Positions 1 to 64,000 of a stretch of DNA of 64,000 bases are shown piece by piece. The stretch comes from Spiroplasma diminutum CUAS-1 (GTDB lineage: Bacteria; Bacillota_I; Bacilli_A; Mycoplasmatales; Mycoplasmataceae): assembly GCF_000439455.1 (NCBI RefSeq), contig NC_021833.1, forward strand, positions 558,001 through 622,000, read 5' to 3'. The notes under the pieces are model-generated. The model ran no database searches. It worked only from the letters and a program-made list of their open reading frames with translations, and was not told where the DNA came from. How positions within the stretch are numbered: the first letter of the stretch is position 1; each line of letters begins with the position of its first letter. A program made the position numbers and the translations under genes.

Positions 1-208
1 TACTTTAAAAGGTTTTGATAAGAAACAAGATGGAGATCCAATTAAATATGCTAAGTTTTTAATTAATCTTTCTAAAAAAGACCAATTACCTTTACATATT
101 TTCCCAGGAAGAGATTCAAACCACTTTGCTGAAGTCAAAATTGAAAGATTAACTGCAGATATGGAGAAAATAAAAAAAGAAGCAACAAATTTACATGTTG
201 AAGATTAA
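1..208 (+). CDS. Short-chain dehydrogenase/reductase, C-terminal end (partial)
   Basis: The window opens inside a plus-strand gene; the last 68 codons are visible and end at TAA 206-208. The tail (a run of Lys/Asp-rich helix, then LPLHIFPGRDSNHF and a final charged helix) resembles the substrate-lid and C-terminal helix of classical SDR oxidoreductases, where a Pro-Leu-x-Leu stretch precedes a last helix. The Rossmann core and catalytic Tyr-x-x-x-Lys lie outside the window, so the assignment rests only on the tail. A strong terminator follows directly. Confidence 0.55.
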   Translation, partial: TLKGFDKKQDGDPIKYAKFLINLSKKDQLPLHIFPGRDSNHFAEVKIERLTADMEKIKKEATNLHVED

Positions 209-236
209 AAAAGAACTGCATTGCAGTTCTTTTTAA
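207..236 (+). terminator. Intrinsic terminator after the SDR gene
   Basis: An inverted repeat (AGAACTG with CAGTTCT, tiny loop) is followed by TTTTT on the plus strand. It directly follows the SDR stop codon. Confidence 0.85.
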
Positions 237-244
237 TTATAAGA

Positions 245-598
245 TTATAAAATGTATTTTGTTTTATGTATTATTTTTTTATATGCATATACACCATAAA
301 GAAATGCGAATATATTTAAAAATAAAAACTCTAAAATTATTAGTATTAAAAATTTATTCATTATTTGTGTATCTAATGAACTTTTATAGACATCAATTTT
401 AGTAATAATTATTAAACAATATAGAAAACTTACAATTGTTTGTAAAGAAACAATAATTACAAGAGTTCATCAAAAAGGAAATCTATAACTAATTGCTATA
501 TAAATAGAACTAATAATAAATAATATTGTAGAAACAATAACAACCCCTATACTTGAATTTAAGGCAAAGTTTGATTTTTCTCTGTCATTGAATCGCAT
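245..598 (-). CDS. Small three-helix membrane protein, function unknown
   Basis: A 117-residue protein, readable only with TGA as Trp (the pair at FPFWWTL). Three hydrophobic segments are visible, at about residues 14-36, 44-66 and 83-105, with a positively charged tail (YKKIIHKTK), so it should be an integral membrane protein. The start ATG shares one base with the stop codon of treC (TAATG), so it is translationally coupled to it and is the last gene of the trehalose operon. No family recognised. Confidence 0.75.
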
Positions 599-2223
599 TA
601 TTTTATATTCCTTTCCAAAACAATTACTTGATAAGGTTTAATTAAGTTAAAATTAAAATCATCATAATTATTTAATATAATTTTTCATTCATTTCTTTTA
701 ATTTCTAAATTTAAATTTATATCATAATTATTTCAATTTGTAATAATAATTGCTTTTCTATTATTTAAAGTTCTACTATAACTATATTCTTGTTCTTTGA
801 AAAAATTAATATTTCCATCACAGTATAAATTATCTGTTAATCTTAATTTAATTACTTTTTTATAAAAACTTAATACTGAATTTCTATCTTTTATTTGAGA
901 TTGAACATTTATTCTTTTATAGTTTTCATTTAAAAATAACTTTAAATCTTTTGTTTTTGAGAAACCAGAATTTTCAGTATTATCTCATTGCATTACACTT
1001 CTAGCATTATCTCTTGATTTTGCTCTTAAAATATTAAGAACTTCTTCTTCACTTAATGTATTCAATAAATCCTTAGCATTTCCAATTGACTCTATATCCT
1101 TAAAATCTGAAATTGATTCAAAATTTAAATTTGTCATACCAATTTCTTCTCCTTGATATATAAAGGGAATACCTCTCATTAAAGAAGTAAATGCAAATAT
1201 TGATGTTGCACTTTCATATCAAAAATTAATTGTGTCTCCAAACCTTGAAATAGCTCTTGGTTGATCATGATTATTCATAAATAAAGCAAGTGTAGAATTA
1301 TTATTTTGAAAACATGTTTGCCATTCTTTTTGAAGTTCCCAAAATGAATTTAAATCAGGTTTCATATTACTTCATTTATTGTTATCTTTATAGTCTACTT
1401 TTAAATGTAAAAATGTAAATATTGAATCTAACTGCTCATTTTCAGTTTTTGCATATCTTAAAGATTTTTCCTTAGTAGTTGAAGAAACCTCTCCAACAGT
1501 AAATATTTCCTTATCTTTACTAAAAACATTTATATTGAGCATTTTAAAATATTCTTCTATATGTTCTCCATCTGTATAAAAACCTCTACCATCACCAAAT
1601 AAATCATTTTCATATACTTTGGGTTTACTATATAAATTACAAACATCTAATCTAAATCCATCAACACCTTTTTCTCTTCAGAAATTTAAAATCTCTATAA
1701 ATTTTTTTTGAAGCTCTTTATTTTCTCAGTTTAAATCTGGCTGCTCTTTTGTAAATAAATGTAAATAATACTTATTCAATTTAGGAACATATTCTCAACA
1801 TGACCCTCCCATTTTACTTTTTCAATTAGTTGGCTCTTTACCATCAATCGGATCTTTAAAAATATAATAATTCATATATTTTTCTTCATTATTAAGTGCT
1901 CTTTTAAATCATTCATGCTTATTTGAAGTATGATTAAATACTATATCAATTATTATTTTAAGGTTTCTCTTTTTTGCTTCCAAAACAAGAACTTCAAAAT
2001 CTTTCATATCTCCAAATTTTTCATCAATTTCACAATAGTCCTGAACATCATATCCACTATCTTTAAATGGAGATTTTGTTACAGGAGAAATTCATATTCT
2101 TGTAATTCCAAGATCTTTTAAATAATCAAGTTTTGATATAATACCTTTAATATTTCCTATACCACTATTTCCTATTTCGTAAAATGTTTGTGGAAATATT
2201 TGATAAATAAATTCATTTCTCAT
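598..2223 (-). CDS. treC: Trehalose-6-phosphate hydrolase / oligo-1,6-glucosidase, GH13
   Basis: A 541-residue cytoplasmic alpha-glucosidase of family GH13, the usual length for TreC. Conserved regions appear in order: IDIVFNHTS (region I), VDGFRLDV with the nucleophile Asp (region II), TVGEVS with the acid Glu (region III) and MNNHDQPR (region IV). It should split trehalose-6-phosphate, formed by the PTS encoded just upstream (13 bp gap), into glucose and glucose-6-phosphate. Oligo-1,6-glucosidases share all these motifs; the neighbouring TreB-like transporter and LacI regulator favour the trehalose role. Seven or more in-frame TGA codons fall at Trp positions. Confidence 0.88.
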
Positions 2224-2236
2224 ATTTGCTACCTTA

Positions 2237-3796
2237 CTATTTTAATAATTCTCCTGCTTTTAATTCCACATTAAATTTATTAAAGTATTTAAATTTTGAA
2301 AATAACATTGTTAATCCTATAGAAATACCTGCAGTTAAAAGCATTGATATCATAAATCATGTATAACCTGTTCCAATTCATGTTGTTGTTCCTGGAATTT
2401 TTGATTGTACTTGAACATTTAATATTCCTAGTCATGCTCCATTTCCAGAGTTTGTTGCACTAACTCCAGAAATAACAGCTAATTCAAGACCTATTGCTGT
2501 TGCAATACATGACGCTACAAATGGATACATATGTTTTAAATTCACACCATACATTGCAGGTTCTGTAACACCTAAATATGCAGAAACAACTGATGGAATT
2601 CCAACATCTTTTGATCTTGGATCATTTCTATTAACAATAATTCAACCTAAAACAGCACTTCCTTGTGCAATAGCTTGTGCACAAGTACCAATAAATAGGA
2701 AATTTCCACCATTTTGAATAGTATCTTGTACAAATACTGCATTAAATAAATGATGAACTCCTGTTAAAACTATTGGTGCATAAACAAACCCAATTATAAA
2801 TCCAAAGAAATATTTGGCAATAGCATTTGTGAATGCTCATGATATTGCATAACTTATAACTGATGCTATTATAAATCCTAATGGTCCAATTATAAACATT
2901 GCCAGAATATAAGTTGGCAGAATTGTTACAAGTGGAACAATAATTTGACTTATTACAGCTGGACAAACTCTTTTAATTCATAAATTAATATATGCTCCAA
3001 CTATTCCAATTGCAAATGCTGGAATTACTTGAGCTGTATATTGAATTTTTCATGGATATTTCATGAATCCTCAATCAAATGCCCCATCCTTCATTCCAGA
3101 CATTATTTCTCAAATTCACTTAAATTCTCCTTCTTTTCCCGCTTCCCCAGCAACTTCATATACATTTAATAATGGTGGTACTAGTAAACATAATCCAACT
3201 ACTATACCCATTACTTGATCTGCTTCCATTTTTCTGAAAATACTTCAACATAAATGAACTGGTAGTCATCAGAAACATACCTGAGCAGGGATTCATAAGA
3301 AATCGTTTAATCCCTGTCAAAATTGTCCTGATTTAATAATAACAAATCCATTAAAATCAGCTTCTAGAATATTTCTAAATCCTAGAATTATACCACCAGC
3401 AACTAATACTGGAACAATTGGTATAAATACCTCACCTAAAAAATTTAATCCTCTTAAGAATAAACCAGATTTATTCTCGTTTGCAATTTGCTTGTTTTTT
3501 TCTTTTGATACTGCTTCTATTCCAGAAACAGCTATAAATTCTTTAAAATATTTTTCTACTTCAGTACCTATTATTATTTGAAATTGGCCTGAAGATTTAA
3601 AAGTCCCTTTAACACCCATCATTGATTCAATTAGGGGTTTATCAATAATAGATTCATCTTTTATAACAAGTCTTAATCTTGTTAAACAATGTGTAGCGGA
3701 AATAATATTATCTTTTCCACCAAGATTTTCCAACAAGTTAATAGATCAACTTTTTAAGTCAATCTTATTAATTGATACTTTTTTATCACTTTTCAT
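2237..3796 (-). CDS. treB: PTS transporter subunit IIBC, trehalose-type
   Basis: A 519-residue membrane transporter. The N-terminal IIB domain has the phosphorylated cysteine in ATHCLTRLRLV (about residue 38). The IIC domain follows with about ten membrane segments and the conserved VTEPAMYG loop. The stretch WIPAQVCFWWLPVH near residue 165 is typical of TreB. There is no IIA domain, so phosphate must come from a IIA encoded elsewhere. The start ATG has AAAGGA upstream and lies just below a perfect palindromic operator. Sucrose- or maltose-type glucosyl PTS proteins are the main alternative. Confidence 0.85.
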
Positions 3797-3809
3797 ACTC
3801 AATTTATCC

Positions 3810-3837
3810 TTTCTATTGGAAATGTTTCCAATAGAAA
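3810..3837. promoter_or_regulatory. Perfect 13+2+13 palindrome, probable TreR operator
   Basis: The sequence is symmetric over 28 bases around a TG centre; each arm carries TATTGGAAA or its complement. It lies in the 55-base gap between treR and treB and touches the ribosome-binding site of treB. LacI-family repressors bind such palindromes with a central two-base step, so this is probably where the adjacent LacI-type regulator binds. No U-tract follows, so a terminator is less likely. Confidence 0.75.
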
Positions 3838-3851
3838 TATTATATTACAAA

Positions 3852-4799
3852 TTAAATTATTTTAAATATATTTTCCAAATTTATCTCTTTTTTTAGTAAT
3901 TTATTTCCAATATTTTTACCAACTAAAAAATAATCAATTTCTATAGTTAAATCAAAATCATTTGTGTTTTTTACATTTTTGAATCTTGCAACATCAGTAA
4001 CTATATATTTTTTTCTAATATTATGCTGAATCAAATATGTATTTACAGATAAAGCAATTGTATGTGTCGCGCATACAATTATTTGACTATTATCTTCTCT
4101 AACAATTTCAGGCATTATTTCTATTACATATTCATATAAGTTATTTTTAATAAGTCATTTCGAAACTGTATTTTTTTTAATATTCTCAATAAATGCTTCT
4201 GTTCTAATCTTTCCTGTAGTTATATCGTGATTTTCAAGACCAATAAATGTAATTCTCATATCTTTATATAAACTATCAATTTTTTTTGCAAGTTGAGAAA
4301 ACATTTCATAATCATTAATATCAATTGATTTGATATTTTTTAAGTGTCTATTATAAACTATTATCTCTGAGTTTTTTATTTCTTCTATTTGAGTAATTAA
4401 CTCTTTACTAGTATTTTTAGGTAAAAATAATACTAATCCATATGAATTTCTTAAAATAATAGTCTTTAAATCATCTTGATACATCTTGCTATCGTTTGAT
4501 GATAATAAAATAAAAAAGTTAAGTTCTTTAAGTTCTAATACACTTTTAACACCATTAACTATTTCCATATTAGCTTTTTCTTCACTATTAAATGGCAACA
4601 ATAGATAAACATCTTTATTAGGTTTCTTAATACTAGCTGCTGCATAATTTGGAATATATCCACTTTGATCAATAACTTTTTTTATTTTTTCTTTAGCCTC
4701 ATTACTAATATTATAATTATTAAAATATCTAGATACAGTACCTATTCCAACGTTAGCCATTTTTGCTATATCATGATAAGTCTTTTTTTCTTTTTTCAT
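3852..4799 (-). CDS. treR: LacI-family transcriptional regulator, probable trehalose repressor
   Basis: A 315-residue DNA-binding regulator. The N-terminal helix-turn-helix TYHDIAKMANVGIGTVSRYF (about residues 5-24) and hinge helix (YAAASIKK) are classical LacI features. A degenerate periplasmic-binding-protein-like effector domain follows. ATG 4799 is preferred over an in-frame TTG six bases upstream. The reading frame is continuous only with TGA as Trp at 4152-4154. It is the first gene of the treR-treB-treC strand and is followed by the palindrome at 3810-3837. The effector is probably trehalose-6-phosphate, by inference from context. Confidence 0.82.
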
Positions 4800-4861
4800 A
4801 AACAATATTTCGCTTTCTATATATATTTTCTAATAAAAAAGCATTTATAATTAAAAAAAAT

Positions 4862-4888
4862 AAAAAAACAATAAATATTGTTTTTTTA
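4862..4888. terminator. Bidirectional-looking terminator hairpin
   Basis: Seven A, then CAAT, a short AT loop, ATTG and seven T: a symmetric A-stem-T structure in the gap between the treR promoter region and the flavoprotein gene. It would end minus-strand transcripts of the 5-6 kb genes before treR. Confidence 0.6.
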
Positions 4889-4920
4889 TACTTTGATTAT
4901 AAATTATATATTTCTTTCTT

Positions 4921-5958
4921 TTACTTTATAAAATGTTGATGTTTATATCAAGGATTATTATTTCAATGATATCTGTCATCAATTTCTTGATTTTCTAAAA
5001 GATTTGTCATAACAAAACTTGGATTTGCAATTAAACATCTTCCAACTGAAACTGCATTAATATTATTTTTTAATGCTTCTAATATATCCTCTTTTGAACC
5101 ATAATTTCCAGTAGTAATAATGTTTAAATTTGTATACTCTTTTAATTTCTTAGAATATTCAAGTCTATGTAGTTTAACATTATTTTCAACTCCAATAGTA
5201 GATTTTCTTTTTGATAAAATATCTCCTGCACTTACATGAATATATGAAATATAGGGCTCTATTAAAGGAATAATTTCTTTATAGTCTTCTACTTTAATTC
5301 CATCAGGATTTGAATCATTTACTGAAATTCTAACTCCAACTGGAATTGCAATTTTTTCTTGAATATTTTTTAGAATATAAATTATTGGTTCAATTTTTTC
5401 TTGAATATTTTCACTTATTGTTAAAGTATTTAATTCATTTATCAATAAGTTTGATAATAAAATTCCATCTCCTAAGTGTATTTCTATAAAATCAAAACCT
5501 GCTTTTTTAGCTCTTCTTGCTGAATTAACAAATTCATCACAAATCTCATAGAATTCTTTTAAATCAATTATTTTTAAATTATTTTGATCTAAGAAATCAA
5601 AGTAATGATTAATTCCCCTTTTTTGGTCAGTAATTTGTGATTTACTTCCGCCATGAAAAACTTGAATTCCAATAACACTTCCACCAGTATGAACAATATT
5701 TACAAGTCTTTGCAGTCCTTCAATATGTTCATCTTTTCAAATTCCTAAACTTTTATCAGTGTATCTACCATCAGGAGTAATTCCAGTACCTTCAACAATA
5801 ATAGTTCCTACTCCTCCATAAGCTCTTGAACCATAATGTTGAATATGAATATCATTTACAAATCCATCAACAGATGAATTAACATCCATTGGTGCTAAAA
5901 CAATTCTATTTCTTGATTCAATATTTGGGACTAAGCAAAATTTATCATTTATTTTCAT
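4921..5958 (-). CDS. Old-yellow-enzyme type NADH:flavin oxidoreductase
   Basis: A 345-residue TIM-barrel flavoprotein. The N-terminus (RNRIVLAPMDV), the strand HYGSRAYGGVGTIIVEGTGI, the IPVGVRIS strand and the C-terminal NAVSVGRCLIANP, which would hold the FMN phosphate, follow the usual order of the OYE/YqjM group. It is predicted to reduce activated alkenes or similar substrates with NAD(P)H in the cytoplasm; the substrate cannot be read. The last residues (after DRYH) are reached only with TGA as Trp. It sits 21 bases after the HAD phosphatase gene, probably in one transcript. Confidence 0.85.
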
Positions 5959-5979
5959 AATTTACACCTATATTCTGCT

Positions 5980-6843
5980 TTATTGAAATTCTTCTATAAT
6001 CTCATTTAATTTTTTACCTACTCCAGCATTTTGTACTGTTTCAATAACTTCTTTTGAAAGTTCTTTTATTCCTTCAATTGCATTTCCTACTGCATAACAA
6101 TTTGGAAAATCTCTAAACATAGGATAATCATTATGCTCATCTCCAAATACATGAATATCTTCTTTTGTTAAATTATATTTATCTAAAAGTTGATTTAATC
6201 CTCAACTTTTAGTTACACCTTTTTTAAAGATCTCTACTCTACAAGTTTTTTCTTTAGGAAATTCTAAAGCAAGTAGATCATTTTCTTCTACTAAGTTTCT
6301 TATAAATTCTAATTGTTCTTGATTTTCAGAATTTGCAACTAATACTGGAAAACTTTCATCATGATCTAATCCATTATCTATTAAGTCTTGTAAATCATCA
6401 TATTTATATAAAATTTTTCCTTTTGGAAAATGTGAGAAATCAATTTGGATTTCATTACGAACTAAAACTTCTAATCAGTCATCTTCTTTAATATAATGTG
6501 TTCTAAAATCATTTGATATACAAATGTCAATATCTGTTTCTAAAAATTTTTCTAATAGAACTTTAAACTCTTCTTTATCAAAATGATTTTTTGCAACATA
6601 TTCTCAAGTTTTTGGATTGATAACTGATGCTCCATTTGAACAAATTACTGGTAGATCAATTTGTAAATCTTTTGCTGCAAAATCAACTAAAAAATAATTT
6701 CTTCCTGTAACTATTGTTAAACTATTATTTGATTCTTCTTGAAATTTTAAAAGTTCTTTTTTATTTTCTTCACTAATATTATCTCATTCATAAAGAATAG
6801 TTCCATCCATATCAGTTGCAGCTATTTTTTTTATTTCTTTCAT
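5980..6843 (-). CDS. Cof-type HAD-IIB family phosphatase
   Basis: A 287-residue haloacid-dehalogenase-like hydrolase. Motif I is ATDMDGTIL (nucleophile Asp), motif II the Thr of LTIVTGRN, and motif IV GDEHNDYPMF; a C2-type cap lies between. Proteins of this group dephosphorylate sugar phosphates, FMN or similar small molecules; the substrate is unknown. The gene is the first of the pair with the flavoprotein and is transcribed away from the nitroreductase gene. Confidence 0.85.
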
Positions 6844-7094
6844 ATTTTTCACCCCATTATATTAATATTTTAACTTGAATTAAGTCAAATATAATTTATA
6901 TTTAACAACTATTTCTATTTAAGAGTGTATAATAAAAAAGTAATATTAATATCAAATATTTCTATTACTTAATATATAAATTTTTAAAAGACAAGTGGCT
7001 TAATTGCTAAAAACAATTTAATAAATAGTTATTTTTTTAATATGTTTAAAAATATTTTTTAAATGTCTTTTAAATACGAGAGGAAAAGCAAAAA

Positions 7095-7742
7095 ATGACA
7101 AAAAGTTTACAATTATTAAATGACAGAATTTCTGCAAAGAGATATGTTGAAGATTTTAAATTAAATGATGATCAAAAAACACAATTATTAGAATCAATTA
7201 GATTAGCTCCAAGTAGTTTTGGATTAGAACCTTTTAGAGCGATATTAATTGAAAATAAAGAAATAAGAAAAGAGATTCAACCTGCTTGATGAAATCAAGT
7301 TGGTGTAACTCAATCAAGTGCTTTATTAATATGAGTTGGTTATAAAGAAGAATACTTAACAAAAACTCATTTTATTGAACAAACTGAAAGAAATATTCCT
7401 AATGGATTTGAAAACATTAGAGAAATGATGATTGGTGGAGCTACTAATGTTCTTTCTACTTTAGAAATGAGCAGAGATGAATGAGTTGCACGACAAGCAT
7501 ATATTTCATTGGGAACTGTATTAAATACTGCACAAGAATTAGACTTAGATGTTTGTCCAAGTGAAGGATTTAGCGCAAAAGAAGTTGGCGATGTTTTGGC
7601 AAAACACAATTTATTAGACTTAGAAAATGAAAAAGTATTATTGGGAATGTTTATTGGAAAAGTTGATACTAATCAAGAATTTTATCACTCATTTACAAAA
7701 ACAAGAAGACCTGCTCAAAAAGCATATTCAATTGTTGAATAA
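7095..7742 (+). CDS. Nitroreductase-family NAD(P)H oxidoreductase
   Basis: A 215-residue flavoprotein with the FMN-binding N-terminus (DRISAKRYVED) and LAPSSFGLEPFRAILIEN, which is typical of nitroreductases. The Gly-rich C-terminal part (ISLGTVLNTAQELDLDVCPSEGF when split across two lines of the fold) is also typical. It should bind FMN as a dimer and reduce quinones or nitro compounds. AGAGGAAAA lies 8 bases before ATG. It is a single-gene unit: divergent from the HAD gene, and closed by a terminator. Confidence 0.85.
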
Positions 7743-7783
7743 AAAATGAATAGTTATTAACTTAAAAAATAATAATATAAATT

Positions 7784-7812
7784 AAAAAAACACTTCATTA
7801 AGTGTTTTTTTA
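7784..7812. terminator. Bidirectional terminator between nitroreductase and engB
   Basis: AAAAAACACTT and AAGTGTTTTTT face each other across a CATT loop. The T-tract serves the plus-strand gene and the A-tract the convergent engB gene, whose stop codon is inside the structure. Confidence 0.85.
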
Positions 7813-8400
7813 ATTCTTTTCAAACATTTCCATAAAGATATCATAAACTTTATCTAAATTACTCTTTTCAGTTGAAGATATTGATAAAAATCTATCTTCG
7901 CTGTCAAATTCTAAAGTTTGCTTAATTATTTTTTCATTTTTTATTATGTCATTTTTCTTACATTTATCTCTTTTAGTAGCTACAATAAAAACTTTAATTT
8001 GATGATGTTTAAAGAAATTATACATTTCTATATCATCATTTGTTGGTTTATGTCTCAAATCTACTAATTGGCAAATAAATTTTAGCTGTTCTCTATTTGT
8101 TAAATATTCATCCATCATTTTTGCAAATGCAAGTTTTTGATCATGATTAACTCTTGCATATCCATAACCTGGAGCATCAACAATTCTAAATTGACTATTA
8201 TTAATATCAAAAAAGTTTAATAACCTTGTTTTACCTGGAGTTGAAGATGTTTTTGCAAGCTTATTTTGATTTGTCAAGGCATTAATAAAAGTGGATTTTC
8301 CAACATTACTTCTTCCTATAAAACAAACTTCAGCAATATCATCTTTTAATCAACCACTTTTATTGGCAGCTGAAGTAATAAATTTAGCTTGTTTTATCAT
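7810..8400 (-). CDS. engB: Ribosome biogenesis GTP-binding protein EngB (YsxC/YihA)
   Basis: A 196-residue GTPase with G1 GRSNVGKS, G2 within SSTPGKTR, G3 DAPGYGYA and G4 TKRDK, in the order and size of EngB. The protein is needed for late assembly of the large ribosomal subunit. It lies downstream of three uncharacterised minus-strand genes. Its 3' end converges with the nitroreductase gene. Confidence 0.95.
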
Positions 8401-8421
8401 AATGTTATTCTCCACTTTTTG

Positions 8422-8745
8422 CTATTTTTGAATTTTATCAATTTCTTTTATCATACTTTCGTATTCATCAGTTGCATCATCAATTTCATCATGAACTGGT
8501 TCACTGCTTAATAGAACTATTTCTACAAAGAATTTCTTAACTTTTGCAACATATTCTTCTTGTCTTCTTATATTTGCTTCAAGAAGTCTATTATTATTCT
8601 TATCTTCTGCATATTGGCTTTTTAAAGATTCAAGAATTGCTTCTTCCATTTCAATGAAACTTTCATAATCTTGCTTCTTCATTTTTTTCAATGTTTTAGC
8701 AGAAAAAAGTTTTTTTTCTTCATTGCTTAAAAATTTATCTAACAT
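8422..8745 (-). CDS. Helical cytoplasmic protein of unknown function
   Basis: A 107-residue, highly charged and mostly helical protein (repeated Glu/Lys/Gln, coiled-coil-like over residues 20-70) with an acidic tail. ATG 8745 is chosen because GAGGTG lies 7 bases upstream; a longer reading has no ribosome-binding site. It precedes engB by 21 bases. No family recognised. Confidence 0.7.
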   Translation of the reverse strand: MLDKFLSNEEKKLFSAKTLKKMKKQDYESFIEMEEAILESLKSQYAEDKNNNRLLEANIRRQEEYVAKVKKFFVEIVLLSSEPVHDEIDDATDEYESMIKEIDKIQK

Positions 8746-8794
8746 ATATAACACCTCATTGACTATACAATGATTATAAAACAATTTTGCTAAT

Positions 8795-9352
8795 TTAATT
8801 GCTTATTTTTAAGTTTAATTGTTTAAAATAATCAAATAATTCCCAATGATATGGGATTTTTATAATATCTTCTAGATCTTTTTCATCTTTAAAAGTTATA
8901 TAAATTACAGTTCTTTTTAAATTATGTTTTACATCATCAATATTTTTTAAAACAATTATTTCATTAAAAAGAATTAATTGTTCTTCATAACAAAAAGCTA
9001 TTATTGATTTTTGCTTATTGTTAAGTAATAAAATATATATCAATATTTGAATTGCATAGATTAAATAAAATAGTGTAAAAATAAAACCTGTATATACAAT
9101 ATTTTGTACAATAAGGTTAAAAATAAAAAAAACTGTCATTATTAAGATATAAGGAATTATTAATAAATAAAAATATAAACTAAATATTTTATCTAATTTA
9201 GAATTAAAGTAATGCTCTTTTGATCAAATGATTTGCATTTTTTTAAGTCTTTTTTTATAAATTACAAAAAAATATATTAAAACTGCTGTTGTTAATAACA
9301 TAAAAAGATAACCGCTTATCACACTACTAGTTCAAATATTTAAAAAATTCAT
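8795..9352 (-). CDS. Membrane protein of unknown function, paired with 9355-9888
   Basis: A 185-residue protein with a first membrane helix at about residues 10-32, two more at 62-82 and 86-108, and a soluble C-terminal domain of about 70 residues ending YHWELFDYFKQLNLKI. Two TGA-encoded Trp are in the N-terminal part. ATG follows the stop of the upstream gene by 2 bases. The architecture (membrane helices plus a small beta-rich cytoplasmic domain) resembles its neighbour; both may sense or scaffold at the membrane, but no function can be assigned. Confidence 0.65.
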
Positions 9353-9354
9353 AA

Positions 9355-9888
9355 CTATACCTCTTTTTTAGTAATTTCTTCAATTGTTAACATTAAATTG
9401 AAATCTTCAATTTTCATAATATATTTATCATCATTGATTTCTAATTCCAAAAATAATTTTCATTGTTTTTTTACATAAATTAACAAATAATTACAATACA
9501 CTATTGATTTTAAATCATATTGAATATAATGATCATTTAATTGAACCATCAATCTTTTGTTTGTAACATAAATTGAAAAAGAAAAATTGGTTTCCTTTAA
9601 TTCTTTTTTATAATCTTCTTTGGCATTTTTATTTTTTAATTTTATTTTATGTAAAATTAATTCATCACTAAAATAATAGCAAATCTCATCTTTTGGTAAT
9701 TCAAAACCAATTTTAGTTTCTTTTAGAGTAAATTCTTCTTTTTTAAGTTTTAATATTTCATAAGTTTCTGTACTTTTAATTTTATAATCTTTAAATTTTT
9801 CTTTAAATATTAAAGCTAAAATACCAGTTATTAAAGTTAAAAGTAATCATATGAAAACTAATAAAATTATTAAAATATCTTTATTCAT
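9355..9888 (-). CDS. Membrane-anchored protein of unknown function
   Basis: A 177-residue protein with one N-terminal membrane helix (about residues 4-26) followed by a charged, beta-rich cytoplasmic domain (two blocks, KEEFTLKETKIGFELPKDE and FSIYVTNKRLMVQLNDHYI). It is the first of the three-gene set ending at 8422. The second half has a PH-like pattern of short strands around a conserved-looking LMV, which is inference only. Confidence 0.65.
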
Positions 9889-9947
9889 AATTTTTTACTC
9901 CCTTGTTTTATATTATAGCAATAATTAAACCATTTCTTAGAGTATAT

Positions 9948-9973
9948 AAAAAAGTGATTTTACTCACTTTTTT
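9948..9973. terminator. Terminator hairpin, AAAAAAGTGA/TCACTTTTTT
   Basis: A 10-bp stem with flanking A and T tracts. It stands between the quinone reductase gene and the first membrane-protein gene and can end minus-strand transcripts from upstream. Confidence 0.75.
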
Positions 9974-10055
9974 ATATTTGAATTATCAGATTATAAATTA
10001 ATAATAATTAAATTTTTTAGAATAATATATAAAAAACTTTATAGTTTTGAGTTTT

Positions 10056-10643
10056 TTAAACATCAAATTTAGAAAATTGTTTTTGTATTAATTCTAAGAA
10101 CTGTTGACGTTCTTCTAAAGTAGATTTTCCTAAATTTTTGTATGTTTCAATAATTGGATTAAATAAACCAATTTTTCTCATTACTTGAGCTGTTAAAGCT
10201 TCATTTTGCTTTTTGTTTTGATTTGTAGCAATTGATCACATATCTCCTAGAGATGTTTCAATAATAAATGTTTTTTCAATATTAATTGATGGTTTTCAAT
10301 CAACTGGGTTTCCACCTTCTTGAATTAAAGTACCAATAAACACTCTATCAAAGAAACCTTTTAAGATTGCTGGCATTTCAAAAAATATAATTGGATAAAT
10401 TAATACAATTTGATCACATTCGTTTGTTAACACTTCTATAAAATGCTCTAAATTAGGATCATATTCAGCATAACCAAATTTTTCAAATTCTCCTTGACTT
10501 ATAACTGGATTAAATTTCATTTTATTTAAATCTCAAATTTCGTATTCTTTTTCAACTTCTTCTAAACCCTTTATAACTGAATCTGCAATGGCATGATTAA
10601 AACTTGTTGGTTTTGGATTTGCAATAACTATAACTGTTTTCAT
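10056..10643 (-). CDS. FMN-dependent NAD(P)H oxidoreductase (KefF/MdaB-like flavodoxin fold)
   Basis: A 195-residue protein with the flavodoxin-like start VIVIANPKPTSFNHAI, the YPIIFFEMPAILKGFFDRV strand-loop that contacts flavin, and the length of quinone reductase/modulator-of-drug-activity proteins. It probably reduces quinones with NAD(P)H in the cytoplasm. Between two terminators it forms a single-gene unit. Confidence 0.85.
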
Positions 10644-10687
10644 AATATTTTTACCTCTTTAGATAATAATACCTTATTTAAGGCATT

Positions 10688-10713
10688 AAAAAAAGTAGGT
10701 AAACCTACTTTTT
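10688..10713. terminator. Terminator of the large surface-protein operon
   Basis: AAAAAGTAGG and CCTACTTTTT around a TAAA loop; the stop codon of the 896-residue protein (10705-10707) lies inside the stem. Usable in both directions. Confidence 0.8.
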
Positions 10714-13395
10714 AACAGTTTTTTTAACTTTTTTAAGTCTTGACTCTATTTCAGAATTAGTTTTTCTTTCCCTTTTGTCATTGTCTTGTTCTTTACTATC
10801 AGCTCAGTTATTTACAACTGGTGAAGTATCTTCTATAGTTCCATTATCAACTCAAATATATTTTTTCTCATAATCTGGATCTTCTAATTTTTCTAATCCA
10901 TATTCAAGTTCTCTTTCAAATAAACCACTTCTTACAAATCCATCGTCTTTATGTAAAGTTGCTACATCTGATTTTTTTGTTATTTTCTTAGCTTTTGTAA
11001 CTGCATTTTTATCAGCAACAATTGCTGCATATCTTGGTTGATTTCTCATGAATTTTCTTCTGAAGAATTTTTCTCAAATGAAATATGCTAATAATAACAA
11101 TAAGAATAATATTGAGAAAGCAATCAATAAGATTAATCAAAGTGGGAAATTAACTGGAACTGGAACTGGAACTAATAATTTAATTTCAATTGTTGGAATT
11201 TCAATTCCAGTTCTAATAGCAGTTGCTGTTATTTTTAAATCAACATCTTCTCCTGGTTCAATAGCAGTAATTGTTAATTTTCCATCTTTATATTCTGATT
11301 CAAATTTTGCAGGATTAGATGATTCACCAACTTCTTCAAAAGTTGAAATTGCTTCAACTTTAACATCACTGAACATGTGAGCATTTTCAATTGTGAAAGT
11401 TTTTGATTTACCTTCTTTAAGTTTAATGCTATTTCCAATTCCATTAATTGAAAGTTTTGGTTCAATTGCAGTAAATTTAATATTTGCATTTACATTATAT
11501 TGTTCAGTACTTTCAATATTAAAGTTATAGTTTTTGGCCTTTTCGACTGTAAAAGTAATAATTCTATTATCACCATCTTGTCTTTCAGAAACTATAAGAC
11601 CATCAATTTCTTTTGTGATAGCATTTGTATCACTTTTTCATCCTTCAAGTTTATATTCAAATGATTCACCAACAAATAATCCCTTTGCAAATTCTTCATC
11701 AACAAATTTACCAATAACTTTTTCAAGACCAAATTTTGTAAATTTTACAGTAATTGAACCAATTGCAGCTTTATCTTCATCAGATAATAATAAACCATCT
11801 TTTGCTTTAACTTTAAAATCTCAAGTATCACTTGTTGATAAATCGATTGAAGTAATATCATTGACAACTTCTACTTTATTTCCAAGTTGTTTATTAACAT
11901 CCTCAATGATTTCATTAATTAAGTTTTTATCTGTTATGTTTTTTCTTTGTACTTCAATCGAAGTTGAATATTTGCCTTCCCTAATAACATTATTTCAAAC
12001 GTTTCTATTATAATTTGAAATTTTGAATTTTAGAGAATTTGCAAATATAGTATTTTCAAATGATTTTGATGTTTCCTTATATCAATTATCTTTTGTTACA
12101 GTATTACTTAAACTTAAATCATTTGCAATTATTTGTGATTGTTTTTCAACACTTTCACCAATTACTTGCTCTTCTTGTTTTGTTAATTGTCCTGCAATAA
12201 TTAAACTCATAAAGTCTTTTTTAATATTGTCAGCTGATGCTTCAACATTTCCTTTATAAGCTTTATTTACTTCATAGCTTGATAAATTAATAAATTCTCT
12301 TGAATAACCTATTTTTGATCTATCATCTTTTAATCAATAAGTTCCCTTATGTCCTTGATAAGTTTTTGTAAAAGAAAAATCACCTTCTATTACAATTTCT
12401 TCTAAAGTTAAATTTTCATTTTCTGTTTCAGTTAATCCAGAATAGATATTCACTCCTTTTTCAGAAGTAATTTTTAAATTTCCATTGCTTAAAAGTTCCA
12501 TTTCTGAAATTTCATTCACATCATCAATTGTTGAATAAGGATTATTTTTATAATTATCTGCTAAATATTGATCGATTGTCGAATTATTTAATTTATATAT
12601 TTTATTTCCCTCAGCTAATAATGTATAGTTATCATTTAATCTTTCAATAGCTGAAGCATTTTCAATTGGAATATCACTTGATTTATCATCAATTAATACA
12701 ATTGTATTAATTTGTGCCTTTTTATTTAGAGCTAAAAATTGCTTGTTATTATTACCAACATTTATAATTCTCCTTTGGAATTCTTCATTATCCAAACTTG
12801 AACTTGTAATTGATGGTATTAAATTTGATGCATTACCCTGATTGTCAAAAGATATAATCGATATATTATTTTTATCAGACATAATATATAAATTACTTAT
12901 AGAATCAAAAAATGTTGATTTTACTCCCTGTGTCGAATTAAATGTTGCACCTTTTACTTCTGTTATCTTTTTATCATTAATGTCTCAAGTTTCAGTAATA
13001 TCTTCTTGATTAAGTTCAAATTTCAAGACTAATGATGATCTTGCATTAGCTTTATTTGAAAAATATAAACTATTTCCAATTATAAAAATATCTGAATATT
13101 CTAAATTATTTCCTTTAATTAATTCATGTTTTTCACCATTTGGTAAATAAATATAAATTGTAGTCCCTGTTGCAGTAATGAAATAATCATAATCATTTCC
13201 ATCTTCATCTTTCCCTCTTCAAATATTAAAACTTTCATCATTATTTATTTTAATTGATGAATAATTATTATTAGATCATTGTTGTGGTTTTAAAGAATCT
13301 ATTAGAATTTCATGATTTATGCTAAATGCAGTGATATTCGAGATAACAGGTGTACTAATACTTAATGTTGCTAAAATAGTTATTAATTTTTTCAT
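10705..13395 (-). CDS. Large secreted surface protein with C-terminal membrane anchor
   Basis: An 896-residue protein. The N-terminal signal peptide (MKKLITILATLSISTPVIS) lacks a lipobox cysteine. A long extracellular part follows, whose first 300 residues are rich in short Gly/Asn/Asp turns of beta-propeller-like character (inference). Near the end are an immunoglobulin-like stretch (AIEPGEDVDLKITATA), a VPVPVPV spacer, one membrane helix (about residues 770-795) and a basic cytoplasmic tail. Only TGA read as Trp keeps the frame open. GGGGGAAAA precedes the start, 22 bases after the 925-residue gene. It is probably an adhesin or substrate-capture protein; no named family recognised. Confidence 0.8.
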
Positions 13396-13416
13396 ATTAA
13401 ATTATTTTCCCCCTAA

Positions 13417-16194
13417 TTATTTCTTTTTTTCTTCTCTACGTTTTGCTTGTGCAATTTTTGCAGCCTCTTTACCAACTGCTGATTTATAGAATCGTTTACG
13501 AGAAATGAATCATCCTGACATAATCACAAGAATTAAAATTAACATTCCCCCAAATACTAAAATTGGTGGAACTCATCTTGGAAGTGATGAAGGAGTTTTT
13601 AAACCATAAATTGTTACATCAATAGTTGTATAATTCATCTCTCCATTAATATTTGATTGTGTTGAGTTAGTTCTATCAAAATTAAATGCTCTGTCAAAAA
13701 CTCTTACAGTAAAAGTAGAAGAATTTTCTTTAAATGAGTATTTAACTCCATCAATTAATGACAATCCAACTGCAGGGTCTAAATTTTTATGTTGATTTAA
13801 ACGATTTTGAATTTGCAATAAATTTTCTTGATCGTTATTTGTATACAATCCAATACCATTAAATTGCATTTTAGAAACATTTTGTGCAATTGAAATAATA
13901 TCAATTTTATTTACATCATCATTTACTGATTCTCAATTTTTTCCATTCGTATTCATTTTAACTTTAAGTGTTGGTAAAGTAACAAAATCATTTCCATCTT
14001 CAAGATAGAAAAAATCGTTTTCTCCATTTTTTTCATTAGGTCTAATACGTATTCCACTTAAAATAAAATTATTATCCTCATCTAATTTAGGATTCTTTTC
14101 AGCAAAACCTCAACCATTTGTTGAAAATTCATCATTTCCATTAGAAGCATATCAACTATTAATTTCTCAACGTGATTGTTCTAATTCTTTTCATAAAATT
14201 TCATTTTGAAAACCAGGGATTTTCTCTAAAGCTTCTTGAATTTGATTATAAACTCAACCTACTACACTATTAAAATCATCATATTTATCTAAAACATAAT
14301 TTTCTTCTCATGGTATTAATTCTTGTAAATTATATCTATTTGTAAAAATAGTATTTACTGTTTGAATTTTAGAATTTTTAAATCTTGATGTATTTGAAGA
14401 ATTAATGTTTTTAATTAAAATATTACCTGTTTCATTAATCTTTCCGTATATATTTTCAGGAATTAAATTATCATCAGAAATTTCAAGTTCATAATCTGTT
14501 CCTAATTTAGAACCTTCAAAAATATCTCTTACTTTTGGATCATTAATTATTGAATTAACTGTACTAGTTCCATCTGATCCACGTAGAGAATAAGATAATT
14601 TATTCTTTAAATCTTCTTCATATTCTAATTTTCCATTTAATGCAGAACCTGGATTATAAGTAAATCTATTTGTTACCAAATTATTTAAATCATATTTCTC
14701 AAAAACAAATGAATTAAATGTATTTGCATTTTCATCACTTAAAATATATTGAATTCTATTATCATAGTACATAATACTATTTTCCAATGTTGAATATCTT
14801 AACGCTCCTCCTCTTTGTGCAAATGTTGAATCCAGAAATAAAATTTTTCTAGCTATTCCATTTTGACTCATATTTTTTGGATCTTTATATGAATATTGAT
14901 AAACCGAATTTGCAGTTGTTACAACAATATTATAATTTTTATTTATATCATCATAATATGAATAAAAACCATTTATTTTATTTTCTTCAAGAATCTTTTC
15001 ATTATCATATAAAGCTGTAAAGTATTGGGGATCAAGTTCAAATAACAATACTATTTCGTTATTAGCATTACTTGAATCAATATAATAAATTCCAATTTTA
15101 TTTGAAGTAGTATCAGTCGCTGATAAAATAGTATATTGTGGGCTTGAAGACCCTGTATGATCAGTATTTGAAATAAAATTCATTCTTAGATTTTCAAAAT
15201 TTAATACTTCTTGTTTATCAATTGTATTATTTTTTGAATCAATTATATAAGAATTAAATACCTCAGGTTCTTCTGGTGTTAGATTAAAGTTAATAGCTAC
15301 TTTATTATCTGATCCCATAGTAAAAGTTGAATCGTAAATATTTTGAGTTTTGATACCTTGTATTTGAATAGTACTATACTCAACTTCTTCAGGTTTTGAA
15401 AAATCTAATTCCCCTGTATTCAAGTCCACTAACGGATTTAAATTATAAGTTGCAATATAATGTGTATCAAAATTACTATAGAATAGATAAATATGATTAT
15501 CTATATCTGGATCATTTACGCTTCTAGTTGGTACATAAACTTTATTAATTTTTGACATTGCAGGAGTTTTTAAATTAATTTTTTGTTTTTCATTATTAGG
15601 ATTAATATTAGTAATTGTAAGACCTTCTTGATTTTCATTATTATCTATTTTATCGTTTGCATATACTAAATAATTTGTTTTTGAAGTTTGAAAACCATTT
15701 TTTCCATTATAAGTTGTTGTCAATGCTGCAGTTGATCTGTTATAAGTAACTTCCTTAGAGTAAACATCGTTTTCAAAAATTTCAAATCCTTCTTTATTAT
15801 CATTTTTAAGGATATATCCTTTTCCTACACTTGAAGATAAATTATAAATTACATCATTATCCGTATTTTCTCCATCACTATATTTAAAAGAACCCTTAAT
15901 TTGATTAATTGCTTCTTTTAAATCACCACCAATATCTTCACCTTTAACTTTGGTTTCATCAGATACACCGATCCCATAATTTGTATTTCTTTGAACTTCT
16001 AAAAAATTACTATCTTCAGGTACATTTGGATCTAATTCAACTCCTGTAAAAATATCAAATTTTTCACTATTTACTTTTTCAGTTTCTGAAAAGCGAGGTG
16101 AAATATAGTTAAAAATACCAGTCATATCAGCTGTGAGAGCTACTGGTTGTGCAGAAATTGTTAATCCTCCTAATAAAGTTAATAAAGTTTTCAT
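13417..16194 (-). CDS. Large secreted surface protein with C-terminal membrane anchor (first of pair)
   Basis: A 925-residue protein with the same plan as its downstream neighbour: signal peptide (MKTLLTLLGGLTISAQPVAL, no lipobox), about 840 extracellular residues rich in Asn, Ser, Thr and Tyr with repeated strand-turn segments, a membrane helix after SSLPRWVPPILVF, and a basic tail ending REEKKK. The pattern of short strands such as IYYID, YYDNRIQYIL and IYLFYSNF suggests a beta-propeller, by inference. A good -10 box lies 160 bases upstream, so the leader is long. The two genes form one operon. Confidence 0.8.
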
Positions 16195-16354
16195 ATATGT
16201 GTTTTCCTTCCTATTATTTATCTTAATTTTTCAAATTTTTACCCTTAAAGAAAATCTCAAAAATTAAAATAAATAAAACTAACTTTTAATAACCATTTTG
16301 TTTCATGTTATCAAGATTTTTTTATAAAAACCCATTTAGACACATTACAAAATT

Positions 16355-16360
16355 ATTATA
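16355..16360 (-). promoter_or_regulatory. Candidate -10 box of the surface-protein operon
   Basis: The minus strand reads TATAAT here, in CACTATAATAATTTTG. A TTGACT lies 22 bases further upstream, too far to be a normal -35. The start of translation is about 160 bases downstream, implying a long leader with several short AAGTTTTAC-like repeats above it. Confidence 0.4.
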
Positions 16361-16464
16361 GTGAAGTTGAAAGTAAAATAATAGTCAAATCATAAAAAAG
16401 TTTTACTTTCATAAAATATGAGTGATAAAACTTTTATAACACTAAAAAGTTTTACACTTAAAAG

Positions 16465-16491
16465 TAAAAAAAGCCCAGACCGAAGTCTGGA
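16465..16491 (-). terminator. UUCG-capped intrinsic terminator of the noncoding RNA
   Basis: On the minus strand CCAGAC-TTCG-GTCTGG is followed by GC and seven T. It is the most GC-rich terminator in the window. It faces no protein gene, so it must end the RNA transcribed from about 17.0 kb. Confidence 0.9.
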
Positions 16492-16975
16492 CTAAAACTA
16501 TTTAAGGGTAAAATAATTTTAAATTTAACAACTTGAATTGTTCTAGGTACTTATTTGCCTTTTTCAAAGCATTTTACAAGTAGCATTAACTTGTAGTTTC
16601 CTGATCCCGCCCTTACACCCTTTTGTTTATCAAATTCATGATAAACATACAAGAAACTTGGAGATTTTTAATTAATATAATTAATAAACCAATACCTTTA
16701 TCAGAAGAATTCACTTCTAATTATTCTTTTTAACTTAAGAAATATAACCATATTTGTAAGTTCGTAAAAGATACCTTACAATAATTATTATTAATCATTT
16801 TAATAAATATTCAATGAATTCTGGTAATTCTAAAATACTTTTTAATTTGTTATATTTCTTTTATATTTCTAAACAATTGTGTTTTTAACTGTTTTTTGAT
16901 ATATTTATATTAGTTGTTAACTTTTAATCAAGTTAGCAACTACAATTATGTTGTTGTAAGCCCTCCCAAGTTTAT
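16465..16975 (-). ncRNA. Candidate large structured noncoding RNA
   Basis: About 510 bases without a usable ORF in any frame, with local GC islands unusual for this genome. Minus-strand helices: 16963-16973 pairs with 16654-16663 over 10 bp with one bulge, 300 bases apart; hairpin 16625-16646 (8 bp); hairpin 16575-16595 (7 bp); hairpin 16556-16571 with a GAAA tetraloop; 16504-16509 pairs with 16617-16622; 16955-16960 can pair with 16612-16617, which would form a pseudoknot with the first helix. It ends in a UUCG-capped terminator. It matches no RNase P, tmRNA or SRP RNA hallmark that I know. The 5' end is uncertain and may reach about 17140. Confidence 0.65.
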
Positions 16976-17373
16976 AATAACTTCAGGGATATATTACTAT
17001 TATCGATTTCAATAAGATCATTTATCTGAAAAGTATCTATACTTCAAATAACAAATGATGAAAGGATAATATTAATATTTTCCCTTTTTTTATTTTCAGT
17101 TTATCTGAAAAATTTAATGTTCTTAAAAATATATATCTAAAGATTCTAATAATATTAGGATCTTTTTTTCATTTCATATCTACTAAATTAAATTAACACT
17201 TACTTTCTTTATTTTAGTATAAGCCAAAAGATAATTTTTTTTGTTTTTTAATAAACAAATGTTCCTCTGACTGCTTTTATTTTAATATTTTAAAATAAAA
17301 AAGCAAATTAATTTTATAAAAAATAGTCAAATAACATTGATTAAACTTGGGTTTTAAACATTTAAAAATATTT
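16976..17373. other. Gene-free interval with several hairpins
   Basis: About 400 bases without a coding frame. Hairpins are visible at 17018-17057 (ATCATTT with AAATGAT around a second stem), at 17095-17113 (TTTTCAG/CTGAAAA), and at 17143-17172, where a 10-bp stem with a TTTTTTT tail on the plus strand looks like a terminator. The minus strand carries TTATACT near 17216, a possible -10 for the RNA below. Confidence 0.5.
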
Positions 17374-17820
17374 TTAAAAATTATATGGAAAATTTAATTC
17401 CAAAAACTTCTTTCATCCTGGATTTGGTGAATGATTTGGGTAAATATTTCAATATTGTTTTTGAGCATTTTGATAACTATCTGCATTAATTATTTTGTTT
17501 CTTACCAAGTACATAAAAACAATACTTGCACTTCTATTTACTCCTCAAATACAGTGAACATATATTTTTTTATCTTTTATATTATTTTCAATTTGTTGAA
17601 TTGCATCTAATATTAAGTCTTTATCCATATCTTCAATATATGGATAATCTTCAAAATTATATAAAATTCTATTATTTTTATCATCAATTAATTTCTTAGT
17701 TTCTCCTTTTGGATTTTGATCTAAGAATATCTCTTGTGCACAACTTAAAACAAGCTGAGAATCATTTGGGACACTATTCATGTCTCCTAAATATAAATTT
17801 TCTATTATTTTTTTATTCAT
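17374..17820 (-). CDS. Dual-specificity protein phosphatase
   Basis: A 148-residue cytoplasmic phosphatase of the cysteine-dependent superfamily. The active-site loop reads VHCIWGVNRSAS, matching H-C-x5-R with nucleophile Cys and phosphate-binding Arg; the Trp is encoded by TGA. The N-terminus (ENLYLGDMNSV) and the Asp-rich loop ahead of the loop match small DSP/VHR-like enzymes. GAGGTG lies 8 bases before ATG. It follows the unknown gene at 17835-18350 by 14 bases, probably in one transcript. Targets are unknown. Confidence 0.85.
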
Positions 17821-17834
17821 TATATTAACACCTC

Positions 17835-18350
17835 TTATATTCACATTGTTAAGAATTTATTGAAAAATTCTTCTTGAGTATCTATAAATAAGCAATCAAA
17901 ATTAGTTAGACTTTGAGTTGACATATTTTTATTTTTTAAAATATGTACAAAAATATGAAGTTGTCCATCAGTTACTTTTTCTAAAAGAAGAACTGGACCA
18001 ATTTGTAAGGATGGTATTAATGTATTTAATCCCAAAACGCTTGGTTTATCAAGATATAACTCTAAAAGCTTTTCTCTTTCTGCTTTTTCTTTTCCAAAAA
18101 GATCTAAATAGTGAGAAACGGAATTTTGATTACTTGCTTTAACAAGTCAATCTCTATTATCAAATGTGAAATAAAAATTAACAAATTTATAATTTCCATT
18201 TAAATAATGAACTTTATAAACTTCTTTTAGCTCTATTTTAGAATTACCATCCATAACTTGAACATCTTTTGGTTCATAAAATTCTATTTGGCTACATCCT
18301 TGCTTACTTAAAATTGAACTTAACTGCTTTAAAAAATTGTTTGCTTGCAT
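17835..18350 (-). CDS. Cytoplasmic protein of unknown function, operon with the phosphatase
   Basis: A 171-residue soluble protein of mixed helix and strand, with no signal peptide and no membrane helix. It ends FLTMWI after a TGA-encoded Trp. I recognise no family. Its tight coupling to a dual-specificity phosphatase suggests a substrate or partner (inference). Confidence 0.65.
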
Positions 18351-18377
18351 ATTAATACTCCCTTTTTAAAATTATAA

Positions 18378-18410
18378 ATAAAATAACTAGTAAAAAACTA
18401 GTTATTTTAT
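18378..18410. terminator. 13-bp perfect inverted repeat upstream of 18350
   Basis: ATAAAATAACTAG and its complement flank a 7-base loop. With A and T tracts on both sides it can act as a terminator in either direction; it isolates the phosphatase operon from the hydrolase gene. Confidence 0.6.
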
Positions 18411-18749
18411 TTATATAAAAAATAGATTAATTAATAAAGAATCAATTAGCTAAGTGGGATATTAAAAAATTAATTCCTATTATTTCATCTTCTTGAATAC
18501 CTTAAAAGTAAAATTAATTTCAAATCAATAATCAAACAAAGAGCTAAATACAATTATTATTTAACCCTACCTTAATCTAAGGCAATTTAATTTTATCAAT
18601 TTTGTAATTTAAAATATTTATTCCTGAGCATTTTAAAAAAATTTTGAAAAATTAAAATTCCTTTGAATAGTTATTTATATTAATTTTTATAATAAATTAT
18701 TATATTTTTGTCTAAAATTGTTTAAAATCATTTTAAAGGGATGATAATA
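18411..18749. other. Gene-free interval upstream of the hydrolase
   Basis: About 340 bases with no coding frame, tRNA or recognised riboswitch. A short CCTTA/TAAGG hairpin at 18578-18592 is the only structure noted. It must contain the promoter of the hydrolase gene. Confidence 0.4.
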
Positions 18750-19745
18750 ATGAATTACAAAAAAAGTTTGAAAAAACTTAAAAAATATCATTATAATTGA
18801 TTAAATATAACATTTATAATTATTTTATTTCCAGTTGTATTAATATTATCAATTATATGTTCAATAGCATTTGTACCGTACTTATTTAAATACACAAGAA
18901 GTGGTCAATATAAAGGTGTTGAATTTAACACCTATGAGCACTTATTGTATGACTTAGAAGTCAAAAAAATGACAAACTTTAACATTAAAAAAGAACAGAT
19001 AAATGAGTTTTTCATTGGATCTGGATCAGAGCAAATTAGTGCAATTACTGTAAGAAACAAAAATTCAAAAAAATGAGTTATTGGACTTCATGGTTTTAAA
19101 AGAAACAAATATATGGGACTTCGTGGAGTTTATCACTTCTATGATCAAGGATACAATATACTTTGTTTTGATGCATTTGCACATGGATTAACTTATGGTG
19201 CATATTCAGATTTTGGTCTTACAAATGCTAAAGTATTAAATGATGTTATTACATGATTAAAACAAACATTTGATGTAGAAGAAATTGGAGTATTTGGTAC
19301 AAGTATGGGAGCTACAAGTTCTTTATACTTTGCAAAAAAATACTATGAAGAAAACAAAGTAGATTGATTAATTTCAGATTGTCCATTTACTCAAGCAATT
19401 CCTCAAATTAGGTTCTTCTTGAAAAAATATATGATAATACCATGATGATTTATGAGTTTAGGTATTAATAGAAACTTTAAAAAATATGCAAAAGCAAATA
19501 TAAAGGATGTAGATCTACTTAATTTAGGTGAACAAGTACGTGATCTTAAAATATTGTTTATTCATGGAAAAGAAGATGACTTTATAATGTATCACAACTC
19601 TATTGTTTTATATCACTTAAAACATCTATCAGAAAATTCAAATCAAAGTCAACTGAAATTATATGAAAATGCAAAACACTCAAGTTCAATGCATAAAAAC
19701 ATGAAAGACTATATGCAAACAACAATTGGCTTTGTTGTAAAATAA
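18750..19745 (+). CDS. Membrane-anchored alpha/beta hydrolase
   Basis: A 331-residue protein with an N-terminal membrane helix (about residues 20-45) and an alpha/beta-hydrolase domain: oxyanion region VIGLHGFKRN, nucleophile elbow GTSMGA, an acidic residue in FIHGKEDD, and a likely catalytic His in ENAKHSSSM. AAAGGG lies 9 bases before ATG 18750; an in-frame ATG at 18741 is too close to it. A paralogue is at 49518-50546. The substrate is unknown, possibly lipids or peptides at the membrane surface. Confidence 0.85.
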
Positions 19746-19771
19746 AAAACTCGTATATATACGAGTTTTTT
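19744..19771 (+). terminator. Terminator of the hydrolase gene
   Basis: AAAACTCGTAT/ATACGAGTTTTTT directly overlaps the stop codon and ends in a T-tract. Confidence 0.85.
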
Positions 19772-19797
19772 ATTTAATTTATTTAAAATAGAAAATA

Positions 19798-19821
19798 AAA
19801 ACTTCTCTTTTGAGAAGTTTT
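19798..19821 (-). terminator. Terminator of the S1-domain gene
   Basis: AAAACTTCTC and GAGAAGTTTT around a TTTT loop, with a T-rich stretch beyond it on the minus strand; it lies 120 bases past the stop codon at 19943. Confidence 0.6.
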
Positions 19822-19942
19822 TAGCTTAATTATTAATATAAAACAACATCATTTAATAAAAACATTTAGAAATTTAACATAAAGTAAGACAATTGTAAAT
19901 TAATACTAGAACCAAAACCCTATTTAAATAAATGCTAAATTA

Positions 19943-20179
19943 TTATTGTGATACTCTTTTTAATGATAACTTAGCTTGGTCTTTGCTTTCATCTACTGAA
20001 ATAACATATCCATCCATTTGTTGACCTACAGTTACGTAGTCAGCTACGTTAGTAACGTAAGCATCAGCAATTTCTGAAATATGAATTAGACCTTTGTAGA
20101 TTTTACCATCGATTTCAGCATCACAGAATGCACCAAAGTCAACGATTTTAGTAATAGTAATATTTACAATTGTACCCAT
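19943..20179 (-). CDS. S1 RNA-binding domain protein (YugI/GSP13-like)
   Basis: A 78-residue protein that is a single S1/OB-fold domain: VDFGAFCDAEIDGKIYKGLIH and the strand GYVISVDESKDQAKLSLK are diagnostic. Stand-alone S1 proteins of this size bind RNA or the ribosome in Firmicutes. AAGGAGAACAAA precedes the start. Monocistronic. Confidence 0.85.
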   Translation of the reverse strand: MGTIVNITITKIVDFGAFCDAEIDGKIYKGLIHISEIADAYVTNVADYVTVGQQMDGYVISVDESKDQAKLSLKRVSQ

Positions 20180-20288
20180 GTTTTGTTCTCCTTTACTTAT
20201 AACTATAAACTATTTTTTTTATAAAAGTGGAATTAACAATAAAAAAGTAAAAAATAAAGAGAAATAAAAGAAATATTATTTAATTTTT

Positions 20289-20816
20289 CTAAAGTAAAAA
20301 TATTTTAAAATATTCTATTACTTTTAATATATCTAAATTCTTTGGCTTAAGATTATTTGAATTATTTAAACTCATAAAATTATTTTTATATCATTCTAAT
20401 AAGTGACTATACTTTTCTAAACTAAAATCTGAATCTTTATAGTCACTATTTTTTAAATATTCTAATGATATTTCATATCATTTTAATTTTGTATTGTATG
20501 GATAAAAGTCTTTTAAATCTCATTGAATAATGCACTCAAGAATTAAAAAGAAATCTGTTTTAATGGGTTCAAATGAATTATTTTCTGCATAAAAAGAATG
20601 AAATGTATTTATGTAATGCCCTCTTTTTGTCATTTCCTCTACTCATTTAAATATAAGCATATTAAAGTAGTTTCTTTTTAAATCTAAAAATGGTTGCATT
20701 GCTTTATTATTTGGATTTACATTTAAACAATAATCATACATTCCAAATTCTTTTCTTAATGCAGTTAAGCAAAGATCTGGTGAATACTTATAAAGTTCAT
20801 AAGGAATTATTCTCAT
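20289..20816 (-). CDS. Protein of unknown function
   Basis: A 175-residue, Tyr/Asn/Trp-rich, mostly helical protein with no signal peptide. The frame stays open upstream to a stop near 20840, but ATG 20816 is the only standard start; a weak GAAAGAAG lies upstream. The upstream codons also read like protein (LDHERRWTH), so a non-standard start or an eroded 5' end is possible. No family recognised. Confidence 0.5.
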
Positions 20817-20865
20817 ATGAGTTCATCTTCTTTCATGATCTAATGTATTTTAACATTTAATAAAT

Positions 20866-20895
20866 AAAAAACTTAATTACTCAATTAAGTTTTTT
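20866..20895. terminator. Terminator hairpin after the beta-glucoside PTS gene
   Basis: AAAAAACTTAATT and AATTAAGTTTTTT around ACTC, just past the stop of the PTS gene; symmetric and therefore usable in both directions. Confidence 0.8.
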
Positions 20896-20900
20896 ATTTA

Positions 20901-22592
20901 TTATTTTTTTTCTATTTTTAATTGTTGTTTTAAACTTTTTTTATCTTCTCTTTCTTTTTTTAAAATTAATTTAAATTCACTAGGAGGTATTAATTTTAAT
21001 TCATTTATATCTTCATTATATTCTTCTAATAATAAATCTCTCGTTCTATTTGCAAAGAATTTTATTTTTCCCAATATTAATGTCATAAAGAAAGTAACTA
21101 TACAACTTACTAAAATTGATATTGCACCTCATAAAAATCCGCCACCAATTCAAGTACTCACTCCTGTTAATTCAGGAGCTTTATGTTGAAACATTAAGTA
21201 TCCAAAAATCGAACTTGCACCTTGTAATGCATATGTATTTGAAGCAACAAGAACTAAACTACCAAAAAATACACCTATTGAACAAGCAATTAATGGATAA
21301 AGGTGTTTCAAATTTACTGTAAATAATGAAGGTTCAGTTATTCCTCCAACAATTGCAGATACTCCATTTGATATACCTAAATCTTTTAATTGTCTAACTC
21401 TTCTATTTAATACAACAAAAGCTACTGTTGCAACACCCTGAGATACATTTGATAATGTACATAGTCCCTGAATTATTGTTGCTCCATATGCTGCTTGTCC
21501 TTGAAGAATAACTGGAGTTAATGAATGGTGTAAACCAGTAATAACTAATGGCCCATATAAAGCACCAAGTAATGGTAAAGCAATATATTTAGCAATGTAA
21601 TTAGTACTTAATCAATTAACAGAAATTGATAAGTAATTTGTAAATAACATTCCAATAGGAGCTACGATAAATATTGCAAATATAAATGTAACACCTATTA
21701 TTAATACAGGACTTAATATATTTTTGGCTGTTGTATTTGAAATTTTTGAAGTTCATCTTTCCATATATGCTCCAAAAATAGCTATCCCAATCATTGGAAC
21801 CATTAATCCATTAAAATTAATTTTTCAAGGATATACAATTCCTTCTCCAAATATTGTTCATCCTGGATATTTACCAAGAATTGTTTCTCCAGGACCCACT
21901 TCAACATTTCCCATTGACACTAATCCTGGAGCTGTTAAAACAACTCCAATTAAAATTCCATAAATTGAACTACATCTCATAGCCTTAAAAACTGTATATG
22001 AAACAGCTATTGTAATGAATAGTGAGAAGGTACTTGTTAAAATATCTAGTATACCTGCGAATTCTCCAAAGAAATGAACTGTTTGCGCAAGAGATGTTCC
22101 CTTACCATTTCATTCAACTGTCATTAGAGATCAAATTGTCAATAATAATCCATATCCGATTAATGGATAAACAATTGGTGAAAATACTTTTGATACAAAA
22201 GATAGACATTTATTTGTTATACCTTTTACTCTAAATTTTCCTTTAATTTGATTTATTTCTTCAATCTGTTTTGTTTTAAAATTAATTTTTTCTTTATCAT
22301 TATTTGATAAAACATTACGTCCATCAATATCATAACCATTTATTTGACAAAATGTTTCATAAAAATCAGCAACATCCATACCAATTATTATCTGATACTC
22401 ATCTCCACCTTCATTTTTGTTAATTCCAGTTGCATATGAGCTTTCTCTTATTTTCTGTTCATTTACTATACTTCAATCTTTTAAATGAAATCTCATTCTA
22501 GTCATACAATGAGTAAAATAATTTATATTTTCATATCCACCTAAATCTTTAAAAAGATCCTGAACTGAGTCAATGTATTTCTTTTTAATCAT
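20901..22592 (-). CDS. PTS transporter subunit IIBC, beta-glucoside type
   Basis: A 563-residue transporter. The IIB cysteine is in YFTHCMTRMRFHL (about residue 29). The IIC domain has about ten helices, with GLHHSLTPV and the conserved GGITEPSLFTV loop. A basic, coiled-coil-like tail of about 60 residues (EEYNEDINELKLI onwards) follows the last helix in place of a IIA domain. It should import and phosphorylate a beta-glucoside using an external IIA. The GH1 gene ends 4 bases upstream. Confidence 0.87.
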
Positions 22593-22596
22593 TTTT

Positions 22597-23958
22597 TTAC
22601 CCCTCTTTACTTTCAATTAATTTTTTATATCAATACGCTGATTTCTTAAATTTTCTAGTTTGGTCTTCCAAATTAACTTCAATCAAGCCATATCTATTTT
22701 TAAATGCATTTCTAAAACTTCAACAATCAAGAGCTGCTCAGATATGATATCCAAAACAATTTGAACCATCATCTACAGCTTTTTTAATTTGTGACATATG
22801 ATCCTTTAGAAATTCAATTCTATAGTCATCATTTATCATTCCTTCCACATCTCTAAATCTTTCCTCATTTTCAACACCCATACCATTTTCTGCAATATAT
22901 CATGGAATATTATCGTACTTTTCTTTTAATTCCATTCCTATTTCATAAAGTGCTTCAGGATAAATTTCTCAACCACGATGTGGATTAATCTTTGCGTTCT
23001 TTGGTATTTCAATAACAAATTCATCCATTATTCATCTTTTTTTACCATTACTTTTTGCTTTCACTCGACAAGGGAAATAATAATTAATACCTAAAAAATC
23101 AACTTTTGTTTTTTTAATAATTTTTATTTCTTCTTTTGTGTAATCTGGAAGAATTGAATAATCAGATAATGTTTTATATCATAATTCATTAATAGTACCG
23201 TTATACATAATATCTAATGGTCCTCTATTAACATATGCATCATAAACTTTTGCAGCTTCTATATCTTCTTTTGAATTTGAAAAAGCATAAGTGTAATTTC
23301 AGTTAAAAACTACTCCAATTGGTGCTTTTAGATTAAAATTTCTAAAAGCTAGTATTGCCTTTGAATGCGCTAAAAAAATACCATAAGCTTGTTGAACTGC
23401 TTGTTTTGGATCATCAATTGCGGGATAATGTTTATCATTTAAATATCCCTCATATACAGGAACTAATGGTTCATTAAATGTTACATAATAATCCACATCG
23501 TCACCATATTCATTAAAAATAAATTCGCAGTATTTTATAAAAGATTCAATTACTTCGCGAGAAGATCACCCACCTTTTTTATGAGCTCAAAGTGGCATAT
23601 CAAAATGAAATAATGTCATAATGATTTTTATATTATTATTTCTATATTCATTTATGTAATCATGATAAAAATCTACTGCATCTTTATCTATATTTACTCC
23701 ATCAGGAAATAATCTAGCTCAGGAAAAACCAGTTCTTACTGAATCCAATCCTATTTGGTTAAACATTTTTATGTCTTCTTTATAATGTCTTGTAATATCA
23801 CATGTGATATCTGGCCCTATATTATTATGAAATAATTCAGGACTTTCTTTAAAATATTGATCAAAAGCTAATTCACCAATATTTGTAATACCTTTACCTT
23901 CAGTTTGCATGGCACTCATAGATGCCCCAATTTGAAAGTTTTTTGGAAATTTCATCAT
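22597..23958 (-). CDS. 6-phospho-beta-glucosidase, GH1
   Basis: A 453-residue cytoplasmic enzyme of family GH1. The acid/base Glu is in YYVTFNEPLVP and the nucleophile Glu in YIAENGMG; the C-terminal HIWAALDCWSF lines the phosphoglucoside site. It should hydrolyse the 6-phosphoglucoside delivered by the PTS encoded directly downstream. Two ATG codons are adjacent (23958 and 23955); GGGGGTGG fits the second slightly better. The divergent RpiR regulator is 118 bases away. Confidence 0.9.
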
Positions 23959-23983
23959 CTTTCCACCCCCACTATAAGTTTAT

Positions 23984-24033
23984 TTAATGGAAGATTTTTT
24001 TACAATATATTTTTTAAATGGAGAATTTTTTTT
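23984..24033. promoter_or_regulatory. Paired direct repeats in the divergent bgl/rpiR promoter region
   Basis: TTAATGGAAGATTTTTTT and TTAAATGGAGAATTTTTTTT occur about 30 bases apart, three helical turns, in the only gap between the divergent GH1 and RpiR genes. They may be binding sites for the RpiR protein. TATAAT at 24056-24061 serves the plus-strand gene. Confidence 0.4.
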
Positions 24034-24076
24034 GAAAATAAGAAAAAATTTGCTAATATAATTTAAGGTGATAAAA

Positions 24077-24829
24077 ATGTTCAAAAGTATTAAAGAAAAA
24101 TTAATTTTAATTAAAAGTAATCCAGAAAATCAAACTCATGTTGTTATTGCGAATTATCTATTAGATTGTATTCAAAATAAAAAAACACCAAAGATTAATG
24201 AGTGTTCAAAGGAAAGTTTTTGTTCCGAATCTGTTATAACTGCATTTGCAAAAAAATATGGATATGATGGTTTTAAAGAACTTGCTATAAGAATTAAAGT
24301 AGAAACAGAATACTACGATTGATCAGCTTTAAAAGATGTTGATATTAAAAATAATAATAATTATAGAAATTTAATTAATAAATCAATTGATTTAATCGAT
24401 ATTCAAGAAGAAAAGATAAACAATTTAATTAATGATATAAAAAAAGCTAAAAATGTATATTCAATAAGTTGTTACCAGCAATTATTTAATACAGAACTAT
24501 TTGTAAGTGAATTAAACTTACTTGGGTATAATGCTTATTTTAATTATCAAAGAAAATTAAATGAAGCCTGAGTAAATAGAGCAACTACGGAAGATGTTTT
24601 TATAATTATTGCCTTTGGACTTGATAATCAGTATATAATAAATTTTTATAATCTATTAAAAGAAAAAACAAATAATATTTTTATTATTTGCTCACCATCT
24701 CAGAAACATAAATTTGACAAATTTAAAGAAATAATAATTGTTGATTATTATGATAGAGGAACATTTTTAGAATCTACAAGAAGTTCCCTAATTATGTATT
24801 TAATGAGCTATATAGTTTACAAATTATAA
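24077..24829 (+). CDS. MurR/RpiR-family transcriptional regulator of the beta-glucoside genes
   Basis: A 250-residue regulator with an N-terminal helix-turn-helix domain (INECSKESFCSESVITAFAK, about residues 40-60, then YDGFKELAIRIK) and a C-terminal SIS sugar-isomerase-like domain that would bind a phosphosugar. AAGGTG lies 8 bases before ATG 24077; an in-frame GTG at 24068 overlaps that site and is unlikely. Divergent from the GH1/PTS pair, which it most likely controls. Confidence 0.82.
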
Positions 24830-24861
24830 AAAAGAAAGACCTTAATAGTCTTTCTTTTTTA
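24829..24861. terminator. Convergent terminator, 13-bp stem
   Basis: AAAAAAGAAAGAC and GTCTTTCTTTTTT around CTTAATA. It closes both the RpiR gene and the aldo/keto reductase gene, whose stop codon lies in its right arm. Confidence 0.85.
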
Positions 24862-25683
24862 AAAATCAAAGTTATCTGGATCTGGTCCATCTCTATATTC
24901 TTTAATACTTGCCAATAAATTCATATCCTCTAAAGTCAATTCAAAATCTCCTATTTGAACATTTTCAATTACTCTTGAAGGTTTTGATGATTTTGGAATA
25001 ATTACATAATCTAATTGATAAGCTCATCTTAAACAAATTTGAGCTGTACTTTTATTATATTTTTTTGCAAGTAATTGAATTTCTTCAATATCAAAGCATT
25101 TTCCTCTAATCATTGTTCCTCATGATTCAACTAAAATATCATTTTCTTTACAAATTTTTACTACTTGTTGATTTTGTAAAGCAGGATGTAATTCTATTTG
25201 ATTAATTACTGGTTTTATTTTACAAACTTTTAAAAGTTCTTCAATGTGTTGAGGTTGAAAATTACTTACACCAATTGATTTTACTTTCCCTTCTTCAACA
25301 GCTTCTTCTAATGCTTTTCAACATTCAAGTCTATCTTCTGTAGGTCAATGAACTAATAATAAATCAATATAATCCAATTCTAATTCATTTAAAATATCAT
25401 CAATTGCTTGTTTTGCCATTTCATATTTATGATGTGAATTTCACACTTTTGAAGTAATAAATAAATCTTTTCTATTTATATTACTTTCCTTAATTGCTCT
25501 AGCAACAGTTTTATGATTATTGTATATTGAAGCTGTATCAATATGTTTATAACCATTTTCTAAAGCTGCTTTAATAGATTCTAAATTTTCACTTTCATCA
25601 GTTATTTTATATGTTCCTAAACCAACTTGTGGGATTTCTAATCCATTATTAAACTTTAAAGTTTTTTCTAATACTTTATTCAT
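24859..25683 (-). CDS. Aldo/keto reductase
   Basis: A 274-residue (beta/alpha)8-barrel NADPH-dependent reductase. The catalytic tetrad is visible: Asp and Tyr in HIDTASIYNN, Lys in FITSKVWN, His in LLVHWPTEDR. The cofactor site has IPKSSKPSRVIEN. It reduces aldehydes or ketones; the substrate is unknown. A single-gene unit converging with the RpiR gene. Confidence 0.92.
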
Positions 25684-25890
25684 TTTTTGATTCTCCTAAT
25701 CTAAGTTGATTATAAAACTTTAAAGCTAAAATGAGTTTTAATTTTAAAGTTTTATTAAAAAAAATCATACAAGAATTTTACATCTCATATGATTTTTAAT
25801 GACCTAAATAATCTTTAGATCAATATTATTATTTTTTATATTAAAAGATAGTTTATGAATTATTTGTACTAAATAATTGCATTAACATCT

Positions 25891-26868
25891 TTAATCTCTA
25901 TTAACTCAATAAAATTGTTTTCATCCAGTATATGTAACAGTTCTTGGCACAACTCTAAAACTATATGGTACTCCTATAATTTTAGTTACAGATACATCAT
26001 TTGTTAAATTATATTTAGCAAGAACTGAATTAATTTCTTTAAGTGCACTTGTTTCATTATTTGAACTAAGTACTGATTTTTCATTAAATAAAACTAAATA
26101 TAAATCATTTTTAGTTGTACTGAAATATCATTTTACATTTCCTGTAAAACCATTTTCTTCATTTCCACTTACAATTATTATTCCCGCATTATTTGTAATT
26201 TTTTCAACTGAATAATTAACTTGGTTTAGTAATAAACCATATTTGAAAGTTTCTTTTTGTGCTTCCATTAGTGCTTCATTTACACCTCTAAAGCTTCCAA
26301 TACTTCTGTCTTCTAATATATTTGTTATATCAAATAAATTGATATCTCAAGTATATTTTGAAGTTCCTGTATAACCTTCTTCTTTAATACCAGTTATTCT
26401 AAATTCATTTTTTTCACTATCATCAACTTCAACTTTGTATCCAGATTGTGCAATTAGTCTATCTAATTCTATACGAGCATTAGCTTTTGAAGAAAATTCT
26501 CCCAAATGACCACCAGGTAGTTTTGTTGTTATATCAGTTAGAATTAAATTGTAATGATAAAGTGAAGTTCCAGTGTATCCTTTTGATTCATCTCCAGTTA
26601 CAATAAATAATCCTTCATATTTTTCATCCACATTTACTGCATAACCACTTGCAGCTATTATCAAGTTAAGAGATCTTCTAGCTGCAGTTTTTGAAACAAA
26701 TGTTCCCAAATCTCCCCCAGGTAATCTATCTTCAATATTAATTGCTCTTGGATTTTTTTCTATTTCATTATTATTTTCTATAATCAAATTATTATTAGTG
26801 TTGTTAACTATTGGTAATATTGGTGCTCCAATTGATGAAGCACTAATAATACTTAGTAAAAATTTCAT
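25891..26868 (-). CDS. Secreted protein with LPG-type ~62-residue repeats (three units)
   Basis: A 325-residue exported protein. The signal peptide (MKFLLSIISASSIGAPILPI) has no lipobox cysteine. Two clear repeats begin at RLPGGDLGTF and KLPGGHLGEF; each runs through a helix with an Ala-Arg pair, a YxVxVDD-like strand, an FxxTG strand and a G-Y-T-G-T-S turn. A third, diverged unit (IGSFRGVNEA onwards, ending GFTGNVKWYF) follows, then a tail ending KQFYWVNRD. Most downstream gene of the cluster. No known family recognised; the repeat resembles half of a SPOR fold (inference). Confidence 0.75.
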
Positions 26869-26922
26869 TTAAATTTCCTTTCAATTCCAACCCCAGCGAC
26901 CGCTTTAATAATTAATAAAAAA

Positions 26923-27678
26923 CTAATTTACTTTTTTACTCTCATAAAGTTCGTATGTGTAAATTGATTGACCAATAAATCCAGCATTTCTATCCCCAGA
27001 AAGTCTAAAGCTTCCTTCAAGAGAATCATCAACTAAAACCACATAACCAGTTTTTGAAATCATTGAGTCCATTCTCGATCTTGCTAATTCTTTTGATCTA
27101 AAGAAACCTAAATAAGCTCCCGGTAACTTTTCTGTTATATTTGTATATCGTTCATCTATTTTATAAGTGTATTCAGAAGAGTCTGAATAACCTTCTGCTA
27201 TATTTCCTGAAACTATAAATTTATCTTCTTGACTATCGTCAACAGTAACTTTATATTCACTTTCTTGAATTATTTTATCCATTTGAATTCTTGCTAATTC
27301 CTTTGTATCAAATACTCCTAAATAAGCTCCTGGAAGTTTATTTAATATACTTTTATTTGTTAAGGTATATTCATATAAACTTAAACCAGTATAACCTTTT
27401 GATTCATCTCCTCTTAAAATAAAAAGTCCTTCATATTTAGATTCTATTAAAACTGAATAACTACTATCTGTAATTAATTTTTGCATTCTAGTATTTGCTT
27501 CAGCAAATGATTCAAACCTTCCTAAGTCTCCCCCAGGTAATCTCAAATTTATGTCAATTAAGTTTTGATAATTTAATATGTTATTATGTTTTTTATTTAC
27601 AAGATTTATATTATTTGTAGTTACTAATGCTGGAGATGTAATAGAAAAACCAGCAATAAAACATAATATTTTTATCAT
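26923..27678 (-). CDS. Secreted protein made of three LPG-type repeats
   Basis: A 251-residue protein with a signal peptide (MIKILCFIAGFSITSPALV) and three full repeats starting at RLPGGDLGRF, KLPGAYLGVF and KLPGAYLGFF. Units two and three are closely alike (SKELARSRMD, VVLVDDS, then G-x-S-x-YTYEL), so one probably arose by duplication. Two ATG codons are adjacent (27681, 27678); AAAGGA fits the second better. It is followed by the 25891-26868 gene after 54 bases. Confidence 0.75.
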   Translation of the reverse strand: MIKILCFIAGFSITSPALVTTNNINLVNKKHNNILNYQNLIDINLRLPGGDLGRFESFAEANTRMQKLITDSSYSVLIESKYEGLFILRGDESKGYTGLSLYEYTLTNKSILNKLPGAYLGVFDTKELARIQMDKIIQESEYKVTVDDSQEDKFIVSGNIAEGYSDSSEYTYKIDERYTNITEKLPGAYLGFFRSKELARSRMDSMISKTGYVVLVDDSLEGSFRLSGDRNAGFIGQSIYTYELYESKKVN

Positions 27679-27761
27679 CATTGATCCTTTCTTTTCCAAC
27701 CAACCAACCCTATATATTGATACTTATTAAGATATTAAGATTAATTTATATAAAAGGATTT

Positions 27762-28547
27762 TTATTTCTTAATTTCATATGTATAAATTGAACTACCAAT
27801 ATATCCTGCTTTTTCATCTCCTGTTAATATAAATTTTTCATCTTGTGAATCATCAACTAAAACTATATATTTAGTTTTAAAAATTATATTATTAATTCTA
27901 TTTCTTGCATCTTGCTTTGTACTAAATTGTCCTAAATAAGCTCCTGGTAGTAATTCAGTAATATCTATTAATTCAGGTGGTTCTGGTGGATCAGGTGGTT
28001 CTGGTTTTATTGGCTCAACTATACATCTATTAGTAATTACATAAACTGTCATAACAGATGATCATATAAATAATAATAAAATTAATATAAGCATTATTTT
28101 TATTCAACTTTGATTAGAATTCATATAAACTACTTCTTTATCGTTATTAAAATTTATATAGTTTTTATAACTTGTATCTTTTATATATTTTTTTCTCAAT
28201 GTAGAGACAAAATTATTAAGATCTGTATTATGTTCAATAATTAAGTCATTTGATATATCTAATTGATTCGAATTAATTTCAATTACGTCTGCTTTGTTTA
28301 TTATACTTTTGTAATCTTTTAAAGTAGATAGATCAGTTTTATAGAAAAAACCAAAATACTTTTCTTCATGTTTAATTCAAAAGAAAGGTTTAATTTCATT
28401 GTCCGATTTTTTATTAACAAACTTTACTTCAAGTAAACTTACCATTTCTAACTTTTTTTGTTTAAAGGCATTTGTTAAAACATATCTAAAATTGCTCTTA
28501 CAAAAAATACATAATTTATTGTATGTTGGATAAATTGAATACTTCAT
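27762..28547 (-). CDS. Membrane protein: cysteine-pair domain, one helix, proline linker, one LPG repeat
   Basis: A 261-residue protein. The N-terminal cytoplasmic domain of about 150 residues begins with a CxxC pair (LCIFCKSNF). One membrane helix (about residues 153-176) is followed by a rigid PEPPDPPEPPE linker, then a single LPG repeat starting LLPGAYLGQF and ending SIYTYEIKK. The repeat is thus displayed outside and tied to an inner domain, as in a receptor. The first half is reached only by reading TGA as Trp. Confidence 0.75.
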
Positions 28548-28647
28548 TTTTTACTCCCTATATATTAAAGAAAATTTTTTAAATATTTCTTTTAATTAAT
28601 ATATAACGGAATCTTTTTTATTAATTGTTATATAAAATCTATAACAA

Positions 28648-29244
28648 TTAATGTAAAACTAATTCAATGATTTCATTTTTAAGTTCATCAAATTGTTTTT
28701 GATCAATAATTTTCTGATTCAATAAGTCATTAATAGATAAAATTTTTTTATCAAAATAACTGTTTACTTCTTCAAATTGCTTTTTAATCTCCATCATGTG
28801 ATTTTTAAAATTTATTGTATTAATTTTAAATGATTCAATCATGGTTTTTTTTAATGTAATTAAATATTTGTTTTTTAAGCTATCAATACTTTTTAAAAAA
28901 GTGTCAATTAATTCTTTTTGTAAAAATATTGCTAATTGATTAGTATCAATCAAATTTGAAACTAAAGAGCTTTTAATGATAATATGATTTGATGAGACAA
29001 TTAAATTCTCTTCATCTTTAATATATTTTAATTTAAACGGATAATTTGTTTTAATTATTATATCTCCCTTTTTAGTTATAAATTTTTGATTAATTTTTAC
29101 ACAAAATTTTTTTTGTTCATAATTTCATTGCTGTTTTATAATGTAAATACTATTATTACAATTTGGACAATTATTTTCAAAATGTTCATATCTGGATATA
29201 ATCAGTCCTCTATTTATGGTAAATATATTTTTTAATTTCTTCAA
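28648..29244 (-). CDS. Zinc-ribbon-like protein with coiled-coil tail, TTG start
   Basis: A 198-residue cytoplasmic protein. An early CPNC pair (NNCPNCNNSIYI) suggests half of a zinc ribbon; a beta-rich middle (KGDIIIKTNYPFKLKYI) and a long helical tail (residues 115-198) follow. No ATG fits: GAGGAG stands 9 bases before TTG 29244, which I take as the start. The layout of the first 110 residues resembles the inner domain of the neighbour at 27762-28547. First gene of the repeat-protein cluster. Confidence 0.65.
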
Positions 29245-29400
29245 TTCTAATATCTCCTCATTATTTTAAAAAGTTTTATAGTTGCTATATATTAAAATTA
29301 ACAAATTAAATTTGAGAAAAATTATTGAAATAAATATATAACCATTTTTTATATTTAATATATTTATTTATTGTCATAAATAATTATTATATATAAATAA

Positions 29401-29431
29401 AAAAAACACCAATAAATTGGTGTTTAGTTTT
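29401..29431 (-). terminator. Terminator of the second beta-glucosidase operon
   Basis: AAACACCAAT/ATTGGTGTTT with a two-base loop and A/T tracts, about 50 bases after the stop of the GH1 gene at 29479. Confidence 0.75.
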
Positions 29432-29478
29432 TAAAACTATTAAAAGAAAATACAGTTAAATTTTACTGATTTCTTTTA

Positions 29479-30894
29479 TTAATCTAAATCAGTTCCATTT
29501 GAAGATATTACTTTTTTGTATCAATAGAAACTATCTTTTCTATATCTTTTCATATCTTTTAAATCAAACTCATCTCTGTTTACATAAACAAATCCATATC
29601 TTTTTGAAATACCTTGATGTGTTGAAACTAAATCAATTGCACTTCAAGGATTATATCCAAATAGTTTTACTCCATCATTTATAATGTCTGGAATTTGTTC
29701 AATATGTTTTCTTAAATAATCAATTCTATAGTCGTCATGTATTTTACCATCATCTGTTAGTACATCTTTTGCACCAAGTCCATTTTCAGTTATAACTATT
29801 GGTAAGTTATATCTATCGTGTAAAGCTCTTGCTGTTAATCTAAATCCAATAGGATCAACTTCTCAACCATACTCTGTTTTTTCTAAGTTAGAGTTTTTAG
29901 CAGATTGGAACATTCCTTCCAAGTTAAATCCCATTTGTTGATCTCCAACAACAAAATCTTGATCTTTTGTTGGAGCTTTTACAGTCATAGAACTGTAATA
30001 GTTAAAAGCAATAAAGTCAATTTTTGCTTTTTTAAATAAGTCCATTTCTTCTGATGTCATTTGAATATTGTAATTATTTTCTTTTCAGAAATTTAATAGA
30101 ATTTGATCATATTCACCTTTTACAAATGGATCAATATAAATTCAATTTCTTATTAAATTGGCGTTATGTGCTGCAAGAACATCTTCGGGTTTACTTGTTT
30201 CAGGATAGACTAAAGAGATGTTTGGAGCAGGTCCAATTTTAGCATCTTTATCAATTGTTCTTAAAGCCAATATTGCTTTTGCTTGTGCAATATTCATGTT
30301 GTGGAACATTTGATATGATTCTTCACCTTTATCCACGCCTGTCATTCTTTTTCCAAGTAAGTGACCAAACATAATAACCATATTTTGCTCATTAATTGTT
30401 TGTCAATATTTAACCTTAGTTTTATATTCATTGAATAAAGTTGTTGCATATTTAACATATGCTTCAACTGCTAATTCTTTATTATTTCATCCACCTTGTT
30501 CTTCTAAATAATTTGGTAAATCAAAGTGATGTATTGTAACCAATGGTTCAATTTTGTTTTTAATTAATTCATCAATCAAATCATGATAGAACTTAATTCC
30601 TTTTTCATTTGGAGTTGTTTCAACTCCTGTTGGATAAATTCTTGTTCAGTTAATTGAAAAACGATAAGATTTAAATCCCATTTCAGCCATTAAAGCAACA
30701 TCTTCTTTTCAATGATTATAATGGTCTGCTGCTACTTTAAAATCTGTTATATCTTTAATATTTAATCCAGCAATAAATCCTCCTGACTTAACATCTTGAA
30801 CTGATGGGCCTTTCCCATCAGCATCTCATGCCCCTTCTACTTGATAGGCACTTGTTGACGCTCCTCATAAGAAATCTTTTGGTATATTTTTCAT
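29479..30894 (-). CDS. 6-phospho-beta-glucosidase, GH1 (second copy)
   Basis: A 471-residue GH1 enzyme starting IPKDFLWGASTSAYQVEGA. The acid/base Glu is in WQTINEQNMV and the nucleophile Glu in IVITENGLG; GYNPWSAIDLVS near the end is typical. The INEQ in place of NEP matches a subgroup found in Firmicutes and mollicutes. Its start lies 1 base after the stop of the IIABC transporter gene, so the two are translated together. Sequence is clearly distinct from the copy at 22597-23958, suggesting different sugars. Confidence 0.9.
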
Positions 30895-30895
30895 T

Positions 30896-33502
30896 TTATT
30901 TTGCTCCTTCTTTAATGAAAGCCTTTTTACTTATGTAGAAGTTTTTTTGATCCATCATCATATAACCTATTTCAAGCGAATTAACTGCATTGAAATATAG
31001 ATTATTTACTTCTTCGATCACATTATTATTAGCTTTTTTAGCAACTTTTTCTACAATTGCTTTCATTTGGTCGTATGCTTTTTCTTTTCATAAATTAAAT
31101 TCAATTAATTTTTGCTCATTGTGAATTTTTGCATCAATTAATTGATTATTTAATTTTACAAGTACCTCGTTATTCTCTAGAAGTGAATATTTATCTAATA
31201 AATTTTTTAAGGCCTCTTCATTATTAGTTTTACCTTGTAATTTTGCCATTTTATTAATTAGATTTTGTTTTCCTTTTTCTATATTTGATCCAAGTTTATC
31301 AATTTTAGATTCTAAACTATTTATTTTTATAAAGACTTTTTCAATTTCCTTAGATCTTTCTAAATCTTTTTGAGTAATAACTGAATTTAGTTTTTTAATT
31401 TCATTGTCTAATTCAGCTTTTGCAATGTTTAATTTAATTGATTTAGCTTTTCCAAAGTATTTTAATAGAGCTTTATTTGCACTATTTACAGCTTTAACTT
31501 CTGATTTTCTTTCTTGATACATTAAGTATGAAATACCTGCTGCAAATGGTATTGCTCCGATATTAATAACTAACCATAAAACCATATTTCCTATTGCTGA
31601 ATTTGGAGCACCTGTAAATAAATTAATAGCAGATGGAGCTAAATTGACCCCATTATTATTTATTTCTCAGTTAAGTCTTGGTTCCATTAAAGTACCTGTA
31701 AAACCAAATATTCCAAGCCCTCCACTAGTACGTGCTTCAACTGCACATATTCCAGATAATAACCCAAATATCGCAGAAGCTACAATACCTGCTAAAAATG
31801 GACGTAATTTTGGTAAATTAACTCCATAAAGTATTGGTTCAGTTACTCCAACTATCCCACCAGGAATAGCTGCAATTACAGTTGATCTTAATTGACCATT
31901 TTTTGTTCTTAAGGCAACACCAATTGCAGCTCCAACCTGAGCAAATACTGCAATATTAATTGCTAATATTGTAGTAAAATTTCCTTGCGCTAATGCTACC
32001 ATCATTGGCATTACAACTGCAACATGCATACCTGTTAATACTAATGGTTGTCAAGCAGCAACAAATAGCATTGTACCAATACCATAAGGTAATTTTGACA
32101 TATATCCAATAATTAATGCTAAGAATTGTTCAATTAAGAATAATATTGGTCCTAATGCAAAGAACAATGCTGCATATGATATTATTACAATTAATAATGG
32201 TCTAAATAAAACATCAATTGATGTAGGCATTCATTTTTTTATTCATTTATCTAAATAGAATATTATAAATGCTATACATATATGTGGAATAATTGATGAT
32301 GTGTAGAATGTTGCTTTAATAACAAATCCATTAATGTCTATTATTGTTAAATCTGGAACGCTTCCAAGACCTAATGTTGCTCCTGCAATTATTAATGACA
32401 TTAATAATTGCATAATTGTTGGCCCACCAAGTCATTTCATTGTGTTATAACCAATAAAAATTCCTAATAATTTTAATCCAGTTTCTGCCATAAGATTTAT
32501 AAATACAGAAAATATATCAACATTCATATCTATTGGTCCACCAGCTCCAATTTTCATATCAACAATAACATTAGTCATTACTAATAAAGTTTTAATACCC
32601 ATCAATAATCCTGAAGCCATTAAAACTGGTAGTGAAGGTAGAATTATAGCAGCAACTGCTGTCATAATTTTTTTACCTATTGAAGATTTATTTACAATAA
32701 CTTGTTTCACTTTACTTGTACTAATACCTTGTGAATAATTTTCCACAGCATCTTTGACTTTGTAAACTTCTCCCCCAATAACTATTTGTATTTGATTTCC
32801 TGCTCAAATAATACCTTTAACTAAAGCAACGCTTTTTATTATTTTTTCATCAACTAAATCTTTATCGTTTATTTCAAAACGAAGTCTTGTCATACAATTA
32901 TAAACTTGTTTATAATTGCTTTTTGTCCCTACAGCTTTATAAATAGTTTCTGCTGCAATTTCATATTTATTTTTTGATTCTAAAAGTTTATGTACTTTTG
33001 CAATAGTTGAATTATCTTCAACATTATTTTCAAAAACAAATTCTCCTATCAACTCTCCTTTTTTTACAACTTTATTTTCTTTTACATTTGTTTTGAATGA
33101 TCACCCTTTAAATTCATTAGTATCCAAAACTAGAGGTGTTGATTTTTGTATATTTTTTTCATCTAATAAAGAAAAATCAACATTAACTATTCTTGTATTT
33201 AAATTAATTTGATCTCCCTCTTTAACTTTTACGTCAAAAGGTTTACCTTGTAAATGGATTGTATCTAAACCAATATGCATAAGAATCACTGGACCTGATG
33301 TTGTTTCAAAGTGAAATGCATGTTTAGTGTGAAAAACTTGAACAAGTTTACCTTCTTCAATTGGTGAATAAAATTCATTTGAAGTTGGTTCAATATACAA
33401 TCCTTCTCCCAACATGTTTTCAGAAAATACACCATCATTTAAATCTTTTAATGGTTTTATTGTTCCATCAACGGGAGAAAAAACTTTTATACTTTTTTTC
33501 AT
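30896..33502 (-). CDS. PTS transporter IIA-IIB-IIC fusion with coiled-coil tail
   Basis: An 868-residue protein. Residues 1-150: IIA of the glucose family, with the two active-site histidines in FHTKHAFHF and LMHIGLDTIHL. Residues 185-260: IIB with Cys in YNCMTRLRFEI. Then IIC with about ten helices, GMHVAVVMP and GVTEPILYG. After the last helix come about 190 residues of Lys/Glu/Leu-rich coiled coil (SYLMYQERKSE onwards), absent from ordinary PTS proteins. The A-B-C order is unusual. Its IIA could also serve the IIA-less transporters in this window. GGAGATTT precedes the start. Confidence 0.87.
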
Positions 33503-33604
33503 TTATGAAATCTCCTTTCATAAATAGATTACTCTTATAAGTATTTTTTTAAATTGGTTTAAGCCATTAGTATTTTACTTTCCTTTTTGTGAATTTGAAC
33601 ATTT

Positions 33605-34339
33605 CTAATTAACTAATTGTAAAGATATGTATTTTAATATTAAGGTTCTATATTCATATAGATGCTTTAACTGTTTTGAATCTATACAAATTGTTTTAAA
33701 TCTAGTTGAAACCTCATTCACTTTTGAATGAGTTGCCAATACTAAACAATTATCTTGCTTAAATTCTTTTAAAATTAATTCAATTGTTTTTGTATCTTGT
33801 CCTCCAATTATAAAAATTGAAAAATCATCTTTTGCAACTTTATTTGCCATTAGTAGTTGATCAAACATTTGTGTTGAATAACTACATTCTATTTTATTTC
33901 TTCTAAGTAACTCTGCTAAAAAAATTGAATCATTTTGAAATTGATATGAAGAAAATAAAAAAACATTTTTAGCTTTTTTAATTGATTTTTTTGCACTCAT
34001 AATTTTATTTTCAAAATATCTTAATTCTCTAATTGCATAGATTACTTTTTCTTCAAAGTCAGAAAAACTTTTATTTCCAATTTCTAATTTTTGTTGATGT
34101 TCTCTATCTGAAATTTCTAGTTTAATTTTAAATACAAGTTCTCTATATCCTTTATATCCTAATGAAATTGCAAATTTTGTTATAGTTGATTCAGCTACAT
34201 TACTAAGATTTGAAAGTTCTTTAATACTTGGAACTTCCTTTGTTGAATAACACTTCATTAATATTTTAGATATACTATTGTTTGCAGAATTGGGATTAAT
34301 ATTCATATTTGTAAATAATTGATTTAAAACTGATTTCAT
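33605..34339 (-). CDS. MurR/RpiR-family regulator of the IIABC/GH1 operon
   Basis: A 244-residue regulator: helix-turn-helix (SIKELSNLSNVAESTITKFA, near residue 40, then GYKGYRELVFKIK) and a C-terminal SIS domain with the FSSYQFQND phosphate-loop region. ATG 34339 has GAGGATAT upstream; the longer frame starts in homopolymer sequence. Encoded 100 bases upstream of the IIABC gene on the same strand, so it is the likely regulator of it. Confidence 0.82.
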   Translation of the reverse strand: MKSVLNQLFTNMNINPNSANNSISKILMKCYSTKEVPSIKELSNLSNVAESTITKFAISLGYKGYRELVFKIKLEISDREHQQKLEIGNKSFSDFEEKVIYAIRELRYFENKIMSAKKSIKKAKNVFLFSSYQFQNDSIFLAELLRRNKIECSYSTQMFDQLLMANKVAKDDFSIFIIGGQDTKTIELILKEFKQDNCLVLATHSKVNEVSTRFKTICIDSKQLKHLYEYRTLILKYISLQLVN

Positions 34340-34368
34340 ATAATATCCTCTTAAACATAGATTAATAC

Positions 34369-34420
34369 AAAAAAAAAAAAAAAACAATAGAAACTTTATA
34401 AAGATAGTTAATATTGTTTT
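34369..34420 (-). terminator. Hairpin with 16-base U tract upstream of the RpiR gene
   Basis: On the minus strand AAACAATA and TATTGTTT close a hairpin (34382-34419) followed by 16 T. It would stop transcripts arriving from the relic region before the RpiR gene. Confidence 0.7.
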
Positions 34421-34604
34421 ATTAATTTTAATTTAAGATCAAATTATTTTTTTTATTATAATTAATTTATATAATATAGTTTTTATAAATTAATCTAAAT
34501 TGTTTTCATTTATAATTATTTTTTTGCTAAGAATTCATAATTATTTAAATTTTGAAGTTATTGCCTGTATTAAAACATTAAAAATTATTGCAAATAGGTT
34601 ATTT
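34421..34604. other. AT-rich spacer, no feature
   Basis: A stretch of about 180 bases with no frame, hairpin or repeat that I can support. Confidence 0.5.
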
Positions 34605-35169
34605 TTAACTAAATTTGTATTTTGCTAATCTAATTAAATCGATATATTCTAAAAAATTTATAACGTAATCTTTATTACCAGTATATTCTGATTCTTCTTT
34701 AAGATTATTAGAAAAACTTATAGTTCACCTTAATTATCAAAAATAAATTTATTTACTTCAAAATGTTACTGCTCTTTATTTTTATCTATATTGTATATTG
34801 TTTTAATTCAAAAATTTGAATCCAATTTTGGACTCAGTAGATTAAATATAGCAATATAAACTGGCATAATTACCTTTCCAAAAACCTTTTATTATTTTAT
34901 ATTCAGCACCCATTAAATTATTTTTAATAGTATTTTTTATATTAACTCCCTTTAAATGCGTACCAATTTTATTATTTAATAATATTTTTCTATCAAATTT
35001 TCAAAAGTTAAAGTTTCTTTTTACTATCCTTTATTTCTTGATTAAAAAGTATTTCGGATTTTAAATAAATAAAATCCTCCTTGGAGTTTTTGGATTCATT
35101 TTATTTTTGATTTAAAATAGTAGTTTTACCTGTACCATTAGGTCCTATATATATTTTAAATTTTCCCAT
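34605..35169 (-). pseudogene. Decayed ATPase gene
   Basis: ATG 35169 opens MGKFKIYIGPNGTGKTTILN, a textbook Walker A of an ABC/SMC-like or AAA ATPase, but TAA comes after 22 codons. Protein-like remnants continue in shifting frames (EDFIYLKSEILFNQEIKDS, LTFENLIEKYY, and a last piece NFLEYIDLIRLAKYKFS ending at TAA 34605-34607). The Walker B and signature segments are not found. The relic lies beside a restriction-modification operon and may be a lost defence ATPase. A 36-base repeat of the methyltransferase start region lies inside it. Confidence 0.7.
34921..34956 (-). repeat. 36-base repeat, copy with ruined start codon
   Basis: Identical to 38716-38751 at 35 of 36 positions. The one change turns the methyltransferase start ATG into ATA. 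The copy includes the ribosome-binding site (AAAGGGAG) and the first codons, and lies within the decayed ATPase region. Confidence 0.85.
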
Positions 35170-35377
35170 TTTTTTCTTTCATAAAAAAATTTCCCTTTGT
35201 AATAAATTAATTTTTAATTGGTTTATATAAGATCCCCTAATAGATCAATTCAAATGTTCTTATTAATAAGGAAAAAATAGAGGCATGCTAATTATTAAGT
35301 AAATGGTATCCTTATAAAAGGATTTAAACAAATGTTTATTTTTGTAAATTATATAAATAACTAATTTTTAAAAAAAA

Positions 35378-37153
35378 TTAATCAATTCCATTTTTAAGTA
35401 AGGACTCATAATTTTCATTTAAAAAATCATCACTTATTTTAAAATTCTTAGTAAAATATTGATCAATTTCAAAAGTGTTTATTGAAAAATAATCAAAGGT
35501 TTTAATTTTTTCTTCTCAACCTTCATAAATATACTTTGAATTATGGTTTTGAGCTAAATTTTTTTTAAAGTTATAATCTATTTTGGGAGCAAAAAACATT
35601 AATTTTGTTTCCAAATTATTCTTTTTTTTAACTTTTAAGCTATGTCTTAAAATCGGTAGAATCTCATTTTTTCTAAGCGCCTCGCTATCTCTAAGTAATG
35701 TTACTTCTATTACAATGTTTTTATTATCACCTATGAGTATATTTCCATCTGGTTGATTTCCTGAAGCAAATCTGACAGGCTTTAAATTCATATCTAGAGT
35801 ACCATTATAACTTATTTCAAAGTTACTAATACTTTCATATTTTAGATAAAATATATGTCATAAAAAAAGTATAATAAAATACTCCATTATAGAAGGTAAA
35901 CCAACTTCTGTATCAATTTTTAGAATTTGATTAATATATTCAAGCATTTTAGTTTGATTTGAATTTGAATACATTTCAATAACTTGTTTACATTGTTCAA
36001 AATTATATGGAATTTTTTTTAGATACTCATTACCTATACTAATATCTAATTTTATTTTATTAGAAAATGGAATAATTATTTCTTTTATATCAAATAAATC
36101 TCAGAGAAATTTTTTTTCAGTATTACATTCAGAAAAATTAAAATATGTATCTAAATAAATGAGAAATTCAAGATAATTTTCATTAATTAAAAAAATCTTA
36201 TTTGTATTGAAATTACCCAATGATAAGTCTCTAAAGAATCTTCCATTAATATCAAGATAATCATCAATAAGGGTTTGCTCTTCAATACACTCATTTAATA
36301 ATATTGATAAATTAGTTTCTTTAATATTATTAATATTATTATTTAAATAATCAATATTTTTATTTAAATAAATGAATGTTTCCTTTTTACTATTCATAAA
36401 TTTGCTTATATTACTATCTATCTTTATTAAAAAGTTATTAATTATTTTTACTATTTTATCAGATCTTTCAGTAAATTTATAATCAGAATCTTGAATTAAA
36501 AAATTTTTATTTGAGTCAGTATTATATACATAATCTATAAATTTATTAAATAAGTTTATAGATTTGGGTGTTTTTGATCATTTATATTTTCTCAAATCCT
36601 TAATATTTTTTTCAGGAATGCATTCATAATTTGAACTTCTAAGAAAATTCATCATAGTATTTTTTTGAATTGTTAAAGTATCTTTATTTTGAATCATTAA
36701 TTCAATTAATTTTGAAAATGGAGAATAATTAGTATCAATTTTTTCAAATTTTGACGATGAAGGAATTTCCAATTTTAAAAAAAGAGAAATAAATATTATT
36801 GACGCATAGTCTATTTTACAATATTTAAAAATTTTTAATTGATATTCATCAAATTCTTCTCTATTTAACTTAAAGTAAACATCATTTCCTAAATTAGTTA
36901 AAAAGTAAAATTTATCCTTTTTATAAGCAAGTTTTAATCACAATAAAGTTTTCATAATCAGATGAATATCAGATTTTTTTGAAGGTTTTGGTTTTCTTTT
37001 ATATCCTTCTTCAAATAATTTTTCATAAATAAATTCACTTGTTATATCGATATTTAATTTTACATTTTCAAAAATTAATTTAATTATAAATATATATAAA
37101 TTAATTTGTTTTTTTGTTCTAGAAGAAGTATCTCCAAGTCTAATAATGCCCAT
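35378..37153 (-). CDS. Probable Type IIS restriction endonuclease (AlwI-like)
   Basis: A 591-residue protein. The C-terminal part has a nuclease-like core, FASGNQPDGNILIGDNKNIV followed by EVTLLRDSEALRKNE, in which Asp and Glu of a D-x(n)-E-x-T arrangement could bind metal, as in AlwI/PD-(D/E)xK enzymes. The N-terminal half is a helical, winged-helix-like region (SEFIYEKLFEEGYKRK) suited to DNA recognition. It lies 9 bases after two methyltransferase genes on the same strand, the arrangement of Type IIS systems with asymmetric sites. The AlwI comparison is from memory of the family and only moderately sure. Confidence 0.65.
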
Positions 37154-37162
37154 AAAAACCCC

Positions 37163-38050
37163 CTAAAAATTTTTAATAATAACTTCAAGTGTATTACCCT
37201 TATTTTTTCTTTGATAATTTGAATTATCATATTTTACATTAACTTCAATGACTTTATATTTATTCTTTTCTATTCAATTTTTCAAAATATTATTCCTTTT
37301 ACCATTACTTATAATAACATTAGATAACATAAATTTATACTCCCTTTTATTAAGCATGTCTAAATAAGAAAGTAATTTTAGTTCTTCATTTTCATTTCAA
37401 ATTTTATTATATGTAGCTGTTGTAATAAGATATGGTGGATCAAAATAAAATATTGTATCTTCAGTATTCAATTGCATTAAAAGAATTTTTTCAATAAAAT
37501 TTGAGAAATGTAAATTATAAAATTCGCATTTCTTTTTTTTAATTAATTCACAATATTTAAAAATCTTATTTTCTACGTTTTTATTATAAATACTTTTACC
37601 AACAGGAATATTATAATCTCCATTTTTGTTAAATCTAATTTGATTATTAAATGAATAAAGAATTAAAACAAATAATTTAAAAATATCCTTATCTTTATTA
37701 AAATCTTCTCTTAAATTTAAATAGAAATTTCTATTATAATTCACTAAATCAATTTTGTTTAAATTTGATTTATCGGAAACTAATTTATAATTTGTAATTA
37801 TTTCAATAATTTTATTATTTATAAAATCTGGTGTATTTTCATAAAATATTTTTAAAAATAGTATCATATTTCTATCAATATCATTTAAAAAAATTTTATT
37901 AGCTGAAGAATTAATTGATACTGTACCTGATCCAGAAAAAACATCTATAAAATTATTAACTTTAAAAGGCAATTGTAAATATATTTTTTCTAATAATCTA
38001 TTTTTATTTCCAAGATAATTAATTGGACTCTTTATGAAACTATTTTTCAT
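37163..38050 (-). CDS. D12-class adenine-N6 DNA methyltransferase
   Basis: A 295-residue Dam-like methyltransferase. The SAM motif I is NFIDVFSGSGTVS (about residue 35), preceded by the typical INYLGNKNRLLEKI start, and motif IV is FYFDPPYLI. The target-recognition domain lies between. It should methylate adenine in one strand of the recognition site. Start ATG 38050 overlaps the end of the upstream methyltransferase gene by 11 bases. The Dam-like fold agrees with a site related to GATC (inference). Confidence 0.88.
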
Positions 38051-38735
38051 TTTCTAACCTCTGTAAAGACTTTTTATAATACTCTTTATCAATTTCTGAA
38101 CAAATAAAATATCTATCGTTTCTCTTACAAGCAACTGCTGTAGTTCCTGAACCAGAAAATGGGTCAAGTATTAAATCACCAGCATTTGAATGAATTTTTA
38201 TTAATTCTTCAATCAATTGAAGATTCTTTTGGGTTGGGTGAATTCTTCTACTACCCCCTGACGGGATAGGTAATCTAAATTCTGGTCTTAAGTATTTATC
38301 AATACTTTTATCAATATTAAAAGTTCATTTAGCTCCTTTTTTTACTGCCCATATTGCTCATTCAAAATCCGTTACATATCTTCTTTCAGTATTTCTTGGC
38401 ATTGGATTATTTTTTATTCACCTTACTAAATCCTTCACTTCAAAACCGCATTCTTCAAGAGCTTGAGATATAAGACCCATATTTTTTCAATCATTAAATA
38501 TAATGATCGATCCATTTTTTTTAATTAAGGGAGTAACTTCTCTAATTCAAGTAACCTGATCAAAACCGTAATCTCACATTCCAAAATCTATTCCAGTTCT
38601 ACCGATAGTGTTAAAATTATTATCCTTACTAATATTATATGGAGGATCAGTTATAACTAAATCTACTGTTACTTTTAAACTCTTCATCTCTTCAAAAAGT
38701 TTATGACATGATATATTTTTAATAGTATTTTTCAT
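38040..38735 (-). CDS. Beta-class DNA methyltransferase (adenine-N6 or cytosine-N4)
   Basis: A 231-residue enzyme with motif IV first (ITDPPYNIS, about residue 30) and motif I last (DPFSGSGTTAVA, about residue 195), plus HPTQKNLQLI: the circularly permuted order of beta-class enzymes. It should methylate the other strand of the asymmetric site handled by the D12 enzyme downstream. Start ATG has AAAGGGAG upstream; this start region is the one duplicated at 34921-34956. Confidence 0.9.
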
Positions 38736-38751
38736 ATTAACTCCCTTTAAA
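38716..38751 (-). repeat. 36-base repeat, intact copy at the methyltransferase start
   Basis: Holds the ribosome-binding site, ATG and first five codons of the beta-class methyltransferase. The second copy is at 34921-34956. Confidence 0.85.
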
Positions 38752-38835
38752 AAATCTCTTTTATTATAGCAATTAAAGAATGAAAAATATAATCTAGTTT
38801 TATTAAAATTGATTATTTGGGATATTATATATAAA

Positions 38836-40107
38836 TTAAATTTTAAAATCCTCTATGAAATCCAACATTAAAGTTTGTCAGTTTCTTCATAATCTTTCTC
38901 TATTTTTTTTGATATCTTCTACTTTATTAATAATTGTTCTTTCATCAGATTCAATTCCATCAAGTGACTTTTGAATAATTCCTTTGAAAGTTTCAAATGA
39001 TTTTAATTTTCATGAATTAAATCTTTCAAATACTTCATTATTATCAGTTTTTTCTCTTAAATTAGATTCAATTATTATTAATCTTCTTACCATTGCACAT
39101 ACAAATACAAAGTTATCTGGATCAGCTATTAAGATATTTTTATTTTTTTGTGATACTAAAAATGGTACTTTAAATTTTTCACTAGTGCTTGTTGCAACAA
39201 GAATTGCATAATTTGCACCTTCCTTTGCCATGTCTTCTGTTAATTTTGGCTCTCAAGTATCTTTTCATTCACCGTTTTTACATTCAAAAACAATTTTTCC
39301 TAGATCTAATTCCTTTTCTCTTACAACTTGTAAAAAATCTGCTTTAGTACCTGTTCTTGTAATTTTGTGAACCTCATCACCAGTTGAAGCTGCTAATTTT
39401 CTTAGTTCTAATTCAACTTCGTTTTCTCAGTTTTCACCTTTTGTTTTATTATTCAAAATTCTGTTTGTTGCATTTGCTATTTTTAAATCGGTAATTTCAA
39501 TTTCTTTTGTTGAAATTACCGACTCATATTTTGCTTTTAGTTCTAATTCCCGTTTATTTAACATTAATTGTTTTTCATTTTCAATATTTTTTAGATCTAG
39601 TTCAAATTTAGTTAGTTTTCGCTCTAATTGAGACTTTTCTTTTTCGAAATTTGAATTTAATTCTAATTGAATACTTTTAATTTTTTGTTCATTTAATTTA
39701 TCAATTGATTTTGCTTGTAATTCAAGTTCTTGAATTCTATTATTTTTTTCTAATAATTCTTTTTGTTTTTCTTGTACAAATCTTGATTCAAGTTGGATTT
39801 CCAATTCTTTAATGTCTCTTAGATTATTGCTTTTGACTTCTTGTAAATCTCTTGTTAAATTTTCAATTGTACTTTTTAAAATAGAAATTTCATTTTGTTT
39901 TTCAAGATTTAAATCCTTCCTTTGAGATTCTAATTCTAAACTATAAGTTTCTTTTAATCTGTTTGTTATTTCAACTTCAATATTTTTTCTTAAGTCTTCT
40001 TCTATATGTTTTTTATATTCAATAACACTTTCAGAATCTCTATTTCCAAGCGATAAAAGATCTATATCTTTTTTACACTCTGGACAATTTATTAATAATT
40101 TTTGCAT
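38836..40107 (-). CDS. DUF2130-type coiled-coil protein
   Basis: A 423-residue protein. An N-terminal CPECKK may bind zinc (one Cys pair only). Residues 30-200 are coiled coil. The C-terminal domain (TKADFLQVVREKE, KIVFECKNGEWKD, YAILVATSTSEKFKVPFL) matches DUF2130, related to restriction-endonuclease-like folds: E-C-K after a preceding acidic residue resembles D-x(n)-ExK. Cytoplasmic and possibly DNA-associated. Transcribed separately from the restriction operon, after a gap of 100 bases. Confidence 0.75.
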
Positions 40108-40359
40108 TTTATTTTCCTCTTTTCTTTACAACAAGAGGAATTAGAACTTTTTTTATTAAGCATTACGTATCAAGAACTATTTTTCTATCAACTATAAGTT
40201 AAAATGTGTTTTATTTCAAATTGGACACTACCAACAATTGAATAATAACAAATAAAATAAAAAAAACAACCCTATAAGTTGTTTTTACATAGTTATATTT
40301 ATTTCTACTATTTTATTAGTTCGTTTAAAATTAACTTTTAATAGCATTTAGTTAAATCA
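40108..40359. other. Intergenic stretch with one terminator
   Basis: Between the DUF2130 gene and the mur genes. A CCTCTT/AAGAGG hairpin near 40117-40133 overlaps the DUF2130 ribosome-binding region. No gene is seen. Confidence 0.4.
40262..40286. terminator. Terminator of the mur gene set
   Basis: AAAAACAAC and GTTGTTTTT around CCTATAA; on the minus strand it lies about 75 bases past the stop of the last gene of the murR-murP-murQ strand. Confidence 0.75.
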
Positions 40360-40551
40360 CTAATTATTTTTCTTAAGAAAAATAATTCAAATGACAGACA
40401 AAATAACTAAACAAAATACCGAGCTTATCATGATTATAATTCCTGAGTTGATAAAATTAAAATTGAACATAATCACTCCAATTATTAAAATAATTAAAGA
40501 AATTAGAAAACCTAAAGTAATAAAAAGCCTTTGTTTCGAAGTTATATTCAT
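40360..40551 (-). CDS. Small two-helix membrane protein
   Basis: A 63-residue protein with two membrane helices (about residues 8-28 and 36-58) and a basic tail. It starts 1 base after the murQ stop codon, so it is co-translated with it. Analogous in size and place to the small membrane protein after treC. Function unknown. Confidence 0.7.
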
Positions 40552-40552
40552 T

Positions 40553-41455
40553 TTAATTTTCTATTATAGTTCTTAAATTATTATTATTTAAATTAAGAAG
40601 TGTAATAGCCTTTATATAATCAACATCTTTTAAAATCATTATAATTGCAGGTTTAACTTGCATATTTGCTTTTTTTAATGTTTCTATAATTAAATTTTCA
40701 TCTTCAATTTTACAAATTGACTTAATAATATTTATACATCTATTTTCTAATTTAATATTTGTTGCAATAACATCCACCATCAAATTATCATAAACTTTAT
40801 TAAATTTGATCATTGTAGTTGTTGAAATCATGTTTAAAACCATTTTGGTTGCAGTTCCTGATTTCATTCTTGTACTTCCAGTAACAACTTCAGGACCACT
40901 GTCTATTTCAATTGCAATATCTGAATGCATTTTAAATTCACTATCTTTTGTCATTGATAAAGAAATAGCTAAAGCATTTTTTTGTTTAGCATATTTTAAT
41001 GCACTAATACAATAAGGTGTTCTTCCACTTGCTCCAATTGCAAAAACTACATCATTTTTATTGATATTGCAATTTTCTAAATCATTTATTGCAAGTTGTT
41101 CGTCATCTTCTGCACCTTCAACAGGTAATCTAAGAGCGATATCTCCACCTGCCATTATTCCATAGAACATATCTCCAACTCCATATGTTGGAAGCATTTC
41201 ACTGGCATCTAAAACACCAATTCTCCCTGAAGATCCAGCTCCTATATAAAATACTTTACCATTATTTGAAACTCTTTTATAAATTTCATCAACAGTTTTT
41301 GCTATTACATCAAGTTCTTTTTCAACAGCCAAAGCTATTAATTTATCTTCATTGTTTATTGTTTGTAAAATGTCAAATGTAGACTTTAAATCAATATTTT
41401 TTGAATTTAAATTTATTGACTCTGTTGTTATATTTAATAAATTAATTTTTTTCAT
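40553..41455 (-). CDS. murQ: N-acetylmuramic acid 6-phosphate etherase
   Basis: A 300-residue SIS-domain lyase. The signature runs through FYIGAGSSGRIGVLDASEM (about residue 70) and the catalytic Glu in EGAEDD; GSTRMKSGTATKMVLNM is the family hallmark. It splits the lactyl ether of MurNAc-6-phosphate to GlcNAc-6-phosphate and lactate in the cytoplasm. It follows the murP-like transporter gene by 13 bases and sits in a murR-murP-murQ order. Full length; no oddities. Confidence 0.93.
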   Translation of the reverse strand: MKKINLLNITTESINLNSKNIDLKSTFDILQTINNEDKLIALAVEKELDVIAKTVDEIYKRVSNNGKVFYIGAGSSGRIGVLDASEMLPTYGVGDMFYGIMAGGDIALRLPVEGAEDDEQLAINDLENCNINKNDVVFAIGASGRTPYCISALKYAKQKNALAISLSMTKDSEFKMHSDIAIEIDSGPEVVTGSTRMKSGTATKMVLNMISTTTMIKFNKVYDNLMVDVIATNIKLENRCINIIKSICKIEDENLIIETLKKANMQVKPAIIMILKDVDYIKAITLLNLNNNNLRTIIEN

Positions 41456-41468
41456 TTTTTATTCCTTT

Positions 41469-43202
41469 TTAAACTAGTTTATAATTTGATATTGATTCTT
41501 TTGTATCTTTATCAATTTTTGTTCATCAAACAACTCAACTTATTATTACACCTATCAAGGTAATAAAAACAAATGAATATAAAATTTTTGATTTTATACT
41601 ATTTTCTTTTTTATAAACAGATTTCATTTTATCTGTCCCATTTCTTGCTATTTTTGAATAGCCAAAAAATGTACATAAAATTCCTGAAGTATATGTAAGA
41701 ACTAATGCAGATAAATATATTAAAACTGCTTGTAAAACATTTCCATCAACTGTTGTCATCATGATTGCAGCAGTTAATCCTCCAGGACCAGTTGGAGCAT
41801 TCATTCCAATACCAAGGTTAAATCAAGTGTTTAATGCACTTATATAAAAACCACCAACAGTTGCTGCAATACAGCTAATTATAAACGGTCTAACTCTTGG
41901 AAGTGAAATACCATATATTAGTGGCTCTCCAATTCCTAATATACCAGGTATTATAGCACCTGATATTTGTTTTCTTAAAATACTGTTTTTACCTGCCATT
42001 ATTCACATAGCAATGGCAGATCCAACCTCAGCTGCTCCTGCCATTGCTAGAATTGGAAATAAACCATTAACTTTAGTCTCTTGAATTAAAGCAAAGTATA
42101 CTGGTAAAAAACCTTGGTGTACTCCAAAAGCAACAGCAAATAAAAATATTCCAGCTAAGAAAGCTGCTCCAAATGGATTTATATATAAGTGCTCAAAGAA
42201 TCAAGCAACCCCCATAAATACATAACCTGCTAAAGGTACTAATAAAAAGTAATTTACAAAAATCATTAAAAAGATTACTATAACAGGAGTTAAAATTGTA
42301 TCAATTGCTCCTGGCATAAATGTTCTAAATTTCTTTTCAATAAAAATAGTAACTCCAACTGCCATCATTGCTCCAATTAATCCAGCATGAGCTGCACCTA
42401 AAAATGCAGTTTTAGCAGCTGTTTGAGTATTAATTGAATAGTTAATAAATCCAATTGTGAATCAATTTTTTTCGATATTTTCTAACTTAATAAACATACC
42501 TAAAAAGTTATATCCAACGATTCCTTCACCGTCAACTTTTACAGCCACAAACACGGCTGCAACAACCGCTCCAAAAATTGGAGCAAACATAGCAGCTACA
42601 ATAGCGCCAATTCCAGGATTAGCTCCCCATTCTTCTGACATTCTTCATCCTACAGCAATTATAAATACACTTGTTAAAATTGTAAGCATAACTCCTAAAA
42701 TTGTATTTCATGACTGAAGTGTTTCATGTCCTTCAAAATTATTATTAACAGATGACGCTATAATTCCAGCGATACCTGAAAGTATTCCTGTTCCAATAAA
42801 AGCTGGAATTAAAGGCGTAAATACTTTTGAAATTTTTGATAAAAATTTAGATACTTTATTGTCTCCTCTAAATTGTTTTTTGGCATCTTTTCCTACTTCA
42901 TCTGCAGTTTTAAATTCAACATCATTTATTTTGTTTTCATTTAAATCACTTGCTTCAATTTTAGCAATTTTGGCAAATTCTGTTGCAACTTTATTGACAA
43001 ATCCTGGCCCTAAAATTATTTGAAATTGATCTGATGCTGGATTTACTAACCCTAAAACTCCGTCAATAGTTTTTAATTTCTCAGCGTCAAAATTAGGTTT
43101 TGCAGTAATTCTCAATCTAGTCATACAATTAGTAAAAGAAATCAGATTTTCTGCTTTTATTATGTCTAAAATTTCTTTTGCTATTCTTTCTTGTTTTAAC
43201 AT
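41469..43202 (-). CDS. murP: PTS transporter IIBC, N-acetylmuramic acid type
   Basis: A 577-residue transporter. IIB Cys in [11 protein letters not shown] (about residue 26). IIC has about ten helices, with GVHQGFLPV and GIGEPLIYG. It lacks IIA. Its place between murR-like and murQ genes identifies it as a MurNAc importer; by sequence alone it could be a sucrose- or other glucose-family transporter. A short basic tail ends SNYKLV. Confidence 0.85.
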
Positions 43203-43261
43203 TTTTCTTCCTCCAAAAATATTATATTCACAAGAATTTCAAATACTATATAAGGACACTA

Positions 43262-43300
43262 AAGTAAAACCATTTCCACAAATAGGAAATGGTTTTACTT
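43262..43300. repeat. 16-bp perfect inverted repeat between murR and murP
   Basis: AAGTAAAACCATTTCC and its exact complement flank a 7-base loop. It overlaps the last codons of the regulator gene and lies 60 bases before murP. No long U tract follows on the minus strand, so it could be a weak terminator, or an operator for the RpiR regulator. Confidence 0.75.
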
Positions 43301-44077
43301 ATACAAACTATCTAATAATTTTTGATTATAATACTTTATATCTTTTGAATAAATATATAAAACCAATTTTGATATTAAATAGAACATACTCATTCTTGAT
43401 TTAATTGATAATGTTCTTATTAGATTTTCTGAATCATCAATGTACAATTTTATACTTGATAATTTTTCTATAGTATTATTTGATTTCTTGGTTATAGAAA
43501 TTATATTTAAGTTTCTTTTTTTTGCAAGTGTAACTATTTTAACTAACTCTTCAGTTTCACCAGTATATGAAAAAACCCATAACAAATCATTTTCTTTTGC
43601 ATTAGATATCCTTGCATATAAACCATGTAAATCCTTATTAGTTTCAGCACTATATCCAAACCTATCTAGGCGAGACTTTAATTCATAGCAAACCGATGCA
43701 TTTGCTCCTGCACCTAAAATGAAATTGTAATTTGCTTTTAATAATAGATCATGAATTTTTTCAAAATCCTTAATTTGATTTAAATTCGCAGTATTTTCAA
43801 TTGGTTTGAAAATCATTTGATGCTCAAATAAATTGAAATTGTTATTAATAAGTACTTCTTCAGGTTGTTCATTAGTTAATAAAAATTTAAATTCAGAAAA
43901 TCCATCAAAACCATTTTTTTTGAAATATCTTGATATAGAACTTTTAGATAAAAAAGATATTTTTGCTAATTCTTCTATATTTAAATCAATTTTATTTGAA
44001 TGTAATTCATATATGTTTTTTAGCAATAAATTATTGTCCTTATTTTTTAATAAAAATACATAAGCAGATTTTTTCAT
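43295..44077 (-). CDS. murR: MurR/RpiR-family regulator of the mur genes
   Basis: A 260-residue regulator. Helix-turn-helix around LNIEELAKISFLSKSSISRY (near residue 33), then an SIS domain with the GAGANASVCYELKSRLDRFG phosphate-loop and a Ser-rich SIKSRMSMF. Start at the first ATG. It is upstream of murP on the same strand, a usual arrangement for MurR; the effector would be MurNAc-6-phosphate. Confidence 0.8.
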   Translation of the reverse strand: MKKSAYVFLLKNKDNNLLLKNIYELHSNKIDLNIEELAKISFLSKSSISRYFKKNGFDGFSEFKFLLTNEQPEEVLINNNFNLFEHQMIFKPIENTANLNQIKDFEKIHDLLLKANYNFILGAGANASVCYELKSRLDRFGYSAETNKDLHGLYARISNAKENDLLWVFSYTGETEELVKIVTLAKKRNLNIISITKKSNNTIEKLSSIKLYIDDSENLIRTLSIKSRMSMFYLISKLVLYIYSKDIKYYNQKLLDSLYK

Positions 44078-44354
44078 TCAATTTAATCCTTCATATTTTC
44101 TTAAGTAATCTAATTATACTTTATATTTTTAAGAATAAAATATAAATTACATATTGATTTTCTATTAGAAATTTTAAGCAAATTTAAAAAATTAAATATC
44201 TATATTAAAAAACCTTTTCTAAATTACAAATATATTACATAAAGTATTATATTTATATTTTAAAAAAGGTTTATAATCAGTATTTGATTTTTATGTAAAA
44301 ATAATCTTTACTGAATATAATATACTTACAAATTATATTTATTATTTTTTTATT
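44078..44354. other. Gene-free interval
   Basis: About 275 bases of AT-rich DNA. An 8-9-bp repeat pair AAACCTTTT...AAAAGGTTT (44210-44272) could end the minus-strand secreted-protein transcript. No coding frame. Confidence 0.4.
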
Positions 44355-45554
44355 TTAATAATAATTTATTTCAATTCAAAGTTTACCTTCTAAAAAAGGT
44401 TCACTAAAACTTTTACTTACAATAACTTCTAATTGTAAAATACCCATTTTGTTTTGATCAAAAAGTTCGTGAAATTGTTCTTTGTAAATAAAAATATCAT
44501 CTTTTGATTCATTTCATCATAAAGAATAATTACCACTTTTATTACCAAATCCTAATTCTACATCTTTTAAATACATTTGTTTTTCAATTTGATCTTCCAA
44601 TATTCCTATTACTTGATTTGGAGGAACATCAATATCATTATTAAAAGCTTCTAATATATTTTCTTTTTTCATATATATTTTTGGCATTTTGATATTACTT
44701 ATATCATTATTTTTTAATGCTGGAGTTCCTGGAAATTCTTTAAATGCAACAGTTCCTAAAACTGCTGATTCACTAGAAGTTTCAGGTTTCATTTGAGGTA
44801 AAACTTTTTTAATATAAAAGTATTCTAGATCATGTAAAAATAGTTTTTCATTATCCGAAGTAGATAAGCTATATTCATCTCCATATTTATCTCATAAAAC
44901 AAACTCTTCAAATATTGTTTCACAGATATTGAAATCTATTTGAAATTCTCTGATAAGAATTTCTTGAAAATGTTTTAAAAAATAATTTTTGAAACCATCT
45001 TTAAACTCTGCAAAAGATATTAAATTAATATCTGGGTCAAAAATATCTTTTGCAAATCATTTTTTATCCCTAATATAATCGAAGCTTGTTTTGGTTTCAA
45101 CATCATAAATTATTCTTATCTTAAAATCTCTTTCTTCCATACGTTTAAACTTTAATGAACTATATTTTGTTTGAAAAATAGATAATTTAAACTCGAAAAA
45201 ACCATCAATTACTTTATCAGAAAGTTCTATAAATAATCTATATTCAAAAGGTTGTTCTCCTTTTTGATTTTCTGGATTTTCAAATGTTGCTATTTGATTA
45301 AATTTATTAATATTAAATGAATTATTATAATAATCTTTGGCACTTGAACCACCAGGGAATTTATTTAAAAAATTATAAAAGTTTATTGGACTTGTTGGAT
45401 CACCAAATATATTTATTGGATAAGAATTAAGCTTAATTTCAGACAATTTTGGTATATCCGTACCTGGAATTGGTGGATTATTGCCACAACCTACTGTATA
45501 AATAGCTGGATAGACACTTAAATTAAAAGCTAATAAGTATAGTAATTTTTTCAA
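44355..45554 (-). CDS. Surface lipoprotein, TTG start
   Basis: A 399-residue exported lipoprotein: signal peptide MKKLLYLLAFNLSVYPAIYT and a TVGC lipobox, with Cys at residue 23. The start is TTG placed directly after the TAA of the preceding gene. The mature protein is rich in Phe, Asn and Asp; KDVELGFGNKSGNYSLWW and the C-terminal repeat-like strands resemble the partner protein. No family recognised. Confidence 0.75.
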
Positions 45555-46664
45555 TTATTTTTTAAAATGTATATCTTCTATATTTAATTGAGCACCAGCT
45601 CTTGCATAATATGCATTAATTCAATTAGCTTTTGCAGCTACTTCAATTCTGAATTTTAATTTTAACTTATTTTCTTTATCATTATTATCACTGTTTATTT
45701 CTGCAGTAGCTAAAGTTTTATTTCAGTTTACTCCACCATAATATGATTCATTTCAAAGTTCTACTTTTTGTCCATTAAAATCAAGAAATGTCTCTTTTTT
45801 AGGAACTGTTTTTCATTTGTCTTCATTAAAAGTTTTACATTTATACTCTCCAGAATAATTAAAACTAACACCTTTAAAAGCTTGTCTTAATTTTGTAAAA
45901 CCAAATTCAATATCATAGGTAATATTATATTCTCTACTATCAGTTTTAGTTGAATTATAAGCTTCTACATGAATTTTTTCAGATTTTCATTCCTCAGCTA
46001 ATTTTATTTCTGATTCAAAGAGAACTGTTGCATTTCCTTCTAAACGTTCTGATTTAGCTTTAAGTTCAAGTGTTTTGTAACTTACATCAACTATTTCAAC
46101 ATCATCACGTTGAATATTTGAATTTTTCTCAAAAAATCTGTTTACAATCATTTCTTTTGTTGGGTTTTTAAAAACTCCAAGATTTTTTATCTTTATGGCA
46201 TCTGATAATTTAATAACTTCTTCAACTGGAGGAATAATTTCTCCATTTGTTAGTGTCAAATCAAAAGTCATAAAACCTGAGTATCTTTCATTTTTTGGAG
46301 AAGCCATGATTTTTATCACAAGCTTTCTCTCTTCACCTGGTTTTGGAATAGTGTTTGGCATTCCAACAAATTTTCAATCTTCTTTATAAAAGATAACATC
46401 AAATAAAGCATCAGAAATAATTTCATTTTCTGCATTACTATTAAGCATATCCATTAGGATATAATCAATTATTTCTTCTTCAGTAGTTCTAATGTTAACT
46501 CATTCTAAATCAGATGTAGTATGATTTGTTTTTTCATTTTTTAATAAAATTTTTGCATATTCATTATTATTGTTTAATACATTATTAGGATTACTATTTT
46601 TAATGGTTGCAACGGTTGGAGAAGTTATTCCTACAGTTGCAAGCATTCCTAATAAAAAATTCAT
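45555..46664 (-). CDS. Secreted protein of unknown function, operon with the lipoprotein
   Basis: A 369-residue protein with a signal peptide (MNFLLGMLATVGITSPTVA), no lipobox. The middle has two beta-sandwich-like blocks; residues around FKGVSFNYSGEYKCKTF and ELWNESYYGGVNW look like surface loops. AAAGGA lies 11 bases before ATG 46664. It is translated with the lipoprotein downstream (adjacent stop/start). Function unknown. Confidence 0.75.
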
Positions 46665-46758
46665 TATTGCTTTTTCCTTTCGATGAGTCATTAATTCATT
46701 AATGCTCACCATTATTTTAGAATTATAATGTTTAAAAGGCCTTTTAGAAATAAAATAA

Positions 46759-46782
46759 AAAATCTACTTAAAAGTAGATTTT
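46759..46782. terminator. Terminator hairpin after the AlaX-like gene
   Basis: AAAATCTACTT/AAGTAGATTTT with a 2-base loop between the AlaX-like gene (ends 46795) and the secreted-protein operon. Confidence 0.75.
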
Positions 46783-46794
46783 AGTAAAATGATT

Positions 46795-48084
46795 TTAATT
46801 AAGAAGATTTTTAAGGTCAGGCAATATTATTTTTCCTTGAGCAGTTTTTTCATTTCCTCCACCCTTTATATTATAAAGTGAGTGGGAGTTCATTTTTTCA
46901 ATTGCACTAATTTGTGAATTTGATTTACAATAATATAATTTTGATCCAAAATCAATTATTTCCACATATGAATTTGGATTATTTTTTAAAATTAAATCAC
47001 AAATAAAATTTAAATCTTTATTTTCTAAATCATTTTCTTGAATTAAAAAATAATTAACTTCTTCTGTTGAAGTCGGTTCAAAATCTTTATATTTCTTAAA
47101 TAAAAAATCCTTTTTCTTTTGTTCAATTGAAACAAAATATTCTGGTATTTGTATTCTACAATCATTTGCAAGTGAATTAAATTTTAAATATTTTACTCAA
47201 TCAATTTTTTTACCATCTTCTGCTAAATTCGCTCAGGCATATTTTAATAATTCTAGATTTTGATCTTTTCCATATATTCTTTCAGCTTTAATATACTTTT
47301 TAAGTAAATTACTTATTTCATTAAAGTCTTGATATAAAAAGTCCTTATACACTTTTTGAATTTCATCAATATCTGTTTTTGCATAAAATCTATAAATACT
47401 TTGACCTTTTGATTCATAAGAAGTTATTACAAATTCATCAATATCAATTAATGAATTTACATGAGTTCCACTACAAAGTTGAATTGAAGCATCTCCAAAT
47501 TTTACAATTCTTAAATCACCTTCTAATTCTTTTGAATTAAATTCAATTGATAAGTTATAAACTTCTTTTGCTGTTTTTGCATCAACAATAAATTCTTCTT
47601 TATCTGCATAAGTTTTCATTTTTCTTTTAACAATGTTGTTTAATTCATAAATATTTGATCAGTTGATTTTATCTTCAATATACATATCTATTCTTAAACC
47701 TGTTTCATCATTAAAGTAACCTTTTCCAACACTTGTTGGATAAATTTCTCTTAATGTATCAAAAAGTAAATGAGCTGCACTGTGATTTTGACTTACTAAA
47801 TCTCTTTGATGTTTATCAATTTTTGCAATAACTTCTGATCCTATTTGAATATTTTCAATTAACTCTGTTTTATGAACAACTTTATCTTCATGAATTGCAA
47901 GTGACAAAATTTTATATTCTTGACCTTCAAAAATAATTACTCCCTTATCTGCAATTTGTCCTGCTGATTCAGGAAAGAAAACTGTTTCTTCTAAAAATAA
48001 CAAAGAGAACTTATCTTTGTTTTGAAATTCACTTACCTTAGTAGTGATTTCAAATTCACTATAGCCTTTAAAATTTTTTAACAT
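46795..48084 (-). CDS. Alanyl-tRNA editing protein (AlaX-like with DHHA1)
   Basis: A 429-residue protein related to the editing half of alanyl-tRNA synthetase. Zinc ligands are NHSAAH (HxxxH) and CSGTH (CxxxH), separated by about 100 residues; a DHHA1-like end contains KGGGNEKTAQG. The class II catalytic domain is missing, so it should only hydrolyse Ser- or Gly-tRNA(Ala), not charge it. Cytoplasmic. Monocistronic, with its own start region. Confidence 0.85.
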
Positions 48085-48160
48085 ATAAAAATTCTCCTAA
48101 ATATATAAATAAATTATAAAATATAAAAGCATTTAAAAATTATTTTTTGTAAATTTTAAA

Positions 48161-49528
48161 TTAATCAAGATTATTATTTTTAACGTTATTTTTATTTTGT
48201 ATATAGTACTTTAAATATCCAATAGGTAATATTGAAATGACAAGTAAAATTACTACAATAGGTTTTCATATTTGATTTGTCTCTAAACCTAATAGCATAT
48301 TCATAATTGCTCCAACTAAAGTTAATAAACAAGTTAAATATGAGAAAACTACAAATAATCAAAATGCTCAATTTTTATAAACTCTCTTATATTTTGAATC
48401 AGTTTTTCTTAAATAAATTACATTTGTTGTCATAAGAATTTTTAAAGCACTTACTGCAAGAGCAAAGTAGTTAAGTAATTCCATAATTTGATTAAACATA
48501 ATATACAATGAAGCAGCAACTATTAAAACTAGCATAGACATGTAAGGTTGACTTGACCATTTAGATTTTTTTAAAAAATGTTTACTTAAATCTTTTTCTT
48601 GTGCCATTTTTTCTACAAGTCTTGTTTGATAAAGTAAGAATGAATTAATTGATCCAATAAATAATAATATAGCCATTACATTAAAAGTTATTTTTGTTCA
48701 TTCAGGTAATTTTGAAAATCCTCAAAGACCTCCTATTGTATTTCCCATTTCATCTTTTGATGAAGCCAATGATAAAAGTGCAATTCCATAAATTAAATAG
48801 ATCGCAATAACAATTATTACTCCTGAAAGAATTACTTTTGGTGTTGTCTTCTCTGCTTCTTTTATTTCTGCAGTTACATAAGTTGGTACTTCTGTTCCTG
48901 AAAATGAAAACATTGTAATTGTAATTGCTGGAATTAATAATGCAGAAGATATATAAGCACCTTTTAAATTTTCTTTCATTGATTCACTACTCAATAATTT
49001 ATCATTTGTTCCATAAATTAAAGCTAATATTAAAACAAATAAAATTGGCAATGCTTTAATTACTAAAAAAACTATTTGACTTATTTGACTACTATTTTTT
49101 ACAAAAATTTGAGTTCCTCCAATTACTAAAAGAAACATAATTGCTACAAATTTTAATAAATAAACATTATCATTTTTTAAAAAGCCCATCACTAAACCTG
49201 ACAGAGCAATACAACTTCCTGCTATTGCTGTTGCAGAAACAAATAATGTTAAAACTCAACCAAATCAAAATCCTAAAACTTTTCAATTAGCTCTTCTAAG
49301 TCAACTATAAGTTGTACCATTTTCCTGAAAAGAAATTGAAGGTTCCACCATTAAAAAAGTTTCTGGAAGAATTATAATACCTCCAATTATTCATGCCAAA
49401 ATCATTAAAAGTGGATTTTGTTTTACACTAAGAAAAACTCCACTAAAAGTAATAAGTAAACTTGAACCAATGGTTGCTGTTAAAGTTAAAGCAAGAACAG
49501 TTCAATAACCCATTTTCTTATTTTTCAT
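48161..49528 (-). CDS. Amino acid permease, APC superfamily
   Basis: A 455-residue membrane transporter with about 12 helices. The start LTLTATIGSSLLITFSGVFL resembles the TM1 of APC transporters, and FSFSGTEVPTYVTAEIKE corresponds to the conserved TM6 region (FxGxE...). Substrate unknown, probably an amino acid or polyamine. Its start overlaps the hydrolase gene by 11 bases. Confidence 0.85.
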
Positions 49529-50546
49529 ATTTTTTCTCCTCTCCTTTTATTGCAAAATTTAAAGTCTTTTCTATATATAAATCATAATAATCAGCAATTA
49601 CAGAAACATGTTCAGATCCTTGTGGTGTTCAAATTGAACTGATACTTTCAATTTCAAATTCAATTTTTTTATTATACATATCTAAACTCATTTCATATGG
49701 AATAAATGTATCGCCAATTGCGTGAATAAAAAATACTGGTGTATTTTTATTTAGATTCATATTTTTTAATAAATTATATTTATTCTGATTAGTTTTAGTA
49801 ATCTTGCTAAATTTATTAGTATATCCAAAACTTGTTAATCATCAAGATTTTTTAAAGAAATTATTTTGCAAATAATATCTATATTGAAATTTAATATTGC
49901 TAAAACCACAATCTGCTATTACTCAAGTTATTAAATCCTTATTAACTCCAACTTGTGAATATAATAATGAAGTTGAAGCTCCCATACTATTTCCAATTAA
50001 TCCAATTGAATCAATTTGATAATCCTCTTTTAAATTTACTATTATTTGATCAATCATTTCTATGCTTGAAAATCCAATATCAGTATATTGACCATAACTT
50101 TTACCATGTGCAAATGCATCAAAAGTTAAAACATTATAACCTTTATCATAAAAATGATGAACAAGTCTTAAAGCTAAATATTTATCTTCTGTTCAGCCAT
50201 GTAAACCAATGACTCATTTATTTGAGATCTTATTTACAGCTTTTAAACAACTTATTTTTCCCTTTTCTGTTTCAAGTTCAAATTCTTCTAAATTTTTTTC
50301 ATTAAAAGTTGAAAAATTCAAATTCATTTTATCCAAATCTCATAAATGATATTCAAAAGTATTAACTTTTTTAGGATGAAATTTATTTGCTTTATTTGTG
50401 AATTCTCCAAAACGAGGATAAATATAGCAAAAATCCCTATAAGATTTAAATAACTTTTTTGATCAAATAACAATTATTGGAAAAAGAATAATTGTAAAGA
50501 TTATTCTAAAAAAATTGTATTTATAAAGTTTTGTTTTTCTTGTCAT
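49518..50546 (-). CDS. Membrane-anchored alpha/beta hydrolase (paralogue)
   Basis: A 342-residue protein with an N-terminal membrane helix (about residues 11-29) and an alpha/beta-hydrolase domain: WVIGLHGWTED, GNSMGAS nucleophile elbow and FFIHAIGDTFIP with the acidic residue. About one third of residues match the protein at 18750-19745, including VLTFDAFAHGKSYG. It ends inside the amino-acid permease gene. The substrate is unknown. Confidence 0.85.
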
Positions 50547-50750
50547 AATTACTCCATTGTTGACTAACAAATATGTTCATATCTGTCCCTACTAGTCTTT
50601 CTTTTAAACAATATCGATATTATATTAACTTAACTATTCTTTAGTGTAACTTTTTTTTGAATTATGAATATTTTTTTCATAAATATTTTTTTATAAATAG
50701 GTATAAAAGTTTTTCCTTTATAATCAATAAGTAAAGAGGAACTTAACAAA
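50547..50750 (+). promoter_or_regulatory. Divergent promoter region
   Basis: TATAAT at 50719-50724 is followed by AAAGAGGAAC before the ATG at 50751. No clear -35 box. The other strand must hold the promoter of the hydrolase/permease pair. Confidence 0.5.
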
Positions 50751-52088
50751 ATGAATGATAAACAATATAAACAAGATTTATTAGAAGTTTTTGAAATAGC
50801 TCAAAAAGTTAAAGGTAAAACTTTAAGAGAAATAGCTGGAGATAACTTAGATGATATAAGATACTTTGATAATAAAGAAAAAGTAAAACATTTTATTCAA
50901 CAAGCAGTATTTAATATACCTTTATACAGTAAAATGGAATATACTTTTGAAGATTTAGATTTAGAGTTAAAGCCAATTGCTTTAAAATATAATAAATTTA
51001 ATGAATTAACTGTAAAAGAGCGTCTAGTTTTAAACGATATTTATTATGATGAAATAGTAAATGAAACATTTAAAACTAGTAAATTCATAAATAAAAATCA
51101 ATTACTTTTAATTATGCCTTATATTTATGAATATGATAAAGACTTTCTAGATTTTAAAATTTATGATGCATTTATCATTGATATTACAAGACAAAAAGAA
51201 TTTTATTTAATAGTAAATGATTGATTAGCTATTCAAGAAAAAGTAAAAAAAGGAAAAGCTGAGGAATTAAATGAAGGATTTACAAATATCTTATCTGCTT
51301 GTACTAAGAGTCAAAGTAGAATTGATCTAAAAAAACAACCCTACTCTAATGTTTTAGCAAGATTTAGAAGTTATTCATTTAACATTAATTTCTTAAAAGA
51401 AATTATCTTTAAGAAACAAAAGAAAATTGATTATATTAATGAAATATTTGAAGAGAACGAAATAAGCGATATAGTTGAATTTAAAAATGATAAAATTCAG
51501 GACTATTTAACAAGTATTATTGGAACTGATATATCAACTTATACTCAATCAAAAGCAAATCAATGACATCAAATAGCATTTGAAAACTTCTTAAAAGAAA
51601 ATAATAAAGATTTATTTGATTTTTTAAAAACAGCAAACTATAAATTAATTCATAAGTTAACTGATTATGCTCATATTCAAGAACAAATTCCTACTAATTA
51701 TGAATTAGATGCAATGGAAATATTACATGATGAATTTGAAGATAGTACTTTTTATCAAGAAATAATTTTGAAAACTTATATTGTAATTATGATTGATAAA
51801 AATACAAACGAACTATTAAACTATAAGTTATTTAGATTAAGTGACGAAGATATTAAAAAAGCTCAAACTGTTTTTTACAACGCAAAAAAAGAAATCGAAA
51901 ACTTAATTTCTCAAGATTCAAAAGAAGAAGTTGAACCTAATTTTACAAAGATCAAAGATAACTTATCAATTCATTTAAGAAAAAGTAAAAAAAATACAAC
52001 TACTGTATATAAATTAAATGATAAAGAAATTGAAATACCTACTTATGAATTTTGAATTAACAAAAACGTTATATTTAATGAAAAATAA
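50751..52088 (+). CDS. Large cytoplasmic protein of unknown function
   Basis: A 445-residue soluble protein, mostly helical, with acidic stretches (FEENEISDIVEFKND). No signal peptide, no membrane helix, no recognised motif. AAAGAGGAAC precedes the ATG. The only long plus-strand gene between 25 and 64 kb, monocistronic and closed by a GAAA-loop terminator. TGA-encoded Trp are few (four). Confidence 0.7.
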
Positions 52089-52112
52089 AAAAAATCTCGA
52101 AAGAGATTTTTT
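52089..52112 (+). terminator. Terminator with GAAA loop
   Basis: AAAAATCTC-GAAA-GAGATTTTT directly after the stop codon of the preceding gene. Confidence 0.8.
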
Positions 52113-52153
52113 AATTACTAAGTATTTTTTAAACTAATTCATTAATTTAATTA

Positions 52154-53071
52154 TCAATTTAATTCTATATTAACTGACCCTGTATAAACTGTAGAACCTG
52201 CTTTTGCAGTAATTTTTAATACACCATTTACTGCAGGAATTTCTGGTGTTTGAGCTTCTTGATTTTCTGGTTCACCTTTAACAGGTTGTGTAGTAAGTTC
52301 AACATCAACTTCAGATGGGTTTAATCCAGCATTAGCAGCAACAACATCAGTTAAATAAGCATCAGCTGTTTTAACTTCAGTAATTGTTAATGTTTTATTT
52401 GTAATAACTGTTGAAAGTTCTTTTGCTGTTACCTCTTCTTCAATTGTAAAAGTAACATCAACTGATCCCCCAGCAATATATTTTGTAGAATTGTCTATTA
52501 CTTTAATTGTAGCTTTTGTAGTAGTTATTTCAATAACCACAACTTCTTCTTTAACTAAAGAATCATTTTTAGCAACAACTGTATTTAATATAGTAGCTGA
52601 ATTATTATCTGCTAATTCTCCCAATTCTTTTACAGTAATAACTTTATCTAATGCAATTTTTTCTTCTACTTTTTTTGCTTCAATTTTTACATTAAGAGTT
52701 TTAACTTCTTTTGCTTCAACTTCTCTTGCAGTTTCTGCTTCTTTTGCTGTGAAAAGAACTTTAACTGTTTCTTCAACATTTTTATTTGATATTTTTTCTG
52801 CTGTTGTAGCAATAACTACAGTAACTTCTCCATCCTTTAAAGAATTTTCTTTAACTGTAGCAGTTAAAATAGTTTTTTCATCTAAACCAAAAGTAACTTG
52901 TCCATCTGCTTTAATTAAATCTGATTTAACTGTAACTTCTTGATTAAGTTTTCCCTCATTTAAAGTAGCATCAAAAACTTTTTCTCCTGGTTTATCTCCA
53001 CATGCAACAACTGTTGCACTTGTAGTTGCAACAAGTCCTGTAGCAGCTAATAATCCTAATAATTTTTTCAT
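52154..53071 (-). CDS. Lipoprotein with repeated beta domains
   Basis: A 305-residue lipoprotein: signal peptide with a typical mollicute start (MKKLLGLLAATGLVATTSA) and TVVAC lipobox, Cys at residue 24. The mature part has at least three related units with an alternating Val/Ile/Thr/Lys strand pattern: KVFDATLNEGKLNQEVTV, IALDKVITVKELGELA..., and LSTVITNKTLTITEVK.... Endings such as TGSVNIELN and GGSVDVTFTI match the repeat family seen in Spiroplasma and Mesoplasma lipoproteins. No ligand is known. Confidence 0.82.
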   Translation of the reverse strand: MKKLLGLLAATGLVATTSATVVACGDKPGEKVFDATLNEGKLNQEVTVKSDLIKADGQVTFGLDEKTILTATVKENSLKDGEVTVVIATTAEKISNKNVEETVKVLFTAKEAETAREVEAKEVKTLNVKIEAKKVEEKIALDKVITVKELGELADNNSATILNTVVAKNDSLVKEEVVVIEITTTKATIKVIDNSTKYIAGGSVDVTFTIEEEVTAKELSTVITNKTLTITEVKTADAYLTDVVAANAGLNPSEVDVELTTQPVKGEPENQEAQTPEIPAVNGVLKITAKAGSTVYTGSVNIELN

Positions 53072-53205
53072 CTTCTATTCCTCATACTTTCTTTCAAAAG
53101 TACCACACATTCAAGTTACTATTATTATAATTTTTATTAACCAAGAAATTCCTTTTTTAGAAAAACTAAAAATTTTTTAAAATTTTTAAAATTAGTTGTA
53201 TTTCC

Positions 53206-53260
53206 AAAAAAAAAAAAAAAAAGCATAGATTTTATATATAATATACTATCTATACTTTTT
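53206..53260 (-). terminator. Terminator with 17-base U tract
   Basis: On the minus strand GTATAGAT and ATCTATGC close a hairpin and 17 T follow. It overlaps the end of the SemiSWEET-like gene. The run of 17 bases is an exceptionally long U tract. Confidence 0.75.
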
Positions 53261-53759
53261 CTTCTATTCCTTCAACTTGTTCTTCAAGTACTTCAACTTG
53301 TTCTTCCAATTCTTCAACATTTTCTTGAAGTTCTTCAATTTTTTCTTGCATGTTGATGATCTCTTCACTAAGTAATTCATTTTCATTTTTAATTTCAACA
53401 ACCGACATTTGATCTAAATTTTCATTAAATTTTTTGTCTTTTTTAAGTCTATTTAAAGTAATTCTGTCCTTTATTTTGTTTGAAATTATAAAAGATAAAA
53501 TAAAAAATGATGCTGCCATTGCAGCTAAATTAGCACAACCCACTTGTAAGTCAGGTGTTTCTTTTGTAAAGAAAGCATAACTTGTTCATATACATGCATT
53601 TAAAAAAGTTAAGAAAAACATTATTGGTGATAGTGACTTTGTATTTTTTGTAATACATACTTTCACAACTTGAGGTAATAACATTGAAAAACTTGTTGCA
53701 AATCCAATTCAACCAAGAATTTCACTTGCCATTTCTTTATTGCTTGTTAGTAATAACAT
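53250..53759 (-). CDS. SemiSWEET/PQ-loop-like protein with acidic coiled-coil tail
   Basis: A 169-residue protein. Three membrane helices carry the PQ-loop signature (FSMLLPQVVKVCITKNTKS) as in the SemiSWEET family of half-size sugar transporters (normally 85-100 residues). The third helix is followed by 70 residues of strongly acidic heptads (ENELLSEEI, then repeats of VEELEEQVE). The extension is not part of ordinary SemiSWEETs. GGGAGAG lies 8 bases before ATG. Substrate unknown. Confidence 0.75.
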
Positions 53760-53815
53760 TTATTAGACTCTCCCTTAACTTACATATATTAACAAATAAG
53801 TGTTAATGGGTCAAA

Positions 53816-54290
53816 TTAAATAAATTTTATATTATTATTATGGCAGTTATCACAAGTTGAAATAATGAAACCCTTTTCTAAACTTTTTGTTAATGGATTT
53901 AGAAAATAATCAATATATATTTTAGAAAGTACTAAATCATTTTTTTGTTTTATTATCATTAGTGAATTAAACAAATTTAAAAATGATTCATATGGAATTT
54001 TATTTCCATGATTATTATATCGATTACAATAGAAACGAAAATATAATAAATCAGTTTTTTACTATTTCAATTCTCAAAATTCCTGATTTGATCTGGTTTT
54101 AAAAAAGTTGAGTTTTCTTATTTATTCATTTTCTTTCAGAAAAGATTAGAGATTTTTAATTCTTTAATATGCTTATTTAAATGACATTCAATTATATTTT
54201 CGTAATATATATCTTCCATTTTAAAATTTAGATTTAATGCAATTTTTTTTAATTTAAATCTATCACAACTTTTGTAAAATTTAATTTTTA
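53816..54290 (-). pseudogene. Decayed gene with CxxCH end, downstream of the GmrSD-like gene
   Basis: Protein-like remnants follow the GmrSD-like stop codon in slipping frames: CDRFKLKKIALNLNFKMED, then a stop, then FLKPDQIRNFENWNSKKLIY, a frameshift, and a final stretch ending FIISTCDNCHNN at TAA 53816-53818. It begins within a few bases of the end of the nuclease gene and was probably a fourth gene of that operon. The CDNCH tail suggests a metal site. Not functional as it stands. Confidence 0.65.
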
Positions 54291-56881
54291 TCTTTTCAAA
54301 TAGAACAACAAATTTTGGCCAATTGTTTTGTTCTTAATTCTATACTGTCCGTATAAAAGCTATCTAGCTTTCTTAAATCCATTAACTCAAATTCAGAATC
54401 CTTATATCCTTTAAATTGGAAAGAACTATTAATTTTTCCCTCTTTTGAATAATCAGTAATCTTTTCACTAAATACTTTATTTTGTATTTTAGAATTTGAT
54501 TTCCCCTCAATACACATCAAATTACCAAGTTTATTCAAATACTTTGTTTTTCACCTTTTTGTTTCATCGATATTCATTGAGTACTCACTTCATTTTATAA
54601 TATCTTCAAATCATTCATTTTTAGGTCTTTGAGGTACAATATGTTCCAAAGTTCTTTTTTCATATTTTGTATCAATATAATTATACCCATCACTAAATAA
54701 ATCTTTATTATTTGAAAGATAATTTTCAATTCTATAACCTATTAAAGTTGCAATTTTACTTGATATATCAGAATCTATAAGACTACTTTGAAATCTTTCA
54801 ATTGAAACTCTATTATTTGATTCATCTTCATGTTCTCCAATAAACAATAGTCTTAAATATTCTGGTGTAAAGACGCTTTCTCCTATTTTTGACAATATAC
54901 TTTCATCTATGAAAGTTGAAAGTGACTGTCCTTTATAATTTGAAACTTGAAGTCTAACTTCGTACTTTTCAATTTCAAATAAAATCTTTCTTAATTGTCT
55001 TGTTAATTCTTTATCATTTTGATTATTAATATAATCAAAATTTAATAATATTTTAATTATCAATGGATAATATATTTCTCTGCCCTCTAACATTAATAAA
55101 ATATCTTTAAAATAATAAGTTAATGAAGTTTGTTTATTAAATGTTTCCGCATCAGAAACCAGTATATAAAGATCTATATATTTTCCAAGGTCACTAAATA
55201 ATTTTCTTGATTCATCAAAAGATTTCAAATTTCTTTTTGAAATAAATTCCTCTTTTAGTACTGTTTTAAAACTTTCAAAAGAACTAGAACTTGAGTATTC
55301 TTTTCCTTTTAATCTTAAAAATACATTTATAAAGTTTTGCATTTTATTTTCAGGATTTTTAAATTCTTTGAACTTCATAGTAATGTCTTGTTCAAATAAC
55401 AATTGTAATTGTTGCTCATGGTCGTCCACAACCTTTGAATCAATGTTCATAAATAAAAAATTCTTAATTAAATCCATAATAGATAATTGTAGAGATTTTG
55501 TATTTAAATTTTCAAACAAAGTATATTCATTTGAAATATGGTCTGTAGTTACTGAAAGCATTAATTGTTCATAAATTTTTTTAAAACATTTTAAAAGTTC
55601 TATTTCATTAAAATCTTTGATTACACTAAAAATTGCAACAGAATTTGAAAAAACAGAACTTGTAGTCTCAATAATTTGATCGCCTTTCATAACATTATTA
55701 AATGCTCTAAAATCGCTGTTTGTATCAATTCTCTTAAAAGTTTTCGTTACAACATTTTCTTCATATTCATTTAATCTAAATAAACTATTCAAAATTGTTG
55801 GGATTTTATAATCTTTCATTAAAAATACATTGTAGATTTGTCTAAGCATTATTAAGCAAGTTGTAAGTCTTTGTTGTCCATCAATTAATTTATTATTAAC
55901 TCTTTCTCTTTTTGGAATATACAAAACAATTCCTCCAATATAATGATATTCACCTTCTGATAAATTAAGAATGTCTCATAATAAGCCCAATGCTAAATTT
56001 TCATCTCAATTATATTGTCTTTGATAAATTGGTATAGCAATCTTTGAAAGACTTCCACTTTTTAGGAAAAACTCTCCTAAAAACTCTCCCAATGAATAAT
56101 TTTTTGAATAAATTAAATTTTCTCCATTAAAAGTGAAATTTATTTCTAGCAAATTTTCATTATTTATTTCATATTTCTTAAATGATTCATTTATAAACAT
56201 ATTTTCAACATCATTAATTTTATAATATTCTGTTCATTTTTCATCATAAATATACTTATAAGCAAGTTGAATTATTTTTTTATTATTATAAATTCCCTTT
56301 ACTTTATATGTTGATAATAATTTTTGCAATGATTTATTATTTTTAATGTCATCAATATCATCAATTAAAAAATCATCTTTATTTTGACATTTTAATATAG
56401 CTGTATTAATTCTTTTTTTAATGTCTTCATCATTCGATTTTTCCTCTAACTCATTTTGAATATAAGTAGCTATTGAAAAACCATTATAAAATGTGAACTC
56501 ATCTTTAAAACTATAATTTGTGTATCCACTTAATCTTTTCTCTATTATTTCCCTAGCCTGTTTATGTAAATCTTCATTAAATCCATGATTAACTTGAAAC
56601 TCATATTCAAAAAAATAATCTAATTTTTCTATAAATTCCGCATTTTTAAGCCTTATAAAATCTAATGTACATCATACTCTAAGTATTTGTAAAAATGTAC
56701 TTTTTTCTCCTTTTTTTATTATGTTTACTTCTTTATTATTTATTTTTACTTTTAATTCTTTACCATTGGGTGTTGTAGAAAATAATAGAATATCTCCTTT
56801 TTTAAAACAACTTGCTTTAGCATATTCATTAATATAAGTGCCAAAGTTAGTTGCAATATTTCACGCTTTACCTCTAATCAT
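54281..56881 (-). CDS. GmrSD-like nuclease (DUF262 + DUF1524) with new N-terminal domain
   Basis: An 866-residue protein. Residues 1-215 form an extra domain (IRGKAWNIATNFGTYINEYA onwards) with no recognised family. Then DUF262: YSLGEFLGEFF, IPIYQRQYNWDENLALGLLWD and the ParB-like DGQQRLTT nucleotide-binding motif. The C-terminal DUF1524/HNH part has LEHIVPQRP and NKLGNLMCI. GmrSD proteins cut glucosylated or otherwise modified phage DNA with NTP hydrolysis. Its start overlaps the methyltransferase by 8 bases. Confidence 0.88.
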
Positions 56882-58133
56882 TATTTTTTCCTTCTTTCAA
56901 CATCTTATTAAATAAAGCAACAAGAACATTTACAACTATTGAATTCCCTGCTTGCCTATACAATATATCTTTTCTTGGTATACTTTCTAAAACTCTTTCA
57001 AATTCTTTTTCCGAGAAGCCCATCAAAAGAAAAGTCTCTCTAGGGGTTAAAAATCTATAATCTGCTTTTCCCATTTTTCTTAGCTTATCTATTATTTCTG
57101 TATTTTTTAAATCAATAATTCCCGCATTTGGGTGCCTATCTTGTTTTGTTGTAATTGTTCTTACACTATCTAAAAAAACAGGAGAGTTATTTACTAATTT
57201 AAAAATCCATGGATTCTCATTATACATTTTTATTCTACTTGGTGTCTTATTTGGAGATGCAATTATTGCTTCGTTATAATAGATACTATTTCTATAATCC
57301 AATTTGAGAGTAGTCTTAATGTCTTTTTCGATATGAAACTCATATGAAAGGTCTCTAACTTCATCTGAACTGTTTATAAAATTGTCAAAATTGATTTTAT
57401 TTTTTTCCTTTTTTAAAGTACTTAATGCATAAACTCTATTTCTCTTTTGAGGAATTCCATATTTCGTTGCATCTAAAATATAAGTTTTTGTTTCATATCC
57501 CAATTTTGCTAAAAAATTAAGTCATTCTAAATAATCATCTTTATGTTTATTTGAAACCATATTTTTTACATTTTCTAATAATAGATATTTTGGTAATTTG
57601 TCTTCCCTCTTAAGTTCTTTTAAAATCCTTTCAATTTCTCATAATAAACCACTTCGAGTTCCCGAACCTTTTGCCATACCTTGATTAAATCCATGGAAAC
57701 TTCCTGCAACAGATAAATCCTGACAAGGAAAGGAATAAGTTAGTAAATCAAATTCTCCAATGTTCTTTATTAATTTTTTACCAGTTATTTCTAAAATGCT
57801 ACCTTGGTTTTTGGAATTTTTTAAAGAACTATATAAAAGTTCTTTCATTCCTCTTGGTTGTCTTTGAATAAATTTAAAATCTGTTGGTTTTTTTCCATCG
57901 TTTGACAAAGTAAAAGTTTTTAAAAAATCATCTATTTCAGTTTCATTTAAACTTTTTGCTATATTTTTATTATTATGGTGAATAGCATTATAACTTATAT
58001 TAGCTCACATATCTCATTCACTAGTTCCAGCTATTTCATAGTCAAAATCTTCAATATTATCTTTCAAAATCTCCAAAGCTTTATGTTGTGCTCCAATACC
58101 TGCAAATGTTTCAAATACCCTTAATTTATTCAT
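56874..58133 (-). CDS. C5 cytosine DNA methyltransferase, M.SssI-like
   Basis: A 419-residue DNA (cytosine-5) methyltransferase. Motif I is FETFAGIGAQHKALE, motif IV SFPCQDLSVAGS with the catalytic Cys, motif VI YLLLENVKNM, motif VIII QKRNRVYAL, motif X YRQAGNSI. The segments LRVFETFAGIGAQ, LLTYSFPCQDLS and GSGTRSGLLWEIER closely match M.SssI of Spiroplasma, which methylates CG; the target-recognition region differs in length and sequence. A hairpin covers its ribosome-binding site. Confidence 0.93.
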
Positions 58134-58136
58134 AAA

Positions 58137-58183
58137 AAAATTACTCCGTTATGAGTAATTTTATTGTTTTTTTTTTTTTTTTT
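58137..58183 (-). promoter_or_regulatory. Hairpin masking the methyltransferase ribosome-binding site
   Basis: On the minus strand 17 A (58183-58167) are followed by a perfect 10-bp hairpin (AAAATTACTC/GAGTAATTTT) and seven T ending at the methyltransferase ATG. The only Shine-Dalgarno candidate, GGAG at 58147-58144, is in the loop and right arm. It can act as terminator of the helicase transcript and as a shutter over methyltransferase translation. Confidence 0.7.
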
Positions 58184-58192
58184 GCAAGGGGG

Positions 58193-61100
58193 TTAATCAG
58201 TAATTTTTAAAATAAATTTTGGTTTTTTATGACTATATTTTTCCTTACTACCATTTTCTACTTCTATTCTATCTATTATTTCAGTAACATAACCTATAAA
58301 TTTTTTGGCACTTTTACCACTTTTATTTTTAAGTTCCTCATCAGCAAAAAATACATAGCTCTTGTATTCATTTGTTTTCATAAATTTGCTTTGCTGATCA
58401 TTTATATTCGATTCATTAAATTTCCAAATATCTGGTGTGTCTCAATAAAAAATTTTGTTTTCTTGATCATAAAAATTACCATGACCAAATCTTGTTGATT
58501 TAGTATTTGTAGAAGTATCTAATACAAAAATTTTCTTCTCTATATTACTTAAAATACCTGATTGTCCAGAACCTTTAAAACCCTCATCAGAAATATTTAA
58601 TGAACATAGTGCAGAGAATTGATAATGATTAAAAATAGAACCAATGAAACTTTCAATTGTTTCATTTATTTGATTATCTAATAATTTCTCATTATAAAGC
58701 TTATAGCGCAATATAAATTCTATTTCTCTGATAATCAATTCTGATGTATCTTTAAAAATTACTTCAAAAGCTAAGTTTATATCTTTGTAATATCGATCCT
58801 TTTTTGAGGAATTATAATGAAAAGATTTTAGAAATATTCTATTTATAAGCTCATTTTTTGATTTAGTTTTATTTTTAAACATGTCTATAAATTCTTGAAT
58901 TAGGCTTTTATTATTAAAATATGTATATTGTTTGAACAGTGAACTATATTTATTATTTTCCTTAAAATAAGTTCTTTTGTTTGAATAGAAATCATACAAA
59001 GTAATTTCTTTATCATTAAAGAAAGATTCATAATCTTCATAATCTCCGCTTCTATATTCTTCAAGAATACTCGAATATAAATTATATTTTTCATATTCTC
59101 TTAATTTCTCTAAAAAATCCTGCTTTATAATTTTTGAAAAAATGAAATTACATTCTCCTGGTAAATATTTATCAAGATTATCAATATTTCTTTTAAATTC
59201 ACTTATTTTAAGATTATTCGTTAAAGCCGAAATAGGCATTATTGGGTTATAGTTTTTATTCTTTGAAATATCAACATTATTTACAAAATCATATACTTCA
59301 AGTTTTTTATCAGTTAATTTTCTAAGTCCTCTACCAAGTTGTTGAAGATATACAATTAATGATGTTGTTGGTCTTAAAAAAAATATTGTATCGATTTCAG
59401 GTACATCGACTCCTTCATTTAAAATATCTCTTACACAAAGAAAATTAATATTTCCATTTCTAAAGTTTTTTAACTTTTCTTTTCTTTCAAATTTACTAGT
59501 CTCAGTTGAAACTAAATGTTCACTTTTCAAACCATTATCATTTAAATACTCCGATAATTTTTTGGCTTGCTCAATTGAATTGCAAAATAAAACAGCTTTA
59601 ACATAATTAATTCTTGAACCAAGATACTTGTTTATAATCTCAAAAACAAATTTATTTCTATTATCTAAAGTTAAAAGTTTATTAAGTTTTGGGTCTTTTA
59701 AAATATCAATATTTTTTAAATCAATAGAATCATCATGAATAAAATAATAATCAAATTCACTTAAAAGATCATTTTTAATAGCTTCAAATAACTTAATATC
59801 TGCAGCATAATAATTTCCAAAATATTTAGCCACATTTATTCCATCCGTTCTTTCTGGGGTTGCAGTAAGCCCAAAAATTTGTGATGATTTTTTTTCTAAT
59901 ATCTCATATACTTCTTTGAATGTTGTTGCTTCTACATAGTGGGCTTCATCAAAAACAACAATATCAAACTTTCTATCTTGTAATAAATCAATTTTTGTTC
60001 TAATACTTTCAATATTTGTGAAAATTACATTAGAGGTTTCTAATTCTTCTTTTGCATTTCTACTATCATAATATTCCAAACCAAAATCATCTATTTCAGT
60101 TATATTTATAAAAGTTTTTCTTGTTTGATCTAATATTTCCTTAGATGGAGCAATATAGATCATACTAGGTTCATCCTTTTTTAATATATTTGAAATCTTT
60201 TGATAAATAAAAGCCATAGTTGCAGTTTTTCCTGTACCTGTTGCCATTACAAGTAAATGTTTATTAAATTTATTATTTATTCGTTCGACTATAGTATTAA
60301 TTATTTTTTCTTGATAATCATAAGGTTCCATATAATATTTACCAAAATTTAGTCTATTATTGTTATCTTCCATATTTTCAAAATCAATAAGACCTTTTTG
60401 TCTATCTTGCTCTAAATAAAAATAATTTAGATCTTGTCTTAATTTTATTTGGTTAATTATATCTTTTTGTAAAATATCAATAAATTCATTTTTATTAAAC
60501 ATCGTATTAAATTCATCAGTAAACTCTTTTATTATGGTTGGTTCTTTAAATTCACTTAATCTAACATTATATTCAGCACCAGTAATTTGTCCAGTATTTG
60601 TAAAATTGCTACTTCCAATGTATAAACTACTAAATCCATTCTCTCTTTCGAAAAAATAAGACTTTATATGTATTCTTTTATTACTTTTATTAAAGAGGTT
60701 TTCAATCTTAATTTCAACTTTTTCAGGAAAATCTTCTACCAATTTTTCAAGACCTACTATATCTAAAAATTTAGCATTACCATCATAAGTAGTTGTGATT
60801 ATTTTTAATTTATCTATATTTAAATTTTCCTCTAATATATTTACAATTTTATTTATGGTACTTCTAGTTATAAACGGAGAAATTATTTTGACTTGATTTG
60901 CTGTTTTAAATTCCTTTTGTAAATCTGTTCAAAGTGATTTTTTAATTAACTTATTAGTACTAATATTTTCTAAATTATTTTCAAAATTACCTTTTTTAAA
61001 AGCTTTACTTAAACTTAATTCCTTATTATTTAAAATATTATTAAAATAATCTACTTTTTCTTGCAATGTAACCATTTGTGAAATTTTTTCTTTTAAAACT

Positions 61101-61228
61101 CTTGAAAATTGATTTACTAGTCATTCATCATCTTCTGTTTTTAATTCTATAATTTCTTGAACATCAAAACTTTCTAATTCATTTTGTTTTAATAATAGAT
61201 CATATATGCCCTTTTTAAAGTTTTTCAT
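58193..61228 (-). CDS. PLD-nuclease/SF2 helicase fusion with DUF3427-like end
   Basis: A 1011-residue protein. Residues 90-260: phospholipase D-like nuclease with HIKSYFFE and GSSNFT (HxK...GSxN; Asp is replaced by Glu). Residues 340-700: SF2 helicase: MATGTGKTATM, VVFDEAHYVE, FGLTATPERT, NEGVDVPEID and QQLGRGLRK. The C-terminal 300 residues match DUF3427, ending in a beta-rich part (FIGYVTEIIDRIE). It should track and cut invading DNA. First gene of the operon; GAGGTA precedes ATG. Confidence 0.9.
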
Positions 61229-61306
61229 AATATACCTCTTAATCAGTTTAACAGGAATATAAAATTAATTAAATATAAAAAAAATTTTTACAAATAAAAA
61301 GTATAT

Positions 61307-61567
61307 TTAAACACTTTTTTTATCACTTATATCAGATACTTTTTCATCAATAGTAGCTATTCATGAAATGAGATTTTCATTTTTATTTTTTTCCTCATTT
61401 CTTTTTCAAGTTTCATATAGACAAAAAGCAATAATTGATCCAACTAGTGCTAAACCAATTGTTGCTAAAAGTAGTCCTCAAACATATCCTTTCCTTGCAA
61501 TAAAACATCCTGGAATAGCAAAAACAGAAATTCAACTTAAAGCTAATAATATACCTAAAATTCACAT
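61307..61567 (-). CDS. Small two-helix membrane protein
   Basis: An 86-residue protein with two membrane helices (about residues 2-22 and 30-52) and a charged cytoplasmic tail (KRNEEKNKNEN). Start ATG follows AGGGGGAA. Codon 2 is TGA (Trp). Monocistronic between the ROK kinase gene and the helicase gene; function unknown. Confidence 0.7.
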
Positions 61568-61608
61568 ATTTTTTCCCCCTTAAATACTTTCTTTATTTTA
61601 TAATAAAA

Positions 61609-61630
61609 AAATGTAGATTTTTCTACATTT
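61609..61630. terminator. Terminator of the ROK kinase gene
   Basis: AAATGTAGA/TCTACATTT with a TTTT loop; it overlaps the stop codon of the ROK gene. Confidence 0.75.
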
Positions 61631-62477
61631 GACAACATCCTAATAAAGTTGAATCATCAAGATCCTTTGAAAATTCAAATTTTGTTTTATAACCAATATC
61701 TTGTGTAACTTCTAATACTTTATTAAAAATATCTGTAACAAACTCTTGATTTTTTATAGCTACACTTCCCCCAATTACAATCATTTCAGGATTGAAAAAA
61801 TATATTGATGTAGCAATTAGACTAATTAATTCTTCTTTTATTTTTATAAAAAAATCGTTTACAATTTTATTTTCTTTACTTTTGTATAATTCAAAAGCTT
61901 CTTTGGTATTTTCTACTTTTACTCCAAGTTTTTCTAATTGAAGGCAAATATTTTTACCACTTGCTAAAAATTCTATTCCACTTCTTTGTGGATTTTCAGT
62001 ATTATACTTTGGAAGTGCATTTGCAATTTCCAAAGCACTGCCACTAAATCCATCAAATATTTTCCCCTGATGAATAAATCCCGATCCAATTCCTGTAGAA
62101 AAAGTAAAATATAAAAGTGAATGCAAATCTTTTCTAATTGTAAATTGTCCCAACGCAGCTACATTTGCATCATTGTTAATTTTTACATTATCAATTTTAA
62201 ATAAATCTTTAAATTCTTGTAAAACACATTTTTTATTTCAATCTGGAAGATTGTAAGTAATTAATATAGTTCCTGTTTTTAAATCTAATGGTCCTGGACA
62301 ACAAATACCAATATAATCAAATGGTTGATTTCAGTTATCAACAATTTCTTTTATTTGATCTAAGTTATTTTGCATGCTGTCACCATCTGTATCAATTACT
62401 TCTTTTTTAATTATTTTATTATTTTCAATTAAAGCTATTCTAATTGAAGTTCCACCGATGTCTATTGCTAATTTCAT
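61623..62477 (-). CDS. ROK-family sugar kinase
   Basis: A 284-residue kinase. The phosphate-binding start is LAIDIGGTSIRIALIEN, the ATP-binding core FTFSTGIGSGFIHQG, and the C-terminal MIVIGGSVA. The zinc-binding CxCGxxGC motif of typical ROK glucokinases is absent; that place reads GFSGSALEIANALPKYN. It would phosphorylate glucose or an N-acetyl sugar. Transcribed together with the methyltransferase gene upstream (about 23 bases apart). Confidence 0.83.
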
Positions 62478-62500
62478 TTTCTTTGTTACCTTTTCTCACT

Positions 62501-63235
62501 TTATTTTTTAAATATAAATGTAATTGTTTTAATATTTAAATTTGTTTTATTTCCATAATTTATTAAAAATAAACCATCTTTAAAGCCTTTTGAAGATAAA
62601 ATATCACAAAATTCTTTTGTTCCATATCAAGAGAGTTTAAACTCTTGAGTTTCTTGTAATTTATCATTTATAAAATAATCAATTTGATTAATAGTATATT
62701 GTTCTACTCAATTAATTTCCTTTGATAAATTTTTTACAAGTATTTTTTTATCTTCAATTTCATGAACATATTCATGAAAACTTCCTGATCTAAATTCTAT
62801 TGGCATTATCAAATCAATGATAAGAGTTCCATTATCAATTAATGAATCATAAAAGTTTTCTAAAGTTTTTAATGCTTTTTGTCTTGTTTCTAAAAGATTA
62901 AAACTAGCATTTGGAACTATTATATATTCATAAGTATTTTTTTCTTTATAATTTTCTAAATCATCACAAATTAAATTTGCTTGTAAATTTTCTTTTTTTA
63001 AATTTTCTTTACAAATGTCAATCATTTCTTGGGATTTATCAATTCCAGTTATATCTACTTTATATTTTAAAAGTGGAATTAATAATCTTCCATTTCCTAC
63101 TCCTGCTTCAAGAACTTTTCCTTCAATTGGTAAAAGTTGAGATTTATAAAAATTAAGATCTCCATCAATATCTGTTCCTGGCGGTTTTGTTGAGTTATAA
63201 AGTAAACTACTAATTTTTTTATAATGATTTTCCAT
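62501..63235 (-). CDS. Class I SAM-dependent methyltransferase
   Basis: A 244-residue small-molecule methyltransferase. Motif I is VLEAGVGNGRLLIPL (about residue 40), followed by TGIDKSQEMIDICK (acidic residue after strand 2) and the NASFNLL post-II loop. Substrate unknown; could act on a metabolite or peptide. It lies between the ROK gene and the 87-residue gene on the same strand. Confidence 0.85.
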
Positions 63236-63247
63236 TTGCTATTCCCT

Positions 63248-63511
63248 TTATTTTTTTATAATTTTATTTTTTGACATTAATAATAAGCATTCATTTTCTT
63301 TATCCAATCTTTTATAAAAGATTGGTCCAGCTGCTTTTATTTTTAGACTAATTCTATCTGTTAATTGTTCAAATTCAATTTCATCTAAATTTTCATAAGT
63401 TTCATCAATATTTTCCACTAATAAATATGGATCTTCAAATGCGTCCAAAACTTTTAAATCAACAATAACATTATTCAATATTCTTATTTCTATTCTTTGA
63501 TATATATACAT
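63248..63511 (-). CDS. Small protein of unknown function
   Basis: An 87-residue acidic protein (ENIDETYENLDEIEF in the middle, basic end) that begins MYIYQRIEIRILNN. GAAGGAAGA lies before ATG. No motif recognised. 12 bases upstream of the methyltransferase gene, so it is probably in the same transcript. Confidence 0.55.
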   Translation of the reverse strand: MYIYQRIEIRILNNVIVDLKVLDAFEDPYLLVENIDETYENLDEIEFEQLTDRISLKIKAAGPIFYKRLDKENECLLLMSKNKIIKK

Positions 63512-63563
63512 ACTCTTCCTTCTTTCATTATTATTTTATTTAAAAAATCTATCTAAGTTTAAT

Positions 63564-64000
63564 TTACTTAATATATTCTTCTATTTCACTTACATTATTT
63601 ATTATAGTTTTACCTGTTTCTAATGCTAATTTACTTGCATTTGAAAGAACAAATGAATTTTTAACGTATTTTAACATTTCAAAATCATTGTCTCCATCTC
63701 CACTTGAAATAATATCTTCTTGATTAATATTATATTTTTCTTGTAAATATTTTATTCCACTATACTTGGAAACTTCCTTATGCATTAATTCTAAAACAAA
63801 TGGAGATGTTTGAATAATCTTCATATTTTCTAAATCTTTTAATAAATCTTTAATATAATCAAAATCTTGCACATGCGCATATAATGAAATATTATTAATT
63901 TTTTCATTTGTTAAAATTTGATCAATATATTCATTAAATTTATCTTCTTTTGAAAATCAATGTTCTCTTACAATTGTTGATTCATATCTCGGACTCTCTT
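63564..64000 (-). CDS. HAD-IIB family phosphatase, C-terminal part (partial)
   Basis: A gene cut by the window edge; its last 145 codons are seen. The end has motif IV SGDGDNDFEMLKYVK and the terminal SNASKLALETGK helix typical of Cof-type HAD phosphatases. A second member of the family (see 5980-6843). The nucleophile motif is outside the window. Confidence 0.8.

Follow-up and report, generated by a model that had tools for sequence, protein, structure and literature searches.

A putative large structured RNA gene of no recognised family in the Apis clade of Spiroplasma

What is encoded by a minus-strand stretch of the Spiroplasma diminutum CUAS-1 chromosome that spans some 800 nt? The stretch lies in the window analysed here (64,000 nt, positions 558001-622000 of contig NC_021833.1; coordinates below count from its first letter), and a first-pass annotation made from the sequence had read it as a large structured RNA of no recognised family. 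The locus is very probably a structured non-coding RNA gene: it has a predicted promoter and terminator of its own, no conserved ORF, and helices that covary among homologues, the features by which a stand-alone gene of this kind is recognised. With a probability of roughly 0.6, it would be a structured RNA gene of the Apis clade that stands alone and whose product acts in trans, with a pseudoknotted, partner-binding 3′ core and an accessory 5′ domain.

The ends of the gene are set by a promoter and a terminator (Table 1). The promoter counterparts in L001-L008 read TTG(C/T)..-N16-TA(A/C)AAT, with a spacer nearly equal in several loci. A generic scan, in which promoter-like sites are no more frequent than expected, misses the one at 17306-17279, so the promoter claim rests on cross-species conservation. 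Given this conservation in eight species, transcription would begin at about 17271, some 100 nt beyond the upstream end of the interval first proposed (16465-17175), which is too short; the transcript should then run leftward over 806 nt to about 16466. A terminator scan returned two terminator-like sites against 0 in shuffles, one of them the UUCG-capped terminator at 16493-16466 that had been recognised from the start. Repeated AAGTTTTAC-type runs occupy the plus strand immediately downstream of the terminator (16395-16470). Complete-type homologues measure 752-856 nt.

Could this RNA be translated? No ORF exceeds chance length, as had been claimed for the minus strand (longest sense ORF 46 aa, shuffle mean 44), and in the conserved 3′ core the species differ by indels of 1-4 nt that disrupt the frame; a coding RNA was rejected on these grounds. 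The fold energy of the minus strand lies 8.1 sd below dinucleotide shuffles (z -8.1). Because the plus strand folds well too (z -7.0 against the same kind of shuffles), the direction of the transcript was taken from the promoter and terminator. The GC islands described in the first-pass annotation are a fair description of the 3′ core (33% GC) and not of the whole RNA, which at 22% compares with 24% for the window.

Table 1. Features of the putative RNA gene, listed from 5′ to 3′ along the transcript.
Feature	Position	Strand	Observation
Promoter TTGCTT-N16-TAAAAT	17279-17306	minus	counterparts in eight loci (L001-L008), equally placed
Whole RNA gene, about 806 nt	16466-17271	minus	promoter-to-terminator span; ORFs at chance level; homologues in 10/20 genus genomes
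Irregular 100-nt arm closed by GGGA/UCCC	16985-17084	minus	93% of cells paired
5′ module strand AUUAUAAACUUGGGAGGGCUUACAACAAC	16950-16978	minus	near-invariant in 10 loci; two of these genomes lack the rest
5′ module hairpin	16911-16942	minus	63/64 canonical pairs in 9 loci; stems differ; arms hand-picked
Conserved strand AUAUAAAUAUAUCAAA after the 5′ module hairpin	16895-16910	minus	alignment A4
Middle hairpin UUGUAAG...CUUACAA	16754-16781	minus	in the RNAalifold consensus of 9 loci; 51/57 pairs
P1 5′ arm AGUUUCUUG	16650-16658	minus	pairs with 16603-16595; 98.6% paired
P2 hairpin	16624-16647	minus	53/54 canonical pairs; stem frequently replaced; arm-permutation p = 5e-5
G-rich strand AAGGGUGUAAGGGYGGGAUCA in the P1 loop	16602-16622	minus	near-invariant in alignments A1 and A3
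P1 3′ arm CAGGAAACU	16595-16603	minus	partner of the P1 5′ arm
P3 hairpin ACAAGU/ACUUGU	16576-16594	minus	100% paired; nearly invariant
P4 hairpin, GAAA loop	16557-16570	minus	94% paired; GAAA loop lost in L007 and L010
P5 hairpin AACAA/UUGUU	16527-16542	minus	98% paired; nearly invariant
Proposed partner of the G-rich strand, UUUUACCCUUA (pseudoknot with P1)	16503-16513	minus	96% paired; almost invariant
Intrinsic terminator, UUCG loop	16466-16493	minus	stem 100% paired; 2 pairs changed on both sides

Homologues were sought by DNA search and with a covariance model of the 3′ core (R1) in 60 relatives, 20 of them in the genus. The RNA gene was found, as a single copy in each carrier, in 10 of the 20 Spiroplasma genomes, including Spiroplasma taiwanense CT-1, and by the same searches in 0 of the 40 other relatives. 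An exact core pattern gave one match among genome contigs, in Peptoniphilus, which is sub-threshold with R1 and was taken as chance. In an RNase P RNA tree built from those genomes for which the RNase P locus was retrieved, seven carriers cluster, and S. taiwanense lies nearby, beside two non-carriers. The RNA gene belongs to the Spiroplasma Apis clade; the carriers are insect-associated Spiroplasma.

The locus is stable: on the upstream side nearly all carriers share a conserved 171-aa gene that matches no Pfam family, in most cases with a dual-specificity phosphatase gene after it. The latter lies near the RNA in 10/10 carriers and is absent at the same locus of two non-carrier genomes, G002 and G015; in S. 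diminutum it occupies 17374-17820 of the minus strand, a short way upstream of the promoter of the RNA (DSPc, E 3e-9). The downstream genes vary among carriers and encode lipoprotein-like, small membrane and other proteins. In the window, two adjoining minus-strand genes (10705-13395 and 13417-16194) encode proteins of about 900 aa without Pfam match, both with a signal-like segment at the N-terminus and, at the C-terminus, a membrane segment that has a basic tail. Several carriers have homologues of them downstream of the RNA, in some split into shorter ATG-started ORFs.

Parts of the RNA have been lost separately. The syntenic locus of G002 and G015 retains the 5′ module only, as AUNAUAAACUUGGGAGGGYUUAYAAYAAC followed by the hairpin and AAUAUAAAUAUAUCAAA, with no 3′ core. 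In an unfiltered covariance search for the 3′ core in these two genomes and at the same locus of five further non-carriers, matches were weak (best E 0.13). The solo modules (L034 1455-1538, minus, and L035 1484-1563, plus, in G002 and G015, respectively) conserve the GGGAGGG strand, and may be small RNAs in their own right or remnants. Conversely, G013 and G019 have an intact 3′ core but lack the 5′ module, their 5′ half being missing or degenerate; around 5700-6150 of the G013 locus (L066), the RNA's promoter and 5′ half appear degenerate, with a fold z of about -1, beside an unimpaired 3′ core. The S. taiwanense RNA is a shortened form. The architecture of about 800 nt is thus not universal among carriers.

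Is the fold under selection? Across the seven loci of complete type, the consensus fold has a z of -13.0 against column-shuffled alignments and a structure conservation index of 0.57; by segment, z is -13.5 for the arm, -9.9 for the middle and -4.5 for the 3′ part. When partners are slid by 1-3 columns, pairing in the arm and 3′ domain falls from about 94% to 34-57%. Double-change cells, whose counts are inflated by the relatedness of the sequences and refer to helices partly derived from those same sequences, number 19 in the arm against 7.4 in shuffles (0/500), with 10 pairs changed on both sides, and 15 in the 3′ domain against 5.9 (0/500), the latter mainly in P2 and the terminator plus one P1 pair; arm and 3′ domain are independent segments. 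This P1 pair changes from U-A to C-G on both sides in the loci of two species (L003 and L004). In the 5′ module hairpin the sequence is replaced freely, with the pairing always kept. The linker between the 5′ module and the 3′ core is the least conserved part. In L005-L008, a GGGAAU-type motif (UUCGGGAAUAAA, AAAGGGA, ACAGGGAAUAAAAA) recurs up to three times per RNA, at the 5′ leader, the arm start and the middle.

For sequence constraint on the 3′ core of about 130 nt, RNase P RNA provides a yardstick. Within the main clade, core identity is 92-100% against 91-99% for RNase P RNA in the same pairs of genomes, and the core is about 82% identical to that of S. taiwanense, as is RNase P RNA. Judged by these identities, the 3′ core is under purifying selection comparable to that on RNase P RNA. 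The G-rich strand (16622-16602), which P1 encloses together with P2, could re-pair with UUUUACCCUUA (16513-16503) near the 3′ end, a nearly invariant pairing that would fold the core into a compact pseudoknotted body.

This arrangement differs from the one first suggested, which included a 10-bp long-range helix and a different possible pseudoknot. The helix, AAACTTGGGAG (16973-16963) with CTCCAAGTTT (16663-16654) and one bulged G, does exist, with 49/56 canonical pairs, as does the pseudoknot between CTTACA (16960-16955) and TGTAAG (16617-16612), with 45/48. Both weaken in S. taiwanense. The helix never covaries and the pseudoknot has zero compensatory changes, and the two were rejected as structural backbone; the compensatory changes expected among relatives occur in the arm, P2, the terminator and one P1 pair instead. 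The 3′ arm of the long-range helix overlaps the covarying P1 (AGUUUCC/GGAAACU) and is retained in G013 and G019, where the 5′ arm is missing. P1 therefore explains the conservation of AAGUUUC better, because P1 covaries and these two genomes keep the 3′ arm without its partner. The GAAA-capped hairpin (P4) of the first-pass annotation is present; its loop is not invariant.

Does the RNA belong to a known family? With Rfam 15 at the gathering score, the whole 64,000-nt window gives zero family matches. At the locus, matches up to E 10 are scattered, sub-threshold and at chance level, and none recurs in eight homologous loci searched at E<=5; ROOL, GOLLD and OLE are absent from both sets. The first-pass reading that no recognised family applies is supported. 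RNase P RNA and tmRNA had been discounted from their motifs, and both are indeed encoded elsewhere: the sole RNase P RNA match of the genome (RF00011) is at 283734-284084 of the contig, outside the window, and tmRNA (RF00023/ARAGORN) is at 84483-84895. Neither tmRNA nor tRNA was found within the window. A search of open-licence papers found none on a structured RNA family in Spiroplasma. The kind, a large ornate non-coding RNA, is already known; the family itself appears new by every search run.

Comparison with other large RNAs offers functional analogies only. Like ROOL, known from Rfam and as a long non-coding RNA of Ligilactobacillus salivarius (PMC5643018; PMC12286853), the Spiroplasma RNA would be an independent transcription unit of more than 500-700 nt with many hairpins and pseudoknots. 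However, ROOL is phage- or plasmid-borne near tRNAs and exceeds the level of 16S rRNA in L. salivarius (PMC5643018), whereas the Spiroplasma RNA is chromosomal, vertically inherited, without covariance match and not reported as highly abundant in RNA-seq. GOLLD, often over 800 nt, likewise combines conserved and variable domains, but the Spiroplasma RNA has neither a covariance match to it nor a phage or tRNA context. OLE is also a large chromosomal structured RNA and acts with protein partners; here too a covariance match is lacking. ROOL, GOLLD and OLE form homo-oligomeric RNA assemblies by cryo-EM (PMC12286853). Class B RNase P RNA resembles the 3′ core in its measured rate of sequence conservation, but it and tmRNA have genes of their own in this genome.

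How abundant is the transcript? In RNA-seq of cultured S. diminutum and S. taiwanense, tmRNA and rnpB are the only non-coding RNAs named as highly expressed, and the remaining intergenic signal is called low (PMC5726471). As only these two were named, the RNA of about 806 nt is probably not hugely abundant.

How might the RNA work? It would be transcribed from its own promoter, ended by its own terminator and act in trans, a reading drawn from its independent transcription, the changing downstream genes and the lack of an ORF. The 3′ core is taken as the working body because it is the part retained in all carriers; it might bind a conserved partner, for which a protein is the likeliest candidate, in the manner of scaffold and RNP RNAs, a mode of action that is proposed tentatively. 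The 5′ arm and GGGAGGG module would form an accessory domain. A bolder version, that this is a new large bacterial RNA class which arose within one genome-reduced Spiroplasma clade, is constrained as RNase P RNA is, and has a pseudoknotted 3′ core that is catalytic, assembles from RNA only or forms an essential RNP, is rather doubtful.

Alternatively, the locus may encode two functional RNAs, one consisting of the 5′ module with arm, GGGAGGG strand and hairpin, the other of the 3′ core, cut from one precursor in most species or kept singly in others. The poorly conserved linker fits such a division, as do the 5′ module alone in G002 and G015 and the core without it in G013 and G019. Yet no conserved internal promoter or terminator was found between the parts, and 8/10 carriers have both in fixed order; two RNAs are unlikely. 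It is very unlikely that the RNA is a cis-regulatory leader, that is, a riboswitch or attenuator of the downstream gene. It does end in an intrinsic terminator, and a gene on the same strand follows downstream, but 270 nt separate the two in the window, an alternative antiterminator was not seen, and the downstream genes vary between carriers with no fixed association with a gene class.

Two further explanations are highly improbable. Size, ornate fold and enigmatic function (PMC12286853) would suit a member of ROOL, GOLLD or OLE diverged past the Rfam models, a link already raised in the first-pass annotation; the covariance searches at either threshold lend it no support, the window has no tRNA island, the RNA locus has no phage, plasmid or viral-contig match, and it is syntenic and vertically inherited on the chromosome. 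A DNA element, or the relic of a mobile element in decay, with repeats that just happen to fold well, would explain the folding of the plus strand and the loss of parts in some species. It is at odds with the directional promoter and terminator, the compensatory base changes, and RNase-P-like conservation of a single copy at a fixed locus.

What would a stand-alone RNA gene mean for these bacteria? Apart from the universal non-coding RNAs, Mollicutes with reduced genomes retain few others, so an RNA gene of about 0.8 kb with RNase-P-level constraint in a genome of about 0.95 Mb must pay for itself. Its restriction to one clade makes its origin datable on the species tree, and the modular losses, leaving the 5′ module alone or the 3′ core alone, hint at which part does the work. 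The transcript is directly testable in public strand-specific RNA-seq reads from two carrier species (SRR3466528-SRR3466531; PMC5726471). With it, the small set of large ornate bacterial RNA families that have no assigned function would grow by one.
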